Made by a program: the position numbers and the translations under genes. Below the pieces are notes generated by a model. It was not told the DNA's origin. It did no database searches and worked only from the letters and a program-made list of their open reading frames with translations. Positions 1 through 64,000 of a stretch of 64,000 bases of DNA are shown here, piece by piece; positions within the stretch are counted from its first letter, which is position 1; each line of letters starts with the position of its first letter. Source of the DNA: Pirellulales bacterium (GTDB lineage Bacteria > Planctomycetota > Planctomycetia > Pirellulales > JACPPG01); NCBI GenBank assembly GCA_036490175.1, contig DASXEJ010000303.1, forward strand, positions 66,511 to 130,510. The letters run 5' to 3'.

Positions 1-66
1 TAGTTCGCCTACTTTTGGGCTAGGGTTCGCTGCTTTCTCTCCTCTCGCGCAGCCCGCGTTTTAATC

Positions 67-1374
67 GTGAAACTGCGTAAATCGAAAATCTCCTGCCGTT
101 CGCAGCCCGGAATCGCCGGCCTATGGGCGCCACTGGGATTGGCGATCGCGCTATTGTTGTCTGGGTCTACTTCGGCACAGCAGTCGGATTGCGCCGTCGA
201 CTCCTCTTGTTACGAGGCCAGTCACCTTACCGGCGACTGGTGGGGAGCGCGGACAGGTCTGGCCGCGGGGGGCGTAACGCTGCAGGCAGACAGTACCAAC
301 TTTTTGTTCGGCAATACCACCGGTGGCGTACAGCGCGCCGCAGATTTTGGAGGCCACGGCGACTATGTGATGTTGATCGACGGTGAGAAGCTGGGAATCC
401 AGGACGGCCTGTCGTTGAAGATTCGCGCCGAGCATCGCTATGGCCAAACCATCGTCAGTGACGTGGGCTGTTTCATTTCCCCGACGCTGACCGCCGATCT
501 GCCTGTGTTCGGCAGCGACCAACTGTACCTTACCAATTTTCTGCTTACGCAAACCGTCGGAGATTCGCTAGCCGTCTACGCCGGCAAGATGGATACGCTC
601 GACGGCGACATGAACGCCTATGCTCACGGACGCGGTAAGACTCAGTTTTCGAACATGGCGTTTGTCTTCAATCCGATCGTCGGCGCGACGGTCCCCTATT
701 CGACGTTGGGGGCGGGGTTCGTCATTCTTCGCGAAAAGGTGCCGCTGCTGACCTTCAGCATCCTCAATTCGACTGACACGACTAACACCAGCGGTTTCAA
801 GCAGTTGTTCAACGACGGTGTCTTGTTGTCCGCGAGTCTGCGGTTGCCGACCCAACTGCTGGGCATGTCCGGGCACCACTTGCTCGGGGCCACCTGGAAT
901 AGCCAGAATTACACTTCGATCAGTGAGGCGTACATCGAGTATCCGAACGTCGCAATACCAACCACGCGCGGATCGTGGTCTCTGTTCTGGAATTTCGATC
1001 AGCCTTTGGTCACATTTTCGGACGACACTGCACGTGGTTGGGGAACGTTTGGCCGTGCCGGTATTGCAGACGACAATACCAGTCCGCTAGCGTGGTTCTT
1101 GAGCTTTGGAATCGGCGGCGATAGCCCGCTTGTGTCGCGGCCGGCCGATACCTTTGGCGTGGGGTGGTACTACGGCGGAACAAGCAACAAGATTGGACCC
1201 TTGATCACCGCGCAGTACGGACCGATCGGCAACGGCGAGGGCGTCGAGTGTTTTTACAACATTCAACTGACCGAGGCGATTCGCCTGACGCCCGACTTGC
1301 AGGTAATCGTCCCGGCACTAGAGGATATCGGTACGGCGCTAGTTATCGGCGTGCGGGCGCAGTTGATCTTTTGA
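67..1374 (+). CDS. OprB-like carbohydrate-selective porin
   Basis: Outer-membrane beta-barrel protein of 435 residues, probably a sugar porin. The GTG start is followed by a basic n-region and a hydrophobic stretch ending in SGSTSAQQ, a signal peptide with likely cleavage near residue 38. The mature N-terminus contains HLTGDWWGARTGLAAGGV, close to the LTGDWGG-R-L--GI opening typical of the OprB family (known family feature). The rest is rich in alternating beta-strand patterns and ends in the aromatic-terminated RAQLIF, as outer-membrane barrels usually do. It stands alone; the next gene is about 470 bases downstream. The substrate cannot be read from the sequence. Confidence 0.85.
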   Translation: MKLRKSKISCRSQPGIAGLWAPLGLAIALLLSGSTSAQQSDCAVDSSCYEASHLTGDWWGARTGLAAGGVTLQADSTNFLFGNTTGGVQRAADFGGHGDYVMLIDGEKLGIQDGLSLKIRAEHRYGQTIVSDVGCFISPTLTADLPVFGSDQLYLTNFLLTQTVGDSLAVYAGKMDTLDGDMNAYAHGRGKTQFSNMAFVFNPIVGATVPYSTLGAGFVILREKVPLLTFSILNSTDTTNTSGFKQLFNDGVLLSASLRLPTQLLGMSGHHLLGATWNSQNYTSISEAYIEYPNVAIPTTRGSWSLFWNFDQPLVTFSDDTARGWGTFGRAGIADDNTSPLAWFLSFGIGGDSPLVSRPADTFGVGWYYGGTSNKIGPLITAQYGPIGNGEGVECFYNIQLTEAIRLTPDLQVIVPALEDIGTALVIGVRAQLIF

Positions 1375-1841
1375 TCCGCGAAGCCGTGCGCCCGAAAAGA
1401 CAAAGGGCCCTGCGACCCCAAATGGAAATCCTTGGGCCGTCGAACTTCATTGGGCTCCGGTGGTACACGGTCTTGGCTCCGTGTGAGGGCGCAGATACCG
1501 CGGGTAGCTCTAAAAGCTGGCCGATGCACCGTTTAAGCCAACAAGCCCTAATCGCGCATCCGTCCAGACGTTCTTGCCGGAGACGTGGCAATTGTCAGCG
1601 ACATTTGTCCCGACTATGCTGCCTTGCACTGCCCGTGAACACCCGCCTCAACCGAACCTTGACCCAAAACCTCACGTAGTTGCCCATGAGGCAACTATGT
1701 GTGTGAGTGACCGTACCCTAGTTTTTGACACACCCCCAGAGGGGCCATGCCAGAAACGGCGCGCAGATCCCAATCCCGTTAGTTCGCGGATGTAAGCACC
1801 TGGCGAGCCACTATTTCCCCCGTTCTCGGAGTACATCTGAT
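1375..1841. other. Intergenic region without a convincing gene
   Basis: About 470 bases between the porin and the oxidoreductase. Open frames here lack ribosome-binding sites and family resemblance. The stretch just before 1842 holds a GGAG-like site (around 1827-1830) used by the next gene. I see no clear terminator or repeat. Confidence 0.5.
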
Positions 1842-3122
1842 ATGCCGCCGATCCCTCCTGTATCGCGTCGAGATTTTCTTGCTACCAGCGGCGCCGCCAC
1901 CGCGGCCGTTGCCTGGACGGCAAGTAGCTACGCGAAGATTATCGGCGCGAACGATCGCATTCGCACCGCCTTCATTGGTGCGGGCGGCATGGGAAGCGGG
2001 CATTTGGGCGCGATCAATCAGCTTAAAGAACCCGACAACGTCGAAGCCGTGGCGGTCGCCGATTGTTGGCTATCACGCGCGCAACAGGGGGCGTCTACCG
2101 TTGGCGCGCCGCACGCGATGCAGGACTATCGCAAGCTGCTGGATATCAAAGAAATCGACTACGTCACTATTGCCACGCCCGAGCATTGGCACAGCCGTAT
2201 GACAATCGATGCGCTGGATTCCGGTAAAGCGGTGTACTGCGAAAAGCCCATGACGCATTCCATTCCCGAGGCACAGGAGGTCGTCAAAAAGCAAAAGGCC
2301 ACGGGACTGCCCGTGCAAGTCGGCGTACAGGCCATGTCCGATGACAGCTATTCTTCGGCCGCCGCCGCGATCGAGCGCGGCGTACTGGGGCAGGTCGTGC
2401 AAGCGCAGATCGAATACGTGCGCCGCTATGACAAACAAGGCCCCTGGCGCGATCCCGATATTTCCGACAATACGCCGCAGCCGGTTGATCTCGATTGGAA
2501 CGCCTGGCTTGGCAAGGCGCCCAAGGCGAACTGGAACCCGCATCATTATTATGAGTGGCGTTGCTACTCTGCCTACTCGGGCGGAATCTGCACGGACCTG
2601 TTCATTCATCGCATCACGCGAATCATGAAGGCCTGCAAGCTCACCTATCCGCGCCGCGTAGTGGGCATGGGAGGCATATGGCAGTGGCCCGATGGTCGCG
2701 ACCTGCCCGACAACTTCGAGATGATCTGCGAATACCCCCGCGGCATGACAGTGTACGTGTTGGGCACGATGAGCAATCGAGTGCCGGTCGATCATCTCAT
2801 CCGAGGTTACCGCGCCACGATGTATTTCACGCCTACCGGCTGGGTCGTAAAGGACAAAGATGGCAAAGTGCTCGAGACGCACACTAAGACCGGCGGTGAA
2901 GACATCGTGCCGCACCACTCGAATTTGCATCGCAACCTGCGGACGGGCGAGCCTTTGAATTGTCCGGTCGAGTTGGGCTTGGCGGGCGTCGTAGCCGTTA
3001 ACATGGCCAACGAGTCGTGGCGCACGAGCCGTGTGATGGGCTGGGACACAGCTAACGAGCGGATGGTCCCGGCCGATACACTCGATTTGACTCACTCACC
3101 GGATCCCAAGGCGGCCGTATAG
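1842..3122 (+). CDS. Tat-exported Gfo/Idh/MocA family oxidoreductase
   Basis: NAD(P)-dependent sugar oxidoreductase of the Gfo/Idh/MocA family, 426 residues from the ATG at 1842. The frame is open further upstream, but this ATG follows a GGAG site and opens directly on a twin-arginine signal (SRRDFLATSGAATAA, residues 8-22). The Rossmann fold follows at 41-60 with IGAGGMGSGHLG, and the family EKP motif is at 134-136 (VYCEKPMTHS). The C-terminal half has the usual dehydrogenase-like domain. Such exported Gfo/Idh/MocA proteins are very common in planctomycetes, where they are thought to act on polysaccharide-derived sugars. The substrate is unknown and no operon partner is evident. Confidence 0.92.
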   Translation: MPPIPPVSRRDFLATSGAATAAVAWTASSYAKIIGANDRIRTAFIGAGGMGSGHLGAINQLKEPDNVEAVAVADCWLSRAQQGASTVGAPHAMQDYRKLLDIKEIDYVTIATPEHWHSRMTIDALDSGKAVYCEKPMTHSIPEAQEVVKKQKATGLPVQVGVQAMSDDSYSSAAAAIERGVLGQVVQAQIEYVRRYDKQGPWRDPDISDNTPQPVDLDWNAWLGKAPKANWNPHHYYEWRCYSAYSGGICTDLFIHRITRIMKACKLTYPRRVVGMGGIWQWPDGRDLPDNFEMICEYPRGMTVYVLGTMSNRVPVDHLIRGYRATMYFTPTGWVVKDKDGKVLETHTKTGGEDIVPHHSNLHRNLRTGEPLNCPVELGLAGVVAVNMANESWRTSRVMGWDTANERMVPADTLDLTHSPDPKAAV

Positions 3123-3156
3123 AAACGGTGCTGAGATGCAAATGTGCCTTGCACGC

Positions 3157-4959
3157 TCATGTGCAGAGCTTGACGATAACGCCGACCAGGATGATCACGC
3201 CGCCGAGTGCGGCCCCCACGGCAATCACAAACCAAGTCGACCCCATCCACTTCTCGAAGACGCCCCCTTTGCGTTTCTTGTTCGACCCGACCAGAGGCGC
3301 GCCGATGTCGAGCCCAGGCATATCTCCGGCCGGGCCTTTCAGCGTCTCACCAGCGAGCAAATCGTCCAAGGTATCGCCGGCCGTTGTCGGCCGAGAGCCG
3401 GGCATGACCTCGTCCAGGATCGACGTCGGCCTGGTTGCCGTGGTGATGGCATGGGCGCCCGACCGACTGCCGGCCGAGCTTGCCGGCTTGGCCGACGCGG
3501 CAATGGGCTGTGGTCCCGACTTGCGGGGGCCGGCGCCTGAATTGGGTTTCGTCTGACCTGGGGCTTGCCCGCCCTGGGGCTTGGCAGTTGAGTCGGGCTT
3601 CGTGGACGTGGCCGCAGGCATCGCCGGCGCGGCCACAATCTTGGGTGCCGAGCCTGGCTTGGCCGTCGTCGGCGTTGATGCGGTCAACTCGTCGTCCGGG
3701 CCGGCCGGCTTGTCGGCGCTGCTGGCGGCGATCGTCGCCGGAGCGGTGGCCGGGGTATTCTTTCGGTCGTCGTCCAAGGGGGCCAGCGTAAGGTCTTCTT
3801 CATCAATGATCTGTGCAGCAGTCTGACTCGTGGCGCGGCGGGCCATGTCTCCCAAGCGCGCCCACGATCCGCTGGTGCCAGGCGGCTTGAGCGGCGTGTC
3901 GGTAACGGAACCTGCGTGCCCACCGTGTACGCCCAGCCACCGCGACAGCGCCTCGACCACGTCATCGGCACTTTGATAACGGTGCTCGCGCTTCTTAGCC
4001 GTCATACGGTTGAAGATCGCGACCAAATCCTCTGGCACTTCCGGACGTTGTTTGCGAATGCTCTCGGGCTGTTGCGTCTGGTGCATCATCAAGCGCTGCG
4101 TGCAGGTGCCATCCGGAAACGGAGGATGGCCAACCAGCGCGAAGTAGAGCGTACACCCAAGACCGTAAATATCGGCCCGGGCGTCGACTGTGTGGCTATC
4201 GATGGCTTGCTCTGGGGCGAGATAGTCAACTGTCCCCAGCACCTTCTCGTCGTGGGCGATCGTGAGAGAAGCCTGATCGTCATCCGAGAACTGGGCCAGC
4301 CCCATATCTAGGATCTTGACGGTTCCCTTGCGATCCACGAGCAGATTGGCAGGCTTGACGTCGCGGTGGATCAAGTTCGTGCGGTGCGCATGCGCCAATC
4401 CCGATGCGGCCTGGCGGATATATTCCGCGGCCTGCGGCACGGACAGCGGCCCGTCGGCGGTGACCTGGACCTGCATGTCCCGACCGTCGACGTACTCCAT
4501 CACGAGGTAATGTGTCCCCTCGTGTTGATCGACATCGTAGGCCCGGACGATATTCGGGTCGTCGAGCGCTGCGGCGGCGCGGGCCTCGCGATAAAATCGC
4601 GCCAAGTAGGAAGTGTCTTTGACCTTGGAGTTGGGAAGCACTTTAATGGCCACGCGACGGCGCATGGCTACGTGTTCGGCCAGGTAAACACTGCTCATGC
4701 CTCCGGTGCCCAGGTGGCCGAGCAGTTTGTACTTGCCGAGAAAGAATCCCTTGTGGCGCCCTTCGAGGAGCTTTTCCGTTTGCCATTGCGTGAGCAAGCC
4801 CGTCTCAACGAGATGCGCGCAGACGGGATCGCAATCGGTGACGGGGCTTTCGGGCGCACGCCGATCCAGCTCGGCCAAGGCAGAGTCCAACTGACTCTGC
4901 TCTATCAGGCCGCTGCGCCTGAGGAGATCAAGAAATGTATCGAGCTTGATCGTACTCAT
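3157..4959 (-). CDS. Membrane-anchored Ser/Thr protein kinase
   Basis: Hanks-type protein kinase of 600 residues. Residues 1-75 form a helical N-terminal region. The kinase domain spans about 77-343: glycine loop [10 protein letters not shown] (81-90), ATP lysine K106, helix-C glutamate E125, catalytic [10 protein letters not shown] (D200), metal-binding DMG at 218-220 in place of DFG, and APE at 248-250. All catalytic residues are present, so it should be active. A long Pro/Ala/Lys/Thr-rich linker (about 345-570) leads to one transmembrane helix near 578-598 and a very short tail, so the kinase is cytoplasmic and tail-anchored. Its target is unknown. It is divergent from the export operon that follows. 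Confidence 0.93.
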
Positions 4960-5525
4960 GCTGAGTCAGTTGATCACCCTAACCGGACTCAACGACGCCC
5001 CAATAATGCCGCAACAAACGTGTTGCGCGCAACGTTCAACATGCATGTATCAAGAGCAGTTACAGCATTGCAAGGATGGTAGCGAATGGCGCCAAACCTA
5101 AATAGTCTCTCTTATATAAAATTCGGCATTGCACCAGGCGCCGCTACGACATTCCCCGGCACTTTATCTTACGCAATCTCCATGCCCACTCAAAGCAAAA
5201 ATCGGCCAACCGGCAGCTTGAATATGGGCCCTGCAATCGGCTGCAAGCTATTTCACGATAGCCATTTGCGCGCTAACGACTAGGACAAAGGGCGCCCAGT
5301 CGCCCGATCGGGACGTAGGGAGGCCACCTTGCGCAGCTGCGCGCCACCATTGTCTGATGATTCGCGCTAAGCGCGAAAGGGGGGACGATGACACCGGCGA
5401 GGGCCAACGAAACGGGGATTGGGGAAGCGCAAATCGGGCATCCGAGGACCCTTAGATCGTCCAATCTTTGCATAATTGCCGAGGCAACTGTTCTAGAAAT
5501 TCGTTAGCGCTATTATCATCGTTGC
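4960..5525. other. Divergent intergenic region between kinase and export operon
   Basis: About 570 bases that must hold promoters for both flanking transcripts. A perfect 12-base palindrome, GTTGCGCGCAAC, lies at 5022-5033, about 60 bases upstream of the kinase start, and is a possible operator. An AT-rich patch sits near 5092-5122. I see no gene: the small open frames have no family resemblance or good ribosome-binding site. Confidence 0.4.
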
Positions 5526-6848
5526 ATGGGGAGGCGCGGCCGCGAGGCCCTGCGCCAGCTGAAACACTTCTTGCATGGCTCTGTGCCACGTTGCTTGCCT
5601 GTGGCGACCGCACCCAAATTGCGCGAAGAATTGGCCGCCCTCCGGATCGACCGGTCGAGGGGGTCTCAGCCTTCGGGCGTAGGGCGCGGCTTGATTTTTG
5701 CCTTGGTGGTTCTGTTGCTTACCGGGGGTGGCGCCGCTGGCTACCTATTGCTTAAAGATCGGCTCGCTGGGGCCATCGTTGTCAAGGTCGATACCGTGCG
5801 CCTCGTCTCGCTCGGACAGATGAACACGGTGCTCACCGCTACGGGCTATATCGAGTCCCGCCAACAAGCGGCCGTGGGCGCCAAAGCGCCGGGGCGCGTG
5901 GCGCGCGTCTTAGTCGAAGAAGGGCACAAGGTTCGCGCTGGCGACTTGCTCGCCGAATTAGAGCATTCGGATCTCGACGCCATTTTGGCGTCGAAGCAGG
6001 CGCAAGTCGCCTATGCCGAGGCCGTCGCTGCGGAATCGAAGCGACAGGCGGCGCAGAAAGAACGTGACTTCGCCCGAGAGCAATCGGTCTTTGAAAAAAA
6101 GGCCGGCACACAGGCAGCTCTGGAAACGGCCGAGACGGATTATCACACTTCAGCGGCGCGGGCGGATGCGCTGGCAGCCAATGTCGCCGTAGCCAAAGCC
6201 CAGGTGCGGGAAGCCGAAGAAGCCGTCGCCAATTTGCGAGTCTTTGCGCCATTCGCCGGCACGGTGGTGACCAAAGATGCCGAAGTGGGGGAGACGATCA
6301 TGCCGGGTGGAATGGGGTTGGCGTCCGGCCGAGGCTCGGTGGCCACATTGGCGAATCTGGATCAACTCGAGGTCGATACCGACGTCAAGGAAGATTATCT
6401 CGGCCAATTAGAAAAAGGTCAGCCCGCTGAAGTTACGGTTGATGCGGTGCCGAGCCGCCATTATCAGGGGCGCCTGCGCGAGATTATTCCCATGGGCGAT
6501 CGCACGCGTGGCATCGTCAAAGTGAAAGTCGCGATCGTCGATCCCGACGAACATTTGTTTCCCGACTTGAGCGCGACCGTACATTTTCAACCCGCCAAGA
6601 GCGAACGCGCGACCGACGCCGATGCCAAGCGATTGTTCTTGCCGCTGGCTGCCGTCGTCACCAAAGACACGCGGCAATTCGTTTGGCGTCTGGAAAAAGA
6701 CCAAGTTGTGCAGGCCGGTGTGACCACCAGCGGCGAACCAAAGGACGGACTGATTCGTGTCGAGGGAAGCGTCAAGGGAGGAGACCGTGTGGTAATCGAC
6801 CCTCCTGCCGAACTAATAAACGGGGCGCGAGTGCGAATTCTGGAATAA
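5526..6848 (+). CDS. HlyD/MacA-type membrane fusion protein (periplasmic adaptor)
   Basis: Periplasmic adaptor of a tripartite export system, 440 residues from this start. A cytoplasmic N-terminus is followed by one membrane helix (about 55-76). Next come a lipoyl/barrel-sandwich half ([20 protein letters not shown]), an Ala/Lys/Glu-rich coiled-coil hairpin (about 155-225), the second lipoyl half ([12 protein letters not shown]) and beta-barrel and membrane-proximal domains. The start is uncertain: a GTG at 5601 in the same frame would give a 415-residue protein beginning [10 protein letters not shown], and neither start has a good ribosome-binding site. It is the first gene of an operon with the ATPase and two permeases downstream, as in MacAB-like systems. 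Cargo unknown. Confidence 0.9.
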
Positions 6849-6906
6849 CGACCGCGGCGGTATGCGATTGCCATACCGTCGCTTTGCTTGCTCGAAAGGC
6901 CTCGCT

Positions 6907-7626
6907 ATGCCCACTGGCTCCGAACCAGGTCTTGTGCAACTACGTGGCGTGTCGAAGGAGTACATGCGCGACAAGATCCACGTGCCGGTCTTGTCGAATA
7001 CGAACCTCGACATTCCCAAGGGCGAGTTCGTCGCCGTGATGGGACCGTCGGGGTCAGGTAAGTCAACACTTTTGAACCTGGCTGCCGGGCTCGATCGACC
7101 GACGACCGGAAGCGTCACGGTGGCTGGCACCGAGTTGAATCTGCTCTCGGAGAGCAAGCTCACGCGTTGGCGCTCGCAGCACCTAGGGTTCATTTTCCAA
7201 CTTTATAACTTGATGCCTGTGCTGACGGCGTTTGAAAATGTCGAATTGCCCCTACTGTTGACGTCGTTATCGCGCCGACAGCGGGCCGAACATGTGCAAA
7301 CGGCATTGCGCATTGTCGGACTGGCAGAACGCGTGGACCATTACCCACGGCAGTTATCTGGTGGGCAGGAACAGCGCGTGGCGATCGCACGGGCGCTAGT
7401 AAACGATCCGATATTGCTGCTTGCGGACGAGCCCACCGGGAACCTCGACGCCGCCGCGGCGCAAGAGATTCTCGATCTGCTCCAGCAACTGAACGAAGAG
7501 TTCGAGAAGACGATCGTGATGGTCACGCACGATCCCCGGGCCGCGCGCAGGGCTCATCGCATGTTGCATTTGGAAAAAGGAACGTTTGTCGAGACCGAAC
7601 TCGACGCGCTCGAGGCCGCCGGATGA
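6907..7626 (+). CDS. ABC transporter ATPase, MacB/LolD-like
   Basis: ATPase subunit of the export system, 239 residues. I chose the ATG at 6907 because a GAAAGG site precedes it and it gives the usual LolD/MacB length; an in-frame ATG at 6862 would add 15 residues. Walker A is GPSGSGKST (46-54), the signature is LSGGQ (149-153), and Walker B is ILLLADE with catalytic E174. The D-loop region TGNLD is intact. The stop codon overlaps the next start as ATGA, so translation with the first permease is probably coupled. Confidence 0.94.
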
Positions 7627-8786
7627 AATTCCTGCCCTATATTCTCCGCAACGTGATGCGCAACAAACTGCGCAGCATCTTTACCGGCGTGTCAATCGCG
7701 GTGAGTTTGTTCCTGGTTACGGTCATGTTCGCCTACGTCAACATGCAGGACGAGATGGCGATCGAGTCACTAAAATACGCCCGCATCGTGACCACGGCCA
7801 GGCAAGGATTGACGTTTCCTGTGCCCATCGCGCACGTCGACAAGGTACGTGCAATGGAGGGGGTCAAGACCGTGGTGCCGTTGGCCTGGTTCGGCGGCAA
7901 ATACAAGGACGATAAAATCCCCTTCGCGCAATTTGCCACCGATCCGGCGAAAGTCTTCGATGTATTTTCCGAGTTCACGATCCCGCCCGAACAATTGAGT
8001 GCCTGGCAAAAGGATCGGACCGGATGTGTCATCGGCGAAAAGATCGCCCGCAAGCGTGGCTGGAAGGTGGGGGACAAGATCGTGCTCAAGGGGGACATCT
8101 ACCCGGTGAATCTCGAGCTTACGGTCGACGGTATCTACGATGGGCCATCGACTTCGGACAAAGAGATGCTCTGGTATCACTACACGTATCTCGACGAGCT
8201 GCTCAAGCAAGCCCGCTCGCAAATGGCGGGCAACGCCGGCACGATGTTCGTCAAGGCGGAACGCACGGAAATGCTCCCTGACTTAATGCGCCGCATTGAT
8301 GCACGGTTCGCCAACTCGGAAAGCCCAGTGAGGGCCATGACGGAACAAGCCTTCCGACAGATGTTCACCGAGATGCTGGGGAACATTCGGGCGTTTATTC
8401 GCAATATCGCGATCATCGTCGTGGCGGCATTGATATGCGTAACGGGCAATGCGATGGCCATGTCGCTGCGCGAGCGCACGCGTGAGGTGGCCGTGCTCAA
8501 AGCGATCGGCTTCTCGCGCCTGATTGTACTGACGCTGGTGTTGGTTGAAGCGGTCGTCATCGCGGTTGGCGGCGGCATAGTAGGAGTATTGGCCGCCCGA
8601 GGACTATTCTCTTTCAGCGATCTCACGCTCAGCGGTATTCCCGGATTCAGCACGTTCTATGTCCCTTGGTCGACCGTGTTGTTCGGCCTGGCGTTGGCAG
8701 CCGCAATTGGCCTGGCAAGCGGCCTGATTCCAGCATGGCGCGCCGCGCAAGTTTCAGTTGTCGATGGTCTGCGGAAGGTGGTTTAA
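7623..8786 (+). CDS. ABC transporter permease, FtsX/MacB-type (first)
   Basis: Inner-membrane permease of 387 residues. One N-terminal transmembrane helix (about 16-36) is followed by a large periplasmic domain (about 40-260) and three C-terminal helices ending in the FtsX-like core. The conserved cytoplasmic loop [18 protein letters not shown], where the ATPase is thought to couple, lies just after the second helix. Its start overlaps the ATPase stop. Together with the next gene it can form a heterodimeric permease, unlike MacB where ATPase and permease are fused. Confidence 0.92.
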
Positions 8787-8789
8787 GCA

Positions 8790-9953
8790 TTGATTCCCGT
8801 TAAATACAACATCCGTAGCCTGCGCACTCGATGGGTCAGCTCGCTGATGACCATCCTCGGCACCGCGCTCGTGGTGTGGGCAGTCGTGCTAACCTTCGGC
8901 CTGGCCGACGGGTTGGACCACACGCTGGCGGTGTCGGGCGAGCCGTTGGATCTGATCATTATGCGCAAGGGGGCCACGGCCGAGACCAACAGCATTGTTA
9001 ACGAGGCGGCCGCACGCGAGATGGCGGCACTGCCAGGCATCGCCTCGGATGCGGTCGGCGAAATGCTCTGCTCGCCTGAGCTGGTGGTGGTCGTCAATAC
9101 CCCCCGCCGCGGCGATACCGGTAGCGGCAATATGATCCTCCGCGGAGTAACGCCCGCCGCGCAGCAAGTGCGCACAGGGTTTCAAATCGTCGAAGGGCGC
9201 GAGAACAGGCCGGGCCTACGAGAAGCTATCACAAGCAAGCAGATGGCGCGCCGCTTCGAAGGAGCGGGTTTGAACGAAGAACTTGACGTGTTCGGCAACA
9301 ATTTCACCATTGTGGGGCTATTCGAGGCGGGGCACAGCGCCACCGAGTCGGAAGTTTGGACCGATTTGGAAGTGTTGGCGCAAACGACCAGGCGGGTGGG
9401 CATCCGCTCGTCGATCCAGATTCGCGCCAACAGTGCCGACGATGCACAGTCGCTTTCCGATCGCATTGCCAGCGACGAGCAATTTGGCTTGGCGGCACTT
9501 AGCGAACCTGAATATTACGCCGAACAGGCCAAATCGAGCCGCGCCATTAAGGTGGTCGGAGTTTTCATAGCGGTTGTCTTGTCGGTCGGCGCGGTGTTCG
9601 CCGTGGCCAACACGATGTATGGCGCCGTCGCGTCGCGCGCCCGGGAAATCGGCACTTTGCGGGCCCTGGGATTTGGCCGCCGCACGATTCTGGTGTCATT
9701 CATGCTCGAGTCTCTTGCACTGTGCCTGGCCGGCGGCGCCCTGGGCTGCCTGGCTGCGCTACCGTTGAACGGCATGTCGACGGGCACTGCCAATTGGGTC
9801 ACCTTCAGCGAGTTGGCCTTCACCTTCCGTTTCGGCCCCTGGGTGCAAGTTCTAGCCCTTCTGCTCGTCGCTGTGGTAGGAACCATGGGTGGGCTTTTTC
9901 CCGCGCTCCGTGCCACCCGCATGAAGATCGTTGATGCGCTACGCGAGATCTAA
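8790..9953 (+). CDS. ABC transporter permease, FtsX/MacB-type (second)
   Basis: Second permease of the same system, also 387 residues, starting at a TTG three bases after the previous stop. It has the same plan: an N-terminal helix (RWVSSLMTILGTALVVWAVV), a periplasmic domain and three C-terminal helices, with the coupling loop SRAREIGTLRALGFGRR. The two permeases have equal length and topology but clearly different sequences, which points to an old duplication and an obligate heterodimer. The gene ends the operon. Confidence 0.9.
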   Translation: MIPVKYNIRSLRTRWVSSLMTILGTALVVWAVVLTFGLADGLDHTLAVSGEPLDLIIMRKGATAETNSIVNEAAAREMAALPGIASDAVGEMLCSPELVVVVNTPRRGDTGSGNMILRGVTPAAQQVRTGFQIVEGRENRPGLREAITSKQMARRFEGAGLNEELDVFGNNFTIVGLFEAGHSATESEVWTDLEVLAQTTRRVGIRSSIQIRANSADDAQSLSDRIASDEQFGLAALSEPEYYAEQAKSSRAIKVVGVFIAVVLSVGAVFAVANTMYGAVASRAREIGTLRALGFGRRTILVSFMLESLALCLAGGALGCLAALPLNGMSTGTANWVTFSELAFTFRFGPWVQVLALLLVAVVGTMGGLFPALRATRMKIVDALREI

Positions 9954-10040
9954 AGCCCCCGGCTCGACACTTGCAAACCGGCACAGAAAACAATCCCATT
10001 CCGCGATCTATACTTTCCCGGGGTAGCTGGGAGAGAAGCC

Positions 10041-10817
10041 ATGGTCCGATCTTTGCGCGAAATCTTGATCGTGCCGACCGTGTTGCTTTCGATGTCAGCG
10101 GTCGCATTTAGCGCCGCCGCGGCGCCAGCATCTCGCGCCTTCTCGGTAAACGGCGTAAAAATCCACTACCTTGTCGAAGGACAAGGAGAGCCGGTCGTTC
10201 TGATTCATGGATTGCACTCGAGCGCCCTGATGAACTGGGGCCCAAACGGGATCATGTCCGAGCTGGCCAAAGATCATCAGGTGATCGCTCTTGATTTGCC
10301 GGGCCATGGCCAGTCGGACAAACCGAACGACGAGAAGGCTTATGGACTGCAACTCGTCGCTGATGTCGTCGCACTGCTCGATGAATTGAAGATCAAAAAA
10401 GCTCACATCGTGGGCTACTCGCTAGGGGGCATGATCGCCATCAAGTTTCTTGTCATGCATCCAGACCGGGCAATTTCGGGCACGATAGGCGGCATGGGCT
10501 GGCTGCGCGCTGGTAGCCGCCTGGAACGAAGTTGGGGTCAATTGCCGGCTCGTGAGAGGAGCCGTACACCGACGGTGTGCGTTCATTCGATGGGCGCGTT
10601 GTCGATCACTCAGCAGGAACTCGAGGACATTCACGTGCCGGTCGAAATCGTGATCGGCCAGCGCGACCCGGTGAAACGCATGTATGTATCTCCGCTACAG
10701 CAAGTCCGCCCGGACTGGCCGATCGTTGAAATCGAAGGTGCGGGGCATATCACCTGCGTCACGCGCCCCCAATTCGGCCAAGCAGTCGCCCAATTCGTCA
10801 GGAAACAAACGAAGTAG
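10041..10817 (+). CDS. Exported alpha/beta-fold hydrolase
   Basis: Alpha/beta hydrolase of 258 residues with an N-terminal signal peptide ending near AFSAAAAPA (residue 30). The family landmarks are in order: the oxyanion-loop motif HGLHSS at 56-61, the nucleophile elbow GYSLGG with S127, the acid GQRDP with D209, and the catalytic histidine in GAGH (H236). The full triad suggests an active esterase or related hydrolase acting outside the cytoplasm. A GGGAGAG ribosome-binding site precedes the ATG. It has its own transcript, separated from the export operon by about 90 bases. Substrate not inferable. Confidence 0.88.
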   Translation: MVRSLREILIVPTVLLSMSAVAFSAAAAPASRAFSVNGVKIHYLVEGQGEPVVLIHGLHSSALMNWGPNGIMSELAKDHQVIALDLPGHGQSDKPNDEKAYGLQLVADVVALLDELKIKKAHIVGYSLGGMIAIKFLVMHPDRAISGTIGGMGWLRAGSRLERSWGQLPARERSRTPTVCVHSMGALSITQQELEDIHVPVEIVIGQRDPVKRMYVSPLQQVRPDWPIVEIEGAGHITCVTRPQFGQAVAQFVRKQTK

Positions 10818-10867
10818 TAGCCGACAATCACTCGATCGGGCGGTCTTTCGACGTGCTTGATGCGACG

Positions 10868-11878
10868 TCATTTCTGCCGCAGCAGTTCCCGACCGAGACG
10901 GGCCGCCTCACTGTCGGGCTGTTCGTCGATGAGCTTTTGGATCGCTGCCCGCGCCTTTTCTCGCACAGCCGGCTTGGCCGAGTCGGCCAAACCACGCTGT
11001 TTCTCCAGTTGCTTAAGCGCCACGATTTCTTTTTTCAGGGCCGGATCCTTGGCCAGATCGCGGCGCGCGGCCGTCGCCTTCTCGGCGGCAGGATAGCCTG
11101 CGAATCTCTCGGTGATGGCGCCATAGCGATCATATGCTTGCAACTTATGTCCGGCCGATTCGCTCTTGGCCGTCAGGTTTAGTTCCTTGTCGCTGCGCGC
11201 TTCGACGAAGTTCGAGAGCTTCTGCGCGGCGGCCTTAATTTCTGCCTTGCGCGAGGTCAACGCCTTGGTAAGTGCCGGTTTCACTCCGACGTAATTGCCA
11301 TACTCGATGCTCAGCCAGGTCGCATGCAGCTCGGCGGGAATCGCCTCGGGGTCGACATTCCATTTTGCGCCCTCCAGCGCCTGGCGGATCGTCTCGTCGA
11401 ATTTCGACCAGTTACCGTGCTGTAGCTCGCCCCCTGGCGACAGGTAGCCGACTTGCATCGTGTTTTGCAAACTAATCTCACCGATATCGGCCCGCCGCTC
11501 GAACGATCTATCCGTGTCGACGATCACGGGCCAGGAAAGGCCAACGCTGCGGACATACTGCTCGACTTGTGCCTTCGACGTGCCGGAACTGACCGCGATG
11601 AACACTACCGGCTGATCCGCATATTTGGCGGCAGTGGCCATCAGCGCGGGCCAACGTTCGCGGCAGCGCGGGCAGCTCTCCTCGAAGAAGTAAAGAATCG
11701 CCGCCTTGCCATGCAACGATTCGGCCGAAATCGGATCGCTATTGGCCCACGTTGTGGGAAATTCAAGGGCCGATGCATTTGTTTCGACCTTGGTCGCGTT
11801 TTGCGCCGTGGCCGTAAAGGCCCACCACGTTCCCACTGCGAGCGATGCAAGCCAATAGATGGCTGCTGTGCGACGCAT
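10868..11878 (-). CDS. Secreted thioredoxin-fold (TlpA/redoxin-like) protein
   Basis: Exported protein of 336 residues. A signal peptide ends near FTATAQN (residue 26). A thioredoxin-like domain (about 35-165) carries the redox pair C69-P-R-C72 in EESCPRCRERW, followed by a typical cis-proline-side region (SWPVIVDTDRSF). The C-terminal half (about 180-336) is helical, Lys/Ala-rich and not recognised. It probably acts in disulphide or redox chemistry in the periplasm. It lies about 100 bases downstream of argF on the same strand but is probably independent of it. Confidence 0.8.
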   Translation of the reverse strand: MRRTAAIYWLASLAVGTWWAFTATAQNATKVETNASALEFPTTWANSDPISAESLHGKAAILYFFEESCPRCRERWPALMATAAKYADQPVVFIAVSSGTSKAQVEQYVRSVGLSWPVIVDTDRSFERRADIGEISLQNTMQVGYLSPGGELQHGNWSKFDETIRQALEGAKWNVDPEAIPAELHATWLSIEYGNYVGVKPALTKALTSRKAEIKAAAQKLSNFVEARSDKELNLTAKSESAGHKLQAYDRYGAITERFAGYPAAEKATAARRDLAKDPALKKEIVALKQLEKQRGLADSAKPAVREKARAAIQKLIDEQPDSEAARLGRELLRQK

Positions 11879-11980
11879 AAGAGCTACCCCGAAAAGACGA
11901 CCTACCGAGGGGACACATTCGAATGCCGATGTTTCGGCAGGCCTATCTTAGCATGGGCAACGAGCACCAGGACGTACAGT

Positions 11981-12910
11981 CTACTCGCGCCCGTGCCCCT
12001 GCGCACCCAGCAGCCAGGCCAGGATGCCTTTTTGGGCGTGTAGCCGGTTGGCGGCTTGGGCTACTACGATGCTGGCCGGGCCATCGATCACGTCGTCGGT
12101 CACTTCTTCGCCACGATGCGCCGGCAGGCAGTGCATGAAATACGCGTCGCTCGGGGCGTGTGCCATTAATTCAGCGTTCACTTGGTAAGCGGCAAATGCA
12201 TTGCGGCGCGCTGCCGCCTCGGATTCCTGCCCCATGCTTGTCCAGACGTCGGTGTAAACGGCCGAAGCAACCTTGACCGCCTCGCGCGGGTCGGTGCAGA
12301 CAAGTAACTCGAGGTCTGGCACCTCGCTCTTAAGTGTCTTCAAGAAATCCGCTCCGAACTGATAGGCTTTGGGTGCCGCAATGGCGAACCGCATGCCCGT
12401 CTTCCCACAACCCATCGCCAGACTACGTGCGACGTTGTTGCCGTCGCCGATAAAGGCGAGCGTTTGCCCGACCAGCGAACCGGTCAGCTCGCGCAGGGTG
12501 TACAGATCTGCGAGTGCCTGGCAGGGATGATCTTTATCGGTCAATCCGTTGATAACGGAGCATTTGCAGAACTTTGCCAGCTCCACGACCTTCTCGTGGC
12601 TGTTCGTGCGCACCACAACGACGTCGACATACTCAGAGAGCACTCGTCCGAAATCGGCGATCGACTCGCGCGAGCCCCAGCCCACATCGTCGCCCAAAAA
12701 GAGACTATGGCCGCCGAGATTCACCATGCCCGCCTCGAAACTGACGCGCGTGCGCAGACTCGGCTTCTCGAAAAGCAGAGCCATTACGCGTCCCGGCAAG
12801 AGCGCCTCGCGCAGGCCGTTCTGATACTTCGTCTTTAGGTCCTCGGTGATCGCGAAGATCCGTTCGATCTCGCCGCTTTTCAAGTCGGCCAGCGTAATGA
12901 GATGTCTCAT
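11981..12910 (-). CDS. argF: Ornithine carbamoyltransferase
   Basis: Makes citrulline from ornithine and carbamoyl phosphate in arginine synthesis (cytoplasm). The protein has 309 residues, the usual length. Landmarks are the carbamoyl-phosphate motif SLRTR (51-55, usually STRTR), HPCQ (128-131), and HCLPAHRG (260-267) with catalytic C261. The ornithine-binding DVWTSMGQE is at about 221-229. The frame stays open upstream into argD, but the ATG at 12910 starts the conserved protein (MRHLITLADL). It lies 44 bases downstream of argD in the same operon. The serine-to-leucine change in STRTR is unusual but lies at a variable position of the loop. Confidence 0.95.
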   Translation of the reverse strand: MRHLITLADLKSGEIERIFAITEDLKTKYQNGLREALLPGRVMALLFEKPSLRTRVSFEAGMVNLGGHSLFLGDDVGWGSRESIADFGRVLSEYVDVVVVRTNSHEKVVELAKFCKCSVINGLTDKDHPCQALADLYTLRELTGSLVGQTLAFIGDGNNVARSLAMGCGKTGMRFAIAAPKAYQFGADFLKTLKSEVPDLELLVCTDPREAVKVASAVYTDVWTSMGQESEAAARRNAFAAYQVNAELMAHAPSDAYFMHCLPAHRGEEVTDDVIDGPASIVVAQAANRLHAQKGILAWLLGAQGHGRE

Positions 12911-12954
12911 TGTTGCCACGGTCCCTGTTGCGTCTGCCGCCACGTGTAGTGTTT

Positions 12955-14154
12955 TTAGCCGACCTGATTCTTGAGAACTTCTGCCAGGATGTCGCAGCCC
13001 TGGTGCGCCTGATCGGCCGTGAGATTCAGTGCGGGCAGGAGTCGCAGGACAGTGCCGTGGGTACAGTTGATGAGCAGGTTCTTTTCGAGGCAGCCTTTGA
13101 CGATCGCGGCTCCTTCGATCGAAAGTTCGACGCCGATCATCATGCCCAGCACACGCACATCGCGTACGATCTCGCATTCGCTGCGCAGCTTTTCCAGCCG
13201 CTCGCGAAAAACTTTGCTGACGGCCAGGCCATTTTCCAGCAGATGTTCTTGCTCGATCATCTCGATCGCCGCGATACCGGCCCGGGCCGCGATGGGATTT
13301 CCGCCGAACGTCGCCGCGTGCATCCCGGGGCGCAGGCTGGGGGCGATCTCGGCCGTGGTCATCAGCGCCCCGCCGGCGATGCCGCCGCACAACGCCTTGG
13401 CCAGAGTCATGATGTCGGGCGTGACGTCGAAATTCTGATAAGCGAACCATTGCCCGGTGCGCCCGCAACCACTCTGGACCTCGTCGAAGATCAGCAGCAG
13501 GCCGTGCTCATCGCACAGCTTACGCAAACCTTGCAGAAATCCGGCAGGAGGCAGGTTAATACCCCCCTCACCTTGCACCGGCTCGACCATGATGGCGGCC
13601 GTTTCCGCATCAATGCGGCGCGATACTTCGTCTAGATTTCCGAAGGGGGCATAGACGAATCCGGCCATCAGCGGACCGAGCCCCTCGTGATACTTCGGCT
13701 GTGCCGTGGCGGCCGTCGCGCCGAGCGTGCGCCCGTGAAAGCTGCCCTCGAAGGTGATGATCTTGTAGCGTTCGCGGGGTGTGTGCAAACGGGCAAGCTT
13801 GATAGCGGCCTCATTGGCCTCGGCGCCCGAGTTACAAAAGAATGCCTGGCCGCCAAAACTGCGTTCCGAAAGAGCCCGGGCCCACTGGCCCTGCGCCTCG
13901 GTGTACCAGGTGTTTGGTACGTGGATCAGGGTCGCAACCTGTTCCTGAACGGCGCGGACGACTGGCTCGGGGCAATGTCCTAGCAGGTTGCAGCCCCAGC
14001 CGGGGAAAAAATCGAGATATCTATTTCCCTCGGCGTCCCACACGTAGCTTCCCTCGCCGCGCACCAGGCAGACCGGATAGCGCACATAGTTGGGAACCAC
14101 GAACTGTTTGAACAGCTCGACGATCTCGGTCGAGCTTGTGTTTGCGGTGGCCAC
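12955..14154 (-). CDS. argD: Acetylornithine aminotransferase
   Basis: Class III PLP-dependent aminotransferase of 399 residues that converts N-acetylglutamate semialdehyde to N-acetylornithine. Visible landmarks: the PLP phosphate-binding [15 protein letters not shown] (108-122), the stretch FEGSFHGRT (135-143), [12 protein letters not shown] (223-234) with D224, and the Schiff-base lysine K253 in TLAKALCGG. It sits between argB and argF in a leftward operon. A dual role in lysine synthesis, known for some ArgD proteins, cannot be excluded. Confidence 0.95.
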
Positions 14155-14332
14155 GGCGTTTTGACTCCTGTTTGGGGAGATCGACTCGGACCCTTTGGCG
14201 TTGCGAATTGCGCTAGCTCATATTCGACCCGCGAGCGGCCCCACGGGTTCAGGGCATTAAGCGGACAGGCACGGCTCGCGCCACGACTACCAGTTTATTG
14301 ACCCGATCGCCCCACACCTAAAACAATAACAA

Positions 14333-14420
14333 CCACGAGTGACACGAATTACACGAAAGAGGTAAGACCACAGCCTTATTTGGTCTTTCTTCTGATTCGG
14401 GCGATTCGTGTGACTCGTGG
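14333..14420. repeat. Imperfect inverted repeat in the argB-argD gap
   Basis: Two 17-base arms at 14333-14349 and 14404-14420 are inverted copies with one mismatch; they use words such as CACGAGT and ATTCGTGT. A nested pair, AAGACCA (14364-14370) and TGGTCTT (14381-14387), extends the structure into an 88-base hairpin. It fills much of the 279-base gap between argB and argD on either strand's transcript. Function unknown. Similar word-built inverted repeats occur at three other places in the window. Confidence 0.8.
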
Positions 14421-14433
14421 CTTTCGTGCTCTC

Positions 14434-15390
14434 CTATCGCGACTTGACGATTTCGGTGCCGACGCCGCGGCTGGTATACACTTCCATCAACAGCGAGTGC
14501 CGCTGCCGCCCATCGATTATGTGTATCTTGCGGACACCGCGGTCGAGCGTTTCCAGGCAGGCTTGCACCTTGGGTATCATACCTGCCTCGATGGCGCCGG
14601 ATTCGATCAACTTGTTGGCTTCCTCGGCGGTGAGCGAGACAATGAGCGAGTTCGGATCGTCCTTCGAGCGACGGACACCGTTGACGTCGCTGAGAAACAC
14701 CAACTTTTCTGCGCCCAACGCCTGGGCAACTGCTGTGGCTGCGGTATCGGCATTGACGTTGAGTTTTTCCCCTTGAGCATCCAAGCACATCGAAGGGATG
14801 ATCGGCACCGTGCCGGCATAACACAGGTTGGCGATCGTGGCGTGGTCGACGCGCGTGACGCGTCCGACATAGCCCAGGTCGATAGCCGCGCCTTCGTTAT
14901 CGGTGAGCGTTAGTTTTTCGCCGAAGAGTACGTTCGTCGTGCGAAAATTGAGCGGCGATGCGCGTCCGCCGAGTTCTTCCACGCGTTCGACCAGGTGCTC
15001 GTTCGTTTCATAGGCCAACACTTGCTCGACGATGTCGCGAGTTTTGTCGTCTGTGTAGCGACGCCCCTGAATGAAGTGCGCTTCCAATCCGGCGGCCTCC
15101 ATGGCGCGGCTGATGGCCGCACCCCCGCCGTGTACGACCACCGGTCGGACATCGACCGTGGACATGAAGACGATATCCAAGAGCAAATGCCGCAGCGCGT
15201 TCTCGTCCTCCATGACGCTGCCGCCGACCTTGATCACGACGACCTTGCCGCGAAACTTGCGGATCCATTCCAAGGCCTCGATGAGGACATCCGCCTTTTC
15301 GATCGCGCGTTCCAACGGTTTGCTCCCGGCGGTGCCATTCTGTTGGCCCTTCGCGGCGACCGTTCTGCTCACGGAAAACACTCCCCCCAC
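14434..15390 (-). CDS. argB: Acetylglutamate kinase
   Basis: Phosphorylates N-acetylglutamate in arginine synthesis. The frame gives 318 residues from a GTG at 15390. The first 40 or so residues are not conserved, and a slightly later start is possible. The amino-acid kinase fold begins with [11 protein letters not shown] and continues with the VVHGGG loop that binds substrate and ATP, SDVNGV, and GMIPKV near the end. It is first in the argB-argD-argF order, but a 279-base gap with an inverted repeat separates it from argD, so argD may also have its own promoter. Confidence 0.93.
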
Positions 15391-15469
15391 TTTAGAAAAA
15401 GCTCTATTGTAGGTGGACAGTGAACAGTGTCAACGCTGCGGCGCTGACGACCCGAGGAGGACTGCAAAG

Positions 15470-16034
15470 TCAGGTATTGAGTATTTTCAGTCCGCGGGCG
15501 GGGTTCCAGGCGATATAGTCGGCGGCGGCTCGCAGGGGGATGGTGGGGTCAGAGCGGAGAAGGTGGATCGAGAGGGCGGCGTTGTTGAGGGCGGCCAACC
15601 AAACAAACCGACAGGCCTGGCCGTCGGGTGTGGTGGCGATCTTCGTCCCACCAACGGTCTTTCAAGAAGTGCAGACCGTTTTCCAGTCGCCAATGCTGGC
15701 GGAGGTGCCGCAACAGTTCCGCCGCCCGTGACCTGCTCCGGGTCGAGGCTGGAGATGAAGTAACGCACGTCGTGCGTGAGCACGACGCCGTCTGCGGAAT
15801 GAACGATGTGATCGCCGCGCAGCGCTAGGCGACAGCTGTGCAGATCGAGCGATTCACGAATGTAATCCGCGTTGCCGAGATCGACCCACAGGCGGCGCGT
15901 TTCTTGGTGAGCCTCCTTTTATCGGTGGCTTCCGCGGCCGGTGGACGCAGCGCAAGCTGGGCAAAACAGTTCCGCAAAGCGTCCAACGTATCGCCCTGGT
16001 TGGCTTCGACCAAATGCTCCGTTGCTGGCGGCAT
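15470..16034 (-). pseudogene. Frameshifted transposase remnant, ISAs1-like
   Basis: Reading the minus strand across three frames gives one ordered transposase C-terminus. It runs HLVEANQGDTLDALRNCF (near 16015-15960), RLWVDLGNADYIRESLDL and RYFISSLDPEQVT (near 15890-15735), LLRHLRQHWRLENGLHFL (near 15715-15660), then AALNNAALSIHLL to a TGA at 15470-15472. The R-HW-ENGLH-D block resembles the end of ISAs1-family transposases (known motif). At least three frameshifts break it, and no intact copy, terminal inverted repeats or target duplication were seen. It is an old, dead insertion. Confidence 0.75.
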
Positions 16035-16054
16035 CTGCGCGAAAGATGCCAGCA

Positions 16055-16086
16055 GCAGGCCCGGTGCCTGCTAGCGCCGGGCCTGC
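16055..16086. repeat. Hairpin beside the transposase remnant
   Basis: Perfect 10-base arms GCAGGCCCGG (16055-16064) and CCGGGCCTGC (16077-16086) around a 12-base loop. There is no T-tract, so a terminator is doubtful. It lies within or beside the degraded transposase and could be part of the original element or a later insertion. Confidence 0.5.
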
Positions 16087-16335
16087 GGGAGGGCAATCCG
16101 AGCCGCAACGTCAGCTCTTTGCTTAACCCCGCTACGCACAACCGACTGGCGGGCCGCGATATCCGCCGCAAGACCAATTTTCTGGTCCCGTGACTCCAGC
16201 CCTATGACCGGTACAACCGATAAGCCAGATACAACCCGCAAGGTTTCCCGCATCGGAATGCCTCACCTCGACCAGGTAGGCAGCCGGGGCGCGAGCGTGC
16301 TGGGGGCTTTTAGTTCAAGAGGGGGGAGTGGGGGA

Positions 16336-18147
16336 ATGAATCTACGTCTCTACGTGTGCCTGGCTGCGCTGTGTGGCGCCGGCCAGGCCGCGGCCGCGGA
16401 ACAGCCGACGGTTGTGACGCAGCCGTACACGCAGTCATTGGAACCGGCGCGATCGGCCGACAAGCCAAGCCGCGCCCTCAAAGCGCGCCCGGCGAAGGGG
16501 CCGGTCAAGACATCCTCGGCCCAGGCCGAGCGGGCCCGAGCGGCGCTTGCGCAATCGCGGATGGTCCGCCTGGCCCAGGCATCGAAAAAGGACGAGCCAG
16601 CGGACACACCCTCGGATCCGTTCGAGGAAACCACGCCTCCGGCCGACGAGCCGGCTACTCCCTCAGAAGAAATGGAAACGCCTCTCGGAGCCGAACCGCC
16701 CACCCGCCCGGACGACCAGGTCTTCGAGATAAATCCCGGCGACGAACCTCAGCCGGCGGAAGTGCCCGCCGAACGATCAAATACTAAGCCCGGCCGCAAA
16801 GAGCCGACCGCCGCACCGCCGAAAGCGCCCGCCAAGCAAATACCGCGCTCCGAACCGCACGCGGCGCCACCGGCGGGTCGCCCTGGGCAGCCGGAGGAAG
16901 TGGCGCCGCCGCGCAGTGGCGTGCCGTCGCGTAACGGCGGACCACCGCCGGCCGAATTCGCGCCGTCGGCAGAGGAACCTTTCTATGAGGAATCGGAGCC
17001 GTATTTCGACGGAGAGGGCTGCGACGGCTGCACTTCTTGCGAAGAGGCCGTCGGTTCCTGCGGCTACTGGGAAAACTTTTGCTATCCACCGATTTCCATG
17101 CACCCACCGAGAGGGAGCTGGGTGACGGTCGACTACCTGATGTGGTGGAGCCGCGGCCAATCGTTACCGGCCTTGGTGACAACCGGCGATCGCGGCGGGG
17201 CGCTTACCGATCCCGCCCTCTCGATGCTGTTCGGCAACGATCGCGTCGATAATGGCATCCGCTCCGGCGGCCGGATTAACGTGGGCACCTGGCTCAATAT
17301 GGAACAAACCTGGGGCCTCGGCGCGTCGTTCTTGCAGATGCAGAACGTGTCCACGAACTTCAGTGCCACGAGCAATGGATTTCCGACGTTGGCACGTCCG
17401 TTCGTCAACTCGCAAACCGGAGCAGACGACTCCTCGGTCGTGGCCCAGTCGAATATTCTCAGCGGCGGAATTCAGGCCCGCACCACTGGCAGCTTCGTGG
17501 CGGGGGATGCCTATTTTCGCCGCGCCTTGGCCTTCAAACCTGGCCGGCGGATTGATGCGCTCTTTGGTTGGAGATACATGCAGCTGGACGATTCACTGCA
17601 GATTAATGACCACTCGTTGTCGCTCGACTCGACCAATCCGCAGGTGCCGCTGGGCACGGTCTTTACCGGCCAGGATCAATTTCGCACCCGCAACATTTTT
17701 AACGGTGCGGAGCTGGGGTTAATGAGCGAGCGCCGCCGCGGCATCTGGTCGTTGAACACAGTGGCCAAAGTGTCACTGGGCAATATGAACCAAACAGTGC
17801 TGATCAACGGCAGCCACACAACCACCGAGCCCGGCGTGACTCCCTTTACAGGCCCGGGAAGTTTACTGACGCAACCCAGCAATATCGGCCACTACCAGCG
17901 CAACGTTTTCGCCGCCGTGCCCGAGGTGACTTTGAATCTGGGAGTTCAGATCACGCCCCGCCTGCGCGGTACGGTCGGTTACTCGTTGATCTACATCAGC
18001 AATGTCGTGCAATCGGGACGACAGGCCAACCTGTCGATCGATCCGACGCAAATCTCGGGAGGCACGGGCACACAGCCCTCCTTCCAGTTCCACGACAACA
18101 CCTTCTGGCTGCAAGGTTTGAACTTCGGTTTGAATTACCAGTTCTAG
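16336..18147 (+). CDS. BBP7 family outer-membrane beta-barrel protein
   Basis: Secreted protein of 603 residues. The frame is open upstream, but the ATG at 16336 follows a strong G/A-rich ribosome-binding site and opens a clear signal peptide (MNLRLYVCLAALCGAGQAAA). Residues about 25-245 are Pro/Glu/Ala-rich and probably disordered, followed by a Cys-containing patch (DGCTSCEEAVGSCGYW). The C-terminal about 350 residues are the barrel typical of planctomycete BBP7 proteins: WVTVDYLMWWSRGQSLPALVTT, DNGIRSGGRINVG, FGWRYMQL, and a final FGLNYQF. Role in the planctomycete outer membrane is unknown. It starts right after the transposase remnant. Confidence 0.88.
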   Translation: MNLRLYVCLAALCGAGQAAAAEQPTVVTQPYTQSLEPARSADKPSRALKARPAKGPVKTSSAQAERARAALAQSRMVRLAQASKKDEPADTPSDPFEETTPPADEPATPSEEMETPLGAEPPTRPDDQVFEINPGDEPQPAEVPAERSNTKPGRKEPTAAPPKAPAKQIPRSEPHAAPPAGRPGQPEEVAPPRSGVPSRNGGPPPAEFAPSAEEPFYEESEPYFDGEGCDGCTSCEEAVGSCGYWENFCYPPISMHPPRGSWVTVDYLMWWSRGQSLPALVTTGDRGGALTDPALSMLFGNDRVDNGIRSGGRINVGTWLNMEQTWGLGASFLQMQNVSTNFSATSNGFPTLARPFVNSQTGADDSSVVAQSNILSGGIQARTTGSFVAGDAYFRRALAFKPGRRIDALFGWRYMQLDDSLQINDHSLSLDSTNPQVPLGTVFTGQDQFRTRNIFNGAELGLMSERRRGIWSLNTVAKVSLGNMNQTVLINGSHTTTEPGVTPFTGPGSLLTQPSNIGHYQRNVFAAVPEVTLNLGVQITPRLRGTVGYSLIYISNVVQSGRQANLSIDPTQISGGTGTQPSFQFHDNTFWLQGLNFGLNYQF

Positions 18148-18520
18148 AAATCGCCAGTCAATCTGAACTCCGGGTGACGGATGGCGGCCTGCCATCTCCA
18201 CGCCGGGTGCCGTGTCCACGCAAGGCCTGGACATGTTAACTAGCACTCAAACCAGACATGCTCACGCGTTGCCTGAGCATGGTACCGGGCATGCACCCGT
18301 CGAAGTACAACGGTCGCGACATAGGTCGCCTGAGTCTTTTTATTCTCAAGCCTGGGCGCAGGGCCGGCCGATCCCCATGCGGACGACCTTACCGATCGCG
18401 CAGGCGGGGCGGCGGCGGTCGCTAGCAGTGCGCGCAGCAATCGCGATCGGAAAGTTTGGCCAGGAACTTTCCAGCTCGCGCCGACGCTTGTCGCCCATTA
18501 GGTTACAAAGGGCCGCTTCG
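18148..18520. other. Intergenic region carrying a dispersed double hairpin
   Basis: About 370 bases between the BBP7 gene and the glycosyltransferase. It contains the double-hairpin repeat at 18205-18289. The frame of the next gene is open through part of this region, but the repeat argues that translation starts later, at about 18521. Confidence 0.5.
18205..18289. repeat. Dispersed double-hairpin repeat, copy 1 (degenerate)
   Basis: Begins GGTGCCGTGTCCACG (18205 on), has a decayed first stem (GTCCACG with CTGGACATG), then a second stem CATGCTCACGC with CTGAGCATGGTACC ending near 18286. The order, spacing and words match the better preserved copy at 50575-50655, which shares GTGCC-TGTCCACGC, GGACATG, AGACATGCTCACGC and GAGCATGG-ACC. 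Repeats of this type are intergenic; their function is not known to me. Confidence 0.75.
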
Positions 18521-19819
18521 ATGCGCATCGAACCGACTCCATCCTTGTCGCCGCGTGCCGCGCGCCTGATCGCGCTGGGGATGTGCGCGCTCGTGCCGCT
18601 GGCGGCTGTGGAATTCTTTCTGTGCGTTTTTCGTTATGACAACGACTTCCTGTGGCATCGCTTGCTCGGAATCTCGTTCCTTCAGGACCAGCTGTACGAC
18701 GCCTTCGGCCATCATTATCTACCAGCGCGGGCGATGATCGACGCCGCTACGGCGTGGATGCCGTATCGGCTGGACCGCGCCATCTGGCTCTTGGCAACGT
18801 GCGCGGGACTGGCGTGGTGTGTCAGATTCTGGTCGGATTTCGAAAGGCGACCCGTTCCCGCCTGGGCAATTCCCGCTCTCCTGGCACTGGCTGTGACCGG
18901 GTCTTACGTCCATCGCGACCTGGTCGAATGCGGCTTGCAGCTGTTCTTGCTGGAATTGCTTTCCGTGGCTCTGTGGGGATTGCTGCACGGGCGATCCTCG
19001 CTGTGCGGACTGTCGTTGGGTCTGGCCGCGGTCTACAAAGTCACGCCGCTCATCTTTCTGCCGTTCCTGCTCTGGAAGCGCCAATGGCGCGCCGCAGGCT
19101 GGATGGCTGGATCAACCGTTTTCTTTTGCCTGTTGCCGGGCCTCTTTGTGGGTTGGCAGCGGAATATCGAGTTGCATTCACAATGGTTTGACTATGCCGG
19201 CCGTCTGATGGCGCAAGACGACCCGGCCGAAAATGGCATCGAACCGGCAACGATGCACAACCAGTCACTGCCCGTGATGCTGGCGCGACTGGTGGAGGAT
19301 TTTCCAGAGGGTCATCCTCTGTACATTGGTCGCGGACCGCTCGCACGCTGGGCGCGTTTCGATCCGCTATCCGCCAAGCGCTTCATGCAAGGGGCGCTGC
19401 TGGTGTTTGCCCTGGGGCTGGCGTGGCGCTTCCGGCGGTCAATTGACCTGACGGACGGTGGCGAAGCAATCGCCTGGGAGTGGTCCGCGATGTGCTCTCT
19501 CACGGCGCTTTTGTCACCTATGTGCTGGCTTCAGCACCTGGTGCTGGTCATTCCCACGGCTTTACTGTTCGCACAATATGCCGCTGCAGGTCGAGCCCGA
19601 CGGTGGCAATGGAATGCGGCCGGAGCGGCCACGGCGCTGATGTTGTTGGTTCACAAGGACCTGTTGGGCTTGACACTCTGTGACCTGCTCAGCTCGTACC
19701 AGCCTCACACCGTGGCAAGCGTCCTGTTGGTGGTGCTGGCTATAGGCACTCGGTCGCCCGGTCCGTCGGCAAATGCTGCCGAGGAAGTATCTCCCAACGG
19801 TTACAGCCTGGCAGCTTGA
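18521..19819 (+). CDS. Polytopic membrane protein, GT87-like glycosyltransferase
   Basis: Integral membrane protein of 432 residues from the ATG at 18521; longer starts would run into the repeat at 18205-18289. It has about ten hydrophobic segments. The periplasmic stretch after the first helix (YDNDFLWHRLLGIS) and the loop GLAAVYKVTPLIFLPFLLWK resemble polyprenol-phosphate-mannose-dependent GT87 (DUF2029) transferases. If so, it would move a sugar from a lipid-linked donor on the outer face of the membrane. The family call rests on topology and the K-TPL-FLP loop, so it is moderate. Not obviously in an operon. Confidence 0.7.
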   Translation: MRIEPTPSLSPRAARLIALGMCALVPLAAVEFFLCVFRYDNDFLWHRLLGISFLQDQLYDAFGHHYLPARAMIDAATAWMPYRLDRAIWLLATCAGLAWCVRFWSDFERRPVPAWAIPALLALAVTGSYVHRDLVECGLQLFLLELLSVALWGLLHGRSSLCGLSLGLAAVYKVTPLIFLPFLLWKRQWRAAGWMAGSTVFFCLLPGLFVGWQRNIELHSQWFDYAGRLMAQDDPAENGIEPATMHNQSLPVMLARLVEDFPEGHPLYIGRGPLARWARFDPLSAKRFMQGALLVFALGLAWRFRRSIDLTDGGEAIAWEWSAMCSLTALLSPMCWLQHLVLVIPTALLFAQYAAAGRARRWQWNAAGAATALMLLVHKDLLGLTLCDLLSSYQPHTVASVLLVVLAIGTRSPGPSANAAEEVSPNGYSLAA

Positions 19820-20011
19820 AGGGTGCGTCCCTTCTCTTGCCCCGAGACCTCGACGCGTTTCCGCCGGTGGCCGTAATGAAATGCACGGATCGGCGGACCC
19901 TGAAAAGTCCGTTAGTTTTCCAGGGCCGTTTCGCTGCCAGGTGCGTAGTGTGATAGGGTGAGGCTTGTTCGCCCAAAGTCCGCCCGAGCCCGAGGGAAAG
20001 GATGGTCGCAC

Positions 20012-21223
20012 ATGGCGGGGCCAGGCATGTTGCAGATCTTTCGTGCCAGTGGCGTTGCGCTGCTCCTATCGGCGTTGTGGACCATGTCCGTTTGTGCCGC
20101 CCCTCCTGGTAGTACTTCCTCGTCGGCCGTTCCGGCAGTTACACCTTCGCCACGCACGGGCGAGGTCGACGGTGCGATGCTCGACTCGATCGAGCGTGTG
20201 CGGCAGGTTTCGCGGCAAGCGCTGGCCGCCGAGGTTCGGGCCGCACTGACCAAGGCCCACGAGCGGATGGCAGCAGACCCGGTGGGAACATCTCGCGCGC
20301 TGACGATGGTCCGCCAACGCGTCCGTGCCGCTCCTGAGCTAGCGCCGGCCGAGCGCGATCAATTGCTCGCGCAGATTGGCACTGTGCAAGGCCAGGCGGA
20401 GAGTGCTTCGAGAGCGCGCAACCGTCGCGCCATTGATCAGGACCAGGCCCAAAGGATGCGCGCGGCGCGGCAGGAGCTCAATCACGCGCTAGTGACCAAT
20501 CAACAGGCAGCATCACGGAACGTGGCACGCGTCAATGAACTGGCGGCCGGCCAGCAATACCGCCAAGCCGAGGCGCAAGCACGCCTGGCCGGTGAGGGCA
20601 CGTCAGCGGTTGCGGCCAGCACGGCCCTGGCTCTCGAATCGCGTACGCGCCTCCATATCGCGGAGGCGCAATCGTTGGCCGAGCGTCGACGCCAGAAACT
20701 GTACGAAGAGTTCCGAACCGAGGACAGGCAGCAGGCCGTCATTTCCGACGATCCGCCGATCGTTTATCCGTCGGCCACGCAATGGCAGTCGTTGTCCGCA
20801 CGCCGCAGGAAGTGGGGCGAGACGGCCAGCACCTATCAGCCTGGCCCCGGCGAAGAGAAAATCAACAAGGCTCTCCGTGAGACGACCAGCATCGATTTCC
20901 AGAACATGCCGCTGGCGGACGCTGTCGACTATCTCAAGGACAAGCACGGCATCGAGATCCAGCTCGACAACAAGAATCTGTCTCTGGTCGCGATCAGTAG
21001 CGCCGTGCCCGTCACCTGCAAAGCCCGCGGCATCACACTGGCTTCGGCTCTGCGGCTGGTCCTTAATGACTTGGACCTGAGTTGGATCGTGCGCAACGAC
21101 GTTCTGTTGATCACGACGAAGGAACAGGCTGACAGCGTGATGAGCACACGCATCTATCCGGTAGGCGATTTGATCATACCGGTGCAAAACCCGTTTGGTC
21201 TGCCCGGACATATGCCGTTCTAA
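20012..21223 (+). CDS. Exported protein with C-terminal secretin-N (STN)-like domain
   Basis: Protein of 403 residues from the ATG at 20012, chosen because an AAGGATG site precedes it and a signal peptide follows (LLLSALWTMSVCAAPP). The middle (about 45-270) is Ala/Arg/Glu-rich and helical, likely coiled coil. The end (about 288-395) reads TSIDFQNMPLADAVDYLKDK, then PVTCKARGITLASALRLVL and SWIVRNDVLLITT, with the alternating pattern of short secretin/TonB N-terminal domains found in many planctomycete exported proteins. There is no secretin barrel, so it is not a channel. Function unknown. Confidence 0.75.
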   Translation: MAGPGMLQIFRASGVALLLSALWTMSVCAAPPGSTSSSAVPAVTPSPRTGEVDGAMLDSIERVRQVSRQALAAEVRAALTKAHERMAADPVGTSRALTMVRQRVRAAPELAPAERDQLLAQIGTVQGQAESASRARNRRAIDQDQAQRMRAARQELNHALVTNQQAASRNVARVNELAAGQQYRQAEAQARLAGEGTSAVAASTALALESRTRLHIAEAQSLAERRRQKLYEEFRTEDRQQAVISDDPPIVYPSATQWQSLSARRRKWGETASTYQPGPGEEKINKALRETTSIDFQNMPLADAVDYLKDKHGIEIQLDNKNLSLVAISSAVPVTCKARGITLASALRLVLNDLDLSWIVRNDVLLITTKEQADSVMSTRIYPVGDLIIPVQNPFGLPGHMPF

Positions 21224-21580
21224 AACGCCGTTCTGTTTCGGCGGCGGCCCACGCGCCGCGACGAAGTGCGGACGAAAGCCGTTTGCTCCGCCATGCGGCT
21301 TCTAAGCTAGCTCTGCAGGCAATGCCAGCACTCTGATTTCCGTTGTACCGCGCTGACGATCGATCACGTCGCCGGGACACCGGTCGCGAGCGGCCGATCA
21401 ACCTTGACGCCTTTGGCGCAAACGAGTTACAAAATGCGGCCGTTAGCCTCGCGGGTTTGCTTCGGTGCCTGATTTGGGCTTAGACGAGCGAGCGATGCGA
21501 TCTGTCGACTTGTTATAGACGAGTGCTGGCAGTTTCTTGCCAGATTTGTTAGCGGACGTTTGAACCCGCGCGGTGCGACC
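21224..21580. other. Intergenic region upstream of the surface-sugar cluster
   Basis: About 360 bases. A 6-base stem, CTGGCA (21526-21531) with TGCCAG (21538-21543), followed by ATTTGTT, lies about 40 bases before the next start. It could be a weak terminator or an mRNA leader structure. The promoter of the four-gene cluster should lie here. No gene seen. Confidence 0.4.
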
Positions 21581-22261
21581 ATGAATCATCGAGTCCGTCA
21601 AGTACGGCAGGTCCTCGGTAAAGTGGTTCGTCGGTATGCCCCGGGCTTACGGCGTGCGCCTCATTCTGAGGTACCACAGGCGGTCCTGCCCTATGAGTAC
21701 GCGAACGGGGCTGAAGACCTCGTGCTGCTGTTCAACGCCGCATATTACCGCGAGATGAATGCCGACCTGACTCTCCCCGGCGATCAGCTATTGTCGCATT
21801 TCCTTCTCCGCGGCTGGCGCGAAGGGCGCAGTCCGCACCCGATATTCGATCTGCCATTCTACGTGCGCACGAACGGTTGCTTCCTCGATCAGGAGGTAAA
21901 TCCCGTGCAGCATTTTCTCGATCACGGTTGGCGCGAGGGGCGCAATCCCAATCGACTGTTCGACTGCCGGTACTATCTGCAAATTCATCCCGACGTTGCC
22001 GCGGCCGATATGAATCCGTTGCTGCACTATTTGCGCTACGGCAGCAAGGAACTGCGAGTCGGCGGACCGTTGTTCGATACCCGCAGCTATACCGAATTCC
22101 ACCCCGAGTGCCTGACCTCGGGCGTTGATCCCATGAGCCACTATTTGTGGCGTGGCATCAGGTCGGGCTACGCCCCGTTGCCGCTCAGCCATTTACGTGT
22201 GCCGATGCTCACCAAGCGCCCGATACACGTACACGGCGCGGAGCTGCCCCTGGTCGCATGA
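21581..22261 (+). CDS. Protein of four exact 38-residue repeats
   Basis: Protein of 226 residues from the ATG at 21581; a TTG at 21560 would add seven. After a basic N-terminus, residues 51-202 are four tandem repeats of exactly 38 residues (51-88, 89-126, 127-164, 165-202). The shared pattern is F-D--YY-----PDV-----NPL-HYL--G--EGR-P--LF, seen well in FDCRYYLQIHPDV and NPLLHYLRYGSKE. The last repeat is the most diverged. Related repeats are known beside or fused to glycosyltransferases in polysaccharide loci (established observation, name not recalled). No signal peptide or membrane helix is visible. It is the first of four closely spaced genes. Confidence 0.85.
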   Translation: MNHRVRQVRQVLGKVVRRYAPGLRRAPHSEVPQAVLPYEYANGAEDLVLLFNAAYYREMNADLTLPGDQLLSHFLLRGWREGRSPHPIFDLPFYVRTNGCFLDQEVNPVQHFLDHGWREGRNPNRLFDCRYYLQIHPDVAAADMNPLLHYLRYGSKELRVGGPLFDTRSYTEFHPECLTSGVDPMSHYLWRGIRSGYAPLPLSHLRVPMLTKRPIHVHGAELPLVA

Positions 22262-22262
22262 C

Positions 22263-23126
22263 ATGATCGTTAAAACACCCCACGAACCACCGCTTCACCT
22301 GCGCATGATCTCCGCGAAAACGAATACTTTGATTGACGAGCTGCTGGACCGGCGTCGGGAGTATCACGCATACTTCGAACGGAACGCGACCACAGGCGAC
22401 CGTCCCTTCGGCGACGTGGACTATGTGCTCGTCTGGCACCTGATCGCGCGCCTCGGAATCAAGTCGTTGCAAGTTGACGATGCCGGCGTGATGGAGCTAT
22501 TTCGTGCGGCGCAGCCTGTCGAAGGTTCAACGACTCTGCAGATCTCGCTGGCTGCTGAGTACGACCGAGCCGCCCCAGCTGGTGCGCTTCTGCTATTCAA
22601 TGCGCATGTCCGGCCCGCCGACGACTGGCTGGCCGACAGCACGTCGGAAAACTCGCTGGCCTTATGTTACGGGTTGACCGGCACGCTCGATGGATCGCTT
22701 GCGCAATCCTTGCAAGCCGTATTGCACGGCGGCGCCGACGTTGTGTTCCTGCCGTTGTTCGCGACAGCGCCGCCCTTATGGCGCGCGGCTTGCCTGCTGA
22801 TCGCGGCGCGCAGCCGGCTCGTACAGCTCAACGGCATTGCGACGGAACTGACGAGTACGTTCTCGGGTGACGATTTGGACGCGTTACACCTGGCCGAAGA
22901 AAATCTCCGTCTGCGGGCCACGATTGGTCGGCTGTCGACGGCGGACACCAACCATGGGGAGCTTGTCCATTTGAAGTCTACAATTGCCACGCTTGAAGCA
23001 CAGGTTGTGGCGCTGCGCCGCACGGCATTGGCGCAGGAAGAGTCGATCGCCGCGCTGCTTATGCCGGCCGGCGGCCAACGGTCGCCCGTAGGAAACAACG
23101 GTCATTCGCACGGCACGGCACGCTAA
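22263..23126 (+). CDS. Unknown protein with C-terminal coiled coil
   Basis: Protein of 287 residues. The frame is open upstream inside the previous gene, but the ATG at 22263, one base after that gene's stop, is the natural coupled start. The N-terminal part (about 20-220) looks globular (DVDYVLVWHLIARLGIKSL, ADVVFLPLFATAPPLW) but I do not recognise it. Residues about 225-270 are a Leu-heptad coiled coil. No signal peptide or membrane helix. By position it belongs with the repeat protein and the two glycosyltransferase-like proteins. Confidence 0.75.
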   Translation: MIVKTPHEPPLHLRMISAKTNTLIDELLDRRREYHAYFERNATTGDRPFGDVDYVLVWHLIARLGIKSLQVDDAGVMELFRAAQPVEGSTTLQISLAAEYDRAAPAGALLLFNAHVRPADDWLADSTSENSLALCYGLTGTLDGSLAQSLQAVLHGGADVVFLPLFATAPPLWRAACLLIAARSRLVQLNGIATELTSTFSGDDLDALHLAEENLRLRATIGRLSTADTNHGELVHLKSTIATLEAQVVALRRTALAQEESIAALLMPAGGQRSPVGNNGHSHGTAR

Positions 23127-23170
23127 GTACGCGACGGAACTGCAAGCCTTCCAGATTTGACGCTACGGCG

Positions 23171-24238
23171 ATGAGGATATCGGCTTTGTTGCACATACTA
23201 TATCCGTCGGGCTTGAACTGGTTCTATGAAGCCATTGCGCACGAATTGCAAGAAGATCTAACCACTCTTGGCATTCGCTCAAGGCTTATCACGCCGCAGG
23301 AATTGCTCGGGTCCACGCGGCTTGAGATCGGTTCGCAACAAGGCATTCTCATCGTTAGCGCGGCCGAGTGCCTGTTCAGCCTCGCCGGGCCGGCCAACTC
23401 TTCGGCAGGTTTCGACGCCTGGACGAATCGATTGCGAGACAAGCTGAAGGAATTTCATCGTCGCATGTTGCTGAATTTGGACGGGATTCATACTTCCTGG
23501 TTCCAGAACCAAATGTCGCAAATCGGCGACGCGATGACGCATGTGCTCGACCTGGGTATGGTTCCGCAAACCACGCTGCCGAAGCTGGGTGGGTTGACTT
23601 ACGTATGGATTCCCGAATCGTTCACGTTACGGCACCGGCAGAATCTCACGCCGTACGACGCGGACCGACCGATTCCGTGGACCATGGTTGGCCACGCCAC
23701 GCAGGAACGCGCCGAGGTGGTCGACGCGCTTTCGAGAATGCTCGGCGCTGCCGGCACGCTGTTTCTGCCCCCGTTGCGTCCGTTCGGCAGCGATGGCGCG
23801 CGTAATCTATCGGAACAGTCGCTCGATCGGGTACTCGCTCGAACGCAATACTACGTCTGGGCCAGCCATCATCTTTCGCCCTACCACGAGTGTTTGCGAG
23901 CGCTGCACGCCGTCCGCAATGGCGCGGTCCCCGTGAAAATCGATCCGCTGTTCTACTTTTTGTTCCAGGAGATTCCCTGGGTCCATGCCAGCGTTGATGC
24001 GTTTCTGGCCGCGATCGAAACACAGGGGCGTCGGGTGCTGTACAACCGCGCGAAAGATTTCCTAATGGCTCGCGACACGTTCGGCTCACACGTGGCCGGC
24101 GCGCTGGGCTTGCGGACAACGCACAACGCCGCACGTGCGGACTCTGCGGACAATGTGCCACCGCCGCATGGAGCACGCGGCAATCGAGCCGCAGGCGAAT
24201 GTGCAGCAGCGCGCGTGGCCCTGCTTACTGAGAACTAA
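23171..24238 (+). CDS. Probable glycosyltransferase, GT-B-like
   Basis: Protein of 355 residues. The C-terminal third holds SPYHECLRALHAVRNGAVPVKID, which resembles the nucleotide-sugar-binding end of GT-B glycosyltransferases, where a Glu and a following G-PV are conserved. The N-terminal half (LLNLDGIHTSWFQNQMSQIG, TYVWIPESF) fits the acceptor domain loosely. The tail after about residue 320 is Ala/Arg-rich and low in complexity. It lies between the coiled-coil protein and a GT2 enzyme. The fold call is an inference from one motif region. Confidence 0.6.
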   Translation: MRISALLHILYPSGLNWFYEAIAHELQEDLTTLGIRSRLITPQELLGSTRLEIGSQQGILIVSAAECLFSLAGPANSSAGFDAWTNRLRDKLKEFHRRMLLNLDGIHTSWFQNQMSQIGDAMTHVLDLGMVPQTTLPKLGGLTYVWIPESFTLRHRQNLTPYDADRPIPWTMVGHATQERAEVVDALSRMLGAAGTLFLPPLRPFGSDGARNLSEQSLDRVLARTQYYVWASHHLSPYHECLRALHAVRNGAVPVKIDPLFYFLFQEIPWVHASVDAFLAAIETQGRRVLYNRAKDFLMARDTFGSHVAGALGLRTTHNAARADSADNVPPPHGARGNRAAGECAAARVALLTEN

Positions 24239-24313
24239 GCGAATGCCGTCGGTGCGCCTGTGATTTACTTCGGCGAGTCCGTCGGCCGTGATACTCGACA
24301 GGAAATTTGCGTG

Positions 24314-25096
24314 ATGCAAGCCTGCAAACGTACCGACGGGATTTCGATCTGTATTCCCAATTGGAATCATCGATCCTATTTGTATCGCAGCGTCGGCTGC
24401 GCACTGGCAACGGCTCGAGAGCTAGCCCGGCATGGCTTGGGTTGCGAAGTGTTGGTGATCGATGATGCTTCGCGCGATGGCTCACAGCGGTTGCTGCTGC
24501 GTTTGGCGATGATGGACGCCACCGGCTCGCTGCAGATTATCGCGAACGACGAGAATCGCGGCTTGGGCGCCGCGCGCAATCGGGGACTCCGCGAGTCTCG
24601 CTACAAATGGGTCTGCTTTCTCGACGCCGACAACGAACTGATTCCCGAGAACGTCTTTCATTTTTACCGCGCCGCCAAGGATACCGGAGCGGCGTTTACT
24701 TATGGAAATCTCGTTGTGCGGATCGGCGGCCCAGATGGGCCCGTCAGTGAAATCATCTCCAACGATTTTCTCAACGAATCCATTTTCGAACGCAACTACA
24801 TCGATGCCATGGCCGTGGTCGACGCAGACCAGGCGCTGGCCGTGGGGGGCTACGTCGAGTCGCGGACGATGCCCGAGGACCTGGAGTTCGTGCTACACAT
24901 GGCTGCCGAAGGGCGGCAGATCGTGATGCTGCCGATGCTGCTGGGGCATTGGTACCTGCACAAACAATCGCTGGGGCAAGATCGCGGCGCCGTCGATAAC
25001 CCCAAGATCGATCGCATCTTCAACCAGCGCAAGGCGGGGTTGCCGTTGGGTTTCAAACCGCGCATGTACCATCCCGATGTGGGATATCTGGTCTGA
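24314..25096 (+). CDS. GT2-family glycosyltransferase
   Basis: GT-A fold glycosyltransferase, 260 residues from the ATG at 24314, which follows an AGGAA site; a GTG at 24260 would add 18 residues. Visible landmarks are the opening ISICIPNWNH, the nucleotide-binding VLVIDDASRDGS, the NENRGLGAARNRGL type motif, and the metal-binding DADN in VCFLDADNE. The acceptor-side MPEDLEFVL supplies the usual acidic catalytic pair. It ends the surface-sugar cluster; its stop is 16 bases from the end of the convergent DUF1501 gene. Confidence 0.88.
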   Translation: MQACKRTDGISICIPNWNHRSYLYRSVGCALATARELARHGLGCEVLVIDDASRDGSQRLLLRLAMMDATGSLQIIANDENRGLGAARNRGLRESRYKWVCFLDADNELIPENVFHFYRAAKDTGAAFTYGNLVVRIGGPDGPVSEIISNDFLNESIFERNYIDAMAVVDADQALAVGGYVESRTMPEDLEFVLHMAAEGRQIVMLPMLLGHWYLHKQSLGQDRGAVDNPKIDRIFNQRKAGLPLGFKPRMYHPDVGYLV

Positions 25097-25111
25097 AAAC
25101 ACGCTCTGCCG

Positions 25112-26551
25112 CTATGCCAGCAACTCCCACAGCGGCGTGCCATCGGCGACGCGCAGCGGTCGGCCAAAGCGATCGTGAATCTCGGTTTCGGGGGGTACTC
25201 CGAGCGCGTGATACAGCGTGGCGGCAAAATCGCCGGCCGTAACGGGCTTGTCCGCCGGGAAGGCGCCGATTTTGTCCGACGTGCCGTAGGTGCGGCCTCC
25301 CGCGATCCCGCCGCCGGCCAACAGTGCCGAGAAGACGTTGCCGTAATGATCGCGGCCGGCATCGCCGTTGATCTTGGGCGAACGGCCGAATTCACCGGTT
25401 ACAGCGACCAATGTCTCGCCGAGTAAACCACGCTCGCCGAGGTCGCCCAACAACGCCGTCAGCCCGCGGTCGAGCGGCGGCAAGTTGTGATCGCGCAAAC
25501 GCGGAAAGTTCGGCGTGTTTCCCACGTGATGGCCGTGCGTGTCCCAAGCGGCCACGGCCACCTTGTCGACGACGCCATTGTTATTGAATGCTTCCGGCTC
25601 CGATCGGTCGGGCCAGTACACTACCGTGGTCCGCACACCTGCCTCGACCAGGCGGCGGGCGAGCAGCATGCTCTGACCGAACACGTTTTGCCCGTAGCGC
25701 TCGCGCATCGCATCCGATTCGCGCTCGACGCGGAACGCTTCCAGGAACTTGGGGGACAGTAGCAAGTCGAACGCCCGCTCGTAAATCGTGGCCAACTCGC
25801 CGAGCGATTCGGTGCCGCGCTGGGCGGCGAGACTGTCGAGCAAGCGGCGGCGCGCCTGCAACCGACCGATGTCGACGCTTTCAGGCAGCGTGGCCAACGG
25901 CACGTCGAACACCGATCCCGCGCGCTTTGCCGGTTCGACGCGCCAGGGATCGAACGCGCGACCCAGGAAGCCGCCGTTTTGACCTGGCACGACATTCGTA
26001 CTCGTCGAAATGTTCCAAGGGTACGACACAAAGGGGGTGGTACCCGGTGCGGTTGGACGCAATTTGCCGAGCACCGCGCCGTAATGCGGAAAATCGTCTT
26101 CGCGTGGCGGTACTTCGCCCAGGTTCATCGGCCGCCGGCCCGTCAGCATGGTGTGCGAGGCGGAACCGTGCGAGCTGTCGCCGTGGGTGAGCGAACGGAT
26201 GATCGAGTACTTGTCGGCTTGCCGTGCCAAAAGTGGCAAGTGCTCGGTGATCTCGATGCCCGGCACGTTAGTGGCGATAGGCTGAAACTCGCCGCGGATC
26301 CCGCTGGGGGCTGCGGGCTTCATGTCCCACATGTCGATATGGCTGGGACCGCCAAAGAGATAGACGAGAATCAGCGATTTGGCCCTGCCAGACCCTGGCT
26401 GGCCATTTCCGGCGGGGCTGGCCTGCGCGATATCACCCAGCGAGGACAAGCCGCCGACCATGCCGCAACCGGCGGCCAGCCCGACGCGCAGCACATCGCG
26501 TCGCGACCACGCTTGTCGAACGTCGGGCGTACCACCGCGGATATAGAGCAT
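25112..26551 (-). CDS. DUF1501 protein with Tat signal (first)
   Basis: Protein of 479 residues from the DUF1501 family, which is related to alkaline phosphatase/sulfatase folds. The twin-arginine signal SRRDVLRVGLAAGCGM starts at residue 16. Family landmarks are FGGPSHIDMWDMKP near 65-78 and VTGEFGRSPKINGDAGRDHY in the last quarter, plausible metal-ligand regions. It is divergent from the PSCyt1 protein at 26791, with which such genes usually pair. Function not established for the family; export and a hydrolase-like fold are the only safe statements. Confidence 0.9.
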   Translation of the reverse strand: MLYIRGGTPDVRQAWSRRDVLRVGLAAGCGMVGGLSSLGDIAQASPAGNGQPGSGRAKSLILVYLFGGPSHIDMWDMKPAAPSGIRGEFQPIATNVPGIEITEHLPLLARQADKYSIIRSLTHGDSSHGSASHTMLTGRRPMNLGEVPPREDDFPHYGAVLGKLRPTAPGTTPFVSYPWNISTSTNVVPGQNGGFLGRAFDPWRVEPAKRAGSVFDVPLATLPESVDIGRLQARRRLLDSLAAQRGTESLGELATIYERAFDLLLSPKFLEAFRVERESDAMRERYGQNVFGQSMLLARRLVEAGVRTTVVYWPDRSEPEAFNNNGVVDKVAVAAWDTHGHHVGNTPNFPRLRDHNLPPLDRGLTALLGDLGERGLLGETLVAVTGEFGRSPKINGDAGRDHYGNVFSALLAGGGIAGGRTYGTSDKIGAFPADKPVTAGDFAATLYHALGVPPETEIHDRFGRPLRVADGTPLWELLA

Positions 26552-26790
26552 GCGGAAGTTCCAGCATGGAAGCCAAGCACTTCAGGCGTTCAGGGGCCCG
26601 CAGGCACCGGCCTCATGCTAAAGCGGTCTGGCCGGGCCGTCAAACCAGATCGTAAACGCCCAAACGCCTCGAACTTCGTCGCGCATTACGCTGGCAGACG
26701 ATCGGGCGGCGGGTTTTTTTCGCCGTCGGCGGGCATTACACTGGAGGTCGCGATACCTGCCTTGCTATCCCTCCCGATCAGGTTCTTCTC

Positions 26791-29700
26791 ATGCGGCTTT
26801 GGTGTACCCGCCTCGTGATCGTCCTTGTCGCGGCCGTCGTAGCGGCGGCGCGGGCCGGCGCGGATGAGCCGGCGGCAGTTGATTTTGCCGGCCAGATCCG
26901 ACCGCTGTTCGAGCAGCGCTGTTACAAGTGCCATGGTGGCGAGAAGCAGATTTCGGGCTACCGACTCGACGTGCGCTCGCGGGCCCTGGCAGGCGGAGAA
27001 TCGGGCGAGACTCCCATCGTGCCAGGCAAGCCAGCCGACAGTCCCTTGATCGCGCGTCTCGCGAGCGACGACAAAGACCTGCGCATGCCTCCTGAGGGGG
27101 AACGCGTTTCACCTCAAGAGCTGGAATTGGTGCGTCGCTGGATCGGCGCCGGCGCCCCGTGGCCTGACGAACTGGCGGGCGAAGATCGACTGAAGAAACC
27201 GCACTGGGCGTTTCAGGCGCCCACACGCGGCGAACTGCCGACACCTCGCGATGCGCGTTGGGCACGTAGCCCGATCGACCAGTTCGTGCTCGCGCGATTA
27301 GAGTCGGAGGGGCTCGCGCATTCTCCAGAGGCGGATCGCGTCACAATGTTGCGTCGGCTGTCGCTCGATTTAATCGGTCTGCCTCCCACGATTGCCGACG
27401 TCGATACCTTCTTGGCCGACCGCGCCGATGGCGCGTACGAGCGGGCCGTCGAGCGCTTGTTGGCTTCGCCGCATTACGGCGAGCGTTGGGGACGCCACTG
27501 GCTCGATGCGGCGCGCTACGCCGACAGCGATGGCTATGAAAAAGACAAGCCGCGGCAGACCTGGTTCTATCGCGATTGGGTGGTTGGCGCGCTCAATCGC
27601 GATCTGCCTTACGATCAGTTCGTCATCGAGCAAATCGCCGGCGACCTGCTGCCCAATGCCAGCCAGGACCAGATCGTGGCCACGGGCTTTCTGCGCAATT
27701 CGATGACCAATGAAGAAGGGGGCATCGATCCCGAGCAGTTTCGCATGGAGGCGATGTTCGATCGCATGGATGCCGTTGGCAAAAGCATCCTCGGCCTGAC
27801 GATCCAGTGCGCGCAGTGTCACAATCACAAATTCGATCCGCTCACGCAAGAAGACTATTACCGAACTTTCGCGCTGTTGAATGACGCGCACGAAGCGAAC
27901 ATCGCCGCCTACACGCCCGACGAGCAGATGCATCGGGCCGATGTGCTGCGACAGATTGCCGAGATCGAAGCCGACTTGAAGCAGCGTACGCCCGACTGGA
28001 CCGAACAGTTGGCACGCTGGGAGGCGGCCGTTCGCGACGATCAACCGAATTGGGTCGTCGTCCAGCCCGAGGTCGACACCAGCGGCGGCGAAAAGCACCT
28101 GCCGCTGGATGATGGATCGATTCTCGCCCAAGGCTACGCGCCGACCAAGCACACGGTGCAGATCACGGCGCGGACCGAGGCGACGCCGATCGGAGCTTTC
28201 CGCCTGGAATTGCTGACGGACCCCAATCTGCCTTTGGGCGGACCCGGTCGATCGGTCTTGGGGACCGCGGCGCTCAGCGAATTCAATGTCGAGGTCGCGC
28301 CAGCCAATGCGCCAGAGAAAAAGCAGAAGGTCAAGCTGGTGGCAGCTACCGCCGACGTCAATCCATCGGAAACGCCGCTGGACAAAATCTTTGACGATCG
28401 CAGCAATAAGCGGCGCATCACGGGGCCGATCGCCTTTGCCATCGACGGCAATAACGACACGGCCTGGTGTACCGACAACGGGCCAGGCCGCCGCAACCAG
28501 CCGCGCAAGGCGGTGTTCGTCGTTGCCGAGCAGATCGTGCACGAAGGAGGAACGATCCTCACGTTCTCGTTGCTGCAGAACCATGGGGGATGGAACAGCG
28601 ACGACAATCAGAACTATAACCTGGGGCGATTCCGCTTTTCCGTCACCGCCGCGCCAGCGGTAGTTGCTGATCCGTTACCGGCGCAGGTGCGGCAAATTCT
28701 GGCCGTGCCTAGCGCTGAGCGTTCGCCGCGTCAGCTCGACGCGCTGTTCAGCCACTGGCGCACGACGGTACCCACCTGGCAAGAGGCGAACGCCCGCATC
28801 GAAGAATTGTGGCGGTCGCATCCGGCCGGCGCCTCGCAATTGGCGCTGTTGCCGCGCGACATGCCGCGCGAAACGCATCTGCTCAAGCGCGGAGATTTTC
28901 TCAAACCAGACCGTGTCGTCACGCCGGGCGTGCCGGGCTTTCTGCATCCGTTGGCCGCCGATCAACCCGCCACGCGGCTGTCGTTCGCACGCTGGCTGGT
29001 CGACCGGCGTTCGCCGACCACAGCCCGGGCGCTGGTGAATCGAGTCTGGCAAGCCTATTTCGGTACAGGACTGGTAGCGACGAGTGAAGACCTGGGAACG
29101 CAAAGTGAGGCGCCGTCGCATCCACAGTTGCTGGATTGGCTGGCAGTCGATTTTATGGAGCGTGGCTGGAGCCTGAAGCAGTTGCATCGCTTGATAGTCA
29201 CCTCGGCGACGTACCGGCAGGCGTCGCGTGTGTCGCCAGAGTTGCTGGCCCGCGATCCCTATAATCGTTTGCTCGCGCGCGGGGCGCGGTTCCGGGTCGA
29301 AGGTGAAGTCGTGCGCGATGTGGCGCTGGCGGCCAGCGGCCTGTTGAGCGCGCGGCTGGGTGGACCGAGCGTCTTTCCCCCGTTGCCCGAGTTCATGCTC
29401 TTGCCGCCGGTAAGTTACGGACCGAAAACGTGGCCATTGTCCACCGGCGAGGATCGGCATCGCCGCGCGCTGTATACGTTCCGCTATCGATCACTCCCCT
29501 ATCCGGTCCTGCAAACGTTTGATGCACCTAACGGTGATTTCTCGTGCGTGCGGCGCGTTCGCTCGAATACTCCGCTGCAGGCCTTGGCCACGTTGAACGA
29601 GCCGGTGGCCGTCGAGTGTGCGCAAGCATTGGCCAGAAGAACGCTGACCGAAGCTGGACAGGCGGACGACGCGCGATTGACGTATGCCTTCCGCTTGTGC

Positions 29701-29934
29701 GTAGCCCGCGCCCCCACGCTCGACGAAGCGGCCGAACTGTCCCGATTCTATGTGCAGCAAAAAGAGCGGCTGTCGGCCGGCTGGCTGAATCCTTGGCAAC
29801 TGCTCGGCCCGGCGACCGCAGAGACGACTGCACCGACGAATTTACCAGAAGGTTCGACCCCCACCGAGCTGGCTGCGTGGACGGCTGTGGCCCGCGTGTT
29901 GTTGAACCTGGACGAAACGATCACGAAAGAGTAG
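26791..29934 (+). CDS. PSCyt1/DUF1549/DUF1553 protein with CxxCH motifs (first)
   Basis: Exported protein of 1047 residues. A signal peptide ([17 protein letters not shown]) is followed by a cytochrome-like PSCyt1 domain with CYKCH (C44, C47, H48). Then comes the DUF1549 domain, which contains a second CxxCH, CAQCH, at 340-344. A middle beta-rich insertion (about 430-630) precedes the DUF1553 domain, with its typical [20 protein letters not shown] and [11 protein letters not shown]. These planctomycete proteins are presumed haem proteins, but haem attachment has to be shown. It is 10 bases upstream of a DUF1501 gene; the two families almost always co-occur. Confidence 0.92.
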
Positions 29935-29944
29935 AGGCCACGCG

Positions 29945-31450
<1,506 letters not shown>

Positions 31451-31574
31451 CTCGCAACGGCACCGGCCAGGTGGCATAGCTCTCCCCCGCGCGAACCTGA
31501 TACGTTATCCTCTGCGCGGCGAGAGAAACGATTGCACCCGACTACCTGGTCTCTCAGCGCGCCAGGATTATCCC

Positions 31575-31961
31575 ATGTCCAAACCGGAAACCGGCTCTCG
31601 CAATTCGTGGGTCAACAAATTCCGCTGCGCTTTTCGCGGCGCAAAATTGGGGGTCCGCGGACAGAGCAGCTTTTCGGTCCATTTCTTCGTGGCTGCGGTG
31701 GTGATTGCGGCGGCGCTGGCGCTGGGAGCGACGATCGTCGATTGGTGTCTGCTGCTGGGGTGCATCACGATCGTGCTTAGCGTAGAGATGGTGAATTCGG
31801 CACTCGAACAACTGGCCAAGGCCGTCGACGACCGACCCAACATCCACATTCGCGATGCCCTGGATATCGGCAGCGGAGCGGTGCTGGTGGCCTCGATCGG
31901 CGCGATGGTCATTGGGGCCGTGGTCTTTCTCAATTTACTTGCGCAAAACCTGAACTGGTGA
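31575..31961 (+). CDS. dgkA: Diacylglycerol/undecaprenol kinase
   Basis: Small membrane kinase of 128 residues, the usual DgkA size. It has an amphipathic N-terminus (NSWVNKFRCAFRGAK), three transmembrane helices, and the catalytic motif VEMVNSALEQL, where the family has E--NSA-E. The third helix is preceded by RDALDIGSGAVLV, matching the family KD-aAGAVL. It would phosphorylate diacylglycerol or undecaprenol in the inner membrane to recycle lipid carriers. It sits alone between two PSCyt1-DUF1501 pairs, with an AGGA site eight bases before the ATG. Confidence 0.92.
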   Translation: MSKPETGSRNSWVNKFRCAFRGAKLGVRGQSSFSVHFFVAAVVIAAALALGATIVDWCLLLGCITIVLSVEMVNSALEQLAKAVDDRPNIHIRDALDIGSGAVLVASIGAMVIGAVVFLNLLAQNLNW

Positions 31962-31993
31962 GGCCCATCCGTAAGGGGATCAGGCCGAAAAGC

Positions 31994-32021
31994 TTGAGCC
32001 GCCGGAGTCTGCTGTTACACT
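31994..32021 (+). promoter_or_regulatory. Candidate sigma-70-type promoter
   Basis: TTGAGC (31994-31999) and TACACT (32016-32021) are separated by 16 bases, a plausible -35/-10 pair about 90 bases before the start at 32112. A TACACT also stands upstream of the homologous gene at 26791 (26737-26742), in the context TTACACTG in both cases, which supports use as a -10 box. This is pattern reading only. Confidence 0.4.
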
Positions 32022-32111
32022 GAACCCAGCGGTTTTTTGCTTCCCCAAACCCTGCCCCAGCCTTCCGGCCCCGCTAGCCCGCCCTGGCCATTCACAATTG
32101 CGACGATCACC

Positions 32112-35072
32112 ATGGCCGCACGCCATCGTCATTGCCCTGCCCGCCGAGTAGCACTGGCATTAGTGCTGGCGTTCTTTCCGGCCGCGCTCTGCGTGGCGGC
32201 CGATGAACCAGCGATCAAGTTCAATCGCGACATCCGCGCGATCCTGGCCGAGAATTGCTTCGCGTGTCACGGCCCCGACAAGGGCAAGCGGGCCGCCGAC
32301 CTGCGGCTCGACACGCAGTCTGGCGCGACGGCCGATCTCAATGGTTCGCACGCCATCGTGCCAGGCAAGCCGGAAGAGAGCGAATTAATCAAGCGCATCA
32401 CGAGCGAAGACGAAACGCTGCGCATGCCGCCTGCCGAGACCGGCAAGCATCTGACGCCGCGCGAGATCGAACTGTTGAAATCGTGGATCGCCGCGGGCGC
32501 CACTTGGCAGGAGCATTGGTCTTACACCGCGATCGAACGTCCGTCGGTATCGTCCGCCAATGCGGAGCTTCGCAATCCCATCGATGGCTTTCTCGCCACT
32601 CGATACGCCGCGACCGGCCTGGCGATGGCGCCCGAAGCCGATCGCGTGACGCTTGCCCGCCGGCTGTCGTTCGATCTGCTTGGTCTGCCGCCGACGGCGG
32701 AACAGGTCGCCTCGTTCGTGAGCGACGCTCGACCGGAAGCTTACGAGCAGTTGGTCGACGTACTCTTGGCCTCGCCGCACTACGGCGAACGGATGGCCAT
32801 GTATTGGCTCGACCTGGTTCGCTATGCCGATACCACGGGCATTCACGGAGATAATCACCGCGACGTGGCCCCGTACCGCGACTATGTGATCGACTCGTTC
32901 AACGCCAACATGCCGTACGACAGGTTCGTCGTCGAACAGTTGGCCGGCGATTTGTTGCCCGACGCGACGCTCGCGCAAAAGGTTGCCTCGGGCTACAACC
33001 GCATGAACATGACGACGACCGAGGGGGGAGCGCAGCCGAAGGAATACATTGCCAAGTACGCCGCCGATCGGGTACGCAACGCCTCGACCGTGTATCTCGG
33101 CGTCACGATGGGCTGCGCCGAATGCCACGATCACAAGTTCGACCCGTTTACGACTAAGGACTTCTACAGCTTTGCGGCGTTCTTTGCTGATGTGCAGGAA
33201 CAGGCCGTCGCACTGCCGGGGCCAGCCGTGCCGGTTCCGTCGGCCGAGCAAGAAAAACGTCTGGCCGAGCTGGACGCGCAGATCGCCAAGGTCCGCCTCA
33301 CGCTCGACACGCAAACTCCGGATCTCGATTACGCACAGCTGGCCTGGGAAGCGCAAGCGCGCGAGCAATTGGCCCATCCGCCGCAACTGGGCGGGTGGCA
33401 TGCCCTGGGACCATTTGCGGCCGAAAGCTATGAGAAGGCGCTGGACACGGCATTTGGTCCCGAGAACGGCGTCGACCTTTCGGCCGTGTTTGCCGATGGT
33501 GCGCTGCGCTGGATGCCACACGCTGAGTGGGCCGATAGTGCGGTGATCAATCTGCCTGGAGATCGCGGAGCGACGTATCTTTATCGGGCGATCGAGGCGC
33601 CGCGGGCCATGCCGCTGGTCCTGTCGCTCGGCTGCAAAGACGGATTGCGCGTGTGGCACGACGGCAAGGAAGCGTTCGCCCAGCGTGCCAAACGGGCTGC
33701 CGCTGCCGACCAGGACAAGGTCACCCTGCCATTGCACCCTGGTACGAACCATTTGCTATTGAAGGTGGCCAGCGCCGGCGGTGCGAGCGGGTTTTACTTC
33801 CGCGTAAGCGAGGGGGACGTGCCCGCGGCCATTGTGCCCATCGTCGGCAAGCCGGCGACCGACCGCAACGATGAGGAAAAGAAAACGATCGCGACCTACC
33901 ATCGTGGGATCGCGCCCTTGTTGAATCCCGCGCGCGACGAGCAGGCGAAGCTCGCCGCGCAGCGCAAAGATGTCGACGCCAGAGTGCTGCGGACTCTGGT
34001 CGCCATGGCGGGCGAGCCGCGCATGATGCGCGTGTTGCCGCGCGGCAACTGGCTTAACGAATCGGGCGAGATTGTCTCGCCGAACGTACCGGGCTTTCTC
34101 AAGCCACTGGCCATCGAATCGCGTCGGGCCACGCGACTCGATCTCGCCCGGTGGATGGTCTCGCGCGATAACCCACTCGTCGCACGAGTGCTGGTCAACC
34201 GTCTGTGGAAGCTGGCGTTCGGGCGCGGCCTGGCAGCGCCGCTCGACGATCTGGGCGCCCAAGGATCTTGGCCCACGCATCTGGAATTGATCGATTGGTT
34301 GGCAGCCGAGCTGATCGACAGTGGTTGGAACGTGAAACATGTGTGGCGGCAGATCGTCACGTCGCAAGCGTATCGACAGTCGTCGCACGTGACGGCCGAG
34401 GCGCAACAGAAGGACCCTTACAACTTGCTCGTGGCCAGGCAGGGGCGTTTCCGCCTGGATGCCGAGATGGTCCGCGACGATGCCCTAGCCGTCAGCGGCT
34501 TATTGGTTCCGACGATCGGCGGTCGCAGCGTGCGGCCCTATCAACCGCGAGGGTATTGGGCCCATCTGAACTTCCCGGTTCGCGAATACGAAGCAGACCA
34601 CGGTGCTGATCTCTACCGTCGTGGACTGTACACCTATTGGTGCCGTACGTTCTTGCATCCGAGTCTACTGGCGTTCGATGCCCCCTCACGCGAGGAATGC
34701 ACCGCCGAGCGGAATCGGTCGAACACGCCGACCCAGGCTTTGGTACTGTTGAACGACCCCATCTTTGTCGAAGCGGCACGCGTGTTCGCCGAGAGGACAA
34801 TGCGCCAGGGAGGTGCCGACACGCCGCAGCGGATCGATTGGGCGGTGCGTCGCGCGCTGTCACGCGCGCCGACGCAGGATGAGCTAACCGTACTGGCCGA
34901 TTTGCACGAGCGGCACAGACGGTATTACCTCGGCAATGTCGAAGAAGCCCGCAAGCTGCTGACCGTGGGCGAAACTCCCGCGCCGCAGGATATCGACGCG
35001 GCCGAATTGGCTGCCTGGACGTCGGTCGCACGGACGATTCTAAATTTGCACGAGACGATCACGCGGTACTAA
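32112..35072 (+). CDS. PSCyt1/DUF1549/DUF1553 protein with CxxCH motifs (second)
   Basis: Exported protein of 986 residues from the ATG at 32112, which opens a clean signal peptide (VALALVLAFFPAALCVAAD); an upstream TTG at 32037 would add an implausible leader. The PSCyt1 domain has CFACH (C49, C52, H53), and the DUF1549 domain has CAECH at 335-339. DUF1553 features are RWMVSRDNPLVARVLVNRLW and NTPTQALVLLNDP. The middle region (about 450-600) includes a beta-sandwich-like stretch (LSLGCKDGLRVWHDGKEAF), different from that of the paralogue at 26791. It is five bases upstream of its DUF1501 partner. Confidence 0.92.
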   Translation: MAARHRHCPARRVALALVLAFFPAALCVAADEPAIKFNRDIRAILAENCFACHGPDKGKRAADLRLDTQSGATADLNGSHAIVPGKPEESELIKRITSEDETLRMPPAETGKHLTPREIELLKSWIAAGATWQEHWSYTAIERPSVSSANAELRNPIDGFLATRYAATGLAMAPEADRVTLARRLSFDLLGLPPTAEQVASFVSDARPEAYEQLVDVLLASPHYGERMAMYWLDLVRYADTTGIHGDNHRDVAPYRDYVIDSFNANMPYDRFVVEQLAGDLLPDATLAQKVASGYNRMNMTTTEGGAQPKEYIAKYAADRVRNASTVYLGVTMGCAECHDHKFDPFTTKDFYSFAAFFADVQEQAVALPGPAVPVPSAEQEKRLAELDAQIAKVRLTLDTQTPDLDYAQLAWEAQAREQLAHPPQLGGWHALGPFAAESYEKALDTAFGPENGVDLSAVFADGALRWMPHAEWADSAVINLPGDRGATYLYRAIEAPRAMPLVLSLGCKDGLRVWHDGKEAFAQRAKRAAAADQDKVTLPLHPGTNHLLLKVASAGGASGFYFRVSEGDVPAAIVPIVGKPATDRNDEEKKTIATYHRGIAPLLNPARDEQAKLAAQRKDVDARVLRTLVAMAGEPRMMRVLPRGNWLNESGEIVSPNVPGFLKPLAIESRRATRLDLARWMVSRDNPLVARVLVNRLWKLAFGRGLAAPLDDLGAQGSWPTHLELIDWLAAELIDSGWNVKHVWRQIVTSQAYRQSSHVTAEAQQKDPYNLLVARQGRFRLDAEMVRDDALAVSGLLVPTIGGRSVRPYQPRGYWAHLNFPVREYEADHGADLYRRGLYTYWCRTFLHPSLLAFDAPSREECTAERNRSNTPTQALVLLNDPIFVEAARVFAERTMRQGGADTPQRIDWAVRRALSRAPTQDELTVLADLHERHRRYYLGNVEEARKLLTVGETPAPQDIDAAELAAWTSVARTILNLHETITRY

Positions 35073-35076
35073 ACCT

Positions 35077-36558
35077 ATGAACGGTCACAATCGCGGCAAT
35101 ACGTTCGACGTCGCTGCAATTAAGCAAGAAATTTGCCGGCGCACGTTCCTGGCACGAGGCGGAGCGAGCGTCGGGGCGTTGGCGCTAGCGGCCATGGGCA
35201 ATCCCGCGCTGCTGCGTGGCGGTGACGCGGCCGTGCGCAGTGCTGCTCTACCGAGCGAGGCACCGTGGTCGGGCGTGGTGAGGCCGCTGCACTTTGCGCC
35301 GCGGGCCAAGCGCATCATTTATCTCTACATGGCCGGTGGTCCGTCGCACCTCGAGACGTTCGACTACAAGCCGAAGCTGGCCGAGATGAGCGGCCAGCCC
35401 ATGCCCGAGTCGTTCACCGCCGGGCAGCCGATCGCGCAATTGCAGAACGCGAAGCTGACCTGTCTCGCGCCGCAACATACGTTTGTGCGCTGTGGCCAAT
35501 CGGGCCAGCACATCTCGAGCGTCTTTCCGCGACTGGCGGAAGTGGCCGACGAGATGTGCATCATTCGCTCGCTGCACACCGACGCGATCAATCACGATCC
35601 GGCCCACACGTTCATGAATACGGGCACCACGATCTCGGGGCGCCCCTCGATGGGGGCCTGGCTGACGTACGGGCTGGGAAGCGACAGCCAGGATCTGCCC
35701 GGTTTTGTCGTGATGACCTCGCTGGGTAAATTTGGCCAGGCGCAGCCGATCGCGGCCCGGATGTGGAATAGCGGATTTCTGCCGAGTCGTTTTCAGGGGG
35801 TTGAATTTCGCTCCAAGGGAGACGCGGTACTGTATCTAGGCAATCCGCCCGGAGTCGATCGCCAGCGGCAGAGCGACGTGGTAGAAGCCGTGAAGGCGCT
35901 GAACGCTCAGGGCAACCAGGTGCTGGACGATCCGGAGATCGCCACCCGAGTCAGCCAATACGAAATGGCGTTTCGCATGCAGGCCAGCGTGCCGCATCTG
36001 CTGGACGTGTCGGACGAACCGGCGCACGTTATGGAAATGTACGGCACGCCCGGAGCCGATGGTTCGTTCGCTGCGAATTGCCTGCTGGCCCGTCGATTGG
36101 CCGAGCGTGGCGTGCGTTTCATCCAGCTTTATCACCGCGATTGGGACCATCACGGCAGCGTCAAGGAACACGTCAAGGGCACGGCGGCCGAGGTCGATCG
36201 TGGGGCGATGGCCTTGATTCGCGATTTGAAGCAGCGCGGCATGCTCGACGAAACGTTGATCGTTTACGGCGGCGAATTTGGCCGCACTCCCATGGCGCAG
36301 GGCAACGGCCGTGACCATCACATGCAGGGCTTTTCGATGTGGTTGGCCGGCGGCGGCATTCGCGGCGGCATCAGCCACGGTGCCACCGACGAGCTGGGCT
36401 ACAAGGCGGTCGAAAATCCCGTTCACGTCAATGATCTGCATGCCACGATGCTGCACCTCTTCGGCATCGATCACTCGCGGCTGACGTACCGCTTTCAAGG
36501 CAGGAACTTCCGCCTCACCGACGTCGCCGGCCAGGTCATTCGGCCGATCCTGGCCTAA
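35077..36558 (+). CDS. DUF1501 protein with Tat signal (third)
   Basis: Protein of 493 residues with the twin-arginine signal CRRTFLARGGASVGALALAA (arginines at 21-22). It shares YMAGGPSHLETFDYKP and [18 protein letters not shown] with the other family members, and ends like the second copy (GRNFRLTDVAGQVIRPILA). It follows its PSCyt1/DUF1553 partner after four bases, so the two are surely cotranscribed. A strong terminator lies about 290 bases downstream. Confidence 0.92.
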   Translation: MNGHNRGNTFDVAAIKQEICRRTFLARGGASVGALALAAMGNPALLRGGDAAVRSAALPSEAPWSGVVRPLHFAPRAKRIIYLYMAGGPSHLETFDYKPKLAEMSGQPMPESFTAGQPIAQLQNAKLTCLAPQHTFVRCGQSGQHISSVFPRLAEVADEMCIIRSLHTDAINHDPAHTFMNTGTTISGRPSMGAWLTYGLGSDSQDLPGFVVMTSLGKFGQAQPIAARMWNSGFLPSRFQGVEFRSKGDAVLYLGNPPGVDRQRQSDVVEAVKALNAQGNQVLDDPEIATRVSQYEMAFRMQASVPHLLDVSDEPAHVMEMYGTPGADGSFAANCLLARRLAERGVRFIQLYHRDWDHHGSVKEHVKGTAAEVDRGAMALIRDLKQRGMLDETLIVYGGEFGRTPMAQGNGRDHHMQGFSMWLAGGGIRGGISHGATDELGYKAVENPVHVNDLHATMLHLFGIDHSRLTYRFQGRNFRLTDVAGQVIRPILA

Positions 36559-37034
36559 GAAACGTGCCACGCCGTGCGGCGGCCGACGCGCGAACCTCGC
36601 GAGTCGGGGGTACGTCTCTCTTCATGTAGGGCCGGCGCGATGGATCGCAGCCGCTATTGCCCTTTTCGCCAGCCGGATTTTTTCGCCCAGGTTATCGCGA
36701 TGCATTTCATGGTCAAACGTACGCCGAACGCTGACATGACGGTGGACACGTGCGCCGGCACGCTACTCCGCGATCGTGCGCAGCGCGGCATCTCGCATCC
36801 TCCTCCCGGGTGAAACGCGGCTCTACGGGTCCTGCTGGATTCTTCCAGGCCCGCTTCGCCGCCAGGCGAGGCGGGCCTTTTTTGTTGGCCTGTCGCGATG
36901 CGCGAAGTCAACGACGCGATTGCCACCCCCCCGCGCAGAGGAATCACAAAACTGCAGGAACCACTTGTTTCCATCACATCCAGCCGACCAACACCGCGCA
37001 ACGCGGCCGGGTCGCATCGATAGGGAGTCTTCCA
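36559..37034. other. Intergenic region with a terminator
   Basis: About 475 bases after the third DUF1501 gene. Apart from the terminator at 36848-36883 and the leader of the small gene at 37035, I see nothing coding: the frames that cross it lack a ribosome-binding site and family resemblance. Confidence 0.5.
36848..36883 (+). terminator. Rho-independent terminator
   Basis: A 12-base-pair stem, GGCCCGCTTCGC (36848-36859) with GCGAGGCGGGCC (36866-36877) and one G-T wobble, has a six-base loop and is followed directly by six T. It should end the PSCyt1-DUF1501 transcript. It is the clearest intrinsic terminator in the window. Confidence 0.88.
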
Positions 37035-37208
37035 ATGATCTTCAGTCACTTTCAACCACCAACGCAACAAAAGGCATCCGCGGCCGCGCTGCGGCGGAAA
37101 TTCCTGCGCGAGACTGAATCGTTTCTGGCCAAAGAATTGCGACTGCGCGACACCCAATGGCCCACCAAAACGCGCCGCTTGAGAAGCCGGTTATTCGCAG
37201 GCCGTTAA
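37035..37208 (+). CDS. Small basic protein, 57 residues
   Basis: Short gene starting at an ATG seven bases after AGGGAG, one of the best ribosome-binding sites in the window. The product begins MIFSHFQPPTQQKASAAALR and is strongly basic, with an amphipathic helix rich in Arg, Leu and Glu (about 15-38) and an Arg-rich tail. No signal peptide. Its frame is open far upstream, so longer starts exist, but none has such a site. I do not recognise the family; a nucleic-acid-binding or regulatory small protein is only a guess. Confidence 0.6.
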   Translation: MIFSHFQPPTQQKASAAALRRKFLRETESFLAKELRLRDTQWPTKTRRLRSRLFAGR

Positions 37209-37448
37209 ACCGGCTGGGCACACGAGGCTGTACCGCGCGGCGACGACGCCCACAGCCAGCAAATAACTGATCTTGCACGCGGCCGACAGATGAACTATTT
37301 ACACGCCTTCCCCTCAGAGTTTTTGCGCCGTTCTGGCGTAGTTGCGTCCGTGCGCTTGTGTAAACGGGCTTGGACGCGCAGCGGCTGATTCCGCGCGCTC
37401 TCCCAAACCACATCCAAGGTCAGAAATTTTCATCGCTCGAGGCAGGCC

Positions 37449-39728
37449 ATGCTTTTCGCTGCGCGCCGCACAAACGCCTGGCGCGGGAAAGATAGCCGGA
37501 ATCGCCGCGCCATCGGCGTGTCGGTAGCAATGCTCCGTCATGGTTTGGCCTGCGCAACGATGGCAATGCTAGCGATCGTTGCGGCTTCGGCGCGGGCCGA
37601 CGAGACAACGTACACCGCCCTGGTCGAGGCGGATCATGTGCATGTGCGCAGCGGTCCGGGAACCGGGTACTACGCCACCGAAATTCTGCGACATGGCGAC
37701 CGCGTGGAAGTCTGCGGGCACGACGCCGGTGGCTGGTGCCGCGTGCGGCCGCCGGCTGGCAGCTTCAGTTGGGTGCCCGCCGAAGCGATCGCCTTACAAC
37801 GCGACGGCACGGCCCGCGTTGTTCGTCATCGGACCGAGGCCGGCGTCGGCAGCCGCTTCGACGAGCGTCGCGATGTCGTTCAGGTGCTACTCGATCGCGA
37901 TGAGACGGTGGAGCTTTCGATCGAACAACCTCCCGTGACGCCTGGCACGGAACCCACCTGGTACAAAATCACACCTCCGGCGGGCGAGTTTCGCTGGATT
38001 CACGAGCAGTATCTGCGACCCGACGCGACCGTCGGCCACGAACGCCGCAGCGAACGCATTCCGTATGATACGTCTTCCCGGGCTGGCGATCGCGTCGCGC
38101 TAGTCGGCTACGAGGACGAGTTGGCCGAACCGGAATTACTCGACGAACCACGCGCCACGCGGTTGCCGGCGACGATGAGCGAAGAGCGGCCCGTGTCCGC
38201 GACGCTCGACGATTTGGAATTGGCAGTCGCCGCCCTTACAGCCGGCCGGCCGGTCGCCAAGGATGCCGGCGCGCTTGAGGCCGAGGCCCGCGAGGCCTGG
38301 CGTCGCGCGCGTACGGCCAGCGATCGCAACCGTGCGGAGATACTTGTCCGCCGCACCAGTCGCCTGGCCGGGCAAGCGAGTGGTGTGACACCGATCCCGG
38401 CCGAGATACCGTTAGTAGGAAGCTTTGCCGCCGTAACACAGTATCTGGTGGCACCGGTCAGCAGTCCCTTCCAGAATCCATTTCGGCCGCGCGCGGTGGC
38501 CACGTCGCCTGTTTCTTGCGGAACACCGCCGACCGCTCCGATGTACGCCGCTCCACCCGCTATGGTTGGTCCGGCGTATTCGCCTCCGCCCCCCATGTTT
38601 CCCTATGCGCCACCAGGGCCGAGACATTACCTCAGCCTCGATGCGTTGGGCTGGTGGGTCCAAGGAGATCACGTTCCGGCGCTGGCTACGACCAGCCCCA
38701 TTGGCACGCCACAAACGAGTGCTGGCATTTTGGGACTGCCAACAACGAGCGTCTTGTTCGGCAACCAAACGGTCAATACGGGCATCCGGCCCGGCGGGCG
38801 CGTGCAAGGAGGGATCTGGGTCGACGACGCCCAGACGTTCGCCTTCGAAGGCCACTATTACGCGCTGGCCACGGCCTCGACGGACTATAACGCGACTTCG
38901 ACGTTCGGTTCCGGTTCCACGGGCACGATACTGGCGCGACCGTTCTTCAACGACAACCCGGCGGTGAATCATGCCAGTTCGCTGATCGTGGCATTTCCCG
39001 GATTCATGCCCGCGCCGCCGGCGACGATCGCCGTTAACGTCAACGGTTCGATCAAAATCAACGAGACCAGCAACATTCAATCGGCCGGCGGCGGCGGCCG
39101 ACTATCGTTGAGCCAGTACACTTCGCCGGTACGATTCTTTCTTGTAGGCGGCTATCGATTTTTCAACGTGGCCGAATCGTTGTTCGTCGCCAGCACATCG
39201 TCCCCTCCGACCGAAACGTTTTTGGCGGGTTCGCGCGTGATGACTTCCGACTACTTTGCCACCAGCAATGTCTTCAACGGTGGCGACATCGGTTTGGGAA
39301 CGGAGCTGCGCCTGCGCCGCTGGTGGTTCGGCGGCGAGACGCGCGTGGCGATGGGCAATATGCAAGAGACGCTGACCGTCGACGGCGCGACGGCCGCGAT
39401 TGCTGGCCCGTTCAAGGCGCAATACGTAGGCGGATTGCTGACACAGGCCTCGAACATCGGCACCTTCACGAGCAACCACTTCGCGGTCATTCCGAGCGTC
39501 GATCTCAAGCTCGGCTATCAGGTCTTTCCCGCCATGCGGCTGACGGTGGGCTACAACTTCACTTGGGTCTCGCGGGTGATTCGCCCCGGGGCGCAGGTCG
39601 ATACGACGGTCAACACTTCGCAAGTCGCCGGCGGCACGCTCGTCGGGCCGGCCCATCCTCAGAACACATTCAGCCAGTCGAGCCTTTGGCTGCAGGGAGT
39701 GACAGGGGGCCTTGAGTTCACGTTCTGA
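37449..39728 (+). CDS. SH3-domain and BBP7 beta-barrel fusion protein
   Basis: Exported protein of 759 residues. The first ATG gives a long basic n-region; an ATG at 37530 would open a neater signal peptide (MLRHGLACATMAMLAIVAAS). After cleavage near residue 50, a bacterial SH3-like domain (about 55-115; DHVHVRSGPGTGYYATEIL, GGWCRVRPP) and a second diverged SH3-like stretch (about 125-195; TWYKITPPAGEFRWIHEQYL) precede a helical linker. The C-terminal about 370 residues are a BBP7 barrel (YLSLDALGWWVQGDHVPALA, NTGIRPGGRVQGG), ending GGLEFTF. Such a fusion could place a surface domain on an outer-membrane barrel. Confidence 0.88.
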   Translation: MLFAARRTNAWRGKDSRNRRAIGVSVAMLRHGLACATMAMLAIVAASARADETTYTALVEADHVHVRSGPGTGYYATEILRHGDRVEVCGHDAGGWCRVRPPAGSFSWVPAEAIALQRDGTARVVRHRTEAGVGSRFDERRDVVQVLLDRDETVELSIEQPPVTPGTEPTWYKITPPAGEFRWIHEQYLRPDATVGHERRSERIPYDTSSRAGDRVALVGYEDELAEPELLDEPRATRLPATMSEERPVSATLDDLELAVAALTAGRPVAKDAGALEAEAREAWRRARTASDRNRAEILVRRTSRLAGQASGVTPIPAEIPLVGSFAAVTQYLVAPVSSPFQNPFRPRAVATSPVSCGTPPTAPMYAAPPAMVGPAYSPPPPMFPYAPPGPRHYLSLDALGWWVQGDHVPALATTSPIGTPQTSAGILGLPTTSVLFGNQTVNTGIRPGGRVQGGIWVDDAQTFAFEGHYYALATASTDYNATSTFGSGSTGTILARPFFNDNPAVNHASSLIVAFPGFMPAPPATIAVNVNGSIKINETSNIQSAGGGGRLSLSQYTSPVRFFLVGGYRFFNVAESLFVASTSSPPTETFLAGSRVMTSDYFATSNVFNGGDIGLGTELRLRRWWFGGETRVAMGNMQETLTVDGATAAIAGPFKAQYVGGLLTQASNIGTFTSNHFAVIPSVDLKLGYQVFPAMRLTVGYNFTWVSRVIRPGAQVDTTVNTSQVAGGTLVGPAHPQNTFSQSSLWLQGVTGGLEFTF

Positions 39729-40177
39729 CGCGCTTCTTGCCGGTTTGACGCGTAACCTACCTCCAGGGGGTGCGCCGCTGGAAGCAGCTTCTCTGTACGT
39801 TCGGCCGCGCAGTTGGGGTCGCGCGTTAGGAACGGCGAAAAACCCGGCAAATATGCCTGATTCCGCACTCTTTGCACGAGCTAAACCCATTTGGGTGAAC
39901 TCTTTGAAACCCGGACGCGTCTTAAGGAGTAGCCCCTGGTAGCCGAAAGACCGGCGGCATTTTTCCTACTCTTATGTAATTTTCGATTTTCCCCCTTGTG
40001 AAAAGCACCTCGATGACTGCAAACTGCGGACATAAGCGTTCCCCCCGCCGGGCAGCCCCGACACGGCGTGCTCAGCGACCGCGGGACACGGAAGGTACCC
40101 CCCGCACCAGGCCGTCTGGCCGGTCGCCGACCGTCGGCACTCGTCAGAAGGCCGCCAAAGCCCCCCGCCAAGAGTCC
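39729..40177. other. Intergenic region with possible upstream start of next gene
   Basis: About 450 bases with no clear gene. The frame of the next protein is open back to a GTG at 39998 and contains an ATG at 40013, but the extra residues are a low-complexity Arg/Pro/Thr run. It may be a disordered N-terminus or non-coding. Confidence 0.4.
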
Positions 40178-40561
40178 ATGAGCAAGACCGAGTTGACCAA
40201 GTCCGAGACCAAGAAGACCCGGCGTCGCCCCTGGCGGCATCCGACCGTTCGCGGCATCAAGGTCCCCTATTCGGCAGCGGCTGCCATCTCGCTAATGGAG
40301 ATGGGCATCACCGACTACGAACGCATCGCCGCGGCGGTGGGCCTGAACGCAGCGGAAGTCGAACGTATCGACATGGCCGAAGATAAGGCGATCCGCCAGC
40401 TTTGCCTGGCCGGTGTGCCCTATGGCCACTACTTCACGCTCGAGAGCCACATCCGTTGCCCCAAATGCAGCGGCATGATTACGCTCGCCCCGTGCGTGGC
40501 CTGCGATACGCCTAGTGCCTCGCGTCCGCCGCTGCCGGAAAACGCTCCGCAGAGCGCCTAG
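40178..40561 (+). CDS. Small hypothetical protein with zinc-ribbon-like end
   Basis: Protein of 127 residues from the ATG at 40178, preceded by AAGAG; starts at 39998 or 40013 would add up to 60 basic, low-complexity residues. Residues about 20-70 hold a helix-turn-helix-like helical stretch (SAAAAISLMEMGITDYERIA, then AAVGLNAAEVERIDMAE). The end has two CxxC pairs, CPKC and CVAC, spaced as in a zinc ribbon (RCPKCSGMITLAPCVACDT). A DNA-binding regulator is possible but unproven. I do not recognise a named family. Confidence 0.6.
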   Translation: MSKTELTKSETKKTRRRPWRHPTVRGIKVPYSAAAAISLMEMGITDYERIAAAVGLNAAEVERIDMAEDKAIRQLCLAGVPYGHYFTLESHIRCPKCSGMITLAPCVACDTPSASRPPLPENAPQSA

Positions 40562-40651
40562 GATCGGCCTAGACGTATCGTGGAAAAGTCGCAAGAGCGG
40601 CGTTCGCTTAGTACGCGCCACGCGCTTGGCCTTTAATTCCTCTATGAGCGA

Positions 40652-40885
40652 ATGCCCCGCACCGTCTGCGTGTCGGCAGCGCAATGGGACGTAAAGGACG
40701 GAATCCAGACGGCTCGTATCCAGAGCCCTCGGCGCTTCGACGGCTTCGGGAAAAAATTTACCGAAGAACGAAGCCTTCATGCCTTTCGCCACGCCTTCGA
40801 TCGGGAACCGACGTCCGAAGTTGAGCTCGATTTGTTCATCGAGAATCTTACTCTGGAAATGTACAACTCTGGCCTCGAAGACTAG
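40652..40885 (+). CDS. Possible small hypothetical protein, 77 residues
   Basis: Open frame of 77 residues with a balanced composition and an acidic helical end (SEVELDLFIENLTLEMYNSG). The ribosome-binding site is poor (only GAGCGA before the ATG), and a longer shadow frame runs on the opposite strand. I keep it as a tentative gene because its predicted helices look protein-like and the surrounding gap is otherwise empty. Confidence 0.35.
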   Translation: MPRTVCVSAAQWDVKDGIQTARIQSPRRFDGFGKKFTEERSLHAFRHAFDREPTSEVELDLFIENLTLEMYNSGLED

Positions 40886-41066
40886 CAAAGCGCCGGGCAC
40901 ATCCTCGTCGCAGCCCGCCACTGGCTGACAGAATTAGCCGGGCGCTGGCTGGTCTGTTATAAGTGAAGCTCGCCGGGGTATCGCGGTCTCACTTTTCTGG
41001 ATTGGTGCCGCCCGGACGGCCGCGCACGCGTCGCCCACCTGTCGCCCGTAGGGAGGGTTCATCGCC

Positions 41067-42989
41067 ATGTCGCAGATCAAAACGCCCGACACCGGGTCAG
41101 AGACATTCGTCGAAACGTCGCTGAAGCTGGGGGGCAAAAGCGCAGAGGAAGCTCGCAAGACCGGTGCCATGGACCGGGCCGACGAGCACCTGGAATCGTT
41201 CTTCGAGGCTCGCTACCAGACCACGGCCAGCCCGATTCATCGCGCGGTGTGGGACCACCGGTTTCCGCTGGAGTTGTTCCAGCCTTCGCCGCCGCCCGCG
41301 CCAACCCCGGCCTGCGCGAAGTCGATGGAAGAATCGCTGTCGATCGTTCGCCGCCACATCGCGGCCGGCACACTCTTGGACGAGCGCGGCAAGTTGTATC
41401 CACACGTCTTTGCCGAGTTAGGTGCTGCCGGCTACTGGGGAATGCTGGTCGATCAGCAATACGGCGGCCACGCTGCGCCGATGTCTGTCTACATGCCGTT
41501 TCTGACGCGGATGACGACTGTGTTTCCCACGTTGGCCGGACTGGGAAGCGTACACGGCTGCGTCGGCGCGGTCGATCCGCTGCACGGCATGGGGACGCCC
41601 GACCAAAAGGAGCATTTTCTCACCAAGTTGGCCAGCGGCGAACGGATCTCGGGCTTTGCCCTCACCGAGCCAGGTGCCGGCTCCGATCTGACTGCTCTCA
41701 AGACGCGGGCGGTGCTCGATGGCGGTGATTATGTGGTCAATGGCGAGAAGCTATTCATCACCAACGCCATTCCTGGTCGCATTGTGGCCCTGGTCTGCAT
41801 GATCGACGATCGGCCCGAGGTGCTACTGATAGATCTGCTCGAAGAAAGCGAAAGCTTTCAACTGGTGCGTTACGGGCTGTACGCGCTGAAGCACTCTTAT
41901 AACAACGGACTTTTGTTTAAGAACTTCCGCGTGCCCAAGGAAAACCTGCTTAAGCCCAAATTCGGCAACGGACTGACAGTTGCCTACCATGGCCTGAACC
42001 GTGGACGCGTGGCGGTATGCGCCAACGCGGCGGGCGGCTTGCGTGTGATGCTGGCCAGCATTCTGCCTTGGGCTCGCTATCGCCACACCTATGGCGAGGC
42101 TATCTTCCGCCGCGAACTGGTGCAAAGGCGCGTGGGGCAATTGGCGGGGCTGATCGTGGCATGCGACGCGCTTGTGGCGTGGTGTTCTTGGCTGTTGGAC
42201 GCGGGCTACCGCGGCGAAATGGAATGCACGATCGCCAAGATCTTCGGCAGCGAAGCGCAGAAAGACGCGGCGGTCGAATTCCTGATGAAAACGCACGGCG
42301 GGCGCTCCTTCTTGCACGGCCATTTGTTCGGCGACAACTGCCACGAGTATTTCGCGCCTTGTATCTACGAAGGCGAAGGCGAGATGCTGGGCATGGCGTT
42401 CTTCAAGTCGCTGGTGAAACAGCACGGCAAAACGTTCTTCGAGCCGGTGGGCCGCGTGCTGGCGCAGCTAGGAGTGCGACAGCCGAACATGGCCAATCCG
42501 GCACATTTAGCGAAACTCGCCCCAGTGCTGCTGCCCTATGCCAAGTGGCTCCTCGGCGAGCGCTTCGGCAGCCGTCACGTGGGCCCCCTGCCGCAGATGC
42601 CGCGGCAACTGACCGAGCATGCGCAGTTCGCCATCAATGGACTGTCGCACATGGCGCGCGAGATCAGCGGCGCGATGCGCACCCATCAACTGCAACTTGC
42701 CGATCGACAATGCCGGATGTCAAACCTTTCATTGCGGGTGCAGAACCTGGTGACAATGCTTGTCACTTCGCTTTACGCTGGCCGGCAGGCGGACGAAATG
42801 ATCCGAGCCGCCGGCGACGTGGCCTGCCAGGACCTGCGGCACAAGCTGACCCACGAACGTCCCAGCGACGCCTATTTTCGTGCGGTCACAAAGCTGGGCG
42901 CCCAGATCGCCGAAGGGGGCTTTGAGCCGATCGCCGGTTTGCCGCCGGGCGAGATTCTGATGCCGTATGAGACTGTTACCGACAAGTAA
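41067..42989 (+). CDS. Acyl-CoA dehydrogenase family protein
   Basis: FAD-dependent dehydrogenase of 640 residues, larger than the usual 380-residue enzymes because of extra N- and C-terminal helical regions. The FAD/substrate motif GFALTEPGAGSDLTALKT is present, as is the flavin-side VNGEKLFITNA. The C-terminal domain contains KTHGGRSFLHG and IYEGEGEML, where short-chain enzymes carry the catalytic Glu in YEG. A GGGAGGG site precedes the ATG. It would oxidise an acyl-CoA in fatty-acid or amino-acid breakdown; no beta-oxidation partner is adjacent, so the substrate is open. Confidence 0.9.
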   Translation: MSQIKTPDTGSETFVETSLKLGGKSAEEARKTGAMDRADEHLESFFEARYQTTASPIHRAVWDHRFPLELFQPSPPPAPTPACAKSMEESLSIVRRHIAAGTLLDERGKLYPHVFAELGAAGYWGMLVDQQYGGHAAPMSVYMPFLTRMTTVFPTLAGLGSVHGCVGAVDPLHGMGTPDQKEHFLTKLASGERISGFALTEPGAGSDLTALKTRAVLDGGDYVVNGEKLFITNAIPGRIVALVCMIDDRPEVLLIDLLEESESFQLVRYGLYALKHSYNNGLLFKNFRVPKENLLKPKFGNGLTVAYHGLNRGRVAVCANAAGGLRVMLASILPWARYRHTYGEAIFRRELVQRRVGQLAGLIVACDALVAWCSWLLDAGYRGEMECTIAKIFGSEAQKDAAVEFLMKTHGGRSFLHGHLFGDNCHEYFAPCIYEGEGEMLGMAFFKSLVKQHGKTFFEPVGRVLAQLGVRQPNMANPAHLAKLAPVLLPYAKWLLGERFGSRHVGPLPQMPRQLTEHAQFAINGLSHMAREISGAMRTHQLQLADRQCRMSNLSLRVQNLVTMLVTSLYAGRQADEMIRAAGDVACQDLRHKLTHERPSDAYFRAVTKLGAQIAEGGFEPIAGLPPGEILMPYETVTDK

Positions 42990-43156
42990 CGGATCATTAA
43001 GGCTATCGATTCTCCCGGAAATGCCCCTGGACATCCACGTGCCCAACGTTGACGTAGGCCACGTTCCTTCCGAGAATGGAGCGAGTGATCGGCTCCCCGT
43101 GGTGTAACGTGGCAAGCCGCAGAGCGCCGCACGGCGAGCGCTGTGGGAGACAATTG

Positions 43157-44590
43157 ATGTCCGTCCGGATTGCAGCTTCGGTTGCGGCACTCTTGCTGTT
43201 GGGCGTGGTCGTTGGCCCTGCCGAACGAACTCGCGCGGATGACCAGCCCGCTCCCAAGAAAAGCGTCTCCGCCAAGGTCCCGGAAAAAACCGCGCGCGAC
43301 GCGGCCAAGGACGCCGACAAGGACGAATTCCGCACGGCCAAGCGTGAGATTCAGGTCAAGCTGCGCAACAAGCAACCTTTCGAACGCGTGGCGGGCTTAC
43401 GGCAGTTGCATGACTATCCCAACGCCGAGGCGGCCAAGCTGCTCGTGACCGTGGGCCTCAAAGACGACTCCGCCGAAGTGCGCAGCGCCGCCTACGACAC
43501 GCTACTCGACTTGAAAGACAACGGCGAGATCGCGCGCTATCTTCTCGTCACGGTGAACAAGGATACGCGGCACGGCGCGGTGAATCAGAAGACGTTTCAA
43601 TTGCTGGCCGTGCTGCTGGCCTCGACCTCGCCCGACATCGAACGCGAGGTGGGCGTCTTGTTGGAAAAACAGGCCGGCACGCATGACGGACTCATTCTGG
43701 TCGAGTCGCTGGCCGACGAGTTGGGGGAGCATGGCCAGGCCGAAGACGTCGGCCCTCTGAAGAAGCTCGCCGCGCTAAAGGCATTTCCCGAACAGTTTGG
43801 CCTGCGTCGCGCCGTCGCATACGCGCTAATGAAAATCAGCGCGCCCGAGGCGATCGGCCAATTGGTGGCACTGCTTGAAAACATCAAAGGAGAAATTGGC
43901 GCCGAGATCGTCAAGCACCTGACCGAGGCAACGGGGCAGGATCTAGGAATGGAGCCCGCGGCTTGGCGCGAATGGTGGAAGGATAACGAAAAGACGTACC
44001 AGGCACCGGGCGGCGCCGTCCCTCGCAAGGATCTAAATAATTTCGCGCTCACGGCACCTGCCCGCGGCGGATCGATGTACTACGGCCTGTCGATCTATGC
44101 CCAAAAGATGGTGTTCATCATCGACACGTCCGGCAGCATGCTGCGCGGCGGGCGTTTGATGGCAGCCAAGCGCGAGCTGCTGCAAGCGATCGACGGATTG
44201 GCTGACGACGCACAATTCAGCGTGATTGCTTTTAACGGCGAAGTTTATATCTGGCAAAAGCAATTAATGCAGGCCAACGCCACGATGAAGCAAGCCGCGT
44301 CGCGCTGGGTCGGTATGCTCGAGACGGGCAACACCACGGCCTCTTACGACGCGCTGGAAACCGGCATGCGTTTCGATGCCGAGGCAATTTTCTTCCTCAC
44401 CGACGGCGCACCACAGGGCGGCTCGATCGATAATCCGGCCGACATCGTGACGTTGATCACGCGCGCCAACTACGCCAAACGCATGTCGATCTACACGATC
44501 GGCATCGGTGTGCAAGGTGGCATCTTCGACGAATTCTTGACGTCGTTGGCAAAGCACAACTGGGGCATCTATCGCCGTGTCGACCAGTAA
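43157..44590 (+). CDS. Exported HEAT-repeat/von Willebrand A-domain protein
   Basis: Protein of 477 residues from the ATG at 43157, which follows GGGAGA and opens a signal peptide (ASVAALLLLGVVVGPAE). A charged linker leads into HEAT-like helical repeats (about 70-270; EAAKLLVTVGLKDDSAEVRS). A vWA domain (about 315-477) has the metal-ion site D323-T-S-G-S327 in VFIIDTSGSMLRGG, a later T (TGNTTASYDAL), and the third-loop FFLTDGAPQGG. The full MIDAS motif suggests metal-dependent protein binding outside the cytoplasm. Partner unknown; it is transcribed alone. Confidence 0.85.
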   Translation: MSVRIAASVAALLLLGVVVGPAERTRADDQPAPKKSVSAKVPEKTARDAAKDADKDEFRTAKREIQVKLRNKQPFERVAGLRQLHDYPNAEAAKLLVTVGLKDDSAEVRSAAYDTLLDLKDNGEIARYLLVTVNKDTRHGAVNQKTFQLLAVLLASTSPDIEREVGVLLEKQAGTHDGLILVESLADELGEHGQAEDVGPLKKLAALKAFPEQFGLRRAVAYALMKISAPEAIGQLVALLENIKGEIGAEIVKHLTEATGQDLGMEPAAWREWWKDNEKTYQAPGGAVPRKDLNNFALTAPARGGSMYYGLSIYAQKMVFIIDTSGSMLRGGRLMAAKRELLQAIDGLADDAQFSVIAFNGEVYIWQKQLMQANATMKQAASRWVGMLETGNTTASYDALETGMRFDAEAIFFLTDGAPQGGSIDNPADIVTLITRANYAKRMSIYTIGIGVQGGIFDEFLTSLAKHNWGIYRRVDQ

Positions 44591-45209
44591 GGGTCGCGTC
44601 GTGTTGGCGAAGCGATGATGGCGAAAGGCGGCCGTCAGCAAATTCAGTGCCCGCCAGTATTTCGTCCCTATTTGCGATGTAGCTACTTACCGATCGGTAG
44701 TGGTTGCAGTTGCTCTGCCGACAATGACTTAAAGCGGCAGCCATAGCTGGCGCCATGCCATTGGGATTTTCCGGCATGTCGATTGCTGCGCCGGGAGCGC
44801 GACCGAACGCCTGTATAATAGGGAGCGTAATCGCTTAAAGCACGCGGCTCTCGGGCCAGGGTGGCAATCTGAAGCATTCACGTCCTGAACCTTGTGATGG
44901 GTGCGAACACGCGGTCAGTTGTTCGTCGCTGACCACGCTCATGTCTGTGTCGCACGCTGGGACGTACTTTCTTGCGCAAGCGAACGCTTGGATCACGCGG
45001 GCGAATCGCAGCATTTCACGCATCGCCGACGTGGCTCGGGGCAGGACTTGCCGGGGATTCTCGGCGGGGGAGCCGAGTTGGCGACCGCGACCTAAGCTCT
45101 TAGTACATAGAACGAATTGACACTGGGGGGCCGATCGGCACGAGATCGTCGGCCCGGGGTTGCTCCGCTGGCGGAGCCGCTCTTAGCAGAATCTCGCAGG
45201 AGAGATATC
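44591..45209. other. Intergenic region before the SPFH genes
   Basis: About 620 bases. It contains a perfect 12-base palindrome TACCGATCGGTA (44688-44699) and a -10-like TATAAT (near 44814-44819) without a good -35 partner. The frame of the SPFH gene is open back to 45117, but the GTG at 45210 has the better ribosome-binding site. No gene seen. Confidence 0.45.
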
Positions 45210-46937
45210 GTGACTTTCTATCGCAACCCTCGCTTTTTGGTCTGGTGCGCGGTCGCACTGGCGTCGGCCTTCGTGCTGCAGCAGGTTTGGCACTGGGAGG
45301 TCGAGCGTGTGGATGTGCCGGCCGGCAAATTCCTGGTGCGTATTCACCGTTGGGGAAGGGATCTGCCCGAGAACGACGTCGTGGCTCCTGATGACTCCTA
45401 CAAGGGCGTCATGTTCGATGTGCTCCCTGAAGGACGGCACTTCCTCAATCCGCTCTTCTGGAGTTACGAGGTCCACGAGATGAAGCAGGTGCCGCCGGGC
45501 AAGTGCCTGGTGGTCACGCGGCTGTTTGGCCGCGAGCTTCCCGCAGAGCGCATCGCCCAAGGCAACATCTTGGCGCAGGAGGACAGCAACGATCCCGTGC
45601 AGGGGGAGCGCGGCATCCTGGAGCGCGTATTGCTGCCAGGCGCCTATCGCTTGAATCCACATGCCTACCAGGTCGAGGAGGTTGCAGCCGTAGAAGTCCG
45701 CGTCGAGCAAGTCGGCGTCCGCACTTTGAAGATCGGCAAAGACCCGCAAGGGCTGTCCCGCGCTGAGCGCGGCGGCGACTACACCGTGCCCGATGGCTAT
45801 CGGGGTGTTCAGAAAGCGTCGGTGCCACCGGGAACATACTATTTGAACCCTTACGTCGAATCGATTACGCCGGTCGAGGTGCGCAGCCATCGTGTGGAAT
45901 TCTCTGATATCGAGTTCCCGTCACGCGACGGCTTTATCCTGGCGCCGCACGTGGTCGTCGAGTACGCCGTGATGCCGAATAAGGCGCCCGAGATGCTGGT
46001 CCGGCTCACCGATTCCGGCGTCTTGCACCAAGCCGATCGCACGGATGACGAAAAGCTGGAAAACGAAGTTTTGCAGAAGGTCATTCTGCCTCATATCCGC
46101 GGCTACGCGCGTATCGAGGGCAGTAACTTCGACGCCCGTGACTTCATTCTCACCGTCGTGGAAAACCCCGCAGCCAAAATGGCCAACGCACGCGAGTCGT
46201 TGCAGCAGGCGTTGCTGGCCAAGGTCAAGCCACGCTGTGAGGAATTGGGCGTAGAGCTGCGGGCCGTGGCGCTGGCCGAGTTCCGACCGCCGGCCGAGCT
46301 TTCTGAGCAGATCTCGCAACGCGAGTTGGCCCGCGTCGAGCGAGAAAAGAACGTGGTACGCCTAGGCCAATACAAGGCCGAGCAGGACTTGAGATCCAAG
46401 GAAGCCCTCAAGCAGCAAGCCAAGGAAAAGGTCGCGGCCGAAACGCGCAAGATCCAGGCTTCGAAAAAGTCCGAGCAGCTGAAAGAGGTTGCCCTCTTGC
46501 GCTTGACGCAAGAGCTGGCCAACGCGCAGCTGCAACTCGATGCGGCCCGCAAACTGGCCGAAGCCGCGCTCTCCAAAGGACGCGCCGAGGCGGCGGTGAT
46601 CATGCTCGAGAACGAGGCGGAAACCTCTGGCCTGGCCAAGGCCGTGCAGGGCTTCGACAACGTGCAGAGCTTTGCCCAATATCAGGTCCTGTCGAAGCTG
46701 TCGCCGGCGCTAACCGAGATTTTCGCCTCGGACGATAGCGACTTCGCCCGCATCTTTGCCAACTACATGACGCAGCCGGCGAACACGGCGCCCGTGCTGG
46801 TCCCCGCCTCGGCGTCCCAGCCGGCGGAATCGCCACGCTCGGCAGCGGCGGTTCAACCCGCCAGTGCTCTGCCAGTTGATAACTCCACTGCCACCCAGGA
46901 TGCGCCGCCCGGCAACAATCCAGGTGATGGGAACTAA
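45210..46937 (+). CDS. SPFH/Band-7 family membrane protein (first)
   Basis: Flotillin/stomatin-like protein of 575 residues. The GTG at 45210 is preceded by CAGGAGAG, which fixes the start. One membrane helix lies at about 7-24. Residues 34-222 are three related beta-rich modules, each opening with a P-G or P-D-G turn (VPAGKFLVRIH, VPPGKCLVVTRLFG, and the more diverged VPDGYRGV) and ending in an L-PG-YYLNP-type strand. The SPFH domain proper follows (about 225-370). Then comes a long Lys/Glu/Ala-rich coiled coil (about 390-500) and a disordered Pro/Ala tail. Likely part of a membrane microdomain or scaffold. It is 83 bases upstream of its paralogue. Confidence 0.88.
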   Translation: MTFYRNPRFLVWCAVALASAFVLQQVWHWEVERVDVPAGKFLVRIHRWGRDLPENDVVAPDDSYKGVMFDVLPEGRHFLNPLFWSYEVHEMKQVPPGKCLVVTRLFGRELPAERIAQGNILAQEDSNDPVQGERGILERVLLPGAYRLNPHAYQVEEVAAVEVRVEQVGVRTLKIGKDPQGLSRAERGGDYTVPDGYRGVQKASVPPGTYYLNPYVESITPVEVRSHRVEFSDIEFPSRDGFILAPHVVVEYAVMPNKAPEMLVRLTDSGVLHQADRTDDEKLENEVLQKVILPHIRGYARIEGSNFDARDFILTVVENPAAKMANARESLQQALLAKVKPRCEELGVELRAVALAEFRPPAELSEQISQRELARVEREKNVVRLGQYKAEQDLRSKEALKQQAKEKVAAETRKIQASKKSEQLKEVALLRLTQELANAQLQLDAARKLAEAALSKGRAEAAVIMLENEAETSGLAKAVQGFDNVQSFAQYQVLSKLSPALTEIFASDDSDFARIFANYMTQPANTAPVLVPASASQPAESPRSAAAVQPASALPVDNSTATQDAPPGNNPGDGN

Positions 46938-47020
46938 CGCGCGTCAGGCAAAAACACTCGCTTGGGCAGTTCACACCAAGACATAAAAGCTTTCAGCAGC
47001 TGTTGCAGGAGAATTAGACC

Positions 47021-48604
47021 ATGACCGAAATACTCGACATGCATAGTTCCGGCTCGTTCAAACTCGATCCTCGCTACATGCGCCGCCAGATCATGTTCTG
47101 GTGCGGGGCGGCTCTGGTGCTGCTGGTGGCGGTGATCCTCACCTGGCACGAATTCTTCGTCTATGTGCCACCTGGCAAGCACCTGGTCATCATCTCGAAC
47201 GGCGGCCAGCCGCTTCCCCCGGGACAGGTTTTGGCCGAGGCGGGCGAAAAGGGAATCCAACGCGAAGTGCTGGGCGAAGGCTGGCACTTTGTCATGCCGA
47301 TCGTTTATTCGCGCGAAATTGAAAAGAACACCGTCATACCGCCCGGCAAGGTCGGCATCGTCACGGCGCAGGGCGGAAAGCCGCTGCCGGCCGGTCGTTT
47401 GTTGGCCGAAGCGGGCGAACAGGGCATCCAGCGCAATATATTGCCGCCGGGCGCCTACCGCATCAATCGTCACGGCTTCCAAGTGGACGAAGTCGACGCC
47501 ACGAATCTCGAGCCCGGCTATATCGGCGTGCTCCGCCGACTGCTCGGACAGGACGGCAGCGGACGGTTTGCCGACAAGCCGAACGAAAAGGGCATTTTGC
47601 GGACAATTCTGCAGCCGGGACTGTATTACCTGAACACCAAGGAATTCGAGGTCGTGCCCAGCGAAGTGGGCATCTTTCAATCGACGTTTTTCTACGACAA
47701 GGACCCACGGCAAAGCACTGCCATTACATTTATCTCCAAGGGGGGCTTCGAGATCAGCATGGACTGCACGGTCGAATGGGAGATTCGCCCCGAAGACATG
47801 CCGGTGCTAGTGGCCGAATACGGCTCGCGGCATGCCGTTGAACGGAACGTGATCGACGTGCAGGCGCACGCCATCGGACGCGACAAGGGCATCGACTACG
47901 GCGTACAAGATTTCCTCGAAGGCGCAAAGCGCGAGGCGTTCCAGACCGACTTCACAAACGAGCTGACGCGCGTGGCCAAGGAAAAGAGCGTCACCGTACA
48001 TTCGGCGTTCATTCGCAACATCGTCATCCCCGAGGCGTACCTGAAACCGATCCGCGACAAACAGATCGCGGCCGAGACCAAGGTCACCAACCAGGCCAAG
48101 GAGGCCACCGCCCAGAGCGTGGCCGACGTCGAGCGCGAACAGCAGATGATCCCGCAGCGCGAAGCCGAAGTCGCGGCCGAGACGCAGCGCCTGGTGGCGG
48201 GCATCGATCGCGACGTGGAAAATGTCCAAACGCGCACCGAGAACGAGGTGGAAAAACTCGATGCCGAATACCAGGCTCAGATCGCCGCGCTCGACGCGCA
48301 GCGCATCCAGGCCATCGGCGAAGCCGACGCCCAGGTCAGCAAGCTCAAGGAGACCGCCAAGGCCTCGCTGTACCAGATGAAGATGAATGTCTTCCAGAAC
48401 AATGGCGAGGCGTTTCTCAAGTATTCGATGGCGGATCAGCTGAATCCACAAATGATCGTGCGGCTATTTCACAGCGGGCCAGGCACGTTCTGGACCAACA
48501 TGGAAGGCAAGGGGCTGAACTTCATGCTGCCCGCCGGCGGGTCGACTCCGACGGCGCAATCGGTCCCAGCCAAGGAAGGGAAATCCGATCCGTCGGCCCG
48601 GTAA
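47021..48604 (+). CDS. SPFH/Band-7 family membrane protein (second)
   Basis: Paralogue of the preceding protein, 527 residues. A membrane helix at about 25-42 is followed by three modules at about 48-103, 106-160 and 162-215. Examples are VPPGKHLVIISNGGQPLPPG, IPPGKVGIVTAQGGKPLPAG and LEPGYIGVL; the first two also share LAEAGE-GIQR. The SPFH domain (about 216-390) leads into an Ala/Gln/Glu-rich coiled coil (about 345-460) and a short tail. An AGGAG site lies upstream of the ATG. The pair probably forms a hetero-oligomeric ring or lattice in the membrane, as SPFH pairs such as HflK/HflC do (analogy only). Confidence 0.88.
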   Translation: MTEILDMHSSGSFKLDPRYMRRQIMFWCGAALVLLVAVILTWHEFFVYVPPGKHLVIISNGGQPLPPGQVLAEAGEKGIQREVLGEGWHFVMPIVYSREIEKNTVIPPGKVGIVTAQGGKPLPAGRLLAEAGEQGIQRNILPPGAYRINRHGFQVDEVDATNLEPGYIGVLRRLLGQDGSGRFADKPNEKGILRTILQPGLYYLNTKEFEVVPSEVGIFQSTFFYDKDPRQSTAITFISKGGFEISMDCTVEWEIRPEDMPVLVAEYGSRHAVERNVIDVQAHAIGRDKGIDYGVQDFLEGAKREAFQTDFTNELTRVAKEKSVTVHSAFIRNIVIPEAYLKPIRDKQIAAETKVTNQAKEATAQSVADVEREQQMIPQREAEVAAETQRLVAGIDRDVENVQTRTENEVEKLDAEYQAQIAALDAQRIQAIGEADAQVSKLKETAKASLYQMKMNVFQNNGEAFLKYSMADQLNPQMIVRLFHSGPGTFWTNMEGKGLNFMLPAGGSTPTAQSVPAKEGKSDPSAR

Positions 48605-49028
48605 CACCCAGGCGCATGGCGTATTCGGGCGCGGCAGAAACCCTTAATGTGCGCAAGCGCCGCTTGTTCCTGTTGTGTCGCGTCTTCAGGTTCGTGGTCG
48701 CGAAATCGGGGCCTGCGGGCGTCGGCCGAGCCTGCAGACCGCCGACGGTCACTTGCCGAACCAGTCCTGTTGCGTAAGCTATTCGTAGCGGGAGGCTGGT
48801 AAGCGCTAGGCGGTGCCAGCATCCTTGCATGGCCCGTGGAGGGAGTGACTGGTCGCTCGACGCGCCAGTTACGACGTCCACGAGCGGCATTTCCAGGGTG
48901 TCCATGAGCGCGTGCCACAGAGCGGCCCGGGATGTCGACAGAACGGCATTGACGGCCGCCCGGCTGGCTCGGCATCATGGGGCCTTGAGATTGTGAATCG
49001 TCTGTTTCGACAACGGGAGAGTTCCACA
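48605..49028. other. Intergenic region after the SPFH genes
   Basis: About 420 bases with no convincing gene; open frames on both strands here have no ribosome-binding site or family resemblance. The GGGAGA site of the next gene lies just before 49029. No clear terminator or repeat seen. Confidence 0.5.
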
Positions 49029-49460
49029 ATGTCTTCGGCAGACGACCGTGCGCCCCTTACGCCCAAGGGTAAGGTGCCGCAAAAGGGCGAACCGTTCGCC
49101 AAAGGGCAGATGGACTTCGACATCGCCTTCTTCGACCGAATTTTGCAGCGTCAGCCGGATTATGTTGACGTGTTGCGTTGTCAGGGTGAGTTGCTGTCGC
49201 GCAAAGGTTTGCATGATCTGGCACTGGTGATCGATCGGCGGCTGGCCGAGCTCGTCCCCACCGATTACGTCATCCGCTACAACCTGGCCTGCAGCCTGGC
49301 GGTGGGAGGATACCGGCGCGAGGCGATCGCGGCCCTGCGGGCGGCCCTGGAGCAAGGCTACGACGATTTCGAATATCTGGAAGGGGATAGCGATCTCGAC
49401 TCGCTTCGCGACGACCCCGCCTATCGCGCCCTGATGCGCGAGTACGGCATCCTGAACTAG
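49029..49460 (+). CDS. Small TPR-repeat protein
   Basis: Protein of 143 residues from the ATG at 49029, which follows GGGAGA. Two or three degenerate tetratricopeptide helices are visible: FDIAFFDRILQRQPDYVDVL, then GLHDLALVIDRRLAELVP, and RREAIAALRAALEQGYDD. It ends LRDDPAYRALMREYG, typical of short TPR proteins. A soluble protein-interaction role is likely. It is separated from both neighbours by more than 200 bases, so its partner is unknown. Confidence 0.85.
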   Translation: MSSADDRAPLTPKGKVPQKGEPFAKGQMDFDIAFFDRILQRQPDYVDVLRCQGELLSRKGLHDLALVIDRRLAELVPTDYVIRYNLACSLAVGGYRREAIAALRAALEQGYDDFEYLEGDSDLDSLRDDPAYRALMREYGILN

Positions 49461-49687
49461 CCGCGCAAGGTGTGCAGCTCGCGGAGCGGTGCCGGATAGG
49501 GCAGCACGAACATCCGGGCGGACACTTCATCGCCAGCACACGTAATTCTCATCAGCAAACCGTGCTGGTCTGCTCGCATCAGTCGGCCAATGGGTTGCGG
49601 TCCTTACCCGCTACTGGGTAACTTGCTGCATCGGCGGATTGCAACCGCCGTTTATCATCACGTCCTTCCTCGCAAGCCGCCCTTACG

Positions 49688-50521
49688 ATGCTACACCTCG
49701 CAGCTCAGATCGCTGAAGCTACCGGCTTTATCCGCACCCAGTGGGACCGCACGGCCCGGGTTGGCATCATATTTGGTACAGGATTGGGCAATGTCGCGCG
49801 CGAAATCGAGAACCATATCACGATTCCCTACGAGGCCATCCCGCACTTTCCCGCGTCCACCGCCACCAGCCACGTTGGGCAGCTCGTTTGCGGGACGCTA
49901 GCAGGTGTGAGCGTGGTCGCCATGGAAGGACGTTTTCACGCCTACGAGGGGTACAGCTTTCAGCAGCTCACCTTTCCCGTGCGGGTGATGAAGGCGCTGG
50001 GGGCCGACACGCTGATCGTCTCGAATGCCTGCGGCGGCATGAACCCCTTCTATCGTCGCGGCGACATCATGGTGATCGACGATCACATCAACCTGCTAGG
50101 CGGCAACCCGCTGATCGGCATCAATGACGATAACCTGGGGCCGCGCTTTCCGGACATGTCGTGCCCTTACGATCCGCAGCTGGTCGAATGTGCGATGGAG
50201 ATCGCCCGGCGCGAGAACTTCGTGGCTCATCGCGGCGTCTATGTCGCGGTGACCGGTCCGAACCTGGAGACGCGGGCCGAGTACCGTTTTCTGCGCACCA
50301 TCGGGGCCGACGTGGTCGGCATGTCGACCGTGCCCGAGGTGATCGTGGCCGTGCATGCCAGCATGCGCGTGTTGGGCTTGTCGGTGATCACGGACATGTG
50401 CTTTCCCGACGCGCTGGAGCCCGCCAACATCGACCTGATTCTATCGGCGGCGGCCGAGAGCGAACCGAAGCTGCGCGCGATCCTGCTGGGCGTGCTGAAG
50501 CGGATCGCAGCCGAGCGATAG
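49688..50521 (+). CDS. Purine nucleoside phosphorylase-family enzyme
   Basis: Trimeric-type purine nucleoside phosphorylase of 277 residues. Landmarks are the phosphate-binding GIIFGTGLGN (27-35 region), MEGRFHAYEG (79-88), SNACGGMNP, the base-binding PNLETRAEY with E194, and VGMSTVPEVIVA with M212. At the position of human PNP Asn243 it has Asp (D236, in VITDMCFP). That Asn sets preference for 6-oxopurines, and Asp is found there in methylthioadenosine phosphorylases, so the substrate may be adenosine-like. It stands upstream of ileS without a shared operon. Confidence 0.88.
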   Translation: MLHLAAQIAEATGFIRTQWDRTARVGIIFGTGLGNVAREIENHITIPYEAIPHFPASTATSHVGQLVCGTLAGVSVVAMEGRFHAYEGYSFQQLTFPVRVMKALGADTLIVSNACGGMNPFYRRGDIMVIDDHINLLGGNPLIGINDDNLGPRFPDMSCPYDPQLVECAMEIARRENFVAHRGVYVAVTGPNLETRAEYRFLRTIGADVVGMSTVPEVIVAVHASMRVLGLSVITDMCFPDALEPANIDLILSAAAESEPKLRAILLGVLKRIAAER

Positions 50522-50574
50522 CCGCCGCGAATGCGGAAATCTATCTCGACGGGCCGGTATCAGTGCCAGGCTAC

Positions 50575-50655
50575 GTGCCATGTCCACGCGCCGCGTGGAC
50601 ATGCAAGTGGAGAAACAGCGAAGACATGCTCACGCCTGTGCGTGAGCATGGCACC
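50575..50655. repeat. Dispersed double-hairpin repeat, copy 2 (well preserved)
   Basis: Two hairpins in tandem. The first has perfect 12-base arms CATGTCCACGCG (50579-50590) and CGCGTGGACATG (50592-50603) with a one-base gap. The second has 11-base arms CATGCTCACGC (50625-50635) and GCGTGAGCATG (50640-50650) around a four-base loop. Flanks are GTGC at the left and GCACC at the right. It shares words, order and spacing with the copy at 18205-18289. Placed between a PNP gene and ileS, far from any start codon. Confidence 0.9.
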
Positions 50656-50777
50656 CGGCTTTTCACCAGTTTGAGGACGTCTAGCCCCGATTGAAAAACC
50701 CCGCCCTCCCTGCTCTAGTGGTCTATTCGCCGCCCCCGGCCGGGGATGGACTGTCTGCCGCCGAGAATTGACCGCTT

Positions 50778-53700
50778 ATGTTTCGCCCTGCACCGAATCC
50801 CGATTTTCCCGCACTCGAGTTGAAGATTCTCGACTTTTGGCGAGATCGCGCGATCTATGCCAAATCGCTCAAGCGCCGCGAAGGATCGCCTAAATTCGTC
50901 TTCTACGAAGGCCCCCCCACGGCCAATGGCATGCCGCATCCGGGCCACTGCTTGACCCGCTCTATCAAGGATGTCTTTCCGCGCTACCGCACCATGCGCG
51001 GTTATTACTGCGAGCGCAAGGCGGGCTGGGATACCCACGGGCTGCCGGTCGAGGTCGAAGTCTGCAAAGAGTTGGGCATCCACGCCAAGGAAGAGATCGA
51101 AGCCTACGGCATCGAGCCCTTCATCCACCGCTGCCAGCAGAGCGTGTGGCGTTACATGCAAGAATGGGAGCGGCTGACCGAACGGATCGGCTTCTGGATT
51201 CGTCTGGACGAGGCCTACGTCACGTACCACCAGAGCTACGTCGAAAGCGTTTGGTGGTCGCTCTCGGATCTGTTCCGCCGTGGGCTGTTGTACCAGGGAC
51301 ACAAGATCGTTTGGTGGTGGGCCCAAGGGGGGACCGCGCTGAGCGCAGGCGAAGTCGGCCAGGGCTATCGCGAGGTGGCCGATCCCAGCGTGTATGTGCG
51401 ATTTCCCTTGCTCGATGAAGCAGGCAAGCCAACCGATACCAGCCTGCTCGTGTGGACCACGACCCCCTGGACATTACCGAGCAACCAGTTCGCCGCGGTT
51501 CATCCCGAGCTGGAATACTCGGTTGTCGTTGACGAGCACGACGGCAAGACCGAGCGGCTGATCGTTGCCTCGGCGCTCGTCGCCACGCTGGCCGAAAAAG
51601 TGAAGCGCGACTTGCACGTGGTCGACAAGTTGCTGGGCGAGAAGCTGATCGGACGACGGTACGTCCCACCGTTTGACTACTACCACGGCCGGCTCGGCGC
51701 ACAGATCGCTACGCTGGTTGGCGGGGGAATGCAACATCCTGCCTGGCGCGTCGTAGCCGCGGATTTTGTCACCACCGACAGCGGAACCGGCGTCGTGCAT
51801 CAGGCGCCGGCCTTTGGCGAAGTCGACTTTGAAGTACTTCGCACTGAGCAAGCGCGCTTCAAGCCGGGCGAAGGGCCCGAGTTGATCTGCGCCGTCGCCC
51901 CGGACGGCAAGTTCACCGCCGAAGCGCCCGATTACCAGGGGCGCTGGGTCAAGGAGTGCGATCGCGATATTTCTCGCGAGCTGCGGCATCGTGGTCTGCT
52001 CTGGCACCAGGAGCAGTATCTGCACGACTATCCCTTTTGCTGGCGGGCCGACGAGGATCCGCTGATTCAGTACCCGCGGCGGAGCTGGTTCATTCGAACT
52101 TCGCAGTTCAAAGAACAGATGTTGGCCAACAATGACGGGATCAACTGGCTGCCCGAGCACATCAAGGACGGTCGCTTCGGCAACTTCCTGGCCACGAACG
52201 TCGATTGGGCCCTCTCGCGCGAGCGATACTGGGGGACGCCGCTACCGATTTGGGTTTGCGACGCCGAAGGCTGCAACCATTCCGTAGCCATCGAGAATTA
52301 CACGGCGCTGCTCGCGCGGCGTGGCATCGATGGCACCGAAGTTTGGCTCGAGGCCAAGCGTAAGAATCCCGAGCTGGCAGAAGATCTGAAGATTCACAAG
52401 CCGTATATCGACGCCATTACTTTTGATTGCGAGAGCTGCGGAAAAGGTCGAATGCGACGCGTGACCGAAGTGATCGACTGTTGGTACGACTCCGGTGCGA
52501 TGCCGTTCGCGCAATGGGGGTATCCACAGAAGAATGCGGATCTCTACAACGATAACTTCCCAGCCGACTTCATCAGCGAGGCCATCGACCAAACGCGCGG
52601 TTGGTTCTACAGTCAATTGGCGATCAGCACTCTGCTCCGTGGCCCGCGTCCTAAGACAATGCCGGTGGGTGTGGAGCGCGGCGACGCTGGCACGGAAGGT
52701 CCGTACGCTGGCCGTGACCCTCGCGCAAGCGAATTTCCATTCCCGCATCCGTTCAAGAACTGCATCGTGCTCGGCCTGATGCTGGGCGAAGACGGGCAGA
52801 AGATGTCCAAGAGCAAGCGGAACTACCGCGAGCCGGGCGAGATCTTCGATCGCTACGGTGCCGACGCCCTGCGGTGGTACTTCTTCGCTAACCAGCCCCC
52901 TTGGACGTCGATCCGCTACAACGAGCAATCGATCAAGGACAGCATTCCGGAATTTCTGCTGCGGCTGTGGCATGTCTACAGCTTCTTCGTGATCTACGCC
53001 AATATCGACACGTTCGATCCGGCCACGGCGCTCGCGGGCGATGTCGGACAGCTCTCGGCCGCGGATCTGGCGACGGCCAAGGGATATCGCCCCGTTTCCG
53101 AGCGTAGCGAGCTCGACCGCTGGATCATGAGCGAGCTAGCCCGCACCTCGGCCGCCGTGGTCGAGCGGATGGACGCCTACGACAATTTTAACGCTTGCGC
53201 GCGGATCACGGCCTTTGTCGATGCCCTATCGAACTGGTACGTCCGCCGCAGCCGAGCCCGTTTCTGGAGCGGCGAGACCTTGGCCGAGAGTGCCGACAAG
53301 CACGACGCTTATTGGACGCTGTACGAATGCCTGCTCACGACCTCGAAGTTGGTAGCGCCCTTCGTGCCGTTTCTCGCCGAGACGCTCTGGCAGGGACTAG
53401 TCGCCGAGCCGTTCGGCTCGCGCGCCGCCGAAAGCGTGCATCTGTGCGATTATCCCGAGGGCCTTATCGCAGAGATCGATGAATCGCTTTCATCACGTAT
53501 GGACCTGGTGCGCGAAATCGTCTCGCTAGGCCGCAGCGCGCGGATGGGGGCCCAGCTGAAGGTGCGGCAGCCCCTCTCGAAGGTCGAAGTGATCCTGGCC
53601 GATCAAACGCATCGGGCCTGGCTCAAAGAGCACGACGGCCTGATCAAGGACGAGCTCAACGTCAAAGAGGTCGAGTACACGCAGAAGGCTGATCAGTACA

Positions 53701-54239
53701 TCAGCTACACCGTGCTGCCCGACCTGAAGCGGCTCGGCCCGCGGCTTGGAAAGCAATTGCCGGCCCTGAAGAAGGCACTCGCCGAGGCGGATGCGGCCCA
53801 ACTGCTGGCTGCGATGGAGCGCGACGGCTCGGTGCAGATTCCACTAGTCGACGGACCGGTGACGCTCGACGCCCAGGACTTGCAAGTCCGTCTGCAGGCT
53901 AAGCCCGGCTGGGCCGCCGCGCAAGGTCCCGCGGCCGTGGTCGTACTGTCGACCGAGTTGACCGACGCGCTCGTGGCCGAAGGCTACGTCCGAGACCTGG
54001 TACACGCAATTCAGAACCTGCGTCGGGAAAGCGGATGCGAATACACCGACCGTATCGAACTGGGGATCGTCTCCGGTAGCGCCGAATTGCGCCAAGCCAT
54101 TAATGACTTTGCCGAATACATCAAAACCGAAACATTATGCACGCGATTGCTTGAAACGCCCCTCTCCGGTGTGGAAGCGTTGCAAGTAAAAGTTGCGGGG
54201 CACGAGGTTTCGATCTATCTGCGGCGAATCATGTCATGA
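50778..54239 (+). CDS. ileS: Isoleucyl-tRNA synthetase
   Basis: Class I synthetase of 1153 residues, longer than the E. coli enzyme and of the eukaryote/Thermus-like type. The start of the catalytic domain reads [12 protein letters not shown], so the HIGH motif is H54-P-G-H57, with proline where a hydrophobic residue is usual. KMSKS is intact at 675-679. The editing domain holds [11 protein letters not shown] and the conserved [13 protein letters not shown]. An insertion just before KMSKS (about 622-660; [20 protein letters not shown]) lengthens it. The stop overlaps purN as ATGA, so the two are cotranslated. Confidence 0.96.
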
Positions 54240-54859
54240 GCGGCCGCCCACTCAGACTTGCCGTGCTCATCTCGGGCGGAGGAACCACGCTGCGCAACCT
54301 GATGGATCGCATCGCAGCCGGCACGCTGCCGGCGCAGATTGCGCTGGTGATTTCGAGCAATCCTGCGGCCGGCGGGCTGCAGTTCGCGGCCGCGGCTGGC
54401 ATACCGACGCGCGTCTGCGAGCGACGCGCGTTTGCCAGTGACCAAGCGTATGGCGAGGCACTGTTTGCCGCTTGTCGCGAAGTGCAGCCTGAACTGGTCG
54501 TCATGGCTGGCTTCTTGAAATTCGTCCCCGTACCCGACGATTTTGCCAATCGCGTGGTGAATATCCATCCGGCTCTGATCCCGGCTTTCTGCGGGCTGGG
54601 TTACTACGGGCTGCGCGTGCATCGGGCGGCGCTCGACTACGGCGCCAAGATCTCCGGCTGCACCGTTCATTTCGTGGACAACCAGTACGACCACGGGCCG
54701 ATCATCTTGCAGCGCGTGGTGCCGGTTGAAGAAGGCGACACGCCCGAGGCGCTCGCCGCACGTGTCTTCGCGGCCGAATGCGAAGCCTTGCCCGAGGCCA
54801 TCAGCCTGATCGCCGCCGGACAAGTGCTGGTCGAGGGGCGCCGCGTGCGCATACGCTAA
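54236..54859 (+). CDS. purN: Phosphoribosylglycinamide formyltransferase
   Basis: Third step of purine synthesis, formyl transfer from 10-formyl-THF to GAR. The 207-residue length is normal. The glycine-rich GAR/phosphate loop [12 protein letters not shown] (11-22) is followed by the active-site NIHPALIP with N109 and H111 and by D152 in YDHGPI. An extra insertion AFCGLGYYG follows HPALIP, where the usual text is FPGL. It overlaps the end of ileS, an odd functional pairing but a clear translational one. Confidence 0.93.
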
Positions 54860-54888
54860 GCGCACCGCTGCGGACGAGAAATTTCATT

Positions 54889-54995
54889 CACAGATTTCGC
54901 AGATAAAGCACGGGCGATACCTCGGGCTGCGCACGTGCTGACAGCGACCTCACAATCGGTGCGATTTCGCACGGAGTTCGTCTGCGTCATCTGTG
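54889..54995. repeat. Imperfect inverted repeat after purN
   Basis: Arms CACAGATTTCGCAGA (54889-54903) and TCTGCGTCATCTGTG (54981-54995) are inverted copies matching at 13 of 15 positions, around a 77-base centre. It sits between the convergent ends of purN and the GNAT gene and might serve both as a bidirectional stop, though no T-tract is visible. It is built in the same way as the elements at 14333, 57694 and 61327. Confidence 0.75.
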
Positions 54996-55068
54996 CGGAT
55001 GATCTTTGACCAAATTCCGCGCAGCAGCGGCTGGTTTCCATTGCAGGCGTGAGGACCAGCGACTGCCG

Positions 55069-55572
55069 TCAGGGTAGTTGCCGGTAGCCCAGTTCTTCGT
55101 ACAGCCGCCGTGCGGCCGTCCAGCCTTCGTGCGTTTCTAGAAAGATCTCGCGCATGTCCAATCGCCAGCAGCGCTCTTCCAGGGCGGCGACCAGCATCCT
55201 GGCCACCCCCCGGCGGCGCCAGGTCGGGAGGACGGCCAGCCAGTGCACGGCCGGCACTGCGGCGGCTCCGGATCCCCGATCGGCCATTGCTACCGTGCCA
55301 ACTGCCAGTGGGGCGCCGCTGGCGGCATCGGGGGTGATGGCGAACCAGATGCGTTCCGGCGACCACCACGGCTTCTCCAGGAACTCATTGGCGAAGTCCG
55401 ACCGGTCCCATTGAAGGATTCCAGGCGTGGCCCGTGCGAAGGCCCGGTGCCGCAGCTCAAGCCAAATGGGGATGTCGCTGGGGCCCTGGTAGCTACGCAA
55501 GTCAATATCGGGCACAAAGCCCGGCGTGGGGCGTTCAGAAAGCCGCTTCGAGTAGTGGAGGACAACGGCCAT
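55069..55572 (-). CDS. GNAT-family N-acetyltransferase
   Basis: Protein of 167 residues from the ATG at 55572 (MAVVLHYSKRL); the frame is open upstream for another 38 residues, but those lack conservation signs. The acetyl-CoA-binding segment reads VHWLAVLPTWRRRGVARMLV, close to the family V-P--R--GIG--L. The usual end, ETHEGWTAARRLYEELGYR, is present. Substrate unknown. It is divergent from the BMC regulator and may share its regulatory region. Confidence 0.85.
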   Translation of the reverse strand: MAVVLHYSKRLSERPTPGFVPDIDLRSYQGPSDIPIWLELRHRAFARATPGILQWDRSDFANEFLEKPWWSPERIWFAITPDAASGAPLAVGTVAMADRGSGAAAVPAVHWLAVLPTWRRRGVARMLVAALEERCWRLDMREIFLETHEGWTAARRLYEELGYRQLP

Positions 55573-55710
55573 AGATCCACCAGCATTGTCTGCGGCCAAG
55601 TGGTCACCAGAAACCCACCATTTCGGGTGGATCACATTGGATGCTAGTATTTGGTGTGTTTTGGTGGTAATGCCCAAAAATGGCAAACAAGTCCGACCAT
55701 TAGTGGCGTT

Positions 55711-55733
55711 TAGTGATTGTTATCTATCACAAA
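55711..55733. promoter_or_regulatory. Candidate operator near the BMC regulator start
   Basis: GTGAT (55713-55717) and ATCAC (55726-55730) form an inverted repeat with eight bases between and flanking T/A pairs. It lies about 60 bases upstream of the GTG at 55794, in the gap between the divergent GNAT and regulator genes. A DeoR-type protein could bind here to control its own operon. No comparison of other planctomycete upstream regions was possible. Confidence 0.4.
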
Positions 55734-55793
55734 TGCGCACATAATGAGCGCCAGATTGATTCTTTCTTTCCATCCGCACCCGGATTCTCACCC

Positions 55794-56582
55794 GTGCTTG
55801 CCGAAGAAAGGCGGTCTCGCTTGCTCGAACTTGTGCGGACGCGCGGCTTTGCGGCATTGCCCGACCTGGCCGATGCGCTGGCGGTGTCCGAGTCGACGGT
55901 CCGCCGCGATTTGGACTATCTCGAGGAAGCCGGTTCGGCCAAGCGGACCCACGGCGGCGTCTTCTACACAGGCTCTTCGCCGAAGCTACCACACTTTGAC
56001 GAGCGGCAGCCGGCCCAATGGGACAAGAAGCGGGCGATCGCGGCCAGGGCCGCGCAACTGATTCAAGATGGCGACACGTTGCTGTTGGACGGCGGCACCA
56101 CGACCTACGAGGTCGCGCGCTTGTTGGCGGGGCGCCATTTGCAGATCGTCACCAATTCGCTGCCGGTCGCAAACCTGTTTGCCTCCAGCTCCAACACCGA
56201 CCTGGTGTTGGTCGGCGGCTACGTCTATCCGCGTACCGGCGTGTCGCTGGGACCCTATGCGAATCAAATGCTGGCGTCACTGAGCGTGCGGCGGACCGTG
56301 CTCAGCGTGGCAGGTATTAACGACCGCGGGTTCTACAACAGCAACCTGCTGCTGGTCGAGACCGAGAGGGCCATGCTCGACGCTTCCGAAGAAGTGATCG
56401 TTGTGGCCGACAGCACGAAGTTCGGACATCAGAGCCTGGCCCATCTCTGCCCATTGGAACGAATCGATTATCTGGTCGTCGATCGCGACATCGACGACGC
56501 TTGGCGAGACAAAGTAACGGCTGCGGGCGTAAAGCTCGTGGTCGCCGAGCCACTGGACGCACGCCCTGCGACGAAATCATGA
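55794..56582 (+). CDS. DeoR/GlpR-family transcriptional regulator of the BMC operon
   Basis: Sugar-responsive repressor of 262 residues from the GTG at 55794, whose product begins [13 protein letters not shown] as DeoR proteins usually do; a GTG at 55713 would add 27 unlikely residues. The helix-turn-helix is at about 15-50 ([20 protein letters not shown]). The sugar-phosphate-binding domain contains [10 protein letters not shown] and the usual VVADSTKFG. Its stop overlaps the pduL start as ATGA, so regulator and operon are cotranslated. The inducer is presumably a fucose or rhamnose pathway sugar-phosphate (inference). Confidence 0.9.
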
Positions 56583-57271
56583 GCCTTGCCACGAGTATCG
56601 CCCGACCACAGATCGACCGCGCGAGTATCGAGCGCATCGTCCGCGAAATCGTGCTAGCGCAGTCGGCCACGCCGCCACTGGCGTCGGGTACGTCGACTTT
56701 GCCGAAGCTGGTTGTCAGCATTTCAGCGCGTCATGTACATCTGACGGACGAGCACGTGGAGATTCTGTTTGGCCCAGGCCGAACGCTGACGCCGCAAAAG
56801 CCGCTCTACCAGGATGGGTTTTATGCGGCCGAAGAAACCGTGATGGTTGTCGGCCCGCGACGACGGATGCTCCCCAGCGTGCGCGTGCTTGGGCCGACTC
56901 GGCCCGCCAGTCAGGTGGAACTGGCCTTTACCGACGGGATCTCGCTGGGCGTCGACCTGCCGGTCCGCGCCAGCGGCAAGATCGCAGGTACGCCCGGCTG
57001 CGTGCTGGTAGGGCCGAACGGCGTGGTGGAACTGAAAGAGGGTGTGATCCGCGCCGAGCGCCACGTCCACATGAACAACGAGCACGCCGCCTTGTACGGC
57101 GTGAAGAACGGCGATCGCATGCGGCTGCGCATCGAGTCGACATGCACCACTGTGTTCGAAGACCTGTTAGTGCGTGCCGACGCAACCAGCAAGTTGGAGG
57201 TCCATATCGACACCGACGAGGGAAACGCCGTCGATTTGGATCACGCCACGAAAGTGGAGTTATTGAAGTAA
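56579..57271 (+). CDS. pduL: PduL-type phosphate acyltransferase with N-terminal encapsulation peptide
   Basis: Converts acyl-CoA and phosphate to acyl-phosphate and CoA inside the microcompartment. It has 230 residues. The two related halves each begin with a zinc-binding Hx[11 protein letters not shown] (H52, H54) and [10 protein letters not shown] (H162, H164). Residues 16-27 ([12 protein letters not shown]) form an amphipathic helix set off by a Pro/Ser/Thr-rich linker, the layout of an encapsulation peptide. CoA recycling with the aldehyde dehydrogenase and ATP recovery with ackA are its expected roles. It is cotranslated with the regulator. Confidence 0.95.
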
Positions 57272-57374
57272 ATACGAAGAGCGAGACGCCGTACGCGTCC
57301 CTGATCGATGACTTGTGTGTTTCTAGTGTGCGACAACTTTGTTTTCTAACTCGTTTCTTGGGAGTACCTGTGAC

Positions 57375-57674
57375 ATGGCGAAAGGTATGGAAGCGCTGGG
57401 CATGATCGAGACCAAGGGCTTTGTAGCCCTGGTCGAGGCCAGCGACGCAATGATGAAGGCCGCGAACGTCGAGTTCCTCGGCTGGGACAAAGTGGGAAGC
57501 GGCCTGGTGACGGCGTTCGTCACAGGCGACGTGGCGGCCGTGAAGGCAGCTACCGATGCAGGTGCCGCAGCGGCCGGCCGGATCGGTGAAGTCGTGAGCG
57601 TGCAGGTCATTCCTCGCCCGCACGACGATCTGAAGACCGTTCTACCCGGCGCCGCAGCCTCGGGCGGCGACTGA
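57375..57674 (+). CDS. BMC-H hexameric shell protein (first)
   Basis: Shell protein of 99 residues from the ATG at 57375, preceded by GGGAG. The BMC domain reads [20 protein letters not shown], then [20 protein letters not shown] with the pore-lining GSG, and ends [14 protein letters not shown] short Ala/Gly tail follows. Hexamers tile the shell facets. It is paired with a second BMC-H gene downstream, but a 260-base gap with an inverted repeat separates them. Confidence 0.95.
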
Positions 57675-57693
57675 GCCGACATTGGACAAGATG

Positions 57694-57885
57694 TTCACCA
57701 CGGAGACACAGAGGCACTGAGACGCAGGGGGTTACTGAGGCGTAGCGGCACTAAGAATGCCAAGTTGAATGCAAAAGTGTGAATGACGAATGACGGACGA
57801 GCCTACTATGTTCGTCAATCACTCATCCTTTCGCATTCCTCGTTTCATGTTGCCTTCTTCCGTGTCTCCGTGCCTCCGTGGTGAA
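57694..57885. repeat. Long inverted repeat between the two BMC-H genes
   Basis: A 25-base arm beginning TTCACCACGGAG (57694 on) pairs with an arm at 57861-57885 ending CTCCGTGGTGAA, with about three mismatches. The arms are built from CAC-GAG words. Nested inside, GAATGC with GAATGACGAA pairs with TTCGTC and CGCATTC near 57820 and 57838. The whole is about 190 bases and fills the gap between two shell genes in one operon. It could form a long mRNA hairpin affecting processing or stability. Confidence 0.85.
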
Positions 57886-57935
57886 ATCGCGACATTTTCT
57901 CAAACGAACTATTCCAGAATAAAGGCAACTTAGTT

Positions 57936-58205
57936 ATGCAAGACGCGATTGGATTGTTGGAGACCAAGGGGCTCGTGGCGCTTGTCGAAGCGACCGACGC
58001 CATGGCCAAAGCCGCCAACGTGCGGATCATCAAGCGGGTTTCGATCGGCGGCGGCCTGGTCACCGCGGTCGTACAAGGTGATGTTGGCAGCGTGCGTGCC
58101 GCCGTCGAAGCCGGCGCCGCGGCAGCCACCAAGGTGGGCGAACTGTCGGCCAGCCACATCATTCCTCGCCCCAGCGAAGGCCTGGTCAAGGCGTACTTGT
58201 CGTAA
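57936..58205 (+). CDS. BMC-H hexameric shell protein (second)
   Basis: Shell protein of 89 residues, a compact BMC domain without a tail: [19 protein letters not shown], then [19 protein letters not shown] with the pore loop GGG where the first copy has GSG, and a final [16 protein letters not shown]. The pore difference suggests the two hexamers pass different molecules. An AAAGG site lies nine bases before the ATG. Confidence 0.95.
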
Positions 58206-58252
58206 GGGACCCACGACACTTTTGTAAGACGAACGACGGAGCGCTGACCACG

Positions 58253-59437
58253 ATGAAGATCCTGGTGGCCAATTTGGGCTCGACGAGCTTCAAGTACCGG
58301 CTGTACGACATGACCGACGAGCGCCAGCTTGCGCGCGGCGGTACCGAGCGCATCGGTTCGGCCGAAAGTCGGTCGTACGTCGACATAGGCGGCACGCGGC
58401 GCGAGGTCGTATCGCATGTGCCCGACCATGCCGTGGCCGTGCGCCGCTGCCTCGATCAACTCACCGACAGCGAGTTCGGCTGTCTGGCCGACGCCGCCGA
58501 AGTGGCAGCCATCGGTTTCAAGGCCGTACACGGCGGGCGCTTCAGCGGCGTGCAGCGTGTCACCCCCGAGGTGTTGGCGGCCATGGACGAAATGAGCGCC
58601 GTCGCGCCGGCGCACAATCCGCCTTATATCGCGGCCATGCGACTGTTGCGGGAAAAGCTGCCAGAGATTCCGCTGGTGGCGGCGTTCGAGACGGGCTTCC
58701 ACCGAACCATACCTGATCGCCATCGGTACTATGCCCTACCGCGCGAATGGGCCGAGAAGTACCAGGTGCAACGGTGGGGATTTCACGGGGCTAGCCATCG
58801 TTACATCGCCGAACGCACCGCGCAGTTATTAGGCCGCAACGACTTGCGGATCATTTCTTGCCACCTGGGGGGATCGAGCTCCTTATGCGCGATCCGTGCG
58901 GGGCAGAGCGTGGCCACCAGCATGGGAATGAGTCCGCAAACAGGCATTCCGCAAAACAATCGCGTCGGAGACTTCGATCCGTTCGCGCTGGGATTGCTGG
59001 TCGAAAGGTCGGGGCTGCCGTTGGCCGAAGTTCTCGAAACGCTGGCTGCCAAGAGCGGCCTGGCCGGGCTCAGCGATACCAGCGGTGACGTGCGCGACCT
59101 CGAAGCGGCGATCGCGGCCGGTAGCGCTCCGGCACAACTGGCATTGGATGTCTACGTCGGCTCGGTGCGGCATTATCTGGGTGCCTACCTCGTCGAGTTG
59201 GGGGGCGCGGATGTGATCGTGTTCACCGGTGGCATCGGCGAGAACGGCGCCACCGTGCGAAGCACGGTTTGCCAAGGATTGGCCGAACTCGGCATCGAGT
59301 TGGATCCCCAGGCCAACGCCACGGCGCATGGCGAGGCCGCCATTCACGCGACCGCCAGTCGTGTGCAGCTGTGGGTCGTGCCTACGAACGAAGAAATCAT
59401 CGTCGCCCGCCAAGCGCAAGAACTTCTACAAGGTTGA
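58253..59437 (+). CDS. ackA: Acetate kinase-family enzyme of the BMC operon
   Basis: Makes ATP and acid from acyl-phosphate, the last step of the pathway. It has 394 residues. Conserved motifs are [10 protein letters not shown] at the start, AHNPP (H121), RWGFHGASH (H178), NNRVGDFDP (R237), and VVPTNEEI near the end. Two active-site positions differ from the Methanosarcina enzyme by my alignment: Asp148 is replaced by Glu (E146 in FETGFH), and Arg91 appears to be Lys (K90 in GFKAVHGG). The enzyme may prefer propionyl-phosphate. It has no encapsulation peptide, so it probably works outside the shell. Confidence 0.9.
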
Positions 59438-59441
59438 AACC

Positions 59442-59762
59442 ATGTTCGTCGCCAAAGTCACCGGCAGCGTTGTTGCCACCCAGAAGGTCAGCTCGATGAC
59501 CGGCCACAAGCTGTTGGTCGTCGAGCCGTATCGCGTCGATCCGGCCGACCGCAGCCGGCTGGTTTCGACCGGCCGGACATTTATCTCGGTCGATACCGTC
59601 GGGGCAGGCGAAGGAGAATTCGTGCTGATCGTGCAGGGCTCGAGCGCCCGGCTGACGCCCGAGACCAAGAACTTGCCAGTCGATGCCGTGATCATTGGCA
59701 TCGTCGACAACGTGCGCGTCGATAACGCGAACGTTTATGACCGCGAGAGTCAGCATAGTTAA
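59442..59762 (+). CDS. BMC-P (EutN/CcmL) vertex protein (first)
   Basis: Pentameric shell-vertex protein of 106 residues, starting four bases after the ackA stop. The EutN/CcmL fold opens with FVAKVTGSVVATQKVSSMTG, continues HKLLVVEPY and TVGAGEGEFVLIVQGSSAR, and ends AVIIGIVDNV, all typical. It is the longest of the three paralogues, with an extra segment of about 15 residues (DPADRSRLVSTGR) before the GAGEGE loop. Confidence 0.93.
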   Translation: MFVAKVTGSVVATQKVSSMTGHKLLVVEPYRVDPADRSRLVSTGRTFISVDTVGAGEGEFVLIVQGSSARLTPETKNLPVDAVIIGIVDNVRVDNANVYDRESQHS

Positions 59763-59831
59763 ACCGCCGGATTACCGAATCATCGCGTCGATCTACATCC
59801 CACAACGACAAACTCCAGTTGAAATTTCATC

Positions 59832-61265
59832 ATGCAAGCCACTGAAGCTGTCATACGCAGCGTCGTCCAAGAAGTGTTGGCCCGTATCGGCACCGTGCCG
59901 CCCGCCGCGTCTGGGCGTGGATTCACTGGTCGCCACGGCGTGTTCACTTCCGTCGACGAGGCGGTAGCGGCCGCGACCGAAGCATTCGAGCAGCTGTCCG
60001 AGCGCACGATCGAAGATCGCAAGCGGATCATCGACCACATCCGCCGGATTTCGATCGCACAATCGGTCGAGCTCGGCACGATGGAGATGGAGGAAACCCG
60101 CATCGGGCGATTGGTCCACAAAGTCGAGAAGCTGAAGACCCTCGGCGAGCGGACGCCGGGCGTCGAGTTCATGCGCAGCGAAGTTTTCAGCGGCGACCAC
60201 GGTCTGGCCGTGATCGAGCACGCGCCGTTCGGCGTCATTGGCGCCATCACGCCGGTCACGCATTCGCTCCCCACGATCACGGGCAATGCGGTCAGCATGA
60301 TTGCCGGCGGCAACACGTTGGTCGTTAATCCCCATCCCAGCGGCAAGCGCGTGGCGGCCGAAGGTGTGCGCCGCTTCAACGAAGCAATCCTGCGCGATAT
60401 CGGCATCGACAACTTGATCTGCGTATTGGCCGAGCCGACGTTGGAAACCGCCGACCAAATCTTCCGCCATCGTGGCATCAAGCTGATCTGTGTCACGGGC
60501 GGGCCGGCCGTGGCTCGCGCCGCCATGAACAGCGGCAAGCGTGCCATCGTGGCAGGACCTGGCAATCCGCCGGTCGTAGTCGACGAGACGGCCGATTTGG
60601 ATCGCGCCGCACGGGCCATCATTCAAGGTGGTTCCTACGACAACAACCTACTGTGCATCGCTGAGAAAGAAGTGTTCGTCGTGGCCAAGGTCTTCGATCA
60701 AATGCTGGCGGCGATGGATCGGGCCGGCGCCGCAAGGCTTTCGGCCCGCGAAGTAGACTCCCTGACCCGCGTGGCGATCACTACCGTCGGCGAAGGGGAA
60801 CACAAGCACGACGTGCCGAGCAAAGATTTTCTTGGTCAGGACGCGGCCGTGCTGGCTCGCGGTATTGGCAAGCAGGTTCCGCAGAGTGTCGAGCTACTCT
60901 TCGGCGAGACGGACGAGAGCAACCCCTTTGTCCCCGTCGAACAGATGATGCCGTTCGTCCCCTTCGTGCGTGTGCGCGATTTCGAAGAGGCAGTGGCCAA
61001 GGCCAAGCACTTCGAACATGGCTTCCGGCACACCAGCATCATTCACTCACACAACGTGCGCCACATGACGCAGATGGGCCGAGCGATGGATACCACGCTG
61101 TTCGTGAAGAACGGCCCTTGCATGGCGGCATTGGGACTCGGCGGCGAAGGATACCTGTCGTTCTCGATCGCTACGCCAACGGGCGAAGGCGTGACAACGC
61201 CGCTGACCTTCACCCGCGAGCGCCGCTGCTCGATGATCGACGACCTGAGAATCCTTGGGAAGTAA
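59832..61265 (+). CDS. CoA-acylating aldehyde dehydrogenase with N-terminal encapsulation peptide
   Basis: Oxidises lactaldehyde-derived or other short aldehyde to acyl-CoA inside the shell. It has 477 residues, resembling PduP/EutE. Catalytic C275 lies in [11 protein letters not shown], and the nucleotide-binding region has [10 protein letters not shown]. The first 20 residues ([17 protein letters not shown]) form an amphipathic helix followed by a Pro/Ala-rich linker, the encapsulation-peptide layout. It lies between two BMC-P genes. The ribosome-binding site is weak, which may keep cargo below shell levels. Confidence 0.94.
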
Positions 61266-61326
61266 ATTGCTGGACTGAATAAAGCGTTGGGACATTACTG
61301 AAACGGCAGAACACACTCGAAAGCTA

Positions 61327-61412
61327 GCCACAGAGCTCACCGAGGCGAGTTGCGAACATGAAGATTTATTTCGGAAAGATTTTGTCTCTGTGATCTAGGG
61401 GTGCTCGGTGGC
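61327..61412. repeat. Inverted word-built repeat before the second BMC-P gene
   Basis: Left part GCCACAGAGCTCACCGAG (61327-61344); right part contains CTCTGTGATC and CTCGGTGGC ending at 61412. Both carry the words CACAGAG and CACCGAG, inverted, though in different order. It fills the 181-base gap between the aldehyde dehydrogenase and the BMC-P gene, the second such element inside this operon. Confidence 0.7.
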
Positions 61413-61446
61413 AAATATTTTGAAAAAGTCTGTTTGAGGAAGAATC

Positions 61447-61704
61447 GTGCAACTGGGACTCGTAGTTGGCAATGCGACCGCCACGCGTAAGCACGCCTCG
61501 ATGGTGGGTGTGAAGCTGTTGGTGGTGCAGGCCCTGTTGGCCGACGGCCGCTCGCCCGATGGCGAACCGGTGTTGGTGGCCGACAAGCTGGGAGCCGGCC
61601 GCGGCGAGACCGTGATCATGTCGAGCGACGGAAAGTTTACGCGCGAAATGCTGGGGAGCGATACGACGCCGGTCCGCTGGTGCGTGATCGGAATTCAGAA
61701 CTGA
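61447..61704 (+). CDS. BMC-P (EutN/CcmL) vertex protein (second)
   Basis: Minimal vertex protein of 85 residues with a GTG start preceded by GAGGAAG. It reads QLGLVVGNATATRKHASMVG, then VKLLVVQAL, KLGAGRGETVIMSSDG and RWCVIGIQN, the standard EutN/CcmL pattern. Its stop and the next start share one base (TGATG), tying it to the unknown cargo-like protein. Confidence 0.94.
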   Translation: MQLGLVVGNATATRKHASMVGVKLLVVQALLADGRSPDGEPVLVADKLGAGRGETVIMSSDGKFTREMLGSDTTPVRWCVIGIQN

Positions 61705-62432
61705 TGGTCCACGAAGTTGACATCGAGCAAATCGTTCGCGAAGTGCTGGCCGCCTTGCACGGCCGCCTCGCGAACGGGCAAATGCCGCCAACATCGAACG
61801 TAACTTTCAACGGCAATAGCGCAAGCAAACCACAACCCACGGACCTACTGGAACTAACGGATCGACTCGTGACACTGGCCACCTTGGACAATCGTTTGAG
61901 CGGCATTCGCAGCCTGGTGCTGCGGCGCGGCGCGGTGGTGACGCCATCGGCGCGAGATCTGTTGCGCGCGAAAGAAGTCCAAGTTTCATTTGCGGCAATT
62001 GCGCCCCGCGCGTCAGTCGCGCTGGTGGTGGGAATCGCCGAGGCGAGTGGTGCGAAAATGTTCGACAGCGCCGCATTTGTCGAGGCCCTGTTACGAGACG
62101 GCCTGCCGATCGAACGGCTGGCAAAAACCGGCTTGACGAGCGTAGTCGAAGAGTTGGCGGATCATGCGGCACGCGGAGGTCGGCCGACGGTAATGCTGAC
62201 GGCCAGGCCCGAGGCGGCCGCCTGCCTGGCCAACCGCTGGTCCGGCGTGCGTGCCGTGGCCGGCCGCGACGTGGCTTCCATACGCCGCGCCATTGCGGAT
62301 GTGGCCGCCAATCTGGTGGCAGTCGATCCGGCGGGGGATCCGGGAGGGTTTCGCCGCGTTTTGCAGGATTATTGTGCCGGCTGGCCGCGCCCAGTCCCCG
62401 CACTGTTTGACGTACATTTGCCAAAGAACTAA
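61704..62432 (+). CDS. Unknown BMC-associated protein with N-terminal encapsulation-like helix
   Basis: Protein of 242 residues from the ATG at 61704, which overlaps the previous stop. Residues 5-19 (VDIEQIVREVLAALH) match the amphipathic helix of PduL and the aldehyde dehydrogenase, followed by a Pro/Ser/Asn-rich linker, so it is probably cargo. The body (about 50-242) is mostly alpha/beta. ANRWSGVRAVAGRDVASIRR and the following AANLVAVDPAG recall the end of RpiB/LacAB-type sugar-phosphate isomerases (K-PGVRAA, then R-HN-ANVL-LG), but the active-site Cys and His residues of that family were not seen. Function unknown; catalytic or structural roles are both open. Confidence 0.8.
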   Translation: MVHEVDIEQIVREVLAALHGRLANGQMPPTSNVTFNGNSASKPQPTDLLELTDRLVTLATLDNRLSGIRSLVLRRGAVVTPSARDLLRAKEVQVSFAAIAPRASVALVVGIAEASGAKMFDSAAFVEALLRDGLPIERLAKTGLTSVVEELADHAARGGRPTVMLTARPEAAACLANRWSGVRAVAGRDVASIRRAIADVAANLVAVDPAGDPGGFRRVLQDYCAGWPRPVPALFDVHLPKN

Positions 62433-62447
62433 CAGGCGACACTGACT

Positions 62448-62735
62448 ATGCGAATGGGCGAGGTGATTGGCACCGTGACGCTCTGCCGGTCGCACCCGAG
62501 TCTCTCGGGCGCGTCATTTCGGCTGGCGATCCCACTGACGCTGGCGGAGCTCGAGCGTGGCGAACACGCTGCCGGCGAACCGATCGTCGTCTACGACGAA
62601 CTAGGCGCCGGCAACGGCAGCCACATCGCCATCAGCGAAGGGGGCGAAGCCGCACAACCGTTTCGGCCCAACGACAAACCGGTAGACGCCTACAACGCCG
62701 CCATCTTGGATTCGATTGATGTTGGAAGGAAATAG
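62448..62735 (+). CDS. BMC-P (EutN/CcmL) vertex protein (third)
   Basis: Vertex protein of 95 residues: MGEVIGTVTLCRSHPSLSG, then RLAIPLTL, DELGAGNGSHIAISEGGEAA and AAILDSIDV. The barrel pattern is clear, although the central loop is longer and more acidic than in the other two. An alternative ATG at 62454 would remove two residues. Three different BMC-P proteins in one operon match the PVM type and suggest distinct vertices. Confidence 0.92.
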   Translation: MRMGEVIGTVTLCRSHPSLSGASFRLAIPLTLAELERGEHAAGEPIVVYDELGAGNGSHIAISEGGEAAQPFRPNDKPVDAYNAAILDSIDVGRK

Positions 62736-62887
62736 TTTGCGTTGAAGGCGTCGATCCGCTGAGCGCCTTAGGCACGAAGAACAAGAATCACCGACAACCC
62801 CTGGCAAATAACACTGCGGTGCTCACCGAGCACCTACAAGGAAAGTGGTGCCAACAGAGCACCGCAAAGAAAAAAGGTCGAGGAACC

Positions 62888-63760
62888 ATGAACGTTCACA
62901 AGCTCAAGCAAGAGATGTGCGAGATCGGTCAGCGGATCTACAACCGTGGGTTTGCCGCTGCCAACGACGGCAATATCACGTATCGAATTAGCGAAAACGA
63001 GGTCCTCTGCACGCCGACGATGATCTGCAAGGGCTTTATGAAGCCCGACGATATCTGCAGTGTCGACATGCAGGGCAATCAGCTTTCGGGTCGTCGCAAG
63101 CGCACCAGCGAAGTGTTGCTGCACCTGGCGATCATGAAAGAGCGGCCCGACGTGAAAAGCTGTGTCCACTGCCATCCGCCACACGCCACGGCCTTTGCCG
63201 TAGCGCGCGAGCCGATTCCGCAATGCATCCTGCCCGAGGTCGAAGTGTTTCTTGGCGACGTTCCCATCACGGCCTACGAAACGCCGGGTGGTCAGAAGTT
63301 CGCGGACACGGTGCTCCCATTCGTCAAGCGATCGAACGTGATCATCTTGGCAAATCATGGCACGGTCAGCTTCGGCGAATCGCTAGAGCGTGCCTACTGG
63401 TGGACCGAAATCCTCGATGCCTATTGCCGCATACTGCTGCTGTCAAAACAACTGGGACGCGTCACGTATTTTACCGAGGGACAGACGCGCGAACTGTTGG
63501 ACCTGAAGAAAAAATGGGGCTTCGGCGATGCCCGGTTCGACAAAGACATGGAGAACTGCGACATCTGCGCCAACGACGTCTTCCGCGCCAGCTGGCAGTC
63601 CAGCGGCGTCGAGCGTCGGGCGTTTGACGCCCCGCCGGCGGCCAAAAACGGCACGGCCGCCAAGACCCCGGCCGCGGCACCGGCACCCACCGGCGCCGTC
63701 GATCAGGACGCCTTGGTGCAAGCCATTACCGACCGCGTTTTGGCGGCACTTGCGAAATAG
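62888..63760 (+). CDS. Class II aldolase (fuculose/rhamnulose-1-phosphate type) with C-terminal encapsulation peptide
   Basis: Splits a 6-deoxyketose 1-phosphate into dihydroxyacetone phosphate and lactaldehyde, the entry step inside the shell. It has 290 residues from the ATG at 62888, preceded by GAGGAA. Zinc ligands are H94 and H96 (HCHPPHA) and H157 (NHG); catalytic E75 is in TSEVLLHLAIM. The extra C-terminus has a Cys pair (NCDICAND), a Pro/Ala/Lys linker (about 250-270) and a final helix DALVQAITDRVLAALAK of the encapsulation type, at the opposite end from the other cargo. It sits just before a dehydrogenase. Confidence 0.94.
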   Translation: MNVHKLKQEMCEIGQRIYNRGFAAANDGNITYRISENEVLCTPTMICKGFMKPDDICSVDMQGNQLSGRRKRTSEVLLHLAIMKERPDVKSCVHCHPPHATAFAVAREPIPQCILPEVEVFLGDVPITAYETPGGQKFADTVLPFVKRSNVIILANHGTVSFGESLERAYWWTEILDAYCRILLLSKQLGRVTYFTEGQTRELLDLKKKWGFGDARFDKDMENCDICANDVFRASWQSSGVERRAFDAPPAAKNGTAAKTPAAAPAPTGAVDQDALVQAITDRVLAALAK

Positions 63761-63858
63761 CAGCAGGCGCATCCTGGCCAATGACTCTGACGCAGCGCGG
63801 ATGAGCGAGTTATCCGCCGTCCGCCCGAGAAGCTTCGCCCAACAGGAACTGGATAGAT

Positions 63859-64000
63859 ATGAAAGTCACTATCATCGGTGGTGCCGGACTCGTGGGTTCG
63901 TGTACTGCATTCGCCTTGCAAACCGGACGTATCGTGCGCGAGATTGCCCTGGTGGACGCCAACGCCGAAGGAGCGGCCGGGCAGGCGCTCGACTTGGCGC
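63859..64000 (+). CDS. Lactate/malate-type dehydrogenase, N-terminal fragment
   Basis: Starts at 63859 and is cut by the window edge after about 47 residues. The NAD-binding opening is MKVTIIGGAGLVGSCTAFAL, with the GGAGLVG variant of GxGxxG, then an acidic position IALVDAN that selects NAD. The context suggests a (S)-lactate or malate dehydrogenase that re-oxidises NADH for the aldehyde dehydrogenase. The specificity loop is outside the window, so lactate against malate cannot be decided. Confidence 0.85.
   Translation, partial: MKVTIIGGAGLVGSCTAFALQTGRIVREIALVDANAEGAAGQALDLA

Follow-up and report, generated by a model that had tools for sequence, protein, structure and literature searches.

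Gene X, which lies in the operon of a sugar-degrading, PVM-type microcompartment of a planctomycete, probably encodes a non-catalytic adaptor between the shell and the enzyme core of the organelle. Four parts were recognized in the 242-amino acid protein, and this architecture is well supported: an encapsulation peptide (EP) near the N-terminus, a linker, a middle module found in several families of microcompartment proteins, and a domain with the fold of RpiB/LacAB isomerases that lacks the RpiB catalytic residues. Because a targeting helix, a shared module, and a fold without catalytic residues are combined in one protein, X is likelier to tether enzymes to the shell than to be an enzyme itself. 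A structural role is supported mainly by the middle module, and the mechanism by which X would act is inferred by homology.

In the window (the whole stretch of 64,000 nucleotides that was analyzed), the operon around X encodes DeoR, PduL, two BMC-H proteins, AckA, BMC-P, an aldehyde dehydrogenase (AldDH), BMC-P, X, BMC-P, and a class II aldolase. X thus belongs to a locus with shell proteins, PduL, AldDH, and class II aldolase, and is counted here as a PVM component. For Planctopirus limnophila, a PVM phenotype on fucose and rhamnose has been published. The features, with the basis for each in brackets, are as follows.

56579..57271, + strand: PduL phosphotransacylase with an N-terminal EP (family match and EP score)
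57402..57674, + strand: BMC-H shell protein 1 (PF00936)
57936..58205, + strand: BMC-H shell protein 2 (PF00936)
59439..59762, + strand: BMC-P vertex gene P1 (PF03319)
59832..61265, + strand: CoA-acylating aldehyde dehydrogenase with an N-terminal EP (family match and EP score)
61447..61704, + strand: BMC-P vertex gene P2, sharing its last base with X (PF03319, E 1.3e-22)
61704..62432, + strand: gene X, encoding EP, linker, module, and RpiB-fold pseudoenzyme, 242 aa (ORF; orthologues and synteny)
61713..61772, + strand: encapsulation-peptide helix of X, residues 4-23, core VDIEQIVREVLAALH (predicted helix; EP profile, 22 bits)
61773..61841, + strand: disordered linker of X, residues 24-46 (pLDDT below 50 for residues 27-43)
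61842..61994, + strand: shared BMC module of X, residues 47-97, with the VVTPSARDLL motif (profile searches and conservation)
62010..62381, + strand: RpiB/LacAB-fold domain of X without RpiB catalytic residues, residues 103-226 (model, fold search, and profiles)
62448..62735, + strand: BMC-P vertex gene P3, 15 bp 3′ of X (PF03319, E 1.3e-18)
62888..63760, + strand: class II aldolase, the PVM signature enzyme, with a C-terminal EP (PF00596; EP score 29)

Elsewhere, the host genome encodes a satellite BMC-T (G000:C268; L166:3995-4774, + strand), a possible counterpart of EutL, with an unusual basic tail of about 55 N-terminal residues rich in Lys, Arg, Ala, and Pro (L166:3995-4160, + strand). 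Just upstream of it lies a DHDPS-family (PF00701) aldolase-like gene (L166:2599-3675, + strand) with an EP-like C-terminus (VDPKAVSQIVQGVLAELNRRGLAN), and its product may be packaged in the PVM organelle as another aldolase.

An earlier note on this DNA had described X as an ORF overlapping a vertex gene, and the ATG of X indeed has one base in common with the TGA of P2; an alternative start, GTG at 61680, would add eight residues. X was found between P2 and P3 in all 40 other planctomycete PVM loci that were read, mostly over 16 kb each, with two (L040 and L065) ending at contig ends. The full order DeoR-PduL-BMC-H-BMC-H-AckA-P-AldDH-P-X-P-aldolase was present in nearly all 40, with one gene called twice in a few of them. 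When 298 genomes sampled from the class were searched, 214 were matched by an X profile and 237 by the vertex family PF03319. Counted from the listed rows, X occurred in 209 of 237 BMC-P-positive genomes versus 5 of 61 BMC-P-negative genomes (Fisher p 2e-33), and the five weak matches in the latter may be true RpiB enzymes. Mere operon hitchhiking is unlikely because X persists apart from the other visible PVM genes in two genomes (G087 and G105). Both the fixed slot between vertex genes and the tight co-occurrence with vertex proteins support an adaptor role.

The N-terminus of X resembles that of known cargo, with an amphipathic terminal helix followed by a linker, as had been read from the sequence earlier. 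An AlphaFold model made with a 31-sequence alignment (mean pLDDT 85) places a helix at residues 4-23. A 15-residue EP profile trained on the EPs of PduL, AldDH, and aldolase, with X left out, gave VDIEQIVREVLAALH 22 bits, compared with 24-29 for the window's own PduL, AldDH, and aldolase EPs and 1.3 for the 99th percentile of 474 control ORF N-termini. The maximum among N-termini of shell proteins, kinases, and regulators was 3.6, and AckA, P2, and DeoR all scored below 0. The helix is kept in most orthologues, with an EP-like segment upstream of the module in 97 of 103 module-bearing X frames. Encapsulation of X via this EP is predicted from sequence. The linker is only 26% identical to that of the same-genus orthologue. 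When all PDB sequences were searched with an X profile, 13 of the 14 matches were RpiB/LacB chains, and the other was a weak match (E 0.42) to residues 1-42 of a diol dehydratase beta chain, its EP region.

The module at residues 47-97 was absent from the earlier note. T80 and P81 are found in all 80 homologues and D85 in 79, within the consensus [VI][IL]T..[LV] ... [AS][IV][VIL]TP.A.[DE]. AlphaFold gives a beta-alpha-beta-alpha-beta fold, with a pLDDT of 89 when the module is modelled alone, and a search of the PDB with the module alone returned no confident match (the lowest Foldseek E was 0.08, and the highest Z, 6.5 to N-terminal domains of Cas1, is at background). The module appears to consist of two alike strand-Thr-helix halves, LVTLATLDNRL and VVTPSARDLL, possibly an internal duplication.

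In a set of 2550 ORFs taken from stretches of the E. coli chromosome and from eut, pdu, and cut operons, the X profile, built from 80 planctomycete X proteins alone, matched TIGR02536 (E 2.7e-9, the best cross-family match), EutT (3e-7), RpiB (5.4e-7), PduM (1.4e-6), and EutQ (2e-4), and more weakly the EP regions of EutC, PduB, PduE, EutE, and PduD. All assigned matches with E up to about 0.1 were BMC-system proteins or E. coli RpiB. Among reversed decoys, neither the X profile nor the module profile had a match at E≤1; the RpiB-part profile had a single one, at 0.91. By this profile, the module is N-terminal in EutT and EutQ and C-terminal in PduM and TIGR02536 proteins, and it also occurs in small unannotated proteins of eut operons. 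The latter, of 88-118 aa in Cetobacterium, Acetoanaerobium, and Fusobacterium, carry it near the N-terminus, and in a KSB1 bacterium it is fused to the C-terminus of a PduL-like protein (L116:5434-6213, + strand).

L124:12633-12899, L123:12485-12805, and L132:12540-12896, all + strand: small module proteins of eut operons (the annotated one is called hypothetical)

Profile-profile comparison (hhalign) of the module gave probabilities of 98% for TIGR02536, the small proteins, and EutT, 96% for EutQ, and 90% for PduM, with all 35 control blocks at or below 7%; since the segments compared were chosen with the X profile, the search of 2550 ORFs is the less biased test. Real profiles were needed throughout: pairwise hhalign against single EutQ, EutT, and RpiB sequences was weak (11-53%), and single-sequence searches with the window X protein (Pfam; phmmer against the PDB) gave nothing useful. 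Family-model searches with 14 diverse X members mostly returned weak TIGR02536 matches (11 of 14), with EutQ in 4, PduM in 3, and some RpiB models. No description of the shared module was found in the literature searched, which comprised open-licence papers.

In Salmonella, shell and cargo are joined by the N-terminal 99 residues of EutQ, in which helices H1/H2 (residues 9-41) associate with the shell and cargo EPs are bound by H3/H4; the C-terminal cupin domain is dispensable for assembly (PMC12487888). The module aligns to residues ~3-38 of E. coli EutQ, overlapping most of H1/H2, and would therefore be equivalent to a shell-binding segment. Both proteins have an N-terminal module followed by a folded C-terminal domain, but in EutQ this domain is a cupin acetate kinase, and no counterpart of the cargo-binding helices H3/H4 was found in X, which has its own EP.

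Loss of PduM leaves the shell partly separated from the core (PMC9132943, PMC12108088). Its mode of action is disputed, the PduB-PduM link of PMC9132943 being opposed by PMC12108088; the protein was described in 2025 as having no known homologues outside Pdu (PMC12108088) and is not mentioned in the EutQ study (PMC12487888). Like X, PduM has an N-terminal EP helix and the module, and its gene lies directly upstream of a vertex gene (pduN; P3 for X). The X profile aligned to both EP and module of Salmonella PduM. In contrast with X, the PduM module is C-terminal and follows a body that was not seen in X, and an RpiB-like domain was not detected in PduM; the E. coli PduM used was from strain E24377A. 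The PduM family is represented by PF15953, NF011957, and TIGR04493. Window X scored 12.3 bits with a PduM model versus a cut-off of 179, and the three weak matches among the 14 members were far below curated cut-offs. TIGR02536 proteins also have the module at the C-terminus but differ from X in that no RpiB-like domain was seen, and the genes of the two named members seen (C. difficile and Listeria) lie, like X, directly upstream of an EutN vertex gene. Window X scored 17.2 bits with the TIGR02536 model versus a cut-off of 152.6, yet was its sole match in the whole genome. A vertex (EutN/PduN/BMC-P) gene directly follows the PduM, TIGR02536, and X genes (L121, L125-L130; window 61704-62735).

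Given the evidence on the EutQ N-terminus and PduM, X probably bridges core and shell in PVM organelles. Its EP helix would join the EP-mediated enzyme core, and its module would dock on the shell, as EutQ H1/H2 does. RpiB-like relatives are dimers, and the RpiB-like domain of X may pair two EP-module arms, allowing one particle to bridge core and shell. More tentatively, it is a real possibility that the module is a general shell-docking unit of catabolic BMCs, carried by otherwise unrelated proteins (PduM, EutQ, EutT, TIGR02536 proteins, small eut proteins, PVM X, and KSB1 PduL) and joined in PVM with an EP and a dead RpiB as a shell-core bridge.

Shortened forms of X bear on this model in different ways. 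Five genomes (G208, G220, G228, G236, and G264) have only the EP and module, ~85 aa, in the same P2-P3 slot, which supports the adaptor idea. Five others (G187, G207, G303, G401, and G407) have only the RpiB half, the module being absent elsewhere in the fetched locus, and several genomes lack the EP of X; the adaptor model does not explain these forms. Opposite halves have thus been lost in different lineages in the same slot between P2 and P3.

The RpiB/LacAB-like ending had been noticed earlier from WSGVRAVAGRD (residues 179-189) and AANLVAVDP (residues 201-209), and the predicted structure agrees. AlphaFold shows an alternating alpha/beta domain from residue 103. All 35 Foldseek matches at E≤0.001 were RpiB/LacAB-type isomerases (E 4.3e-6 to 1nn4), and VIA-align to E. 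coli RpiB gave Z 15.0 and rmsd 2.5 over 131 residues, with unrelated rows at Z≤8.5. The window protein had no match to RpiB/LacAB family PF02502 at E≤1, and 8 of the 14 members matched weakly (best E 2.6e-5; member 1 scored 14.9 against a curated cut-off of 24.7). X shares the ANK/R..GVRA and ANxL signatures with these enzymes but lacks the catalytic Cys, Thr, and His and the CGTGIG loop, and differs in having an EP and module and in evolving fast relative to its operon neighbors. At the positions of E. coli RpiB Cys66, Thr68, and His99, window X has T, R, and D. With E. coli RpiB mapped onto the 80 non-redundant homologues, Cys occurs at the first in 4 of 80; the second is mostly Q/H/A and the third mostly Q/E/A, with Thr outside the seven commonest residues at the second and His outside those at the third. 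Other RpiB positions are retained, namely Asn77 (77/80), Arg83 (67/80), Ala84 (76/80), and Asn103 (75/80). Cys174 of X (window 62223-62225), which is not an RpiB catalytic residue, is kept in 63 of 80.

Conservation of N177, R178, R183, A184, N203, and Cys174 despite lost catalysis, and retention of the RpiB-like domain alone in the same slot in some lineages, would suit a ligand-sensing pseudoenzyme, in which this domain has a phosphosugar or acyl-phosphate as its ligand and controls the core while EP and module only position X. This is unlikely, as N177, R/K178, R183, A184, and N203 also occur in catalytic RpiB and may just hold the fold, the domain is lost entirely in five PVM-operon genomes, and overall constraint on X is weak. 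Nevertheless, a regulatory role may stand as an alternative beside the predicted structural one. Somewhat more doubtful is a reading in which the module serves only as another type of encapsulation tag, so that X would be ordinary cargo tagged twice. The module is also found on an enzyme, EutT, and may therefore be a plain encapsulation tag; it is present at the C-terminus of KSB1 PduL as well. On the other side, X has no recognizable catalytic activity to deliver, and in EutQ the corresponding segment is required for shell and core to associate, beyond loading.

That X is cargo with sugar-phosphate isomerase activity, as its RpiB fold and EP could imply, is very improbable and was rejected on residues, given the positions described above; the genome also has one normal-looking, catalytic-looking RpiB, with CGTGIG and RRHND, on another contig. 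The absence of isomerase active-site residues stated in the earlier note therefore holds, and its proposal of an isomerase fold repurposed as a structural core protein fits the active-site loss, the rapid divergence of X, and its connection with PduM and EutQ.

X is 53% identical to its same-genus counterpart, compared with 82-92% for operon neighbors, and its dN/dS is ~0.43 versus 0.07-0.12, ratios that are approximate because synonymous divergence is near 1; X thus evolves several times as fast as its neighbors. A few relatives, such as those with L101:5911-6588 and G379:C1:4712731-4713407, have an X interrupted by a frameshift or in-frame stop, either genuine or a sequencing error. Despite this fast evolution and these few interruptions, a spurious ORF or decaying remnant is scarcely credible, as every fetched PVM locus has X in this slot, dN/dS is below 1, and homologues are mostly intact, so the spurious-ORF reading is already refuted.

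How enzymes of the core are attached to the shell is one of the main open questions in microcompartment biology, and to our knowledge linkers have been reported in few systems only: CcmM/CcmN, CsoS2, PduB/PduM, and EutQ. If the shared module is real, the PduM and EutQ linkers would become one kind of part, and a segment of ~50 residues would be predicted to bind shell proteins in several organelle types. It would also provide a compact tag for engineering, and a candidate linker for the widespread PVM organelle of planctomycetes.
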